Source of the DNA: Fischerella thermalis PCC 7521
Lineage (GTDB): Bacteria > Cyanobacteriota > Cyanobacteriia > Cyanobacteriales > Nostocaceae
Direction of reading: 5' to 3'
NCBI RefSeq assembly: GCF_000317225.1
Contig: NZ_AJLL01000078.1
Coordinates: 1-38,660, forward strand
Length of the DNA: 38,660 bases
The notes beneath the pieces are model-generated. The model saw nothing but the letters and a program-made list of their open reading frames with translations. It was not told the DNA's origin and did not search any database. Both the position numbers and the translations under genes were made by a program. The number at the start of each line of letters is the position of its first letter. Position 1 is the stretch's first letter. Positions 1 through 38,660 of the stretch are shown piece by piece.

Positions 1-36
1 GGGTGGTACTTTCAAATCAGAGGACAGAGAGTACCC

Positions 37-82
37 ATTACCGACGCCGACGCATAAAATAAGTGTTTCAGTGGACATGATA
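37..82 (+). repeat. ~46-bp dispersed element upstream of phoH (copy A)
   Basis: The stretch beginning ATTACCGAC and ending in GGACATGATA matches positions 33417-33463 almost base for base, apart from scattered substitutions and one single-base gap. Both copies lie upstream of a plus-strand gene, here 55 bases before phoH. The core has an imperfect inverted repeat (TGTTYC...GGACA). It may be a dispersed repeat or a shared regulatory site; the sequence alone does not decide. Confidence 0.6.
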
Positions 83-136
83 CTTATTAGAACAATAATT
101 TCTGCAAATATAAGCTATTGGTAATACATTAAAACT

Positions 137-1090
137 ATGGCAGATGCCTTAACAATTGAACTGCCGAATATCGCAAGTGCAATCACTCTGGCTGGACAAG
201 GAGAAGAAAATCTCAAAACTCTGTCTAAGCAAACAGGGGCCAGGCTGGTGCTGCGAGGACAGGAACTACATATTTCTGGAACAGACAAACAAGTTGATTT
301 AGCTTCTCGATTAGTGCGATCGCTCGAATATTTGTGGAGCAAAGGTAATATTGTTTCTAGTGCTGATATTCTCACTGCTCGTCAAGCTTTGGACACCCAT
401 AGAGAAGATGAACTGCGAGACTTGCAAAAGGATGTCCTGGCTAAAACTCGTCGAGGCGAAGAAGTCCGCGCTAAAACTTTTCGGCAAAAACAATATATCC
501 AAGCCCTACATAAGCACGACATGATTTTCTGTACCGGACCGGCTGGTACAGGTAAGACCTTCCTGGCGGTAGTTGTAGCAGTACAAGCGCTTCTGGCTAA
601 TCAGTATGAAAAGCTAATTCTCACTCGCCCTGCTGTTGAAGCAGGTGAAAAACTTGGTTTTTTGCCAGGAGACTTGCAACAAAAAGTCAATCCCTATCTG
701 CGTCCACTTTACGATGCCATCAATGAATTTATCGATCCAGAAAAGGTACCATCATTGATGGAAAGAGGTGTAATTGAAGTTGCTCCTTTAGCTTACATGC
801 GGGGGCGCACACTCAATAATGCCTTTGTGATTGTGGATGAAGCCCAAAATACTACAACTTCCCAGATGAAAATGGTGTTGACTCGCTTGGGTTTTAACTC
901 CCGTATGGTCATTACAGGTGACATAACACAAGTCGATTTACCATTACATCAAGAATCTGGGTTGACAATGGCAATCAAGATTTTGAGGCACGTGGAAGGA
1001 ATTGCTTTTTGTGAATTTAGCCAAAAAGATGTTGTGCGTCATGCCCTAGTTCAACGTATTGTGAATGCATACGAACAGTATGAAAAGTAG
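137..1090 (+). CDS. phoH: PhoH-like ATPase
   Basis: A 317-residue PhoH-family ATPase, a cytoplasmic P-loop protein related to the helicase core and linked in other bacteria to RNA metabolism and phosphate stress. The N-terminal part (about residues 8-70) resembles the small KH-like domain of PhoH-like proteins. The Walker A motif GPAGTGKT is at residues 134-141 and a Walker B-like motif VIVDEAQN is near residue 230. The length is normal for the family. The ATG at 137 follows an AT-rich leader with no strong Shine-Dalgarno sequence. A dispersed element lies at 37-82. The next gene follows in the same direction after an 82-base spacer filled with heptad repeats. The family call is firm; the cellular substrate is unknown. 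Confidence 0.93.
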   Translation: MADALTIELPNIASAITLAGQGEENLKTLSKQTGARLVLRGQELHISGTDKQVDLASRLVRSLEYLWSKGNIVSSADILTARQALDTHREDELRDLQKDVLAKTRRGEEVRAKTFRQKQYIQALHKHDMIFCTGPAGTGKTFLAVVVAVQALLANQYEKLILTRPAVEAGEKLGFLPGDLQQKVNPYLRPLYDAINEFIDPEKVPSLMERGVIEVAPLAYMRGRTLNNAFVIVDEAQNTTTSQMKMVLTRLGFNSRMVITGDITQVDLPLHQESGLTMAIKILRHVEGIAFCEFSQKDVVRHALVQRIVNAYEQYEK

Positions 1091-1159
1091 TGATTAGTTG
1101 GTAGTTGGTTGTTGTTTAGAAAAAATAACAACCAACAATCAACAATCAACAATCAACAA
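1091..1159. repeat. heptad repeats forming an inverted repeat
   Basis: GTTGGTTGTT (1104-1113) and AACAACCAAC (1127-1136) form a perfect 10-bp stem, followed by tandem CAACAAT units up to the ribosome-binding site of the next gene. This is the short tandemly repeated sequence type common in filamentous cyanobacteria. Confidence 0.75.
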
Positions 1160-1172
1160 GGAAAAAGGACAA

Positions 1173-1583
1173 ATGAAAAATACATTAAAAGAATTTTTGG
1201 AAGCTTGTGAAACTTTGGGAACTTTGCGTTTAATTGTCACTAGCAGCGCCGCAGTCTTGGAAGCGCGGGGCAAAATTGAAAAGTTGTTTTATGCAGAGCT
1301 ACCTAAGGGTAAATACGCAAATATGCATACAGAAGGTTTTGAATTTCACTTAAACATGGACAAAATTACTCAAGTGAAATTTGAAACGGGTGAAGCGAAG
1401 CGGGGTAATTTCACCACCTATGCAATCAGATTTATCGACGATAAACAGGAACCTGCTTTGAGTCTATTTTTACAATGGGGTAAGCCGGGTGAGTATGAAC
1501 CGGGACAAGTAGAGGCTTGGCACACTCTCCGGGAAAAGTATGGAGAAGTTTGGCAGCCTGCACCCTTGTCAGAGATTAGTTAA
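1173..1583 (+). CDS. ChuX/HutX-like haem-utilisation fold protein (putative)
   Basis: A 136-residue soluble protein. The ATG at 1173 is preferred over an upstream in-frame start at 1098 because the longer version would translate the heptad repeat, and because AAGGAAAAAGGAC precedes 1173. The middle section (GFEFHLNMDKITQVKFE) and the C-terminal part (SLFLQWGKPGEYEPG) follow the pattern of the HemS/ChuX/HutX superfamily: a GF-HL strand, a strand pair, then a G-R/K-PG turn before a helix. That family binds or handles haem in the cytoplasm. A globin gene lies convergently about 0.2 kb downstream, which fits a haem theme but is weak evidence. It could equally be a conserved cyanobacterial protein of unknown role with the same fold. 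Confidence 0.7.
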   Translation: MKNTLKEFLEACETLGTLRLIVTSSAAVLEARGKIEKLFYAELPKGKYANMHTEGFEFHLNMDKITQVKFETGEAKRGNFTTYAIRFIDDKQEPALSLFLQWGKPGEYEPGQVEAWHTLREKYGEVWQPAPLSEIS

Positions 1584-1798
1584 TAGTTGTTGTTTGTTGA
1601 TAGTTGTTTGTTGTTTGTAGAGGAAGTGCAAGCAAAGATCGAGCCATTGTCAGCAGCCCAACAAAAAATTAAGTTGAATTTATGGTAGTGCAGGGTATGT
1701 GGAGAATGCGCCCTGTAACTTATTTGTGCTAAACACAGGTAGGAGTTTTTGCAAACCACTAATCAATAGTTAACCCGATCAGATAACAAGGTATTTGT

Positions 1799-2353
1799 CT
1801 ACATAGAGCGCGCGCCAGTGGCAATTAAACGCCTAAACAAACCTTGAGTCCAACCAGTTTCTCTGAGAACAGCATCTGATGATACCTCTACATAAGCTTG
1901 CTCAATAAATGCTAAATCAATCATGCAGATGCGGCTAAGGGCTTCTTTGAGGGCTTGGTTTTGACCATCAACTTGTATGCGCTTTTCTACTTCGTGAATT
2001 ACTGTCGCCATTGCTGGAACAACGTGTTGAGGTCCAATTCCTATACGGACGTGAACTAAACCGATTTTCCAACGGCGATCGGCATAAGCTTGACCCCAGT
2101 CATCCATACCTGTAAACATTTCGTGAAACCATTGAATAAAGGTTTCACGCAACCGATGAATACGCCCGTTTCCATCATGCAAAATTGCACTCATTTCCGC
2201 ATCACGCCCCAGGTAGGCATAAAAATGGTCAGCCATTTCGGGAGCAATTTGTAAACCCCAGTCGGCTTGGGACTTCAGTGTGGCTTTGTTCTCATCTGTT
2301 AAGCCTACACGCTGTTCTAGGGTAGACAAAAAGGCGAGTGTTTCTAAAGGCAT
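1799..2353 (-). CDS. single-domain globin of the protoglobin/globin-coupled-sensor type
   Basis: A 184-residue all-helical protein of the globin-coupled-sensor/protoglobin family, expected to bind haem and sense O2, NO or CO. The ATG at 2353 is chosen over the upstream start at 2383 because AAGGAGA lies at the right distance. The family pattern KIGLVHVRIGIGPQH is clear, and H101 in LVHVR is the expected proximal haem ligand. No methyl-accepting, GGDEF or kinase output domain is attached, so any signal would have to pass through a partner. It is the last gene of a co-directional minus-strand run with the V4R-like, Roadblock, GTPase and PATAN genes, which suggests it feeds that switch. A role in O2 storage or NO detoxification is an alternative. 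Confidence 0.85.
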   Translation of the reverse strand: MPLETLAFLSTLEQRVGLTDENKATLKSQADWGLQIAPEMADHFYAYLGRDAEMSAILHDGNGRIHRLRETFIQWFHEMFTGMDDWGQAYADRRWKIGLVHVRIGIGPQHVVPAMATVIHEVEKRIQVDGQNQALKEALSRICMIDLAFIEQAYVEVSSDAVLRETGWTQGLFRRLIATGARSM

Positions 2354-2388
2354 TATCAACTTCTCCTTGTAATAACTAAACAACTAAA

Positions 2389-2853
2389 TTATGATAATTT
2401 GGTAAACTCAAATACATCATAATTGCCACCACGCAATATAGATTCAGTATGCTTGCCTTGCAGGCGTTGATTAAAAGTTTCTTCTAGTACACCCCAAATA
2501 GCACCAAGGGTATAAGTACATTTACGCTGTGAACCTTGGGGTTCATCAGCAGAACATAAGGTTTCTGATGTATGTACCTTGATTACCTCATTATCTTCTT
2601 GGACAATTTTCTCGACTATACACAGACGAGTGCCATCTTTACCGAAACCATGATCGAGTTTGTCGGCTAGTTCCTCTAAGGACATCGACGAGTTTGCTAG
2701 GTCTAATTCTTGAGCTAAGGTTTTGCCACGATAACGACCTGCCGCAGTTAAAGCGATCGCAGTTGCTTTTTCGCCCAAAGCCTCTTCCATACCTGTAATT
2801 GCTGCCTTGAAACAGATAATACTGCTAAAATCCCCTAAGATAGGACGTAACAT
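2389..2853 (-). CDS. V4R/hydrocarbon-binding-like protein (putative sensor)
   Basis: A 154-residue soluble protein. The ATG at 2853 is selected because CAGGAGC lies just upstream; the longer in-frame extension to 2925 lacks this. An internal GRYRGKTLAQ segment, and a C-terminal half with CTYTLGAIWGVLEE followed by ILRGGNYDVFEF, resemble the V4R/4VR domain, whose hallmark is a G-rich helix start and a terminal G-x-x-x-x-x-F-E/F strand. V4R domains bind small hydrophobic ligands or metals in sensory proteins. The assignment is by pattern only and I am not certain of it. The gene is 35 bases upstream of the globin gene and downstream of the Roadblock gene on the same strand, so it is likely part of the same transcript. 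Confidence 0.7.
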   Translation of the reverse strand: MLRPILGDFSSIICFKAAITGMEEALGEKATAIALTAAGRYRGKTLAQELDLANSSMSLEELADKLDHGFGKDGTRLCIVEKIVQEDNEVIKVHTSETLCSADEPQGSQRKCTYTLGAIWGVLEETFNQRLQGKHTESILRGGNYDVFEFTKLS

Positions 2854-2953
2854 CTGTGATGCTCCTGTAAATTCAATGCAATTTGAGATAGGAATCTTAA
2901 GATATAAAATCGGTAATCCAAACACTTGTGTATGGATTGTTTTGTGTTTTTAG

Positions 2954-3628
2954 TCAGGCTAACAGAGGGGAAATTCTTGCCACAGCACGTTTGACTTCTA
3001 GAAACAGTAAGCCTTGTTTGACTCCTGCACCAGCAAGTACTAATAAAACTGCATCACTCCCACAAGCAACTAGGACGCCGTAGCCTTTTTCTCCTTCCAC
3101 AACAATACGTTCTACATTCCCACGAACTAGTTCACGACCAATCCGTTCACCCAAGGACAGCATAGATGCAGACATAGCAGCAGTTCGTTCTTCATCCATT
3201 CCACCTGGTAACACAGAAGCCAAAGCCAAGCCATCTGGACTTACTAAAGCCGCACCTTGAACATCAGAGGTTCCAGACACAAAGTTTTGCAGTTCGTCTT
3301 GCAACATTGAGACGTTAATCATGAATTTGTCCTCCACAATATTTAATACAAATGTATGAGTCTTCTGGGTAGTTGTAGTGAACACAGAGTCTACCGTTAC
3401 CACTGGTAACGAGTGTGCTGTATTTTCCGCAATTGTTGATTCTGGTAAATGTGCTTTTGTTAACAAGTGTGATTCTGGCGACACAGAGGATTTTGCTTGA
3501 AATCCCCTGGTGAGTAGTTTTAGTAAGTAGCCCAGAAGCATAGCGGTTAAACAGCAGACTATGAATAGCGTGATGGCGATCGCATCATCTGCGGCCAATA
3601 GCTGACTCCAAGAATTGAGACAACTCAA
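2954..3628 (-). CDS. Roadblock/LC7 domain protein, possibly membrane-anchored
   Basis: The C-terminal ~120 residues form a Roadblock/LC7 domain (VQGAALVSPDGLALAS, then a helix with AAMSASMLSLGERIGREL, then ERIVVEGEKGYGVLV). This fold, also found in MglB and CvnB, partners Ras-like GTPases. The open frame extends about 102 codons upstream and carries a hydrophobic stretch (ITLFIVCCLTAMLLGYLL) followed by a Ser/Thr-rich linker, which would anchor the domain in the membrane. The extended form starts at TTG 3628 with no obvious Shine-Dalgarno. An internal ATG at 3322 (MINVSM) is preceded by GTGGAGGAC at ideal spacing and would give a normal 122-residue soluble Roadblock protein. Both forms could exist. 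The domain is secure; the start is not. Confidence 0.85.
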   Translation of the reverse strand: MSCLNSWSQLLAADDAIAITLFIVCCLTAMLLGYLLKLLTRGFQAKSSVSPESHLLTKAHLPESTIAENTAHSLPVVTVDSVFTTTTQKTHTFVLNIVEDKFMINVSMLQDELQNFVSGTSDVQGAALVSPDGLALASVLPGGMDEERTAAMSASMLSLGERIGRELVRGNVERIVVEGEKGYGVLVACGSDAVLLVLAGAGVKQGLLFLEVKRAVARISPLLA

Positions 3629-3728
3629 ATATAAGTAACAAGGAAAATTCCCGATAACAGGATAAAAAATTGTTACTTGTTTTATCTTTTACATTTTGTT
3701 TAGAAGTTTGTTACAAACATCAAACTTG

Positions 3729-4277
3729 TTATTCCGTAGAATACTGGTAATATTTGGCAAATTCTTCCAGCAAGGCAATTAAACTTTTTTTTACAGAAGC
3801 AGCTTCCGTAGGATTAACAGATATTATCGGTAATCTGTTATTTTCATCCAGTAACCCTAAAGTTAAGGCTATATCTTCCATCGGCCAAGCTTCAGGGCAA
3901 TCAGTATGAGTTAACCCTATTAAACATGGTATTTGTACCCGATGCTTCATAAACTGAAGAATTTTTCGACTATAGCGCAGATGTTCTGGACGGTGTGCAT
4001 CGATTAGCAAAATGTAGGCATGGGCTTTTTGAATTAAGATGTCCCACATAAAATCAAAGCGTACTTGTCCAGGTGTGCCATAAAGATGTAGTGATTGGTT
4101 GGGTGCAATAGTCAATCGCCCAAAATCTAATGCAACTGTAGTTTTTTCTTTCAGGAGTGCGATTTCATCAGTTGCTTTTCTATCGGTATCTACCGTTTCG
4201 ATTTCACTGATGGTACGAATAAAGCTTGTTTTACCTGCACCTACGCCTCCAGTGACTACAATGCGTAGGATTTCCAT
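3729..4277 (-). CDS. small Ras-like GTPase (COG2229/CvnD-MglA type)
   Basis: A 182-residue cytoplasmic GTPase. The P-loop GGVGAGKTS spans residues 10-18, and switch/G3 is LYGTPGQVRFDFMW (about residues 66-79), the typical signature of the COG2229/CvnD branch. The usual NKxD base-recognition motif is replaced by THTD at residues 123-126. The ATG at 4277 overlaps the TGA of the upstream PATAN gene (4279-4277), a coupled stop/start, and GAGGAG lies a few bases before it. The Roadblock gene follows 100 bases downstream on the same strand. By analogy with MglA/MglB and the Streptomyces conservons, the pair should form a nucleotide-dependent switch. The target process is not known from the sequence. 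Confidence 0.9.
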   Translation of the reverse strand: MEILRIVVTGGVGAGKTSFIRTISEIETVDTDRKATDEIALLKEKTTVALDFGRLTIAPNQSLHLYGTPGQVRFDFMWDILIQKAHAYILLIDAHRPEHLRYSRKILQFMKHRVQIPCLIGLTHTDCPEAWPMEDIALTLGLLDENNRLPIISVNPTEAASVKKSLIALLEEFAKYYQYSTE

Positions 4278-5149
4278 CAATTATTACTCCTCAAAAAGCC
4301 AACTAGATTTTGTAAAAATAAAGTACTGATCTTGATTGTTTCCATGACTGGAGACTGTCGTGATTCCAAGGAATTAACTAAGTTTAAATCTACAGGATAA
4401 TCACTCAGTTCTGGTGTTGATGCCATCAAGGGAACTTCTTCTACTAAACAAGCTAAAATTAACCGAAAAGCTGCTTGCTGAACTAAAGCTATTGGTTGAT
4501 TAATTTGAGATGCGATCGCACTTAAAGCAACACTACCATTAGCGAATTCCCACACTTGCCACTCCAAAGCATGTAAATGAATTTGTGGTTTACCTGGAGC
4601 AATACTGCGTATAGCAGAACTCGCATCTGGAAGTGCATCAGCTAATATTTTCCAGTTCTTTATTGTTCTTAAAGCCATGAGAGCCACTTCTGTAGCCCTT
4701 AGACTTAAACCTGTCATTTCTTGAGCGGGTAAAGGTGCTTTGCTATCGAGTTTAAACACACCTTTTTGAATTTCAAATAACTGTCGCACCTGATGGAGTT
4801 GACTCGCAAATAATAAATTTAATTGCTCAGTATTCAGTAATCCTTGTGCTTTTAGATATAAACCAAGGGGCTTGTCCGTGGAAAATGTTTGTCGATATTG
4901 TTCTATAAGTGACTGATTTAACCACTTTCTTTGAGCAATTTTGTAGACTAAACCCTGACCATTTAGGCGGTTTGCTGCTGCAACTACACGTCCCTGTTTA
5001 AACCAGATGTAATAGTATTGTGATTTTGATTCAGGAGTATGAATATCTGGTAAAGTACATACACTTAAACACCCAGATTTTCTGCCTTTGTCAATTATTT
5101 GAAATAACTCAGCCAAAGAAAAGTCAGTGAAGGAACTAGATAGGTTCAT
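4277..5149 (-). CDS. PATAN/DUF4388 domain protein
   Basis: A 290-residue protein from the ATG at 5149; an in-frame TTG at 5161 would add four residues. The N-terminal ~150 residues match the PATAN/DUF4388 pattern: FSLAELFQIIDKGRKSGCLSV, then YIWFKQGRVVAA, which recalls a domain found with response regulators and in bacterial polarity and motility systems. The rest is helical and may contain a winged-helix-like region (ALSAIASQINQPIALVQQAAFRL). It is the first gene of the run and its TGA overlaps the GTPase ATG, so the two products are probably made in matched amounts. It is a plausible adaptor or effector of the GTPase; no enzymatic motif is seen. Confidence 0.85.
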   Translation of the reverse strand: MNLSSSFTDFSLAELFQIIDKGRKSGCLSVCTLPDIHTPESKSQYYYIWFKQGRVVAAANRLNGQGLVYKIAQRKWLNQSLIEQYRQTFSTDKPLGLYLKAQGLLNTEQLNLLFASQLHQVRQLFEIQKGVFKLDSKAPLPAQEMTGLSLRATEVALMALRTIKNWKILADALPDASSAIRSIAPGKPQIHLHALEWQVWEFANGSVALSAIASQINQPIALVQQAAFRLILACLVEEVPLMASTPELSDYPVDLNLVNSLESRQSPVMETIKISTLFLQNLVGFLRSNN

Positions 5150-5919
5150 TAGTTCATCCAAACATAAATAAAGTAATTTATGAAAGATTACACCCTAATA
5201 AATAACTGAATACCCTGTCGGTTTTAACTGACTACTATTCAACAATGATAAACACCTACAAACTTGAGCTAATTATTTTGTTTAGAGATTAAAGCAATGA
5301 CCAAAACAAATTAGATTTAAGAGTTCATAATTGGTAATTTAAGTTATAAACTCCAACTCAGCACTGTAGGCTAATAATGTTAATTTCCCAGTTCTCAATT
5401 GACATCTTACTCTAACAACTTTTTAGTAACAATCAAGGTAGATTGCTATTTTGCAAAATTATTTACATTTTTATTGTCACATCATTCAGAAGCATAAATA
5501 TAGAATTCGCTTATTAGAATGAGTAATTTTACTAATTAAACTATTTATTATTGATGTAGCTTCAGTAATAACACTAAAATCGTTTATTTACAAGTATAAA
5601 TTAAAACTTTAAACTTACCTGATTCTAATTCTCAAGCTCTTCATGGATACTAGTATCAAGCAAAAAGCATCAATTTAGATGAATTTTAGACAAAATATGT
5701 GGAAAACACACATGTCTAGCCAAATCAGCTTCTCTAAGCAGAAAAATAGACTTTGAAGACTAAACACTCTTCAGTATTTTTGTAATCAGGTAATGTTTTT
5801 ATTGAGTTTATTGATTTGATAGCTAAATTTAGTAACGAAATTGCAACATAATTTCTAATTAGATGAGCTTTTAATCCAGAAAAATTTACATTTTGCAAAT
5901 TATAGTGTTGATAGTTAAC
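5150..5919. other. 770-bp AT-rich intergenic region
   Basis: This divergent intergenic region lies between the PATAN gene (minus) and the DUF6816-like gene (plus). It is strongly AT-rich with no convincing reading frame and no tandem repeat. It must contain the promoter of the five-gene minus-strand cassette near 5150-5300, but I cannot place boxes with confidence. Confidence 0.5.
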
Positions 5920-6657
5920 ATGAGAAAAATCTGGGGTTTTTGCTTGATTTTTTTATTCTTGCTGTGGAGTGGAGATGCAAAAGCGGGAGAGTTAGCTAAA
6001 CGTTTAGATAGTTTCCCTGTGTGGGAAAAAATTACTTCCACAAAACCTGCTGTGGGAGATTTAATATATCCTGACTGGATGGCGGGTGATTGGCAACTGG
6101 TTAGCACCCTTGTAGATATGGTTGCACCTTTAGCTCCTGATATTGTCACTCCTGGGTTTGAGGGTAATCGTCAGTATCTGAATCAGCCTCTGAGGTTTCA
6201 AGTAAGATTTCTACGAGAAAGCACACCTGTTGCTGATACTAAATCAGCAGTAGTAGCAGATAGAGCATTTAACGGGTTAAATTTGGCACGGGCTTATTTA
6301 GGCGATACAGCCGTAATCTCCGTCAAAGTAGATCCAGATTCACCCAATCGTCAGATAACATTTTTACGTCATGAACGTCAGCTAGTTTCAATTGTTTCTG
6401 CACGCGCCACAGAAACAACATCCGATGGTAGGTTTATAACAACCGAAGTTTTTCAACAAATATTTAAAGGTGGTGGACGTCCCTATTTCAACTCTGTAGA
6501 ATCTACCACCGCTTACCGCAAATTATCTACTTCCAACCCAGCCATAGAAGGTGATCAAGTCACTGCTGTTTACCTTTCACCACAAGATCCAGATTATTTT
6601 AAAGCAGGTTCTCGTCCAGTTGCTTTATATAGATATCGCTTGGAATTTTTTCGATAG
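5920..6657 (+). CDS. exported DUF6816-like protein
   Basis: A 245-residue protein from the ATG at 5920, where a hydrophobic signal sequence begins (MRKIWGFCLIFLFLLWSGDA, cleavage likely after AKA). The mature part contains YPDWMAGDWQLVSTLVDM, VTPGFEGN and a C-terminal ALYRYRLEFFR, a pattern I associate with the cyanobacterial/plastid DUF6816 family, which has no defined biochemical role. An upstream in-frame TTG (5893) would only lengthen the signal peptide. It likely acts in the thylakoid lumen or periplasm. It stands alone, with an inverted repeat downstream. Confidence 0.8.
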   Translation: MRKIWGFCLIFLFLLWSGDAKAGELAKRLDSFPVWEKITSTKPAVGDLIYPDWMAGDWQLVSTLVDMVAPLAPDIVTPGFEGNRQYLNQPLRFQVRFLRESTPVADTKSAVVADRAFNGLNLARAYLGDTAVISVKVDPDSPNRQITFLRHERQLVSIVSARATETTSDGRFITTEVFQQIFKGGGRPYFNSVESTTAYRKLSTSNPAIEGDQVTAVYLSPQDPDYFKAGSRPVALYRYRLEFFR

Positions 6658-6856
6658 TTACTTGTCAATTGTTTGTGGTAAGCCTTGTAACATTATCCAA
6701 CCAACCACAATTAGCAACACACAGCTACCTAAAAATCCCAAATCCCAGGCTAATTGATGCACCCCTGGTTTCACATGATGAATACCGAGTTTTACCAAAA
6801 TATAAAACGTTTTGAAGCGCGATCTTCTGCCTGGAGAAATGATTTAAGTTTTTTAC

Positions 6857-6924
6857 CTTCGTGTCTTGGTGTCTTGGTGGTTAATAAAATGATTTTTTCA
6901 CCACCAAGACACTAAGACACCAAG
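6857..6924. repeat. 24-bp inverted repeat, CTTCGTGTCTTGG family
   Basis: The left arm 6857-6880 and right arm 6901-6924 are inverted copies matching at 22 of 24 positions, separated by a 20-bp AT-rich spacer. Related sequences occur at 19752-19812 (two arms), 28034-28058 (one arm) and 36088-36113 (one arm). It could act as a bidirectional terminator or as a small non-autonomous mobile repeat. The rest of 6658-7097 shows no gene. Confidence 0.75.
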
Positions 6925-7097
6925 AAAAATAGATAAATTTAACTTAAAAGGGCTATCTCACCCTGTCCTACCGAACATCCCTTTTTGTGCGTTCGTTTGG
7001 GGTGATAATTTGATAATTTGCCTCTTGACTACAATGTAATATGTATGTAGTATAAACTTCCGGAGCTAAAGGCTCATGCTCTTGGACAGTGTGCATC

Positions 7098-8915
7098 ATG
7101 GCTAACTTTAGAGATATTCTCAATTACTTTCGTCCTTACTGGGGGCTGAGTATTTTCAGTATTGCAGCTACCAGCGTTTACGAGATTATCGATTTGGTCG
7201 TACCCTATGCGATCGGGCAAATTTTAAATGTGTTGTCTCATCAACCGTTAGATAAGCCGCTGACAGCAGCGATCGCCACAGTTGCAAACGCTATCAATTA
7301 CCCAGTCAATCAACTTCTATCTTTGGGTGTATTGCTGGGTTTAATTTTTCTTGTGACCGTGGTGAGAGCGCCGACACAACCTTGGTTAGCTAATTGGTTT
7401 CATTGGGATATTGCCTTAAGGGCGCGTCGAGATCAACATCAAAAAGCGATTGAAAAGATTCTCACTTTACCCTTGGAATTTTATGACGAAAATAACCCCG
7501 GACGTATTGCTGGACGAGTAGCTAGAGGTGTCGCTAACCACACTTGGACTTATCCCGAAATCGCCGGACAGATGATTCCGAAGCTGTTTAGGGTGTTAGG
7601 AATTTTTGTATTTATCTGGTTTGTGGAGTGGCGAATCGCGATTTTGTATTTAATTTCCTTTGTGGTTATTCTTGGTTTTACCTTGAGAAAGTTAAAGCGC
7701 CTAGTTTGGCATGATAACCGCTTGGATAAATACTCTGAAGGAACGGAAAGTCGGACTTCGGAAATTATCAGTAACATTAAAACAGTAAAAGCATTTGCCA
7801 CAGAAGCAAAAGAATTAGAACGGCAAAAAGTCCGTTTAGAACGTGAATTAACTGTTGTGGATTATCGTATTCACAAAGGTTACGTGAGGCTGAATACGTG
7901 GCAAAGAACTGTGATTCAGTTTTGTGTGTTCACAATCTTAGGTTTGACGCTAGTAGAAACTGTAGCTGGTAGGATTTCTCTTGGTCACTTTATCATGACT
8001 CTAACTCTTTCCAGCATGGCTTATGCGGAACTCGAACCAATTAGCGTGTTAGCGGAAATTTTTGCCCGTCGCTACAGTTCTATGGTGCGGTTTCATGAGT
8101 TTCTACAAGAACCATCAGGAGTTGATGCGGTTGGTCTTTTGGAAAAAGGACAGCCAGATTCTGTTTATCAATTTACGGGAAAAGTAGAGTTTTCCCACGT
8201 TAGTTTTGGCTACGAACCTCAGCGTCCAGTTTTACAAGACATCAATCTCTTGATTGAACCATATCAAACAGTGGCATTGGTAGGAAGGTCTGGTTCGGGT
8301 AAATCTACTTTGGTGAAATTACTATTGCGCTATTTTGAACCGAATCAAGGTCAAATTCTGATTGATGGTCAAGATATTCGCACTCTAGATGTGGGGAATT
8401 ATCGCCGGAGATTAGCAATTGTTCACCAAGAAGTAGATGTTTTTAACGGAACTATTTTGGATAATCTCAAGTATGGTAGACCAGATGTCAGCTTTGACCA
8501 AGTTGAAGAAGCCTGTAGAATTGCCAGACTTGATGAAGTCATCCAGCATCTACCCCAAGGTTATTACACTGTTGTAGGGGAAAGAGGTGTGAGGTTATCT
8601 GGTGGACAAAGACAACGCTTAGGAATTGCTAGGGCGTTAATAGTAGAACCAGATGTGTTGATTTTTGACGAAGCTACTTCTAGCTTAGATTATGAGTCGG
8701 AACGTTCGATTCAATTGGCGATGCGATCGCTCCAAGGAACTCGTACTACGATTGTGATTGCTCACCGCCTGAGTACAGTCCGGGAAGCAGATCAGATTGT
8801 GGTTTTAGATCAAGGCAAAATCATAGAAGTCGGTAATCACGAAGAACTTCTGCGTCATGGTGGTATTTACCATCGTTTACACGCACTGCAAGAGACCGGT
8901 GAATTACTGAGTTAG
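7098..8915 (+). CDS. ABC exporter half-transporter (permease-ATPase fusion)
   Basis: A 605-residue type-I ABC exporter of the MsbA/MDR-like group, working as a homodimer in the inner membrane. The N-terminal ~320 residues form the membrane domain with six predicted helices. The ATPase domain carries Walker A GRSGSGKST, signature LSGGQRQR, Walker B VLIFDEATSSLD and the H-loop IAHRLST. The ATG at 7098 (MANFRDILNYF) is preferred; an in-frame GTG at 7089 adds three residues. No substrate can be inferred: no accessory genes flank it. Its stop codon lies inside the first unit of a heptad repeat array. Confidence 0.93.
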   Translation: MANFRDILNYFRPYWGLSIFSIAATSVYEIIDLVVPYAIGQILNVLSHQPLDKPLTAAIATVANAINYPVNQLLSLGVLLGLIFLVTVVRAPTQPWLANWFHWDIALRARRDQHQKAIEKILTLPLEFYDENNPGRIAGRVARGVANHTWTYPEIAGQMIPKLFRVLGIFVFIWFVEWRIAILYLISFVVILGFTLRKLKRLVWHDNRLDKYSEGTESRTSEIISNIKTVKAFATEAKELERQKVRLERELTVVDYRIHKGYVRLNTWQRTVIQFCVFTILGLTLVETVAGRISLGHFIMTLTLSSMAYAELEPISVLAEIFARRYSSMVRFHEFLQEPSGVDAVGLLEKGQPDSVYQFTGKVEFSHVSFGYEPQRPVLQDINLLIEPYQTVALVGRSGSGKSTLVKLLLRYFEPNQGQILIDGQDIRTLDVGNYRRRLAIVHQEVDVFNGTILDNLKYGRPDVSFDQVEEACRIARLDEVIQHLPQGYYTVVGERGVRLSGGQRQRLGIARALIVEPDVLIFDEATSSLDYESERSIQLAMRSLQGTRTTIVIAHRLSTVREADQIVVLDQGKIIEVGNHEELLRHGGIYHRLHALQETGELLS

Positions 8916-8994
8916 TGGTTAGTAGTTGGTGGTTGGTTGTTGGTGGTTGGTTGTTGGTGGTTGGTGGTTGGTAGTTGGTGGTTGTTAGTTGTTT
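8911..8994 (+). repeat. 12-unit heptad tandem repeat (GTTNGTN)
   Basis: Twelve consecutive 7-bp units of GTTAGTG/GTTGGTG/GTTGGTT form run from the stop codon of the ABC exporter gene. A different direct repeat of ACTCCTCAC units follows at about 9000-9025. This is the cyanobacterial short-tandem-repeat type. Confidence 0.85.
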
Positions 8995-9085
8995 TAATAC
9001 TCCTCACACTCCTCACACTCCTCACCTCCCCATCTCCCCACCTTTTTTTCGACAATTGACCAACCTAATTTTTTTGAAAAAAATC

Positions 9086-9114
9086 TTGGAAATTCTAAAA
9101 GCTTGTGCTAATAT
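9086..9114 (+). promoter_or_regulatory. sigma70-type promoter for the tRNA pair
   Basis: TTGGAA (9086-9091) and TAATAT (9109-9114) are separated by exactly 17 bp, with a TGC extension before the -10 box. The expected start, near 9121, is about 13 bases before tRNA-Tyr. Confidence 0.6.
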
Positions 9115-9133
9115 TTTTAATCGTGGGTCTCAC

Positions 9134-9216
9134 GGGTCGGTGTCCGAGTGGTTAATGGAGACGGACTGTAAATCCGTTGGCTAGCGCCTACGCTGGTTCA
9201 AATCCAGCCCGGCCCA
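9134..9216 (+). tRNA. tRNA-Tyr (GTA)
   Basis: The acceptor arms GGGTCGG and CCGGCCC pair fully (one T-G). The anticodon stem ACGGA/TCCGT encloses GTA at 9168-9170. A variable arm follows, as expected for a class II tRNA, then the T arm GCTGG-TTCAAAT-CCAGC. The discriminator is A at 9216, followed by CC. Confidence 0.95.
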
Positions 9217-9281
9217 CCTCTCAAAAATTGAAAATGTAAAATTAAATATTTTAGTTTTACATTTTTAGTTACATAGTTTTT

Positions 9282-9353
9282 GCCCGTGTAGCTCAGTGGT
9301 AGAGCACACCCTTGGTAAGGGTGAGGTCACGAGTTCAATCCTCGTCACGGGCT
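9282..9353 (+). tRNA. tRNA-Thr (GGT)
   Basis: The acceptor arms GCCCGTG and CACGGGC pair fully. The D arm is AGCTCAGTGGTAGAGC. The anticodon stem CACCC/GGGTG encloses GGT at 9314-9316, and the T arm is CGAGTTCAATCCTCG. The spacing of 65 bases after tRNA-Tyr suggests one transcript. The DNA just downstream holds recombinase remnants. Confidence 0.96.
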
Positions 9354-9378
9354 TTTTACTTTTACTATAATCTTTTAC

Positions 9379-9412
9379 CTGAAACTCTTGAATAGCAAGG
9401 GTTTCAGTTTTT
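9379..9412 (+). terminator. rho-independent terminator after the tRNA pair
   Basis: CTGAAAC-T-CTT and AAG-G-GTTTCAG pair around a 7-base loop, followed by TTTTTATAT. The position, 26 bases after tRNA-Thr, fits termination of the tRNA operon. Confidence 0.8.
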
Positions 9413-9580
9413 ATATATGAAAGGGATGCTATTAATTATGACTATTTTTGAATATCAGTCTTGTCTTTTGACTATCATTTGACTATCATAGAGTGCACCT
9501 TAAAATAGTCATAATTTCACATAGACGTAACACACAAAGCTACCAGAGGTTCATTAGGTATTGAATCTTTCCGCGATCGC

Positions 9581-9787
9581 TTAAGGATTAGATTACCTAG
9601 AGAACTTTATTTCAAAAAGAAGATTAAAGCCTCTAAGCGTTGGAGGAAAGTTAGAAAGCAAATAAGTAAACTTCAGAACAAAGTCGCCAATCAAAGACAA
9701 AATTGGCAACACAAAGTAGCTGCACAAATAGTTAGCAGTAATAGCTTGGTAGCTACTGAAAAACTGAACATCTTACTCATGCCGTGA
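9581..9787 (+). pseudogene. TnpB (IS200/IS605 OrfB) fragment
   Basis: An open stretch of about 68 codons with no start codon translates to LPRELYFKKKIKASKRW, ISKLQNKVANQRQNWQHKVA and LVATEKLN, which is the helical middle part of TnpB/OrfB proteins just before the second catalytic acidic motif (E in E-D/K-L). The frame ends at TGA 9785-9787, where the sequence changes to a recombinase fragment in another frame. Neither the N-terminal half nor the zinc-finger/RuvC end is present, so it cannot be functional. Confidence 0.7.
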
Positions 9788-9920
9788 TACTTTTATTTCT
9801 GAACAAATTGCTAAGGGTGTTCCTACTGCTGTAGTTGCAAAGTGGTGTGATAATTCTGTGGAGATGATTGAAAAAAAGTATCTAGATTCTAATTTTTTAG
9901 AACAAATAAAACCGTTGTAG
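9774..9920 (+). pseudogene. C-terminal fragment of a tyrosine recombinase/integrase
   Basis: The frame reads YSCRDTFISEQIAKGVP, then TAVVAKWCDNSVEMIEKKYLD and stops at TAG 9918-9920. This matches the end of phage-type integrases: the R-H-T-F box (here R-D-T-F), the G-H/W box (KWCDNS) and the catalytic tyrosine in EKKYLD. Everything upstream of that box is missing. Its location about 420 bases after tRNA-Thr is typical for an integrase of a former tRNA-targeting element. Confidence 0.65.
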
Positions 9921-9924
9921 CTGA

Positions 9925-10965
9925 TCATTGAGTGGAACTATAGGCAATACCAGTAGCACTATATCCATCTTCTCGCTGCACAACAGTATCTTGAGTACGA
10001 AGTTCGATTTCTGTAGCACCATTAGGATTAAATCGGGCGTAATAATCGAAATTTCCTTTACCTAGATAGCTTGTCCAATTATCATCAGAACTTCTCTTGG
10101 GAGCTATCTGTGTGGGAATATTATAAACACTCAAACTAGGGTTCTGTTTATTGTAGAGGTTCATCAATAGTTGTCCATTGCGACGGAAGACTCTGACGGT
10201 TTGAGTATTGGTTTGAAATGCTAGCAAGGTTTCTTCGTTGGCTTCAGCATTATTTGGCTGAGTTGTGGCAAGAATTTGTCCTGTCTGCTGAATCACGCCA
10301 CCACGAGAATTTACCAGCTTGAGAGTGCATCTACCATCAGAAAAAAATCTCACAGTAGTTACAGTTTCACCCTCTGATTTATATGAGATACTACCATCAA
10401 TATTGCTTAACCGCGTAGCTAGGGAATTTTGCAAGTTTTTTGTGTTTGGAGGCTGACCCTGCAAAGTCATGTAGGGTTGTCCTTGCTGCCACTGTATGTA
10501 TGCAGTATAGCGCTGTCCATCACAGATAATATCATTTTGTCCGGTGGTGACTTTCTGTCCTTTTTCCTCCATTGTCACGCTTCCATTTGTGCTTTTGACA
10601 TGTAGGGAACATTTACCATCAGAGAAAAACGTTACTGTCGTTGTCGTTTCTCCTCCTGAGATGTAAGAAATACTGCCATCTTTATTACTTACCCATGTAG
10701 CTGGTGCATCATTCAGGTGTTTTTTACCCGGAGGTTTACTCTCAAAATTTATCAGGGTTTGTCCTTGTTTCCAACTGATATCTGCAATATTTAATTGTCC
10801 TTCACAGGTGATATTTTGTCCCACAGCCTGAGACAGCTTTGCATCCATATGGGTGACAGAATTTAGGGCTATGGTTGCATTAGATGCAATTTTTGACCAA
10901 GCAGGCGATACCTCAGCACTTAGCAGGACTAAAGTAACTAATGTTGTTGTAAATATGCGTATCAT
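9925..10965 (-). CDS. secreted protein with an internal duplication, unknown function
   Basis: A 346-residue protein from the ATG at 10965 (an upstream in-frame TTG at 10980 is less likely). The N-terminus is a signal peptide (MIRIFTTTLVTLVLLSAEVS, cleavage after PAWS or nearby). Two ~77-residue units follow: one from C54 to about V130, the other from C148 to about V224. They share GSISY, GET-TTV-FFSDG-C and a C-[ED]GQ start. Each unit has two cysteines that could form a disulphide. A third, more divergent segment ends the protein. I do not recognise the family. The gene is convergent with the integrase remnant, four bases away. A periplasmic or extracellular location is inferred. Confidence 0.75.
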   Translation of the reverse strand: MIRIFTTTLVTLVLLSAEVSPAWSKIASNATIALNSVTHMDAKLSQAVGQNITCEGQLNIADISWKQGQTLINFESKPPGKKHLNDAPATWVSNKDGSISYISGGETTTTVTFFSDGKCSLHVKSTNGSVTMEEKGQKVTTGQNDIICDGQRYTAYIQWQQGQPYMTLQGQPPNTKNLQNSLATRLSNIDGSISYKSEGETVTTVRFFSDGRCTLKLVNSRGGVIQQTGQILATTQPNNAEANEETLLAFQTNTQTVRVFRRNGQLLMNLYNKQNPSLSVYNIPTQIAPKRSSDDNWTSYLGKGNFDYYARFNPNGATEIELRTQDTVVQREDGYSATGIAYSSTQ

Positions 10966-11681
10966 AATCAGTGGATTCAAGCACAGAGAGTCAATTACTG
11001 CCTCATAGATTTGTCAAGCTATTTTGGCAGGTTCCGAAATTCAAGAATTCGGAATTAGAAATGGAAATTACTGGTCTTTCTATAAGTTTTTGACCTCGGG
11101 ATGCTAATTTAATTAATTAGCGATCGCAGCTTGCACCTTGGATAACAAAACTCTTATTGGAAATGAAATAATTTTCCAATGGCTATATATTAACCTGTAT
11201 GAAAAATTCATTAGTTTCGCAAATTCCGCTTGGCAAAACTCATGTTATAATTTAATGACATAGAACCTAATAACTAGCTATTTAAGTGTCTTTGAAAAGA
11301 CAAAAAAGTTCTTGAATTGACTGATCATTGGCTTCTCTGCTAATAAAAGTTAGTTCTTGTTAAAAGAACATTATCATACGTTATTAAGTTTTTATTTAAA
11401 TATTTTAATTTAATTAGCTTATAGTTATATAAAAACAAGAAGTTATTTCTTATAATATAGCAGTCCTATTTGATGTTAAAAATCGAAACACCCAGATCCC
11501 TGACTTTTATTAAAAAAGTATTCCTTACTACCTTTGACCTCAATTAAGTTTCTGTTTGATGTTGGATTTTTGAATTGCGATCGCCTGGCCAAATAAACAC
11601 CTGAAAATCTTGCCCTACAATAATTCTAAAATTACCCGATATTTTTGAACTTCCTGGGGAATGTGGGATAAAAATCAACAC
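10966..11681. other. 716-bp AT-rich region without a gene
   Basis: No credible frame on either strand. HIP1-like sites occur (for example near 11121 and 11578). A TATAAT-like box at about 11245 lacks a convincing partner. It lies between two minus-strand genes, so part of it is the promoter region of the secreted protein gene. Confidence 0.45.
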
Positions 11682-12980
11682 TCAAAAAATAAAAATTACT
11701 TGTAAGTCCCACTTTTGTGGTTGACGAATAATTTTTACTTGACGAATGAATTCGCGAAAATAAAATCGTCGTTCTGCTTCGGATAAATCCAACCAAAATT
11801 GAGGGATGGAAACTGCTACTGCAACAGAACGCAAGTTTACTGGTGGTAAAGTCGCTAACTTTGCTTGCAGTGTAGATATTTCTGTGCGGAGTTTGTATGC
11901 TCTGAATTTGGCTGTTTCTGCATCTAGTAACCCAGTTTCGACTAAAGCTGGTAATTGTGTGAGTATTTCTTGCTGACGAGCGATCGCATCTCCTAAGCTA
12001 TCCTTAACTGCATCCAATTGAGGAGAATTCATGTTGTCCACCGCTGTAGGTAAATCCCGACAAACAACTTGAATAGTATGATCTAATACTTCTTGATAAG
12101 GAATAGCCCGACACTTAGGCTGTTTTATACAGCTAATTGGACGTAAATAGAGATACTCTTTGTCTTGGTTGCGAATAGTAACGCGAGCAACACCCATAGG
12201 TGATTGACATTCGCCACAGACAACCAACCCTGCTAGAGAACGCGGCGCACTCGCAGTCCGCGATGGTAAACGACTGTTACGACGTAAAAGCCTGTCAACT
12301 TGCGCTGCTTCTTCCTGAGAAAGGATAGGGGGGTGGGTATTGGCAAGAATTTCTCCATTTTGATAAGCAGTATTGCCACGGTAAACTGGATTAGTCAACC
12401 AGCGACGTCCTGTGGTGACAGAAATTTTTTTACCGTATTTTTTTGCGAGATAACGCACTGCTCCCCGCAGAGAACCATAAAGCAGAAACTGTTCAAAAAA
12501 ATCTTTGACTACAGGAGAAGTACTACGGTCAAGAATGTACTTATCTTTACCTCTACGATAACCATAGGGCGCTTTTCCAGGAGGGGGAGCAGCATCTAAA
12601 CGGTTGCGGGCGTGACCTTGACGGATACGGCGACTATGTTGCTGTCTTTGAATTTGATGTAGCAATCGCAACAAATTAGCATGAAGATTAGGAGATTTCT
12701 CAGCAGAATTGTAACCTTGCTCCACTGCAACCAGCGTTATTCCTATTGCTTCGATTTGGGAAAGGCGATCGCTCACTTCCTCAACATTATCCCCCAATTC
12801 GTCTAGACGGCGAACAAGGACATAATCAGGCGGATCGTTTTGACAGTCAATTAGTAACTTTTGTAACTCCGTGCGCTGTCCTAAATCTTGATACACTCTA
12901 TCTATATCCCATCCCCAAGTCTGAGGATCGGCAGCAGTTTCTAGTAAAGGATCGCTGTAGGTGTAAGCAACAATTCTCAT
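11682..12980 (-). CDS. serine recombinase family protein with altered catalytic residues
   Basis: A 432-residue protein with large-serine-recombinase architecture: a resolvase-like N-terminal domain (about 1-105), a recombinase domain (APYGYRRGKDKY, then RWLTNPVYRGNTAYQNGE), a zinc-ribbon (CGEC near the middle, then C-x5-C) and a C-terminal helical coiled region. It resembles the XisF-like proteins of heterocystous cyanobacteria. The catalytic positions look degenerate: the usual Y-x-R-V-S is YTYSDP, and the L-D-R-L-G-R box is LDELGDN (residues 59-65), so both key arginines are E and D. The ATG at 12980 is preferred; a longer start at 13022 would translate a heptad repeat and palindrome. Strand-exchange activity is doubtful. 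Confidence 0.85.
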   Translation of the reverse strand: MRIVAYTYSDPLLETAADPQTWGWDIDRVYQDLGQRTELQKLLIDCQNDPPDYVLVRRLDELGDNVEEVSDRLSQIEAIGITLVAVEQGYNSAEKSPNLHANLLRLLHQIQRQQHSRRIRQGHARNRLDAAPPPGKAPYGYRRGKDKYILDRSTSPVVKDFFEQFLLYGSLRGAVRYLAKKYGKKISVTTGRRWLTNPVYRGNTAYQNGEILANTHPPILSQEEAAQVDRLLRRNSRLPSRTASAPRSLAGLVVCGECQSPMGVARVTIRNQDKEYLYLRPISCIKQPKCRAIPYQEVLDHTIQVVCRDLPTAVDNMNSPQLDAVKDSLGDAIARQQEILTQLPALVETGLLDAETAKFRAYKLRTEISTLQAKLATLPPVNLRSVAVAVSIPQFWLDLSEAERRFYFREFIRQVKIIRQPQKWDLQVIFIF

Positions 12981-13005
12981 CAAATAAGAGTTGGTTGTTG
13001 GTTGT

Positions 13006-13036
13006 TGTACCAGACGTGCCATCGCACGTCTGGTAC
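13006..13036. repeat. 14-bp perfect palindromic element
   Basis: TGTACCAGACGTGC (13006-13019) and its exact inverse (13023/13024-13036/13037, allowing one base for the line count) enclose a 4-base centre. It lies directly upstream of the serine recombinase start at 12980, next to heptad repeats. It resembles the small dispersed palindromes of Nostoc-type genomes; an operator or recombination site is possible. Confidence 0.7.
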
Positions 13037-13100
13037 ATCGGTTAGTAGTTAGTGTTTAGTAGTTATTGGTTATTTACTCCTCACACCCCACCCTTACCTT

Positions 13101-13182
13101 AAGCCGCGCAAAGCGCGTCTACACACCCCTCACACTCCCCATCACTCCTACCCTACGGGAAGCCGCGCAGAGCGCGTCTACA
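13101..13182. repeat. 23-bp GC-rich element, copies 1 and 2
   Basis: The motif AAGCCGCGCAAAGCGCGTCT plus ACA occurs at 13101-13123 and, with one change, at 13160-13182. The second copy is preceded by CCCTACGGG. A third copy is at 13636-13658, on the other side of the VOC gene. The internal GCGC pairs give each copy a short hairpin. Confidence 0.8.
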
Positions 13183-13187
13183 CCCCA

Positions 13188-13547
13188 TCACCCCTGACTC
13201 AACTCAATCACATTTCCATCCGGATCTTGGGTAAAAACAGCAGCGCGACCAGAAGCACTGGGTTGTATTAGACAGTTATAATTTAATAGCTGCTGTTTAG
13301 CGGCATCTAAGTCGGAAACTAAAAAAGCAACGTGGGGATTGCGTCCCCATTTTTCATTTTTGGCTTCATCCTGCACGCTGGGCGCTACGATCAGGTGAAT
13401 TTGATACTCGCCAACTTGATACCAAGCGCCAGGGAATTTCATCGGGCGTTCTACTTTGGGTAATCCCAATACAGTGCCATAAAAATGTTCGGAACGTTCT
13501 AAGTCAGTTACGAGAATGGCTGTGTGAACACACTGGGTAATTTGCAT
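13188..13547 (-). CDS. VOC (glyoxalase/bleomycin-resistance) family protein
   Basis: A 119-residue protein from ATG 13547. It has the two beta-alpha-beta-beta-beta modules of the vicinal-oxygen-chelate fold: CVHTAILVTDLERSEHFYGT then GAWYQVGEYQIHLIV, followed by PHVAFLVSDLDAAKQQL and FTQDPDGNVIELSQ. Metal-ligand candidates are the early H (VHTAI), H in QIHLI, H in PHVAF and E in VIEL. The family includes isomerases, dioxygenases and resistance proteins, so the substrate is unknown. It is a single gene, bracketed by GC-rich 23-bp repeats. Confidence 0.88.
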   Translation of the reverse strand: MQITQCVHTAILVTDLERSEHFYGTVLGLPKVERPMKFPGAWYQVGEYQIHLIVAPSVQDEAKNEKWGRNPHVAFLVSDLDAAKQQLLNYNCLIQPSASGRAAVFTQDPDGNVIELSQG

Positions 13548-13635
13548 ATGGGGGGACAAGGAAGACAAGGGGGACTCGGGGAAAAGGGAAACAAGGGAAG
13601 GGAGACAAGGGAAATATCACACTCCACCCTACGGG

Positions 13636-13658
13636 AAGCCGCGCAAAGCGCGTCTACA
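13636..13658. repeat. 23-bp GC-rich element, copy 3
   Basis: Identical to copy 1 (13101-13123) over AAGCCGCGCAAAGCGCGTCT and ACA, and preceded by CCCTACGGG as in copy 2. It lies between the lysC and VOC genes. Confidence 0.8.
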
Positions 13659-13687
13659 CACTCCCCATCACCCATCCCCCATCCCCT

Positions 13688-15532
13688 CTACGCAGGTACA
13701 ATAAATTTCTCACTACCTGCTAGTCCAAATGCTGCATGAATAACTTGTAGTGCCTTCACACCTTCTTCTTGGGCGACTACACAACTAATTTTGATTTCTG
13801 AAGTGGCGATCATTTGAATGTTAATATTATGCTGCGCTAGGGCTTCAAACATTTTTGCAGCAACGCCTGGTTGTCCTACCATGCCAGCACCAACGATACT
13901 GACTTTGGCGATCGCTTGATCTAAGGCTACTTCACCCCAACCATATTCTGCTGCTTTGGCTTGCAACATTTTCTGTGCTGCTTCTGCATCCATGCGCGCC
14001 ACAGTAAAAGCAATATCGCGCATCGGCACACCATTAACTATATGACAGCGTTGGGACTGAATGATCATGTCCACACTGATATTGTTGTCTGCCAAAAGTC
14101 CAAACAGTTTTCCTGCTGTTCCTGGACGATCTTGAACTTGACGAATCGCTAGACGTGCTTGGTTCATATCGAGGGCGACACCGCGTACGGGAGGAGTAGT
14201 TGGATGATGGGGTGATGGGGTGATGGGGTCGGTTCTCCCCACCTCTCTATCGTCTACTAATTTCCCGATTTCTGCAATTTCAAATGCTTGCCGCAGGGCG
14301 GCGACGGCGCGATCGCATTCTTGGGCAGCAATTACGCAGCTGACTTTAATTTCACTGGTAGAAATCATTTGGATATTCACGCCTGCTGCTGCTAGGGTGG
14401 CGAACATTTTGGCGGCGACTCCGGGACGTCCGATCATTCCTGCACCAGCAATACTGACTTTAGCAATATTTTGCTGCACCATCACCTCAGCTTCTTCATT
14501 TGGGCTACTCTTGTGACTACGGAGAACAGGAGCAATGGCAGCAGCTACGGCTTCGGCTTTTGGTAAGATTGGTGTAAATACGGTAAAAGCGATGTCGTTT
14601 GTATTACCTTCATGAATTGATTGGATAATCAAATCTACATCTACATCCTGACGAGCAATTTCTCCAAACAGGCGTGCTGCTACACCTGGTCGATCGGGAA
14701 CACGTAATAAGGCTACCTTGGCTTGGTCAGTATCAGATTCAACACTATCTACCGGACGTGCAATTTCTAAATTGATCAGTGATCGCTCTTTGACTGGGGG
14801 TGAAGTTACCCAAGTACCGGGATCATCAGTCCAACTAGAACGTACAACTAAAGGCACACCGTAGTTACGGGCAATTTCCACAGCGCGCGGATGCAAGACT
14901 TTTGCTCCTAAACTCGCGAGTTCTAGCATTTCATCGCAGGTGATTTCGCTCATCAACTGCGCCTCAGGAACTAGACGGGGATCGGTAGTGAGAATTCCTG
15001 GTACATCGGTATAAATTTCACAAAAATCTGCCTTTAGAGCTGCTGCGATCGCCACAGCAGAAGTATCTGAACCGCCTCTTCCTAAGGTAGTAATTTCTAA
15101 TGCATCGGTTCTGCTAATACCTTGAAAACCAGCAACAACAACAACTTTGCCTTCTTGGAGATGCTTGGTGAGCCTTTCTGTGTGAATATGTAAAATCCGA
15201 GCGCGGGTGTGTTCAGCTTCGGTGACAATTCCTACCTGAGCGCCAGTCAGAGAAATTGCTGGTTGTCCTAGCTCTTGCAATGCCATACTCACTAGAGCAA
15301 TAGATACCTGCTCACCTGTAGAAAGCAACATATCCATTTCCCGACGGCAAGGATTTTTAGAGATTTCCGCAGCTAATTTTACGAGTCCATCAGTGGTTTT
15401 GCCCATCGCCGAAACCACCACCACTATGGAATTTCCTGCTTTTGCAGTTTTAGAAACGCGTTGTGCAACAGAGACAATGCGTTCAACGGAACCGACAGAT
15501 GTACCACCGAATTTCTGAACTATGAGCGACAT
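13688..15532 (-). CDS. lysC: aspartate kinase with four ACT domains
   Basis: A 614-residue aspartokinase, first step of lysine/threonine/methionine synthesis (aspartate to aspartyl phosphate). The kinase domain opens with VQKFGGTSVGS and includes TTLGRGGSDTSAVAIAAAL and the FCEIYTDVPGI segment (to about residue 250). Two ACT pairs follow, residues about 265-420 and 455-614, with the repeated VSIVGAGM(I/V)G(R/Q)PGVAAKMF motif. Four ACT domains instead of two is the usual cyanobacterial arrangement, and the pairs bind inhibitory amino acids. The linker between pairs carries a proline/histidine insert (PITPSPHHPTTPP) encoded by GGGGTGAT direct repeats at 14200-14230, unlike conserved enzyme sequence. 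The ATG at 15532 begins at the family's normal N-terminus. Confidence 0.97.
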   Translation of the reverse strand: MSLIVQKFGGTSVGSVERIVSVAQRVSKTAKAGNSIVVVVSAMGKTTDGLVKLAAEISKNPCRREMDMLLSTGEQVSIALVSMALQELGQPAISLTGAQVGIVTEAEHTRARILHIHTERLTKHLQEGKVVVVAGFQGISRTDALEITTLGRGGSDTSAVAIAAALKADFCEIYTDVPGILTTDPRLVPEAQLMSEITCDEMLELASLGAKVLHPRAVEIARNYGVPLVVRSSWTDDPGTWVTSPPVKERSLINLEIARPVDSVESDTDQAKVALLRVPDRPGVAARLFGEIARQDVDVDLIIQSIHEGNTNDIAFTVFTPILPKAEAVAAAIAPVLRSHKSSPNEEAEVMVQQNIAKVSIAGAGMIGRPGVAAKMFATLAAAGVNIQMISTSEIKVSCVIAAQECDRAVAALRQAFEIAEIGKLVDDREVGRTDPITPSPHHPTTPPVRGVALDMNQARLAIRQVQDRPGTAGKLFGLLADNNISVDMIIQSQRCHIVNGVPMRDIAFTVARMDAEAAQKMLQAKAAEYGWGEVALDQAIAKVSIVGAGMVGQPGVAAKMFEALAQHNINIQMIATSEIKISCVVAQEEGVKALQVIHAAFGLAGSEKFIVPA

Positions 15533-15810
15533 AACTTTTACTAAATGAGTTGTGCTTGCTTTATCAACACCCGCACTGCATGAGTAAGTTGGGAAGGCTC
15601 TGCAAGTATATTAATTTAACAACTTATCAGAATTAGCTGACACAAAAAATGTCAAATTTAAACTTCTTTGATAATAGTTGATTGTGGTTGCTGGAGAAAC
15701 ACAGCTAATTTGTGTTATGCAAAGGATTGTGGCTCAAATAGATGAAACTGGATTCGAGCATCTGCTTTTGCAAGTCTAGCTGATATGCACTCATCGTATC
15801 TTTACAAATA

Positions 15811-16179
15811 TCACATCTTTCGCATATTTCTAATTTCTGGATTAAAGCCATAGGAAAATTTGGTGCTGTCGTCGTAACAAGCTCCTGTTAAATTTGCTCC
15901 AAATAGTTTGGTATATCGTAGTTTAGCTCCACGTAGATTCGCTTCTATCAACTTTGCACCACTGAGGTTAGCTCTGGTTAAGTTTGCTTTGGCTAGGTTT
16001 GCTCCACCTAAATTAGAACCCCATAGTTTAGCTTTAGCCAGGTTAGCACCACTTAAGTCTGCTGCGTACAAATTGATGCCAACTAGGTTTGCTCCTATCA
16101 ACTTAGCTCCTGCTAAATTGACAGCAGTAAAATCTCTTTCTCCAGCAGCGTAACGCCGTATTAATTCATCGGCATCCAT
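15811..16179 (-). CDS. pentapeptide-repeat protein
   Basis: A 122-residue protein made of about 15 A(D/N)LXX repeats (for example AKLIGANLVGINLYAADLSG), which fold into a right-handed beta-helix. A short N-terminal cap (MDADELIRRYAAGERDF) is typical of cyanobacterial members. No enzyme motif is present, and the role of most such proteins is unknown. The gene's start overlaps the end of the preceding gene (16161-16484) by 19 bases on the same strand, so the two are co-transcribed and probably translationally coupled. Confidence 0.92.
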   Translation of the reverse strand: MDADELIRRYAAGERDFTAVNLAGAKLIGANLVGINLYAADLSGANLAKAKLWGSNLGGANLAKANLTRANLSGAKLIEANLRGAKLRYTKLFGANLTGACYDDSTKFSYGFNPEIRNMRKM

Positions 16180-16484
16180 AATTGTTTCACCTTCATCAGT
16201 AAATCAGAAGTAATTTGTTCCCATTCTTGATCAAGTCCAGCGTGAAATTCCGGCTTACTACTACGTCTATACCAGTAACTGGCATTGCTCAAATCACCTT
16301 CTTTTCTATGCAAGTATGCATGAACCCAAGCACTATCAAGATCATTGGCATTTTGAACGATTTCATGCGCTCTATCCCAATTACCTTTATAGTCAAACCA
16401 CAAAGCTTGTAGGGGTTTTGGTAAGGAATCGGGACATTTTTGCTGTTTTTCTATTAATTGCTTGAATTCTTCTAGCGTCATCAT
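16161..16484 (-). CDS. conserved hypothetical protein (LWFDYKGDW family)
   Basis: A 107-residue helical protein. ALWFDYKGNWDRAHEIVQ and AWVHAYLHRKEGDLSNASYW form two helical hairpins recalling a short tetratricopeptide-like array; similar small proteins are widespread but without a known function. Two adjacent ATGs (16484, 16481) are possible starts. It overlaps the pentapeptide gene by 19 bases. Confidence 0.82.
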   Translation of the reverse strand: MMTLEEFKQLIEKQQKCPDSLPKPLQALWFDYKGNWDRAHEIVQNANDLDSAWVHAYLHRKEGDLSNASYWYRRSSKPEFHAGLDQEWEQITSDLLMKVKQLWMPMN

Positions 16485-16675
16485 TTTTACTCATCCAGTA
16501 TTAAGCTTCTATTTACCACTCTACCAATGAGTTGTGGCGATCGCATGTGAGATATGAATTGGCATTTGGATTAGTACTAGTATAAAAAGGTAGGGAATTC
16601 TTAACAGCGAAACAATGTGTGTTATTCATTCTGTTTAGCCACTTATAAATATCTACCAAAACCTGTCCCTACTAA

Positions 16676-16712
16676 CTACTAACAACCAACAACCACTAAC
16701 CAACAACCAACT
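16676..16712 (+). repeat. ACTAACAACCAACAACCA tandem repeat
   Basis: Heptad-like ACTAACAACCAAC units run directly into the start codon of the next gene at 16713, occupying the place where a ribosome-binding site would be. Confidence 0.75.
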
Positions 16713-17180
16713 ATGAATGATTGGCTGAGTCAGAACCGTTCTGTTTTTCAACTAGCACAAATTATTGCTTGGGCAGCTAATCACCCAATTATCAGTTTCA
16801 TCATTCTATTATTTGTCCTAGCTATACTTGCCAGTATTATGCAAGCAATTGGGCGTTTGGTTGAAGTAGTTAGTAAATCTATATTACAAGTTCCTTTGAA
16901 GTTAATTTTAGCTGTTGTTAAGTTTAGTTTTTTATCACTTAATCAAATTGGTGGTGTGGCAATCAAAAAGTTAACTAATTCTCAGAAATACAACCATGAT
17001 TTACCTGTTTTACCAGCAGCAAACTCTCAATTGATGCAGCTTAAAAAGCAACAAAGATTAGAAGAGATTTGCCAACGGCTAGCTGAAATTCACAAGGAAC
17101 AACAGGAACTTTTGCAAGAAGCCACAGAACTTTTAGCTAAATCGGAGATTGCAAGCGAACAGGAGATAATTGGCAAATAA
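16713..17180 (+). CDS. membrane protein with C-terminal coiled coil, unknown function
   Basis: A 155-residue protein. Residues about 24-46 (HPIISFIILLFVLAILASIM) form a strong transmembrane helix, a second weaker hydrophobic stretch follows at about 58-80, and residues about 105-150 are heptad-patterned and charged (LKKQQRLEEICQRLAEIHKE), so likely a coiled coil in the cytoplasm. I do not recognise the family. The last 44 bases overlap the 3' end of the convergent FAD oxidoreductase gene. Confidence 0.75.
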   Translation: MNDWLSQNRSVFQLAQIIAWAANHPIISFIILLFVLAILASIMQAIGRLVEVVSKSILQVPLKLILAVVKFSFLSLNQIGGVAIKKLTNSQKYNHDLPVLPAANSQLMQLKKQQRLEEICQRLAEIHKEQQELLQEATELLAKSEIASEQEIIGK

Positions 17181-18309
17181 TTTCGTCTTCTTTGCCACTT
17201 AAATAATTCCTAAAGCGTTGAGCTAAAGGTGGGACAATTACTAAGGGGTTGCTAAATCCAGAAAATATGTAGATTCCATGATATTCGGGAATAGCACCGA
17301 TTACCGGAAGGCGATCGCTACTAAATGCCACTAAACAATGATGCCAAGTTCCTGGTAAACTAGACAATACTGGTAATATTTCTCCTATACTCCGCCTCAG
17401 CCAGCTTTCACTTATTTTTCCATCTATCTCAGCATTTGGCTCGGTGAGAACACGGCTAATTTGACCCAAGCGTATACTACGATCTTGAAACTGAATTGCA
17501 CCCGCATCTAAAATTGGTGGTGCTGGTTCATTTCCGGGTTCATTCCATAGTTCATCAACTCTGCTAGACTCTGCTTCCAATTGAAAGCGTTGTAGATGAG
17601 CCGGCATTACTAAGGTACGCAATTGCACTTCTACGGGTGGAGTTTGGATCATCTCTGCATGGGTGAAATACAAACGTATGGGAATACCGGATGCTTTTAG
17701 TAATTGTCGAGAAAATCCGCCAGCACAGACGACAACGTTAGCGCTGTGATAGGTTTTTGTAGTTGTTTTTATAGTAGGTGAAGCATGGTTTGAGGTGAAG
17801 TTCTGTACTTGGGTAATTTCCATTTCACCTCCAAGCCGCAGAAACGCTTGAATGTAAGCTTGTGCTGTTTTTTCTGGGTTAATATGACCGTGTTTGACAG
17901 TTAAAGCACCTGCGATCGCTTTTTTATTTAATAATGGTTCCATCTCCCATGCTTGATCAACACTAAGTAACTTGGGAGGAATCGCAAAATGACTATAGGA
18001 CGCCGCAGCTACTTCTGGATCGCTATCATTAGCGATGGTTAATAATAAATCCAACTCCCGAAATTCAATATCAGTGTCTAACTCTTGCGCCAGAATGCGA
18101 TAACGTGCTATTCCCTCATCACACAACTGACGCGTGAGGGGAGTTGTACCAGACCAAAAAGCTAAACCACCATAACTATAGCGAGTGGCATTGCCTAAGG
18201 TAGCATCTTGTTCTAACAAAAGTACTGAAAAGCCTGTTCTGACTAGTTCATAGGCAAGTGCAGCACCCGTAAAACCCGCACCAATCACAATCCAATCGTA
18301 GGTTTTCAT
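17137..18309 (-). CDS. FAD-dependent amino-acid-oxidase-like (DAO family) oxidoreductase
   Basis: A 390-residue flavoprotein of the DAO/glycine-oxidase/sarcosine-oxidase group. The dinucleotide-binding motif GAGFTG is at residues 10-15, followed by an acidic strand end (LLLEQD). The C-terminal SSDRLPVIGAIPEYHGIYIF matches the second FAD-contact strand of the family. The enzyme likely oxidises the C-N bond of a secondary or primary amine, but the substrate is unknown. It stands alone; its 3' end overlaps the convergent gene by 44 bases. Confidence 0.88.
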   Translation of the reverse strand: MKTYDWIVIGAGFTGAALAYELVRTGFSVLLLEQDATLGNATRYSYGGLAFWSGTTPLTRQLCDEGIARYRILAQELDTDIEFRELDLLLTIANDSDPEVAAASYSHFAIPPKLLSVDQAWEMEPLLNKKAIAGALTVKHGHINPEKTAQAYIQAFLRLGGEMEITQVQNFTSNHASPTIKTTTKTYHSANVVVCAGGFSRQLLKASGIPIRLYFTHAEMIQTPPVEVQLRTLVMPAHLQRFQLEAESSRVDELWNEPGNEPAPPILDAGAIQFQDRSIRLGQISRVLTEPNAEIDGKISESWLRRSIGEILPVLSSLPGTWHHCLVAFSSDRLPVIGAIPEYHGIYIFSGFSNPLVIVPPLAQRFRNYLSGKEDEIICQLSPVRLQSPI

Positions 18310-18434
18310 CGTTTCGTTACAACTAAAGATGACTTAATCCAAGGATAAGCCGACTTTAGTCAACTTAAGTTATTGGCCCCAAATTTATTTAAGGGCGAGA
18401 TGTTAAGTGCGCCCTTGAGATTATAGGAAAAAAA

Positions 18435-18465
18435 CGAACACAGATGTACACAGATGCACACCGAT
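18435..18465 (+). repeat. 31-bp element, single arm
   Basis: CGAACACAGATGTACACAGA followed by TGCACACCGAT is a near-match of the left arm of the inverted repeat at 21311-21377. It lies in the 196-bp gap between two minus-strand genes. Confidence 0.7.
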
Positions 18466-18505
18466 AAAGTTGTAATTGATCTAAACGAGAAGGTCTATAT
18501 ATTTT

Positions 18506-19408
18506 TTATTTCATAATATTTACTGGCTTATTTCCCCTACGTTTTGCTTTCAGAGCAATGGCAGCTAAGATAAAAAATAAAGTTGAACCCAAATAGGTTG
18601 AAGGTTCAGGTGCTGCTACTTTTACTTGGCTTTTTCTTACTGCTACTAAAGTGAGATTTGTTTTATTCTCAAAAGAGCGTTTATAAGAGCCATTAATAAT
18701 AGCTCTAGCTAGTTCTTCGTTTCCCACAAAATCAGATTCTTGAAATTCATTCAAAAAGCTAATATTTTGGCTGTTTTGATATGCGAGAAAATCATCATTT
18801 CCAGCAGTATTGACATTGCCAGTGAGTAAAAAGTAATCTAAAGGACTTATGCCAATGCTTTGATTGCCAGAGATCACAGCAGCAATCAAATCTGAGATAT
18901 TTGCTGGGTCAATATCACTCGTATCAAATAACAAAAATGAAATATCTCCAATTGATCTGGCATTTTCTGTTAGGGGGTCATCTATTGATGTTCCTAAATT
19001 TAAATAAGCTGTGAAATCAAAAGAAAACAACTCTCCAGCATCAATGTCAAAATTACCAACAATTTTTCCCAGAGTATCTGCTGTTCCTAAATAACTTGTA
19101 CCTTGACCACTAGCGAGACTCAAACCCACTTTAGTGTATGCTTGTGGCGGAGTAAACGTGAAATCTGTTTGTACTTGTTGATTGAGAGTTAATACTGTTG
19201 CATCTTCACTAAAAGTAGAGGCATTGGTGTTAGCCTGATTTTGTCTGTCAATGATTCCAAAACTTTCACTAAAGTTGGTAAAACTTAATCCTTCTTGGGC
19301 AAAAGCCAGAGTAGCTGCTTGGCTGGGTGGGGTTGCTAAGATAGAACTAGCTATCATTGGAGTAATTACCATTAAACATTGCTTAGCAAATCCCAGATAT
19401 CGCTTCAT
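18506..19408 (-). CDS. PEP-CTERM sorting-domain protein
   Basis: A 300-residue exported protein. The N-terminal signal peptide (MKRYLGFAKQCLMVITPMIA, cleavage after SQA) and the C-terminal tripartite PEP-CTERM signal (PEPSTYLGS, a hydrophobic helix TLFFILAAIALKA, then KRRGNK) are both present. In other bacteria an exosortase processes such proteins and places them in the extracellular matrix. The mature part is low in cysteine and Asn/Asp/Ser-rich, without an enzyme motif. GAGG precedes the ATG at 19408. No exosortase gene is in the window. Confidence 0.9.
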   Translation of the reverse strand: MKRYLGFAKQCLMVITPMIASSILATPPSQAATLAFAQEGLSFTNFSESFGIIDRQNQANTNASTFSEDATVLTLNQQVQTDFTFTPPQAYTKVGLSLASGQGTSYLGTADTLGKIVGNFDIDAGELFSFDFTAYLNLGTSIDDPLTENARSIGDISFLLFDTSDIDPANISDLIAAVISGNQSIGISPLDYFLLTGNVNTAGNDDFLAYQNSQNISFLNEFQESDFVGNEELARAIINGSYKRSFENKTNLTLVAVRKSQVKVAAPEPSTYLGSTLFFILAAIALKAKRRGNKPVNIMK

Positions 19409-19936
19409 ATTTTCCTCTTTAATTCCTTTTGGAATCTTAGTTAATTTTCCTGAATTTTTGAGTAATAACCAATACTACTACGTGCAATGGTTTAATTTCG
19501 CAAATTCTCAAAATCCTTTGGTGACTTTTACTTTTTAAGTAAAAATTAATGCTTGTTTATGTAGATTTGTCGTGTAAGTATAGTAACTCAACAGACAAGT
19601 GATAATACGTAATTTAATGTGAATTTTCAACCAAAAAACGCAACAAAATTGTAAATTTTAGGTAAATACAGCTGCAATCTGAGTTTATTTCGTCTAGTAA
19701 ACCTGTAGTTGCTCGCGGCTTGGCTTCTCGAGAGATAAAGGTAGGAAAATTCTTTGTGTCTTGGAGTCTTAGTGGTTGAAATTTTTCACCACAAAGACAC
19801 AAAGGCACTAAGTATTTACTCTTAAGTTAGGCAAAATTTATGTGCGATCGCAATTTGAGAAATTAAGCCAATAGTCAGATCCATCCAGCTTTCGGCAACC
19901 TATAATCTACAAAAGTGGAAACCGAGAGATGAAACT
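19409..19936. other. 528-bp intergenic region
   Basis: A divergent region between the PEP-CTERM gene and the unknown gene at 19937. It holds one inverted repeat (19752-19812, listed separately) and otherwise AT-rich sequence without a convincing frame. Promoters for both flanking genes must lie here. Confidence 0.5.
19752..19812. repeat. 24-bp inverted repeat, CTTTGTGTCTTGG family, second copy
   Basis: Arms at 19752-19775 and 19789-19812 match at 19 of 24 positions in inverted orientation around a 13-bp spacer. The arms are related to those at 6857-6924, showing a family of elements with changed but co-varying sequence. Confidence 0.7.
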
Positions 19937-21271
19937 GTGGATGCACTATTAGAGCGATCGCACCAACTCAAGCAAGCGTTAATTGATTTTATTTTGGATG
20001 CAGACGATGAACTAGCACAAGCGTTGGAAAGTTATGCAGCAAAGCAGTTGCGTCGTGGTTCTGGTGATATTATCCAACAAGAGTTATCAATAGACAGTTT
20101 TGCCATAGAAGGTAAAGTGGGGGACAATTCACCGCTGGATCTGTTTATACAATCTCATCCGGAATTATCGGAAAGCGATCGCCAATTGCTCGATAGTTGG
20201 CATCGTAGTTTTATGGGTTTATTTGCGATCGTTAAAGTATTGGATGATGGCTTTGAGTTGATGAACTGGCTGACAGCTAAAAACTACATTGTAAAATTCA
20301 ATAATGCTAAAACACAACGGGAAATGTCGCGGTTAAAAGAAGGAGAGATTTTGCTGACTCGTATTTCTCCTGTCACAGAATCCTACTGGACATTTTCTGG
20401 GCCCTATACACAAATGGGGAAATTAGGTAAACCAAAGTTAGCGGTGACTATTGGTAATTTTAAAGAAAATTACAAAAACCATCTTTACAGTGATGCACCC
20501 GATTTATTAGAAGAAGCTTGGCAGTCGGTAGTAAGATATCATGAACAATTTGTTGAGTTTTTTGGTAGTGATGAAGTCACAATGCCAGGCTACCAACTCA
20601 ACAAAAAAATCGCTGAACTCCAGGGAATAAATACAGAAAAAAGTTTAGCCGCAGCAGGAATTGATTCCTCAAAATCTCTTGCAGAAATTGCTCAAGAAGC
20701 AGGGGTTGATGAAGAGGAAATTGAAACCGCAGCAGCAGATTTGGGTGCTGACTCGAAAGTAGTATCACAATTGTTGAAGAGCAAAACTACCACAGCCAAA
20801 ATGGTAGCATCAAAGGTAGAGTTGCCTGCTGAACTCAAAAAAGCAGAAGCAGTGACAGCTTTTTCTCATCCCCGTTGGGGACAGATGTTTTTACCAACCT
20901 ACACTAAAATCAAGACTATTTTAGTGGCAGAAGATTGGCAGAGTATTGAAGGAGCCGAAAAGCTAATTCTCCACTATTTAGAGAGTAAAAATATCAATGC
21001 TTTTATCTGGTATCGCCTAGCAGCAGAGTATCCAAATTCATTAGAAAAAATATTGCAAACAGTCCTACAGCGTCCAGACTTTAATTTGAAAAATGACTTA
21101 GATGCACTTTTGCAAGAATACGATAAACCTCTAGAACCAGAATTACCAGAAATAGCTAGCGTACCTGTACATCTACATAATTTATTCCAAGAGGCTTTAG
21201 GAGAAGTCCATAAATCTAAACCTAAAAGCAAGGGACAAAAGAAAGCAGCAAAAGGCTTTCAAACACTGTAA
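19937..21271 (+). CDS. conserved hypothetical protein, 444 residues
   Basis: I do not recognise this family. It starts at GTG 19937 after a GAGAG sequence. The protein is soluble and largely helical, without signal peptide or membrane helix. The N-terminal half (about 1-215) looks like one domain with WTFSGPYTQMGKLGKPKLAV as its most distinctive stretch. Residues about 220-290 have short helix-turn elements rich in Ala/Glu (SLAEIAQEAGVDEEEIETAA) that recall small helical repeats. The C-terminal third is again helical, ending in a Lys-rich tail (KSKPKSKGQKKAAKG) that could bind nucleic acid. HIP1 sites inside the gene indicate long residence in a cyanobacterial genome. Confidence 0.75.
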   Translation: MDALLERSHQLKQALIDFILDADDELAQALESYAAKQLRRGSGDIIQQELSIDSFAIEGKVGDNSPLDLFIQSHPELSESDRQLLDSWHRSFMGLFAIVKVLDDGFELMNWLTAKNYIVKFNNAKTQREMSRLKEGEILLTRISPVTESYWTFSGPYTQMGKLGKPKLAVTIGNFKENYKNHLYSDAPDLLEEAWQSVVRYHEQFVEFFGSDEVTMPGYQLNKKIAELQGINTEKSLAAAGIDSSKSLAEIAQEAGVDEEEIETAAADLGADSKVVSQLLKSKTTTAKMVASKVELPAELKKAEAVTAFSHPRWGQMFLPTYTKIKTILVAEDWQSIEGAEKLILHYLESKNINAFIWYRLAAEYPNSLEKILQTVLQRPDFNLKNDLDALLQEYDKPLEPELPEIASVPVHLHNLFQEALGEVHKSKPKSKGQKKAAKGFQTL

Positions 21272-21310
21272 GGATTAAACCTACGACGACAAAAATTAGG
21301 TTTAAAATAT

Positions 21311-21377
21311 CGAACACAGATAAACACAGATACACACCGATAATCTATCCGTGTGCATCGGTGTGCATCGGTGTTCG
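21311..21377. repeat. 31-bp inverted repeat, CGAACACAGAT family
   Basis: The left arm 21311-21341 and right arm 21347-21377 are inverted copies matching at about 25 of 31 positions with a 5-bp centre, forming a long hairpin. A single related arm lies at 18435-18465. It sits just after the 19937-21271 gene and may act as its terminator. Confidence 0.75.
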
Positions 21378-21461
21378 ATTTCTAAAATTATGATCTAATC
21401 CTTTTGTCTATAAATTTTAGTTTCTGTTAGGAAATAAAGCCTCAAACCTGGATTAAATCAA

Positions 21462-21936
21462 AGTCTCAGAATTTGGGTGAGATTATTTTTTTCCGAGAGT
21501 GACAAAACAGGGTTATTGTCGATGACACCTAAAGAATATCAATTACTAGAGCTATTTCTCCGTAATAATGGACACGTTCTCAGTCGTCATCAAATTATTG
21601 AACACCTGTGGTCATCTATTGATCCACCTGGACAAGATACAGTCAAAGTACATATTCAGGGTAAAAATCGTGAAATCGGATGATTTTGTAGTGATTGAAG
21701 TGGCGGATACTGGTATTGGGATTGCACCTGAACATTTATCCTCAGTTTTTAATCGCTTTTGGCGAGCTGAAAAAGCTCGTTCTTGTCGTCAAGGTGGTTC
21801 GGGTTTAGGTTTAGCTATTGTCCAAGCTATTACTCATGCTCATGGTGGTGAGATTTCTGTGACGAGTAAACTCGGCGCCGGAAGTTGTTTTCGAGTGAAG
21901 TTACCAGTATTTGAGGGGAGTTTTAAAGATAGTTAA
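21462..21936 (+). pseudogene. fused remnant of a two-component system (regulator C-terminus + kinase C-terminus)
   Basis: The first part, to about 21660, encodes the winged-helix DNA-binding domain of an OmpR-type response regulator (MTPKEYQLLELFLRNNGHVL, SRHQIIEHLWSS, DTVKVHI). From about 21670 a different frame encodes the ATPase end of a histidine kinase (IEVADTGIGIAPEHLSSVF, then GGSGLGLAIVQAI, AHGGEISV). The receiver domain, the linker, the kinase dimerisation domain and the N box are absent. A single deletion joining an adjacent regulator/kinase pair explains this. The regulator resembles RppA/NrsR-like proteins. Neither part can work as a two-component protein. Confidence 0.75.
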
Positions 21937-21951
21937 TTTTAATGGCGTTCA

Positions 21952-22269
21952 TTACAGTTGTTCTAAGGTGTCACGCACCTCAACTAAGTGATTGTTAAAC
22001 ACCTCTAAAGCCGCATCTAGAATTTGAAAAATAGCTGGGTCACGAATTGAGTAAAAGACGTAGTTTCCCTGCTTACGGCTCGTAACTAAATTACGACTCC
22101 GTAGTACCGCCAATTGCTGAGACACCGAAGACGCTTCCAACTCTAACCATTCAGCAATGTCATTAACACTCTTTTCTCCCGTTCGCAGTGTGTCTAGAAT
22201 CTGAATCCGCACTGGATTGGATAATACCTTGAAAAGATCAGCTTTAAAATAACTTGGCTTAAATACCAT
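21952..22269 (-). CDS. ArsR/SmtB-family transcriptional repressor (paralogue 1)
   Basis: A 105-residue winged-helix protein: FKVLSNPVRIQILDTLRTGE, NDIAEWLELEASSVSQQLAV, then the wing NLVTSRKQGNYVFYSI and a C-terminal dimer helix. There is no Cys-x-Cys metal site, so an ArsR-type metal ligand cannot be assigned and a non-metal effector is possible. It is about 75 percent identical (my estimate by eye) to the gene at 23753, which lies in the opposite direction. The two share a 44-base upstream sequence with equal spacing. It is convergent with the two-component remnant. Confidence 0.9.
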   Translation of the reverse strand: MVFKPSYFKADLFKVLSNPVRIQILDTLRTGEKSVNDIAEWLELEASSVSQQLAVLRSRNLVTSRKQGNYVFYSIRDPAIFQILDAALEVFNNHLVEVRDTLEQL

Positions 22270-22313
22270 CTAAGTATTTTTCTATCTTCAAACCTTTTCA
22301 GTTACTTTAACAC
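22270..22313 (-). promoter_or_regulatory. conserved 44-base leader of ArsR paralogue 1
   Basis: Reading on the minus strand, GTGTTAAA, then TTTGAAGATAGA, then ATG occur at the same spacing as before the other ArsR gene (23709-23752). The matching blocks suggest a shared promoter or auto-regulatory operator. Confidence 0.55.
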
Positions 22314-22401
22314 TTATATCATACTTCAGTAAATGACACTCTGATTCAAATACCACACCCATAGGGGGAAGGAATACAACTACTACACTATTTAAACACG
22401 T

Positions 22402-23280
22402 TTATAGATCCCTTGATAAACTATTTGAATTTTGGAAGCTATCTTTATTTAGGATACGTTGAGATGTGGTTATTTGTAGTTGCTTTCCCGGAGGCTTAGA
22501 AATTGTGATAGTTCCATGATCACGGTTAGTTAGTAATTTTTGATTGCCGCCGAATACTTTTAAGCCTTTAGCATGACTTATATACTTACTTTCAATTTCT
22601 GGTTGAATAGGCTGATTAAATTTATTATAAATAATAACTAACTCAGGTTGAAAGTAATCAAAAATGTCCTGGCAATAACCATTTTCTTGTCCATGATTAG
22701 ATGCTACGAAAAAATTTACTTGCTTTAAATGTTCTCGAAATGAAGAATTATCTAGAAGAGAATACCAACCTTTCCATGTTAAATTACCAGGAAAAATTAT
22801 GCCGATATCAAAGTAATAGATAAAAGTGACTAGACTTAAATTATTATAATCTAAAAAATCAGGGTAACTATTGGAGAAAAAAGTGAAGCTGATGTTATCA
22901 AATCTACGATTAAAAATCTTAGCTCTATAAGAATCAGTTATTAGGCTTAAAAGATTAATTATCTATGTTTTCGCTTGGTTGCGAATACTTATCTCCGGCA
23001 GATTCTTGGCATTTATTGAAGGATTTTTAATCAAAAACTTTGTAGGAAATTGACTTTGAAAATCCTCGCCCATGAGGTAAGGCAAATCAGCTAAATTTTC
23101 GTCACTGAGATGAGAAATAATTAAGTGTTATAGCCCAAATAAGCTACTATTCATAATATAGTTGGTTGGGCAAAATCCTGTTCGCTCATTGTAGCCGCAG
23201 TCAAGCAGTGTTGCATGATTATTATCAGAGATAATTAATGCACAAAAACCATAGTCTACATCAAAAATTTTGATTTCCAT
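22402..23280 (-). pseudogene. metallo-beta-lactamase-fold protein with two in-frame stops
   Basis: From ATG 23280 one frame runs to TAA 22404-22402, interrupted by TAA at codon 51 (23130-23128) and TAG at codon 106 (22965-22963). The rest is intact over 290 codons: IFDVDYGFCALIISDNNHA, LLDCGYNERT, HLIISHLSDENLADLPYL, and a C-terminal FFVASNHGQENGYCQDIF. This is the fold of ComEC-like metallo-beta-lactamase proteins, but the HxHxDH site is not fully matched (SHLSDEN). The start is 20 bases after the GIRPI gene, so the two formed an operon. It is probably inactivated; two sequencing errors seem unlikely. Confidence 0.75.
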
Positions 23281-23299
23281 TTACTCATAGGAAGTTTAG

Positions 23300-23701
23300 C
23301 TAATATACGCGGTAATTTTTTCCTGAAAGTCGCTTAGAAGTGATTGGACGAATCCCACACTCGTTAATGCTGTCAACAATATCTATTGTATGAGTGCCAA
23401 TAGGACGGATACCCATGACATCCATTGTCTTGGCGATTTTGAGGTTGCTAGCGCCAATGGGACGTATCCCTGCACAGGAAAATGTTTTAACAATTTCTAT
23501 ATCTTTGATAATCGGACTAACTTCAGAAATGGCTGGTGTTTGCTGAACTTCCAGCTGGTTTGACGATTCTACTGATATTGGCATGATACCGATATTTGCG
23601 CGATCGCGAAGCTCTCCGTAGGAATCGCTTTTGTTCTCTTTTAGTTCCACTGTTGTTCCCTGCGAGAGTAACCCGAAAAGATATCTAACTTGCTCAACCA
23701 T
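23300..23701 (-). CDS. GIRPI 19-residue-repeat protein, unknown function
   Basis: A 133-residue protein. Three consecutive 19-residue units begin IEIVKTFSCAGIRPIGASN, LKIAKTMDVMGIRPIGTHT and IDIVDSINECGIRPITSKR, with GIRPI at residues 78-82, 97-101 and 116-120. An earlier GIMPI at 38-42 is an outlying relative. The alternating hydrophobic pattern would suit stacked beta hairpins. The N-terminal helix (MVEQVRYLFGLLSQG) could dimerise. I do not recognise the family. It is divergent from ArsR paralogue 2 with a 51-base gap, so that repressor probably controls both, and it is followed by the metallo-beta-lactamase-like pseudogene. Confidence 0.75.
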   Translation of the reverse strand: MVEQVRYLFGLLSQGTTVELKENKSDSYGELRDRANIGIMPISVESSNQLEVQQTPAISEVSPIIKDIEIVKTFSCAGIRPIGASNLKIAKTMDVMGIRPIGTHTIDIVDSINECGIRPITSKRLSGKNYRVY

Positions 23702-23708
23702 AGCATAG

Positions 23709-23752
23709 GTGTTAAACTATATGCAAGACTTTGAAGATAGAGAGATATCAAG
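23709..23752 (+). promoter_or_regulatory. conserved 44-base leader of ArsR paralogue 2
   Basis: GTGTTAAA and TTTGAAGATAGA lie at the same distances from the start codon as before ArsR paralogue 1 (22313-22270). The stretch fills most of the divergent gap to the GIRPI gene, so a protein bound here could control both directions. Confidence 0.55.
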
Positions 23753-24073
23753 ATGCTCCTTGAGCCTAGTTACTTTAAGGCAGACTTTTTCAAGATTTTG
23801 TCCAACCCTGTGCGGATTCAAATCTTGGATACTCTGCGCCAGGGTGAACAAAACGTGAATTACATTGCCCAGTGGCTAGAAATAGATGCTTCATCAATAT
23901 CTCAGCAGTTGGGAGTGCTACGTCGCCTCAATCTGGTAACGAGTCGCAAACAAGGTAATTACGTCTTTTACTCAATTCGTGACCCAGCTATTTTCAGGGT
24001 GCTGGATGCAGCACTAGAGGTGTTTAACAACCATCTTGTTGAGGTGCGTGAAGCCTTGGAAAAGATGAAATAA
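23753..24073 (+). CDS. ArsR/SmtB-family transcriptional repressor (paralogue 2)
   Basis: A 106-residue winged-helix repressor with the same layout as the gene at 21952: FFKILSNPVRIQILDTLRQG, IAQWLEIDASSISQQLGV, RKQGNYVFYSIRD and a C-terminal dimer helix. There is no obvious metal-binding cysteine pair. It lies 139 bases upstream of the SulP transporter gene in the same direction and divergent from the GIRPI gene. The arrangement suggests it represses the transporter. An ATTAC-containing palindrome (24134-24147) in the gap is a possible operator but also a common cyanobacterial repeat. Confidence 0.9.
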   Translation: MLLEPSYFKADFFKILSNPVRIQILDTLRQGEQNVNYIAQWLEIDASSISQQLGVLRRLNLVTSRKQGNYVFYSIRDPAIFRVLDAALEVFNNHLVEVREALEKMK

Positions 24074-24212
24074 CACCAATTCTCCAAAATTCAGCAACAG
24101 ATTCAAGCCTAAAAACCTAGATTGTGTGCGAATTTCGTAATTACGAATTACGGATTGGTGTAACACCTATGTGTGCATCCATAAATTCTATACAAGAGTT
24201 GAAAATGACAAT

Positions 24213-25901
24213 ATGGGAATATCTGATATCCTGGAAGAACCGCAAATTTTGCGCCTAAATCGCTGGTTTAGTGGACTGCGCGGCGATTTGGCGGGAGGAC
24301 TAACAGCAGCAGTGGTAGCCTTACCTTTGGCTTTAGCCTTTGCAGTAGCCAGTGGTGTAGAACCAAAGGCGGGACTTTACACCGCTATTGTGGCAGGAAT
24401 TGTCGCGGCAATTTTTGGTGGTTCGCCAGTACAAATTACAGGGCCAACAGGTGCAATGGCCGTGGTTTTGGTGGGAATTGTCGCCAAGTACGGCATTGAG
24501 AAAGTTTGGATTGCTGGGGTGATGGCTGGGATTATCCAGGTAGCCCTGGGAGTTGCCAAACTAGGACAACTAGTGAAGTTTATTCCCTATCCAGTGACAG
24601 CAGGCTTTACCAATGGTATCGCCGTAATTATATTTTGTGGTCAGTTAAATAATTTCTTTGGTTTACAACTACCGCGTAGTGAGCATTTTCTACCCGGACT
24701 TTGGGAAAGTGTAACTCATGTAGAAGCTTTAAACTGGGCTGCTGTGGGGTTAGCAATGGTGGTAATTGCAGCCAAGGTTTTGTGGCCTAAGATTAATTCT
24801 ACAATACCGGGTTCTTTAGTGGGGTTGGTATTGGCAACCGCGATCGCTTCTTATTTCCATCTAAATGTACCGACAATTGGCACTATTCCCCAATCTTTAC
24901 CGATGCCTCAAGTCATTCCCCACTGGAATGATTTTAGTGTGATTCGAGAACTGATTAATCCAGCTTTGGCTTTAGCAGCACTGGGGAGTATTGAATCGTT
25001 GCTATCGGCGGTGGTAGCTGATGGGATGACAGTCAGCGAAAAACATAATAGCGATCGCGAATTAATTGGTCAAGGCTTGGCAAATATTATTGTCCCATTT
25101 TTTGGTGGTATTCCCGCCACTGGTGCGATCGCAAGGACTGCTGTCAATGTCCGTTCTGGTGGTAAAACCCGACTATCTGGGGTAATTCATGGCGTTGCTT
25201 TAGCCATGATCGTCTTAACTTTAGCACCCTTAGCAGCACAGATTCCTTTAGCTGCACTTGCTGGAATTCTCATGGTGGTTAGTGTGCGGATGATTGAGTG
25301 GGAAGCTATTGGTTTATTGATGCGTGCTACCTACTCCGACTTTGCAGTGATGATTCTCACCTGGCTAGTGACAATATTGTTTGACTTAGTTCTCGCTGTA
25401 GAAGTGGGATTGATTGCAGCCGGAGTATTGTTTATCAAACGGATGAGCGATTTAAGCCTAGTTAAAATTCCTGAAACCGAAGTATTTCCCCCTGGTACTC
25501 CTCTGGAATTAGGTAAAGAAATTGCAGTTTATCGGGTAGATGGCCCCCTATTTTTTGGTGCTGCGGAGAGATTTGTTACCTTCCTCCGCGATGAACCGGA
25601 AGTCAAATATTTAATTCTGCGGTTGCGGTTTGTGCCAAATATGGACACAACTGGGTTAGTCGCCTTAGAGGATATTTACCACGACTTGAAACGACACAAT
25701 TGCCGCTTAATTCTCACAGGGTTACAACCCCAAGTCAAACAATTATTAGAGCGTTCAGGATTGTTAGAAACAATCGGTTTATCAAATTGTTTTGAGACAA
25801 CCACAGATGCTATCTGTTCTATCAGTCCTCACATTGCAGGATGTCCTAAACCTGTAGTAGCTGATTTTAAAACAAAGGAATTGATGGAATTAAATGACTG
25901 A
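24213..25901 (+). CDS. SulP-family anion transporter with STAS domain
   Basis: A 562-residue inner-membrane transporter. The first ~410 residues hold about 11-14 hydrophobic helices, with the SulP signature LRGDLAGGLTAAVVALPLAL and PVQITGPTGAM near the N-terminus. A cytoplasmic STAS domain follows (about 430-550), including NMDTTGLVALEDI, whose D-T-T-G matches the site phosphorylated in anti-sigma antagonists. SulP members carry sulfate, bicarbonate or other anions. The downstream carbonic-anhydrase-like remnant favours bicarbonate. The ATG at 24213 is preferred; an in-frame ATG at 24171 would add 14 unconserved residues. The upstream ArsR gene is a likely regulator. Confidence 0.93.
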   Translation: MGISDILEEPQILRLNRWFSGLRGDLAGGLTAAVVALPLALAFAVASGVEPKAGLYTAIVAGIVAAIFGGSPVQITGPTGAMAVVLVGIVAKYGIEKVWIAGVMAGIIQVALGVAKLGQLVKFIPYPVTAGFTNGIAVIIFCGQLNNFFGLQLPRSEHFLPGLWESVTHVEALNWAAVGLAMVVIAAKVLWPKINSTIPGSLVGLVLATAIASYFHLNVPTIGTIPQSLPMPQVIPHWNDFSVIRELINPALALAALGSIESLLSAVVADGMTVSEKHNSDRELIGQGLANIIVPFFGGIPATGAIARTAVNVRSGGKTRLSGVIHGVALAMIVLTLAPLAAQIPLAALAGILMVVSVRMIEWEAIGLLMRATYSDFAVMILTWLVTILFDLVLAVEVGLIAAGVLFIKRMSDLSLVKIPETEVFPPGTPLELGKEIAVYRVDGPLFFGAAERFVTFLRDEPEVKYLILRLRFVPNMDTTGLVALEDIYHDLKRHNCRLILTGLQPQVKQLLERSGLLETIGLSNCFETTTDAICSISPHIAGCPKPVVADFKTKELMELND

Positions 25902-25955
25902 TACTAATTTGCCATCAACAGAGCAAAATAGATATCTGTAATCACCAAAAAAGCC

Positions 25956-25979
25956 TGATGCTTGCCATCATTTTTAATT
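25956..25979 (+). terminator. weak terminator after the SulP gene
   Basis: TGATG-CTTGC-CATCA gives a 5-bp stem followed by TTTTTAATT, 54 bases after the SulP stop codon. The stem is short, so this is tentative. Confidence 0.4.
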
Positions 25980-26065
25980 AGGGTGTGTGATTAGATTACA
26001 CAAGAAAATCCAACAAAATTAACCGACAAAAATCACCACCCTTTGATTGCTAGGATTAACATTCA

Positions 26066-26443
26066 GTGAAGAAAATTTTATTGATTGACGATAATAAAGA
26101 TTTTCGTTCAGAAATTTGCCAATCCCTCATAAAAATGAATTTTCATGTAACTGAAGCAGCAAATAGTTTCGTAGGTTTGCAGTTAGCCAAAGAACATTAC
26201 TCAAATTTAAACTTAATTATTTGTGATATAGATATGCCGAAATTAGATGGATACATAATCTTCAATGAATTGCGTAAAACTTTTAAAATTACTCAAGTTC
26301 CTTTTATATTTTTAACAAGTAGTGGAAAATATGAAAGCCATAAAAAAGCTATAGAAATGGGTGCAAAATATTATCTGATAAAATCCTTGGATTTATATAA
26401 AATTTTACACATAATATGTACCTACCTAATTACACAAAATTAG
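26066..26443 (+). CDS. single-domain response regulator (CheY-like)
   Basis: A 125-residue receiver domain without output domain. The acidic pair is in LIDDNKDF, the phospho-acceptor D54 is in LIICDIDMPKLDG, the Thr/Ser is in FLTSSG and the conserved Lys is in YLIKSL (followed by S, not P). It should be a phosphorylated adaptor interacting with a kinase or a PATAN-type partner; no kinase is adjacent. It starts with GTG at 26066. A diverged copy follows at 26537. Confidence 0.88.
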   Translation: MKKILLIDDNKDFRSEICQSLIKMNFHVTEAANSFVGLQLAKEHYSNLNLIICDIDMPKLDGYIIFNELRKTFKITQVPFIFLTSSGKYESHKKAIEMGAKYYLIKSLDLYKILHIICTYLITQN

Positions 26444-26536
26444 TTTTTATTTAAAATATCTAATAATTTATCTATAAAATATCAGAATTAGTTAAATTCT
26501 CTGAGAATTAATAAATAACTCAAACATTCAAAAATA

Positions 26537-26929
26537 ATGAAAAATATCTTAGTTGTTGAATGCGATCACAAATTTCGTCGTCTATTATGTCAATTTCTTA
26601 GAGATAATAATTTTCATGTTATTGAAGCAAATAATATTTTTATGGGTTCATATCTAGCCAATGAACAGTACCCAGATTTGATAATCTATTCATTAGAGAT
26701 AATTGAAGAAATCGGTTATCAAACATTTCAAAATATGCATGAAAACTCAACGCCTTTTCAAATTCCTTTGATATTTTTAACAAAAAATACAGAAATTTCC
26801 TATTCTCTAAAAAAAATTAGTCAAATGGGGGCAGGTATTCTCCTAAAAAAGACAGTAGGGTTTAATCGGATATTAGAAGTAATTCAGATTCAATTAGACA
26901 AAAGTGTTGAAGATTTCCACCTTCCTTAA
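26537..26929 (+). CDS. degenerate receiver-like protein (pseudo-receiver)
   Basis: A 130-residue paralogue of the gene at 26066. The first acidic pair becomes E/C/D (VVECDHKF), the phospho-acceptor region reads LIIYSLEIIEEIG where the aspartate of the sibling is replaced by S, and two residues are missing nearby. The Thr (FLTKN) and Lys (LLKKT) positions remain. It can keep the fold but should not be phosphorylated in the normal way, so it may act by binding other proteins. It is AT-rich like its sibling. Its last bases abut the carbonic-anhydrase-like remnant. Confidence 0.78.
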   Translation: MKNILVVECDHKFRRLLCQFLRDNNFHVIEANNIFMGSYLANEQYPDLIIYSLEIIEEIGYQTFQNMHENSTPFQIPLIFLTKNTEISYSLKKISQMGAGILLKKTVGFNRILEVIQIQLDKSVEDFHLP

Positions 26930-27087
26930 AGCTACATCATATTAACAAAGTGATTGTTATTGATCATCAAGACTGTGGGGCTTATGCAGCTATGATTGAC
27001 CCTAATTTAAGCAAAAATCCAGAGCGAGAGTTGCAAGTACATACAGATTATTTGAATCGAGCTTATTGGTCAATTCGCAACCGCCGT
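26923..27087 (+). pseudogene. carbonic-anhydrase-like fragment
   Basis: A start-less frame translates LHHINKVIVIDHQDCGAYAA, then [29 protein letters not shown] carries the H-x-x-C half of the zinc site of beta-carbonic-anhydrase-like proteins, and the following E-x-x-x-H pattern also fits. The N-terminal C-x-D-x-R half and the C-terminal strands are absent. On the 5' side it runs into the end of the pseudo-receiver gene; on the 3' side it joins a hemE fragment on the other strand. It is not functional, but it hints that the SulP gene once had a carbonic-anhydrase-like partner. Confidence 0.6.
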
Positions 27088-27309
27088 CCAATCTACATGA
27101 ATGATATCTACCCCAGATCGGGGCATCAGATGCAAAATGGCAGCACTGTTATGGACACACAAAGCCAAAGGGATATGGGGATATGTTGCTTTAACCTGAC
27201 GAACAACCTGTTGTTGATAGGGAAGTGCAAAAGTTTCATAATCTTGAGGAGTCAGGCAACCCGCCCAGGAATCGAAGATTTGAATCACCTGTGCGCCACA
27301 ATCAATTTG
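27085..27309 (-). pseudogene. hemE: hemE (uroporphyrinogen decarboxylase) internal fragment
   Basis: The minus strand reads [19 protein letters not shown], then [17 protein letters not shown] and [10 protein letters not shown], matching the central part of uroporphyrinogen decarboxylase, a haem/chlorophyll pathway enzyme. Only about 75 codons are present, with no start, N-terminal RQAGR motif or C-terminus. An intact hemE is expected elsewhere in the genome, so this is a displaced piece. It is fused in frame with the transposase upstream on the same strand, giving an artificial long open frame. Confidence 0.75.
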
Positions 27310-27927
27310 GTATTTGGTAAGAATCCGAGGGTAGAGTGCTTGTAGTGCAGAAGTGATCTTATCCGGGTGGTAGCCGTGGTCAAGCAGAATTGTAATCTTG
27401 GGGATGTTCACAGGCTTGGCACGAAAATAATCCAAGTTCTGGCTCAATAGTTCAATTAAGCCATTGTCATCACTTACATTGGCTTGAGTACAGTGGGTGA
27501 AAAATGGTAGACCTAAAGTATCTACAGCCAAGTGTCGTTTAATACCGTTCGTACACTTGTAATGACAAAACCCTTTGGACTGTACACTGGCATTACAGGT
27601 ATTCTTGACTGCTTGCGAGTCAATAATCAGCAGGGTTGTCCACTGCGGTTTTTTTTCGCCTGTTCGCGTACTTTTCCATGTAAAACTGTCATTATCTGCT
27701 CTATCACTCCCTCTCCTCGCCACTGCTTGTAGTGCCAGAATACTGTTGAGTAGGGCGGTAAGTCTTTGGGTAAATCACACCAATTACACCCATTCTTCAG
27801 TTGATAAAATATACCCATCTAAAATTTGTCGCTTTGTCCACTTCGGTGGTCTAGTTTGCTTCTTTTGCGGCAACAGTGGTTCAATGATTTCCCACTCTTT
27901 GTCGGTTAAGCTGCTGGGGTACGGCAT
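27307..27927 (-). mobile_element. degenerate, truncated IS5-family (IS427-like) transposase
   Basis: Three frames together encode an IS5-family transposase. ATG 27927 starts with MPYPSSLTDKEWEIIEPLLP, then a shift near 27820 leads to [21 protein letters not shown] second shift at an 8-T run (27649-27656, A8 on the coding strand) leads to [14 protein letters not shown] and [13 protein letters not shown]. The A8 run is the kind of slippery site used for programmed frameshifting in this group; the first shift looks like a true mutation. D of DSQ and D of LLDHGY are the first two catalytic acids. The C-terminal catalytic E region is missing where the hemE fragment begins. Confidence 0.75.
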
Positions 27928-28033
27928 TTATTTCTCATCTTACCCTTTCTCCCAAGATCCCAAATGGGTTCTATACTATCTAAAGGTGCGATCGCTTCCG
28001 ATCAAACTTAGAACTTACGCACAGCCTACCAAC

Positions 28034-28058
28034 CTTGGCGTTCTTGGCGTCTTGGCGG
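28034..28058 (+). repeat. single arm of the CTTGGCGTCTTGG family
   Basis: CTTGGCGTTCTTGGCGTCTT plus GGCGG matches the left arm of the inverted repeats at 6857 and 19752. It lies just before the tRNA-Gly gene, without its partner arm. Confidence 0.65.
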
Positions 28059-28070
28059 TTCAATAACAAA

Positions 28071-28142
28071 AGCGGGTGATGGGACTCGAACCCACGACGT
28101 TCACCTTGGGAAGGTGACATTCTACCACTGAATTACACCCGC
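28071..28142 (-). tRNA. tRNA-Gly (CCC)
   Basis: Reading the minus strand, the acceptor GCGGGTG pairs with CACCCGC. The D arm is ATTCAGTGGTAGAAT. The anticodon stem TCACC/GGTGA encloses the loop TTCCCAA, with anticodon CCC at 28110-28108. The T arm is GTGGG-TTCGAGT-CCCAT and the discriminator is T. A Gly isoacceptor reading GGG. Confidence 0.93.
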
Positions 28143-28184
28143 GCCCAACATTTAGCATAAATCAAACTAAATGCCATTATACTA

Positions 28185-31100
28185 CTATTTTCTGATTGAG
28201 TACTGATGTGGTGGATCTTCGCTGGAAGATGGCATAATTATCACTTCATCCTCAACCACTACTGAACGCGGAGATTTTTTCCCAAAACCATACTTAACTG
28301 TATTGATAATCCAGGTCTGGAAATTATCAATGTAGCTGAACAGCACCGGAACAACCAGGAGTGTCAGCAAAGTAGAAGTTGTGAAGCCTCCCAAAATCGC
28401 AATCCCCATCGGTTGACGATATTCTGCACCCGCACCCACACCCAAAGCCAGGGGAAGCGTACCAGCAATAGTTGCGAGAGAAGTCATCATAATTGGACGC
28501 AGACGCGAGACACCAGCTTCTATCAACGCCTGACGCTGAGTTTTCCCTTCTTGTAGGTTAATAATCGTGTAATCTACCAAGAGAATTGAGTTTTTGGTCA
28601 CAATTCCCAACAGCAACACAATACCAATCAGAGCATATAATCCCAAGGCTTTTTGGGCAACCAGCAAGCCAATGAGTGTACCTCCTAAACAGAAGGGTAA
28701 TGCTGCCATGATCGTGACAGGATGCAAGAAGTTGTTATATAGCAGCACCAGAATTGCATAAATAAACATTAACGCCAGTGCCAATGCACCACCAAAGCGA
28801 CCAAAAATTTCTGCCATGATTTTGGCATCACCAGAGTTTTGCAGTTTGACTCCCGGTGGCAAGTTTTTTAAAGCAGGTAGTGCAGTCACAGCTTGTAGCG
28901 CATCCCCCAAGGAAATACCTTGCAAGTTAGCTTCTAGAGAAACTTGGCGGGAACGATCATAGCGATTGATGGTTGCAGGACCACTACCAAAGCTGATATC
29001 TGCTACAGAAACTAGAGGAACCAAACTACCATTTTGAGTCGGGACTTGGAGATTTTTGATCGTGTTGATATCTTCTCGCGCTTTGGGGTCAATTTGGACA
29101 CGAATCGGAATTTGGCGATCGCTCAAATTAAACTTAGCTAAATTGGCATCATTATCTCCAATTGTTCCCAGAGAAGCAGTACGGGCAATTGCTTGCACAG
29201 TCACACCCAAATCTGCGGCGCGTTGCGGATCGGGAACGATGACAATTTCTGGTTTTACCAAACTTGCAGATGAAGATACTTCCACCAATCCAGGAATAGT
29301 CCGCATTTGCTTTTCTACTGCATCAGCAGCCTGAGTCAGTGCTTCAGGATTTTCACTTTGCAGCAGTATAGTTAAATCTTTACGACCACCAACCGCCCCT
29401 GCACTTTCAAAACTGATTTTAGCTCCCGGGACTTGTTGAAACTGGGGACGTATCTGTTGTTCAAACTCTAATTGAGAAATCTTTCGTCCTGCTTCTTTAG
29501 ACTTGAGCTTAACAGAAAGGGTTGCCGAGTTCACCTGTTCTGAGGCAAACACTGATTCTACTAGTGGATTTTTGTTGATGATATTGGTAAGTTGGGTAAC
29601 TACCTTATTGGTATCAGCCAAGGTAGAACCGGGAGGTAATTCTACATTCACGGTGGAAATACCGATGTCACCCCCATCTACTAATCCCTTGGGAATAAAG
29701 GGAACTAGCATTACACTACCAATAAAGAAAGCCAAGGCAATCCCCAAAGTCGTCAATTTATGACGTAACGACCATTGCAGAAGGGATTTGTAGGGTTGAA
29801 AGCGACGACGGGACGAGATAGGGACGGGGTGATGGGGAGAACTTAGGATTAAATTCTCCCGAGTTCCCAATCTCCCCACCTCCCCACCATGAAGTTGCTT
29901 TCCTTGCTTATCCTTCAACAAATACGCCCCCATCATTGGTGTCACCATCCGCGCTACCAAGGTAGAGAAAATGGTGGAAACAGCAACGGTAACACCAAAG
30001 GGTTGGAAAAACTGACCCGGAATACCACCCATGAAGGCGACGGGTAGAAATACAGCAATGATAGTTGCTGCACTGGCAATTACTGCTAAACCTACTTCAT
30101 CGGATGAGTCAAAAGCAGCTTGCCAAGAGGATTTGCCCATTGCCATGTGCCGTTCCATGTTTTCAATTTCTACAACGGCATCATCGACTAAGTTACCTAC
30201 TGCTAATGCTAATGCCAATAAGGTCATGCTATTGAGGGTATAACCCAAAGCATACTGCACAGCAAAGGTAGGAATCATGGACAGGGGTAAAGCTACTGCT
30301 GTAATTAATGTTGCCCGCCAATCACGTAAGAATAAAAGTATGACTATGACTGCAAGTACAGAAGCCTGAATTAGCTCCTCTATCGTACTTTTGTAGGATT
30401 GCCGGACAAAATCTGCTCTGGTAAAAATTAATTCCAGCTTGACGTCAGAGGGCAGTGTTTTCTCTAGCTCCTTGATGGCTGCTTTGACTCCTTCCTCTAC
30501 AGTCACCATGACGCTGCCGGTACTACGCAACACCTGGAAGGCTACCACAGGTTTATTATCTAGGCGTGCAGTTTGTCGAACTTCAGCATAGCTATCTTCT
30601 ACCGTTCCCAAACTGGATAAGGGGACAGAACCACCATTAGGTAGGAGAATTTCATAGGTTTTCAACACATCCACACTCTTAGCACTACCCAAGGTACGGA
30701 TACTTTGTTCGCTACCACCAACTTCGGCGCGTCCCCCTGGTAGGTTGATATTCAGGGCGCGAATTTGATCGTTGACCTGGGTAGCGGTAATCCCCAAAGA
30801 TTGTAAACGGTCTGGGTCGAGATTAACTCGGACTTCGCGGTCAACTCCCCCCACACGCTTAACTTGGGCTACTCCTCTGACGGCTAACAAAGCGCGGCTA
30901 ATGGTTTGGTCAACTAAGTAACTCAGTTCTTCTACGGAACGTTGGTCAGATTTCACCGCGTAGGACATGATTGGCCCACCGGAAAAATCTACACGTTCAA
31001 CTATGGGGTCGTTGATGTCTTGGGGTAGATTTTGCCGAATTTGTGATACAGCATTGCGAACATCATTCGTAGCGCGGTCTGTATTTGTACCCAAGACAAA

Positions 31101-31388
31101 GGTAATTGTGGTTGTGGAATTACCATCAGTGACGGTGGATCGCAGTTCATCAATGTTGCCTAAACTGGCGATCGCATCCTCAATTTTTTTGGTGACTTGG
31201 AACTCTAGTTCCGCAGGTCCCGCCCCTGGTTGCGTAACTGTAACCCGCACTGTTGGTAAATCAATATTGGGGTTGATATCAATTCCCAAAGAATTAAATG
31301 AGAACCAACCAACCAGAGTCAAAATTAAAAATAAAACTATTGTGGGGACAGGTTTTTTAATTGACCAAGCAGAAATATTGAAGGACAT
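28185..31388 (-). CDS. RND-family efflux transporter inner-membrane subunit
   Basis: A 1067-residue AcrB/MdtB-type proton-driven exporter. It has the family's two-fold layout: one N-terminal helix (PTIVLFLILTLVGWFSF), a large periplasmic loop, a helix bundle, and the same again. The proton-relay helix VGNLVDDAVVEIENMERHM carries the D-D pair, and the second-half TM block (LLLGIVTKNSILLVDYTI) carries the lysine. A cytoplasmic loop between the halves contains an unusual Pro/His insert (SSPHHPVPISS) encoded by DNA with GGGGTGATGGGG repeats. The periplasmic adaptor gene lies 78 bases upstream on the same strand. Substrate unknown; no outer-membrane factor is adjacent. Confidence 0.94.
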   Translation of the reverse strand: MSFNISAWSIKKPVPTIVLFLILTLVGWFSFNSLGIDINPNIDLPTVRVTVTQPGAGPAELEFQVTKKIEDAIASLGNIDELRSTVTDGNSTTTITFVLGTNTDRATNDVRNAVSQIRQNLPQDINDPIVERVDFSGGPIMSYAVKSDQRSVEELSYLVDQTISRALLAVRGVAQVKRVGGVDREVRVNLDPDRLQSLGITATQVNDQIRALNINLPGGRAEVGGSEQSIRTLGSAKSVDVLKTYEILLPNGGSVPLSSLGTVEDSYAEVRQTARLDNKPVVAFQVLRSTGSVMVTVEEGVKAAIKELEKTLPSDVKLELIFTRADFVRQSYKSTIEELIQASVLAVIVILLFLRDWRATLITAVALPLSMIPTFAVQYALGYTLNSMTLLALALAVGNLVDDAVVEIENMERHMAMGKSSWQAAFDSSDEVGLAVIASAATIIAVFLPVAFMGGIPGQFFQPFGVTVAVSTIFSTLVARMVTPMMGAYLLKDKQGKQLHGGEVGRLGTRENLILSSPHHPVPISSRRRFQPYKSLLQWSLRHKLTTLGIALAFFIGSVMLVPFIPKGLVDGGDIGISTVNVELPPGSTLADTNKVVTQLTNIINKNPLVESVFASEQVNSATLSVKLKSKEAGRKISQLEFEQQIRPQFQQVPGAKISFESAGAVGGRKDLTILLQSENPEALTQAADAVEKQMRTIPGLVEVSSSASLVKPEIVIVPDPQRAADLGVTVQAIARTASLGTIGDNDANLAKFNLSDRQIPIRVQIDPKAREDINTIKNLQVPTQNGSLVPLVSVADISFGSGPATINRYDRSRQVSLEANLQGISLGDALQAVTALPALKNLPPGVKLQNSGDAKIMAEIFGRFGGALALALMFIYAILVLLYNNFLHPVTIMAALPFCLGGTLIGLLVAQKALGLYALIGIVLLLGIVTKNSILLVDYTIINLQEGKTQRQALIEAGVSRLRPIMMTSLATIAGTLPLALGVGAGAEYRQPMGIAILGGFTTSTLLTLLVVPVLFSYIDNFQTWIINTVKYGFGKKSPRSVVVEDEVIIMPSSSEDPPHQYSIRK

Positions 31389-31400
31389 AGATTTTAGTTA

Positions 31401-31448
31401 GTTGTTGGTTGTTGGTTGTTGGTTGTTGGTTGTTGGTTGTTAGTTGTT
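31401..31448 (+). repeat. heptad repeat inside the RND operon
   Basis: About six GTTGTTG units plus a GTTGTTA unit fill most of the 78-base gap between the adaptor and pump genes. On the coding strand these read CAACAAC, leaving no strong ribosome-binding site for the pump gene. Confidence 0.8.
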
Positions 31449-31466
31449 CCAAACAACGACCAACCA

Positions 31467-32924
31467 CTAACCACCAACCACTCGAACTTTGTCACCATCT
31501 TTGAGATATCCAGCACCGTCAACTACGACGCGATCGCCTGTTTGCAAACCAGTTTTGATTTCCACTTTGCCACCGTTGAGGATTTCCCCTAGTTCTACTT
31601 TTTGAGCGCGAACCGTGTCTTCACCCAATAAGGTGAATGCGATCGCACTTCCATCGGGTTGGGGTAAGATTGCTTTCTGTGGCACTACCACACCTGTGGT
31701 TGTATTAGTTGTGACTGCTGCCCGGGCAAACATTCCTGGTTTTAACAAGTTTGTCGGTGGTAGGTCAATTTTTACTGTTGCTTTCCGGCTTTGGTCGTTA
31801 ACTATCGGTTCAATTTCTCGTACCCGTCCTTGTAAACGTACGCGTTTATCAGCATCCGAGGTAATTTCTACTGCTGCACCAACTTTTACCTGTGGTAGTT
31901 GCACAGCTGGAACTTCTGCTTGGAGTTCCAACTTGCCTTCCCGAATAATAGAAAACAATTTTTGTGTCCCACCCACCACATTTCCAACTTGAGTTTGGGG
32001 TGGTACACCAGTGACATCCCCGACTCTAGCCAGTTTCTCGGCAATTGTTCCCGCTACAGGCGCACGCACCAGAGTTTGTGCCAGTTGAGTTTTCAACTGT
32101 TGGAGTTTGGCAGCATTACTTTTAACATTGGCTTGGGCGCTGTTAATGCCTGCTTGGGCGCTGTTAATATTTGCTTGGGCACTGCTGACATCTGCTTCGG
32201 CACTGCGAACATTTTCTTCGGCTACCCTGACTGCTTCTTTGGCAGTTTTCAAGGTAGTCTCCCGTGTTTCCAATTCTTGCTTGCTGATCGCACCATCCTT
32301 AGCAAGTTGTTGATAGCGCTGATAATTCCTTTGTGCTTCTTCTAACTTCGCCTTGGCTTGGGCTAAATCTGCTCGTTTTTGTTGCACTACTGCTTGAAAG
32401 GAAGCAACATCGGCTTTTTTAGCTTCCAGATTTGCCTGATTAGAAGCCACATCTGCTTGTCTGGATTCTATATCTGCTTTTGCTTGGCTAATTTGGGCTT
32501 GCAGTAGGGAATCATCCAAAACTGCCAGTAATTGACCAGCTTTGACTGTATCTCCTTCATTAACTAGTACCTGTTTGATTTGTAGACCGTTTGTTTGTGG
32601 TAAAACTGGGATTAAATCTCGTGCTGCCACTGTACCAGTGGTGCTGAGAGTGCGGGCTATACTGTTAGCTTCTGCTGAGACTACGGTAACTGTCATGGTT
32701 GGGGCAACTTGCTGTGTAGATTTTGTAACAGCATTCTTGCTAGGAGTCTGACGGTTACTTACAACACCCATCCCCAAAAAAGCGATCGCCACTCCCAAGC
32801 CAGTACCAAGTAACAACGGTAGCAGCCAAGGACTTCGCCTCTTCAGTTTTTTCCCTTCCCAGTCAGCATCTTCAACCTTCACTGACTGTTCTGTCCCCAG
32901 TTCCGAATAACTCTCCTCGCCCAC
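31467..32924 (-). CDS. RND periplasmic adaptor (membrane fusion protein)
   Basis: A 485-residue HlyD/AcrA-type adaptor joining the RND pump to an outer-membrane channel. A short cytoplasmic tail is followed by one membrane anchor (LLPLLLGTGLGVAIAFLGMGV). The first lipoyl half contains QIKQVLVNEGDTVKAGQLLA, then a long coiled coil of heptads (about residues 135-275, with SAQANINSAQAGINSAQA), the second lipoyl half (VRAPVAGTIAEKLARVGDV) and the beta-barrel. The GTG at 32924 has GGAGG at ideal distance, which sets the start. The pump gene follows 78 bases downstream. Confidence 0.93.
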   Translation of the reverse strand: MGEESYSELGTEQSVKVEDADWEGKKLKRRSPWLLPLLLGTGLGVAIAFLGMGVVSNRQTPSKNAVTKSTQQVAPTMTVTVVSAEANSIARTLSTTGTVAARDLIPVLPQTNGLQIKQVLVNEGDTVKAGQLLAVLDDSLLQAQISQAKADIESRQADVASNQANLEAKKADVASFQAVVQQKRADLAQAKAKLEEAQRNYQRYQQLAKDGAISKQELETRETTLKTAKEAVRVAEENVRSAEADVSSAQANINSAQAGINSAQANVKSNAAKLQQLKTQLAQTLVRAPVAGTIAEKLARVGDVTGVPPQTQVGNVVGGTQKLFSIIREGKLELQAEVPAVQLPQVKVGAAVEITSDADKRVRLQGRVREIEPIVNDQSRKATVKIDLPPTNLLKPGMFARAAVTTNTTTGVVVPQKAILPQPDGSAIAFTLLGEDTVRAQKVELGEILNGGKVEIKTGLQTGDRVVVDGAGYLKDGDKVRVVGG

Positions 32925-33416
32925 TGTCTTGCCTCCACTTCCTGCCTGATTATCACTAAGCAGTTGTGCTTAAAAAAGTTTTAAGTAAGTTAATGTATAT
33001 TTACTATGACCTATTTTTTCTATATTTTGCCAAAGTAAAAAATGGGTGATTAATAGCAGTACGTCCCTGTAGGGTATATATGCAAAATATAGTAATTTAA
33101 TATACAAGTATACAGTTTAGCATCTTGTGGAAAGCATAACCTGTCTGTTGATAGACCAATAAATGTTGATTATGTAAAGTCAAAAAAGAAGCTTGCCATC
33201 ATCTCAGATTAAGCAGTGATAATAACTACAAGGAGACACAAGCATTGCGCTGAATTTCGTATGATGCCCAGGTATTTGGCTAGTTTGATATCAACGCGTA
33301 AATAATTTAGTTGTCCGACTAATTGCTTATGATATAAAGCTTGGATCTTGAGCATTGGGCATGTTGAAAAAATAACTCATGATCACCAATTAGCCATTAC
33401 CCATTACCCATCACCA
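32925..33416. other. 492-bp intergenic region
   Basis: Divergent between the RND operon and the HD-domain gene. No credible frame. Near 33392-33416 there are direct repeats of the CCATTACCCATTACCCA type leading into the dispersed element at 33417. Promoters for the two operons are expected here, but I cannot place boxes. Confidence 0.45.
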
Positions 33417-33463
33417 ATTACCGACCCCGACGGATAATAGTAAGTGTTCCAGCGGACATTATA
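33417..33463 (+). repeat. ~46-bp dispersed element (copy B)
   Basis: ATTACCGACCCCGACGGATA through AGCGGACATTATA matches 37-82 with a few substitutions and one gap. Here it lies 15 bases before the HD-domain start codon, closer than copy A is to phoH. Confidence 0.6.
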
Positions 33464-33478
33464 ATATGAGTAACTAGT

Positions 33479-34378
33479 ATGTTCAATGCTACAGAAATAT
33501 TAATAGATGCTTTTGTAAGGCAAATTCGAGAAGGCTACCGTCGTACCTATGGCTGCTTAAAAACCGATTATCAAGACATAATTGCTTGGGCGGGGAACAT
33601 GGCTTTAGAAAACATTGCCAACAGCGACGCCCTGTATCACAATGTAGAACATTCAATTCTCGTTACGTTGGTAGGACAAGAAATTTTACGCGGCAAACAC
33701 ATTCGTGAAGGAGGTGTTTCCAGTGAAGACTGGTTGCACTTTATTATCTCCTTACTATGTCATGATATTGGCTATGTTAAAGGAGTGTGCCGAGAAGACC
33801 GTGAGGAAGAAGGCTTGTATGCTACAGGTAAAGATAACAGAATGATTTCTCTTCCCCCTGGAGCTTCTGACGCCAGCTTGACACCTTATCATGTGGATAG
33901 AGCCAAACTTTTTATTGATGAACGCTTTGGCGGTCACAAATTAATAGATTCGGAAGTTATTAAAACCAATATTGAATTGACTCGCTTTCCCGTACCTGCT
34001 GCTGAGGATCATCAATGCACAAGTAGCTATGCAGGTTTGGTTCGTGCAGCTGATTTAATCGGACAATTAAGTGACCCCCGCTATTTGAAAAAAATTACTT
34101 CTTTGTTTTACGAATTTGAAGAAACAGGGATGAATAAGGTTTTAGGGTATCAAACACCTGCCGATTTACGCAAAAATTACGCCAAGTTCTACTGGCATGG
34201 AGTTTACCCCTATATCCGAGAAGCACTACGTTACCTGACTCTGACACAGCAAGGCAAACAAATTATTGCCAATCTTCACTCCAATGTTTTTGTCGTGGAA
34301 CATGAAGTTCCTCAAGATGAAAAGTTATATTTTGTTGATATAGTCAACAGTCAAGAGTCCATAGTCAAGAGTCCATAG
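33479..34378 (+). CDS. HD-domain metal-dependent phosphohydrolase-like protein
   Basis: A 299-residue soluble protein with an HD-type helical domain. Metal-ligand candidates are H54 and H58 in HNVEHS, H95-D96 in LLCHDIGY and a later D in LVRAADLIGQ. HD enzymes hydrolyse phosphoesters of nucleotides or cyclic nucleotides, but the specific substrate is not indicated. The last residues (NSQESIVKSP) are encoded by AGTCAAGAGTCCAT repeats, so the C-terminus appears to have been extended into repeat DNA. The Opp-type permease gene follows 54 bases later. Confidence 0.88.
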   Translation: MFNATEILIDAFVRQIREGYRRTYGCLKTDYQDIIAWAGNMALENIANSDALYHNVEHSILVTLVGQEILRGKHIREGGVSSEDWLHFIISLLCHDIGYVKGVCREDREEEGLYATGKDNRMISLPPGASDASLTPYHVDRAKLFIDERFGGHKLIDSEVIKTNIELTRFPVPAAEDHQCTSSYAGLVRAADLIGQLSDPRYLKKITSLFYEFEETGMNKVLGYQTPADLRKNYAKFYWHGVYPYIREALRYLTLTQQGKQIIANLHSNVFVVEHEVPQDEKLYFVDIVNSQESIVKSP

Positions 34379-34390
34379 TATTTTAAATAG

Positions 34391-34430
34391 ACCATTGACT
34401 ATCGACCATTGACCATTGACCATTGACTAA
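34391..34430 (+). repeat. ACCATTGACTATCG tandem repeat
   Basis: ACCATTGACTATCGACCATT is followed by further GACCATT units up to the permease ATG at 34433. It belongs to the short tandem repeat class and replaces a normal ribosome-binding site. Confidence 0.75.
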
Positions 34431-34432
34431 CT

Positions 34433-35548
34433 ATGAACTGGTGGCAAAGATTAAAGAAAAATCCTTTGGCGCGATTTGGGGCAATTTTGCTCTTAGTATT
34501 TTACATAGCAGTAATTGCTGCTGATTTTGTTGCTCCCTATGACCCTTATATTCCGCAAGCAAGTGGTTCCCTGTTGCCGCCGACCAGAATTTACTGGTTT
34601 TCGACTTCAGGGCAGTTTATTGGGCCTCATGTTTATCCTACAACTCAAGGAGACACAAATTTAGAAACGGGCGATCGCGAACTGATTGTAGATAAAACAA
34701 AACCTTCGCCTTTGCGTTTATTTGTGCAAGGCCCAGAATACCACCTTTTACGGTTGAGCTTACCCTTACCTCCCAACTGGGATGAAGTGACTATTTTTCC
34801 GGGAATTCCTTTAAATTGGCATTTATTTGGTACTACTGGCGAAGCTAAAATCAACCTCCTGGGTACTGACGATCAAGGACGCGATCAATTTAGTCGCTTA
34901 TTGCATGGAGGTCGTATCAGTTTATTTATTGGGATTGTGGGAGTAGCCCTGACTTTTCCTCTAGGGATGATTATTGGCGGTATTTCTGGTTATTTCGGTG
35001 GCTGGATTGATGCTGTGATCATGCGCTTAGCCGAAGTACTGATGACGTTTCCCAGCATATATTTATTAGTCACCTTGGGTGCAGTATTACCACCAGGATT
35101 AAGCAGTACGCAGCGATTTTTGTTAATTGTATGTATTACGTCGTTTATTAGTTGGGCTGGGTTAGCGCGAGTGATTCGTGGTCAAGTCTTATCCATCAAA
35201 GAACGTGAATTTGTGCAAGCAGCACGGGCGATGGGTGCTAAGCCATTTTATATCATCACTCGCCACGTTTTACCGCAAACCGCAACCTATATTATCATCT
35301 CTGCCACCCTGGCAGTTCCCAGTTTTATCGGCGCAGAAGCTGTACTAAGTTTGATTGGACTAGGAATTCAGCAACCAGATCCTTCTTGGGGGAATATGCT
35401 TTCCCTGGCAACAAATGCTTCTATCTTGGTACTACAACCTTGGTTGATCTGGCCGCCAGCGTTGGTAATTGTCTTGACAGTTTTGGCGTTCAACTTGCTG
35501 GGTGACGGACTCAGAGATGCCCTTGATCCTCGCAGTTTGGAAAGGTGA
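34433..35548 (+). CDS. ABC transporter permease (OppC/DppC type)
   Basis: A 371-residue inner-membrane permease of peptide/nickel-type importers. After an N-terminal helix (FGAILLLVFYIAVIAADFV) comes a large soluble insert (residues about 40-150) typical of the longer cyanobacterial members, then about five helices. The EAA loop EREFVQAARAMGAKPFYIIT with RHVLPQ marks the ATPase contact. The usual companion permease, binding protein and ATPase genes are not adjacent, so they must be elsewhere. GTDDQGRDQFSRLL precedes the membrane domain, as in DppC. Confidence 0.93.
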   Translation: MNWWQRLKKNPLARFGAILLLVFYIAVIAADFVAPYDPYIPQASGSLLPPTRIYWFSTSGQFIGPHVYPTTQGDTNLETGDRELIVDKTKPSPLRLFVQGPEYHLLRLSLPLPPNWDEVTIFPGIPLNWHLFGTTGEAKINLLGTDDQGRDQFSRLLHGGRISLFIGIVGVALTFPLGMIIGGISGYFGGWIDAVIMRLAEVLMTFPSIYLLVTLGAVLPPGLSSTQRFLLIVCITSFISWAGLARVIRGQVLSIKEREFVQAARAMGAKPFYIITRHVLPQTATYIIISATLAVPSFIGAEAVLSLIGLGIQQPDPSWGNMLSLATNASILVLQPWLIWPPALVIVLTVLAFNLLGDGLRDALDPRSLER

Positions 35549-35550
35549 TG

Positions 35551-35587
35551 AACAGTTAACAGTTACCAGTTAACTGTTAACTGTTTT
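35551..35587. terminator. bidirectional terminator between convergent genes
   Basis: AACAGTTAACAGTTA (35551-35565) and TAACTGTTAACTGTT (35571-35585) form a perfect 15-bp stem with loop CCAGT, followed by TTTT on the plus strand and preceded by T-poor sequence on the minus strand. It lies across the 3' end of the DUF2085 gene. Its repeated AACAGTT units are also repeat DNA. Confidence 0.7.
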
Positions 35588-36078
35588 GACCGATGTAATA
35601 GTGGCATTGTAAACAAACCCCACGCCAAACCTGTAACCAACCCGAACAAAGTTACAACATAATTATTAAAACTCCACCACCCCAATACCTCAGCGGCTAA
35701 CTCCAATGGATAAGCCATCATCAACACACTGGCAAGTGCTGCACCACTCCAACCATATTGGTGCAGCCAGTAAAAACCTTGACCACCAGTCACCCCAAGC
35801 AACAATCGAGTCAGCAATAAACCAGTTACTGTCCCGTAGCAACGCATACATACAGCCATGAGAAACGGTGATGCTAACATCATCCCCATTTCCGGTTGTG
35901 GGCATACATGACGACCCATAAAATAAATAATTTCCGCAATTCCAGGTAAAATCAACAACCCAGAAGCTGCGAGAAAAGGCGCAGCCAGTGGCCCTACCAC
36001 CATCCCCAACAATAGAAAATCAGCAATAAAACTTACCCAATTAATCCTGAAGCTTCTACCAAAAGCAACTCCTTGCAT
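35563..36078 (-). CDS. DUF2085 membrane protein
   Basis: A 171-residue membrane protein with four to five hydrophobic segments. The motif HVCPQPEMGMMLASPFLMAV followed by CMRCYGTVTGLLL matches DUF2085 (a H-C...-C-x-R-C pattern), a family of unknown function. The two C-x-R-C/H-C groups could bind a metal. The final residues (LTVNW) are encoded by the terminator hairpin. The gene is convergent with the permease. Confidence 0.82.
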   Translation of the reverse strand: MQGVAFGRSFRINWVSFIADFLLLGMVVGPLAAPFLAASGLLILPGIAEIIYFMGRHVCPQPEMGMMLASPFLMAVCMRCYGTVTGLLLTRLLLGVTGGQGFYWLHQYGWSGAALASVLMMAYPLELAAEVLGWWSFNNYVVTLFGLVTGLAWGLFTMPLLHRSKQLTVNW

Positions 36079-36087
36079 CTCTGTTTC

Positions 36088-36113
36088 CTTCGTGTCCTTT
36101 GTGTCCTTTGTGG
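36088..36113 (-). repeat. single arm of the CTTCGTGTCCTTTG family
   Basis: CTTCGTGTCCTTTGTGTCCT plus TTGTGG is related to the arms at 6857, 19752 and 28034. It lies ten bases upstream of the DUF2085 start. Confidence 0.65.
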
Positions 36114-36171
36114 TTCGTAACTATCATAAAACTTAACAAATACAAAAAAGTCTAATTTTAAAGAATAAAAA

Positions 36172-36212
36172 ATAGGGGAAAGATAAAGGCAAAAGCTAAT
36201 CACCTTTTCCCC
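36172..36212 (-). terminator. probable terminator after agrE
   Basis: On the minus strand GGGGAAA...TTTCCCC encloses a second inner AAAGG/CCTTT, then TATTTTTTATT. It lies about 30-65 bases after the agrE stop. The A/G-rich run makes this less sharp than the tRNA terminator. Confidence 0.45.
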
Positions 36213-36239
36213 TTCTCCTTTCCCTTTTTCCCTACTTAC

Positions 36240-38351
36240 CTACCCCATCTTGGCGGTGTAAGGACTTGTCAATTTATCCAACTGCTTAGTCAACAAGCTC
36301 AGGAATAATCCGACATCTGTGACCACACCGACTGATTCAACTGAACCCCTGTCGCTTAACTTTGTCACCACTGCTGGGTTGATATCGACACACACCATCT
36401 TCACACCCGCAGGTGTCATATTGCCCACACCAATAGAATGCAGCATTGATGACAACATCAAAATCATCTCTGCACCTTTGAGTAGTTCGGCGTATTTTGC
36501 TTGTGCTTTAATCAAATCCATTTCGGTATCAGGTAAGGGGCCATCATCCCGAATTGAACCTGCTAAACAGAAAGGCACATTATTTTTCACGCACTCATAC
36601 ATGACGCCACTCTTAATGATCCCAGCTTCTACAGCTTTGGCAATACTACCGTAACGCCGAATTGTATTGATGACCTTCAAGTGGTGGCGGTGTCCACCGC
36701 GAACTGCTACACCCCGCTTCATATCGACACCAAGGGAGGTACCCATGATTGATTGTTCGATGTCGTGGACAGCGATCGCATTTCCTCCCAAAAGTGCCTG
36801 TATGTATCCTTCGCGAATCAGCCGTGATAGGTGTTCGCCACCACCAGTATGAATTACCACTGGGCCAGCTGTGACAACAACTTTACCACCAGCATCGCGA
36901 ATCTTACGTAATTCCCAAGCCACCTGTTCCACAACTAATTCCACGCGGCGTTCGCTGGAAACCCCTGAGGACATAAAGCTGAATTCTTCAGCATTGCGTT
37001 TTTCCCGCGATTCTGTTTTGCGAATGGTGCGGATACCTTGGACATCCACAACCACCTGTTCCCCAACTTCCAAGTCACGTAAAATTTTACACTGCGCTAC
37101 TAAACCTTGGGGAGTTTGGGAAATAGCGATCGCTCCATCCATGCGCTGATTGTGTACTATCACCCACTCACCATTAATCCGCACCTCGGTGGGATAAATC
37201 GTGCTGACATAGAAGTCATCAGGAGCAACACCAGGAATGGTAACAGGCTCTAGTTTGACATCTTGTTCATCTTGTGGTAGGTCTACTGCGCCCAAATCAA
37301 TGAGTTGGGAGATAATTTCTTCCATTACCTCATGGGAAGGTGCAGATACCTTCACCTCTGCGGCTGAGGTGCTTTGTCTTTGTTCTCCCAAGTTAAAGTT
37401 CAAAACTTGGAAACTACCGCCGTTATCTACGATTAAATCTAAAGCGCGGTTAATTAAACCAGCATCAAGCAAGTGTCCTTCCATGCGAAGGATGCGGCTT
37501 TCCACTGACACATTTGCATGAAGTTCTTCTCTGACTGGTTCTGTAACCCGTAGAGTCAAACATTTTGCTGCACCACCCGCCTTGAGAAATTCCGTGAGCG
37601 GCGTTTCAATAATTTCAAAACCGACATCAGCCAAACGCTCTTTGAGAGGATTGCTCGCTTTATTCATGATCACGATACGATCCACATTCACCGCATTGCA
37701 GGCGAAGTTCACCGCATCAGCTTCATCAATCGCTATCCGCTTTTCTGGTGCTACTCGCATTTCAATCAGACGGTTGGAGTAGGAATCAAAAGCCGCAGGA
37801 TAGTAAAGCAAATAACCATCTGTTAACGGACAGAAACAAGTGTCTAAGTGATAAAAGCGATCGTCTATCAAACGTAGGGATAACACCTCAATATCCAGCC
37901 ATTTTGCCAGATAGGGATGAGAATCTAATTCTGAACGGAAGCCGTATCCCGCCCATAACCAGCGTCCTTCCCGATCTAAGAGTGCGTCACCTGCTCCTTC
38001 AAACGGCAAGTCTTTGGGTAGTTCATAGACTTTGTAGCCGTTTTCCTCAAACCATTGCTTGAAATACGGTTCTTCTCCTTGACGCTCTTTATGCAAAAAG
38101 CGACTTAAAACTACTGTATCTCCCAATACCAGACCAGCATTAGCCGTGAATACCATATCTGGCCAACCTTTTTGGGGTGGCACTAAATCTACGATCGCAT
38201 GTTCTTTGAGGATGTGGTAAAGTTGATGCCACTGCTGCACGGCGCGATCGCGCGATGACTTATGAATATTCCCCTCCATCCAGGGATTAATCACATAGTC
38301 CACATCGTAGTGGTCAGGCGGACACATCAAATAGCGAATCTGGGAAGTCAT
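36240..38351 (-). CDS. agrE: bifunctional arginine dihydrolase / ornithine cyclodeaminase
   Basis: A 703-residue enzyme. The N-terminal half (about 1-275) is the guanidine-removing domain of the AgrE/ArgZ type, converting arginine to ornithine with release of ammonia and CO2. The residues expected from studied members are present: N22 in VINPWM, N71 in TANAG, H168-D170 in YHLDT and the nucleophile C264 in AAKCLTL. The C-terminal half (about 290-700) is the LOR/SDH-type domain that turns ornithine into proline, with an NAD-like region (GNAIAVHDIEQSIMGTSLG). In Anabaena it acts in cyanophycin/arginine breakdown with PutA. The gene is monocistronic here. Confidence 0.95.
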   Translation of the reverse strand: MTSQIRYLMCPPDHYDVDYVINPWMEGNIHKSSRDRAVQQWHQLYHILKEHAIVDLVPPQKGWPDMVFTANAGLVLGDTVVLSRFLHKERQGEEPYFKQWFEENGYKVYELPKDLPFEGAGDALLDREGRWLWAGYGFRSELDSHPYLAKWLDIEVLSLRLIDDRFYHLDTCFCPLTDGYLLYYPAAFDSYSNRLIEMRVAPEKRIAIDEADAVNFACNAVNVDRIVIMNKASNPLKERLADVGFEIIETPLTEFLKAGGAAKCLTLRVTEPVREELHANVSVESRILRMEGHLLDAGLINRALDLIVDNGGSFQVLNFNLGEQRQSTSAAEVKVSAPSHEVMEEIISQLIDLGAVDLPQDEQDVKLEPVTIPGVAPDDFYVSTIYPTEVRINGEWVIVHNQRMDGAIAISQTPQGLVAQCKILRDLEVGEQVVVDVQGIRTIRKTESREKRNAEEFSFMSSGVSSERRVELVVEQVAWELRKIRDAGGKVVVTAGPVVIHTGGGEHLSRLIREGYIQALLGGNAIAVHDIEQSIMGTSLGVDMKRGVAVRGGHRHHLKVINTIRRYGSIAKAVEAGIIKSGVMYECVKNNVPFCLAGSIRDDGPLPDTEMDLIKAQAKYAELLKGAEMILMLSSMLHSIGVGNMTPAGVKMVCVDINPAVVTKLSDRGSVESVGVVTDVGLFLSLLTKQLDKLTSPYTAKMG

Positions 38352-38443
38352 AAAAATATCACAAGCGTATAGATGCGGTGGTCTCTCTTGAATACTAGTT
38401 GTTGCTGAACCGATTCTGCAAAAATTGATACTAAATTTATACC

Positions 38444-38468
38444 TTTTGATAGTTGAACACTATCAAAA
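38444..38468. promoter_or_regulatory. 10-bp inverted repeat upstream of agrE
   Basis: TTTTGATAGT and ACTATCAAAA flank a 5-base centre about 93 bases before the agrE start codon. The lack of a T-run in either direction argues against a terminator, so an operator is possible. No GTA-N8-TAC (NtcA-type) site was found by eye. Confidence 0.4.
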
Positions 38469-38660
38469 AGCTTCTTTCTATTTTATATACCCGTAGACAC
38501 TACAAGATAAATTTTTAATACCCAAATATTGAGTGAGCAAAATCAAGAATTAATGAGTATTATCCTTATTTAGTCATTTAAACAGCCAAAATTCCTAGCA
38601 GCTAGACAGCTAAACAGGGCATTGCTGAATTTGGTCATGAATTGTGTTTATCTACATTTT

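Follow-up and report, generated by a model that had tools for sequence, protein, structure and literature searches.

To our knowledge, most MglA-like GTPases of bacteria have no known input. In the available text of PMC4316618, most of these GTPases are described as functionally uncharacterized, groups 2-5 of MglA are given a GTPGQ G3 motif without an aspartate, and PATAN proteins are already reported near MglA/MglB genes. The same text calls the neighbourhoods of groups 1 and 5 variable and names no globin or V4R partner there; the words 'protoglobin' and 'V4R' do not occur in it. It also describes the Streptomyces conservons (CvnA-D), in which a GTPase and a Roadblock protein share a conserved operon with a sensor. 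A pairing of globins with V4R proteins is known in cyanobacteria from the slr0144-slr0149/BBAG cluster, which in the available text of PMC10151467 comprises an Fe-S protein and two V4R proteins beside bilin globins; neither 'GTPase' nor 'roadblock' appears in its main text. In the TRAPP core, which belongs to eukaryotic vesicle traffic, a V4R/Bet3 fold occurs together with a longin protein and a Rab GTPase, and the V4R-fold and longin/Roadblock subunits act as a GEF.

The locus analysed here comes from Fischerella thermalis PCC 7521 (NZ_AJLL01000078.1), and all coordinates refer to the forward strand of the window, the whole 38,660-nt stretch of DNA that was analysed. The sequence-only reading of this DNA had proposed five co-directional genes at 1799-5149, and all five ORFs were present there on the minus strand:

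4277..5149, minus strand: DUF4388/PATAN protein, 290 aa (PF14332, E 3e-25)
3729..4277, minus strand: predicted MglA-type small GTPase, 182 aa (G motifs and ATP_bind_1/Roc matches)
2954..3322 (longer in-frame ORF to 3628), minus strand: Roadblock/LC7 protein, 122 aa (PF03259)
2389..2853, minus strand: protein of predicted V4R/Bet3 fold, 154 aa (AlphaFold model and Foldseek)
1799..2353, minus strand: predicted protoglobin-family single-domain globin, 184 aa (PF11563, E 1e-19)

Purifying selection is indicated for all five genes, with dN/dS values per gene of 0.08-0.35 against loci L045, L046, L047 and L073, the top value belonging to Roadblock when the doubtful extension is included. Comparison with L044, the nearest relative, gave 0.06-0.38, and few changes underlie these figures. 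Locus L047 had no GTPase or globin match, and its DUF4388 gene used here is probably a downstream paralogue. A scan of the locus for promoters and terminators returned no more than shuffled sequence did.

The GTPase carries a GGVGAGKT P-loop, TT in G2, GTPGQ in G3 and THTD in G4. The Pfam models ATP_bind_1 (E 3e-13) and Roc (E 8e-7) both scored above cut-off, the Ras and Arf models scored below theirs, and the best PDB match was MglA of T. thermophilus (3t12, E 1e-4). Residues G10, G15, K16, T46, T47, G67, T68, P69, Q71 and D126 were invariant in 91/91 aligned rows, and G70 was kept in 90/91. In common with groups 2-5 as outlined in the available text of PMC4316618, the G3 motif lacks the aspartate, a threonine (T46/T47) replaces the arginine finger beside the G2 threonine, the gene is coupled to Roadblock (19 of 20 sampled loci), and the Roadblock partner has an Asp-Gly pair (D103-G104 in alignment numbering, 112/112 rows); an occasional PATAN neighbour and occurrence in both Cyanobacteria and Deinococcus/Thermus are also shared. 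By these motifs the GTPase is assigned to the MglA family, groups 2-5 type, and the taxa and motifs given in that text make group 5 the most likely membership. Searches of the genome yielded no second GTPase of the same kind at E 1e-5 and no second Roadblock-family protein at E 0.001. A Pfam scan of the five proteins found no kinase domain, whereas conservons have CvnC and, as their sensor, the membrane-bound histidine kinase CvnA; the cassette instead has small kinase-less sensors and a PATAN protein.

The Roadblock ORF was matched by Robl_LC7 (PF03259, E 6e-18). An upstream in-frame ORF reaching 3628 would lengthen the protein by 102 aa, which include a hydrophobic stretch. The dN/dS of this extension was 0.57-0.75, compared to 0.02-0.055 for the domain alone (L045/L046/L047/L073), and because the extension is so weakly constrained the shorter start, 2954-3322, is more likely. 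An upstream in-frame hydrophobic stretch exceeded the threshold in 6/114 Roadblock ORFs (the window, L044, L046, L047, L073 and, barely, L043); given this count and the weak constraint, no membrane anchor is claimed. Relatives of the Roadblock protein were also matched in Neisseria gonorrhoeae and Streptomyces records.

The V4R-like protein gave no significant match to Pfam or NCBIfam, so its label needed fold comparison; PF02830 did not match it either, which makes it a V4R-fold protein and not a PF02830 member by sequence. A profile search of solved structures with its alignment gave nothing convincing. Its AlphaFold model (mean pLDDT 92) returned 63 Foldseek matches at E <=0.001, the top rows being V4R and Bet3, with the V4R domains of the phenol sensors MopR, PoxR and DmpR and with TRAPPC3/Bet3 (best E 1.6e-6). 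The V4R/Bet3 fold was defined by a twisted sheet of four strands with its helices all to one side; four strands are seen in the model, together with four helices at least four residues long, against the five helices given in PMC2253512. That paper also has two GxxxG pairs of glycines, located in helices 2 and 5, as a mark of the fold, and the pairs G39/G43 and G117/G121 were found in 52/52 rows. The model thus supports a V4R/Bet3 fold. With TRAPP the cassette shares a parts list of V4R/Bet3 fold, Roadblock/longin-type protein and Ras-like GTPase, a resemblance of folds only, known here from genes and a model (TRAPP rows in Foldseek, 11-16% identity, TM-scores ~0.5-0.7); the cassette has an MglA-family GTPase and a Roadblock protein in place of Rab and longin.

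The globin scored 71.4 bits with the protoglobin model PF11563 (cut-off 25) and matched the solved single-domain globin Tlr1989 (PDB 8h17) over its full length with 274.6 bits. Residue H101, present in 61/61 rows, aligns with the histidine of globin-coupled sensors and sits at what we take to be the proximal-histidine position. The globin is predicted to be of the haem type, in the protoglobin/sensor-globin family, and likely a sensor. A bilin-globin reading after the BBAG/slr0144 cluster was dropped, as it requires a bilin globin together with two V4R proteins and an Fe-S protein, a combination absent from this locus.

The globin and the V4R-like protein could also be enzymes or cofactor handlers, for instance in NO detoxification or tetrapyrrole/lipid carriage, that share a regulon with the GTPase. 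A protoglobin has reported nitrite-reductase and peroxynitrite chemistry (available text of PMC4020757), the V4R and bilin-globin genes clustered in Synechocystis slr0144-0149 are implicated in photosystem assembly/repair (available text of PMC10151467), and an orphan V4R-like gene lies behind a carotenoid-protein gene in L139. A ChuX/HutX-like haem-utilisation gene at 1173-1583, convergent to the cassette, points the same way; however, ChuX is also kept in loci that lack the globin, and its proximity is probably plain synteny. Unlike the slr0144-type cluster, this locus has a single V4R-like gene and no Fe-S gene, and the genome holds no PF02830 match, though that model also misses the window's own V4R-like protein. 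The GTPase-Roadblock core stays constant while the sensor varies, a pattern more in keeping with inputs than with a pathway. We consider the enzyme or cofactor role unlikely.

A Roadblock protein of this type was found in 19/194 sampled cyanobacterial genomes, so the arrangement is not confined to this strain. Twenty loci were fetched by Roadblock alone from 18 sampled genomes, and partners were scored within 4 kb on the same strand: DUF4388 was present in 20, the GTPase in 19, the globin in 17, the V4R-like gene in nine and at least one sensor in 20. Among 78 named loci, DUF4388 was found in 60, the GTPase in 63 and a sensor in 71. The 57 named loci uncut by a contig end within 4 kb held DUF4388 in 44, the GTPase in 47, a sensor in 52 and all three in 36; 21 were without at least one of them in that distance. 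Over the 194 genomes, co-occurrence with Roadblock gave Fisher p values of 2e-11 for the V4R-like gene and 3e-22 for the globin, figures that overstate independence since the genomes are related. Chance or strain-only clustering was ruled out by this recurrence and co-occurrence. As read from the sequence alone, an MglA/MglB-like GTPase-Roadblock pair is linked to a V4R-fold protein and a globin of the haem type; Pfam, Foldseek and conserved linkage bear this out. One part of the set, the proximity of PATAN to MglA/MglB, is in print already (PMC4316618, available text).

The gene set was conserved and the exact five-gene order was not: 12 orders occurred among 51 simple single-copy cassettes, with the sensor exchanged. 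The cassette gene adjoining Roadblock was a sensor for 100/114 Roadblock genes (other ORFs ignored; one genome counted twice) and not a sensor in the other 14; in the orders RGDVP and RGDP (6 loci), sensor and Roadblock stood apart. Fifteen loci had two Roadblock genes. Eight of these had one Roadblock next to each sensor gene, globin and V4R-like; in L051, a ninth, the two sensor genes flanked the second Roadblock. A Roadblock tree, with few columns, many open forks and long branches, was used solely for the repeated change of sensor neighbour. Locus L112 consisted of globin-Roadblock only, and hemerythrin, a third possible O2 binder, followed DUF4388 in L040, L041, L043 and L121. Eight sensor copies stood alone in ~14 kb within cassette-bearing genomes (L134-L138, L140-L142), and genome G062 held a full V4R-like gene without this Roadblock.

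Adjacency by descent alone, that is, plain synteny without a functional link, would agree with the flanking DUF6816, ChuX and PhoH genes, each kept in 34-35 of the 78 named loci. These flanks were found in 0/20 of the sampled loci L024-L043, although the cassette is kept there; the order is shuffled within the cassette, and the cassette recurs in another phylum. Such plain synteny is highly improbable.

The genes, their families or folds, the conserved functional residues and the conserved linkage are directly supported by these data. Linkage that outlasts rearrangement and recurs in a second phylum was counted for a modular signalling operon, which we regard as the probable explanation: one or more sensors would gate a Roadblock-GTPase switch, with a PATAN effector or adaptor and a lineage-specific output. 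Counted against it were the incomplete cassettes, the Roadblock genes that adjoin no sensor, the sensor copies that stand alone, the faint likeness of the Deinococcus DUF4388 counterparts and of the BLAST-aligned Thermus globin, and the inconstant next genes. The core would be the MglA-family GTPase, its MglB-like Roadblock regulator and the PATAN protein, to which a separate small sensor is attached; this would be a globin of the haem type, a ligand binder of V4R/Bet3 fold, or the two together. In one ligand state, the sensor may bind the Roadblock dimer and alter its driving of the GTPase between GTP and GDP, and the PATAN protein may relay the GTPase state. Here we infer all contacts, which way control runs, what the ligands are and what the output is. 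A narrower version, in which the V4R-like protein and Roadblock form a composite ligand-gated regulator of a Ras-like GTPase from TRAPP-core folds, with the globin as alternative input and O2/NO or a hydrophobic ligand setting the nucleotide state, is offered tentatively and is rather doubtful; if true, it would amount to a bacterial plug-in GTPase switch. No description of exchangeable globin or V4R sensors on MglA/MglB-type pairs was found in the literature searched. The recurring cassette supplies a defined candidate input, globin or V4R-fold, for an MglA-like GTPase, and the presence of a Bet3-fold protein in a bacterial operon alongside Roadblock and a Ras-like GTPase would bear on the origin of eukaryotic GTPase-regulator platforms.

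The AlphaFold model of the DUF4388 protein (mean pLDDT 83) was low at 245-274, a disordered linker followed by a conserved C-terminal helix at 276-288 (48-row alignment); from secondary structure, the C-terminal part reads as winged-helix-like. The best Foldseek matches were GATOR1/KICSTOR/SEAC chains, none at E 0.001, and a likeness to them is not claimed. A profile search of solved structures with the DUF4388 alignment gave nothing convincing.

For the modular operon in cyanobacteria, PATAN-linked control of pili or polarity is a possible output. That operon is compatible with a role in type IV pili and cell polarity like that of Myxococcus MglA, the input being O2 or a hydrophobic signal. 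Interaction with PilB1 and PilC is described for the PATAN response regulator PixG, and with PilB1 for other PATAN regulators (available text of PMC12288463); a STRING search showed co-occurrence of two PATAN proteins with SgmX (available text of PMC11580455). In L026 the cassette is followed by a PATAN-receiver protein, CheY, CheW and, truncated where the locus ends, a GAF-rich protein. However, L026 alone had chemotaxis-type genes among loci with scanned neighbours, no pilus gene was recognised beside the cassette among the scanned ORFs, and the DUF4388 protein, unlike PixG, has no receiver domain in a Pfam scan. This output is possible and, on the whole, somewhat doubtful. Of the O2- or light-dependent motility or polarity suggested as an example by the sequence-only reading, motility gains slight backing, and none was found for light.

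The survey covered Cyanobacteria and a plasmid collection. Thermus plasmids (T. oshimai, T. brockianus, T. thermophilus) carried DUF4388-GTPase-Roadblock-protoglobin; the sole Thermus globin aligned by BLAST was 26% identical, and the others were detected by profile only. In Deinococcus, a V4R-like protein of 47-51% identity lay directly after GTPase-Roadblock in 7/7 full-length matches, and DUF4388 counterparts were barely recognisable. In both T. oshimai and T. brockianus an EAL gene came after the last globin, with HD-GYP next after it in T. brockianus, and an HD-GYP or HD phosphohydrolase gene followed the V4R-like gene in 3/7 Deinococcus loci; thus, genes of these kinds came next in 5/10 Thermus and Deinococcus loci. 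The modular operon would likely act on c-di-GMP turnover in some members of both genera. As the general output of the cassette, c-di-GMP turnover would be compatible with the operon and is not what we expect: in the other Deinococcus loci the next gene encoded a GAF protein or a LuxR regulator, or was of neither kind, and none of 20 scanned neighbour proteins of cyanobacterial cassettes matched the GGDEF, EAL or HD-GYP models. In two of the seven Deinococcus loci and on the T. thermophilus plasmid, no signalling gene is listed next in a gene table that is incomplete. The V4R-like family carries only the name 'hypothetical protein' in the seven Deinococcus loci.

All five co-directional genes that the sequence-only reading had placed at 1799-5149 were present there, in the following arrangement, listed with a facing neighbor:
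4277-5149, minus strand: DUF4388 (PATAN) protein
3729-4277, minus strand: MglA-type GTPase
2954-3322, minus strand: Roadblock protein (3322 being the more likely start)
2389-2853, minus strand: V4R-like protein
1799-2353, minus strand: protoglobin
1173-1583, plus strand: ChuX/HutX-like heme-utilization protein, convergent with the globin gene
In window coordinates, base 4277 was common to the DUF4388 and GTPase genes, and gaps of 100 and 35 bases separated Roadblock from the V4R-like gene and the latter from globin, respectively. The 5.4-Mb genome carried one Roadblock and one GTPase of the cassette kind and nine DUF4388 matches, seven of them over the cut-off, and no match to PF02830. The nearest named locus (best 80 of 111 relatives) was that of Fischerella muscicola PCC 7414, with 100% Roadblock identity. 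The ChuX/HutX-like gene was retained in many named loci, with or without globin.

The linkage of the cassette is conserved and its motifs are intact. The Roadblock, V4R-like, and globin searches covered samples that agree in size and genome handles and are taken as the same 194 cyanobacterial genomes. The Roadblock protein as sole query was matched in 20 genomes, or 19 once the distant match of genome G133 (30% identity) was set aside. V4R-like matches were found in 13 genomes, 11 of which also had Roadblock; of the other two, G062 held a full-length gene and G070 a stop-containing remnant. Globin matches occurred in 20 genomes, 18 with Roadblock; in the remaining two, G103 had a piece of 41 residues and G004 a globin-GGDEF protein that matched weakly, at 27%. 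From 18 Roadblock genomes, the window's own left out, 20 loci were fetched; within 4 kb on the same strand, they held DUF4388 (20/20), GTPase (19/20), globin (17/20), V4R-like (9/20), and at least one sensor, globin or V4R-like (20/20). By the same measure, the 78 named loci drawn from the best 80 of 111 relatives held DUF4388 in 60, GTPase in 63, globin in 44, V4R-like in 55, and at least one sensor in 71. A contig end lay within 4 kb in 21 of these; the 57 uncut loci held DUF4388 in 44, GTPase in 47, and a sensor in 52, and all three together in 36, so that the complete set is frequent without being invariable. Locus L112 had just globin and Roadblock, and the cassettes of L090, L096, L099, and L100 had no sensor gene; a HisKA (histidine-kinase domain) gene came after Roadblock in L099 and L100. 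In the Pelatocladus locus L047, Roadblock and V4R-like genes were flanked by one DUF4388 gene downstream and an ABC-transporter gene upstream, with no GTPase or globin match.

Of the gene order that the sequence-only reading proposed to check across cyanobacterial genomes, the linkage was kept, as in the 20 sampled loci, but not the order itself: the 51 cassettes that had each of the three core genes once, plus a sensor, showed 12 orders. The sensor is the exchangeable part of the cassette. With other ORFs ignored, the next cassette gene to Roadblock was V4R-like in 57, globin in 42, both in 1, and none in 14 of 114 Roadblock genes, which count one genome twice (L024 = L088). A tree of 108 Roadblock proteins required at least 16 switches between globin-neighbor and V4R-neighbor labels; its well-supported branches force six switches per label, with many forks open and several branches long. 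Two Roadblock genes were present in 15 loci: in eight, globin adjoined one copy and the V4R-like gene adjoined the other; L051 was a ninth case, its second Roadblock lying between the two sensors; and the remaining six had either just V4R-like genes or one globin. The eight loci and L051 sit in a Calothrix and a Scytonema-like part of the tree, except for one row of locus L068. A hemerythrin gene, a possible third O2-binding partner, directly followed DUF4388 in L040, L041, L043, and L121 (two copies in L121).

In the globin, whose best solved relative was Tlr1989 (PDB 8h17), H101 was kept in 61/61 alignment rows, as was Y45; we take these to be the proximal histidine and the distal B10 tyrosine, helped by alignment with a globin-coupled kinase. 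The V4R-like model (mean pLDDT 92) gave 63 Foldseek matches at E ≤ 0.001, with MopR, TRAPPC3/Bet3, and PoxR on top and H-NOX included; among the 50 listed, identity was 10-18% and rmsd mostly 4-6 Å, which indicates resemblance of fold. Both glycine pairs that passages of PMC2253512 describe for Bet3 and V4R were invariant in 52 V4R-like alignment rows. The GTPase has TT in its G2 motif and GTPGQ in G3, and an Asp-Gly pair is invariant in the Roadblock protein; part of PMC4316618 assigns these marks to MglA of groups 2-5 and the MglB coupled to it. The same part lists Cyanobacteria and Deinococcus/Thermus for group 5 and notes, with reference to Makarova et al. (2006), that PATAN genes neighbor some genes of groups 1 and 5. 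A conserved C-terminal helix of the DUF4388 protein (residues 276-288; 4286-4324, minus strand), past a disordered linker, is perhaps a docking peptide. The DUF4388 model showed a weak, nonsignificant Foldseek likeness (best E 0.016) to chains of GATOR1/KICSTOR/SEAC, which regulate Rag GTPases.

We propose that the ligand state of the sensor probably alters the action of Roadblock on the GTPase, with contacts and a direction of control that we infer, and that the state of the GTPase would probably be read by the PATAN protein through a putative contact. There are parallels in print: PATAN regulators bind the pilus motor, according to an excerpt of PMC12288463, and part of PMC10933270 draws a comparison between TRAPP and the TRAPPC3-like, Roadblock, and GTPase proteins of Asgard archaea. 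Among the matches listed in open-licence literature, no paper linked Roadblock-GTPase-PATAN to a globin or V4R sensor; subscription papers, the PATAN paper among them, lie outside that literature, so such a link may already have been published.

The arrangement extends to a second phylum, with 41-45% (GTPase) and 32-40% (Roadblock) identity to the window proteins. Thermus oshimai and T. thermophilus plasmids had the order DUF4388, GTPase, Roadblock, protoglobin, and the T. brockianus version was longer, with additional globins; the single Thermus globin aligned to that of the window was 26% identical. An EAL gene came next in T. oshimai and T. brockianus, with an HD-GYP gene too in the latter, and neither appeared in the incomplete gene table after the T. 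thermophilus cassette. Full-length V4R-like relatives (47-51% identity) were found on seven Deinococcus records, with one more match cut. In all seven, the V4R-like gene came after GTPase and Roadblock, and was followed by an HD-GYP or HD phosphohydrolase (3/7), a GAF protein (1/7), a LuxR regulator (1/7), or none of these (2/7). No DUF4388 over the cut-off was found among the upstream genes of three Deinococcus loci (L151, L152, L153), profile scores being weak where tested, and no sensor was annotated alongside the D. proteolyticus GTPase-Roadblock pair.

Orphan second globin copies in L134, L140, L141, and L142 lay a few kb from a 612-aa ORF, as did an orphan V4R-like gene in L136; these ORFs share their length. 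In L139 (5794-7084; genome G062), an orphan V4R-like gene was located just 3' of a gene encoding the N-terminal domain of an orange carotenoid protein, a neighbor that might hint at a hydrophobic ligand. In L026 (10084-15000), the cassette was followed by PATAN-receiver, CheY, and CheW genes and a GAF-rich protein running to the locus end.
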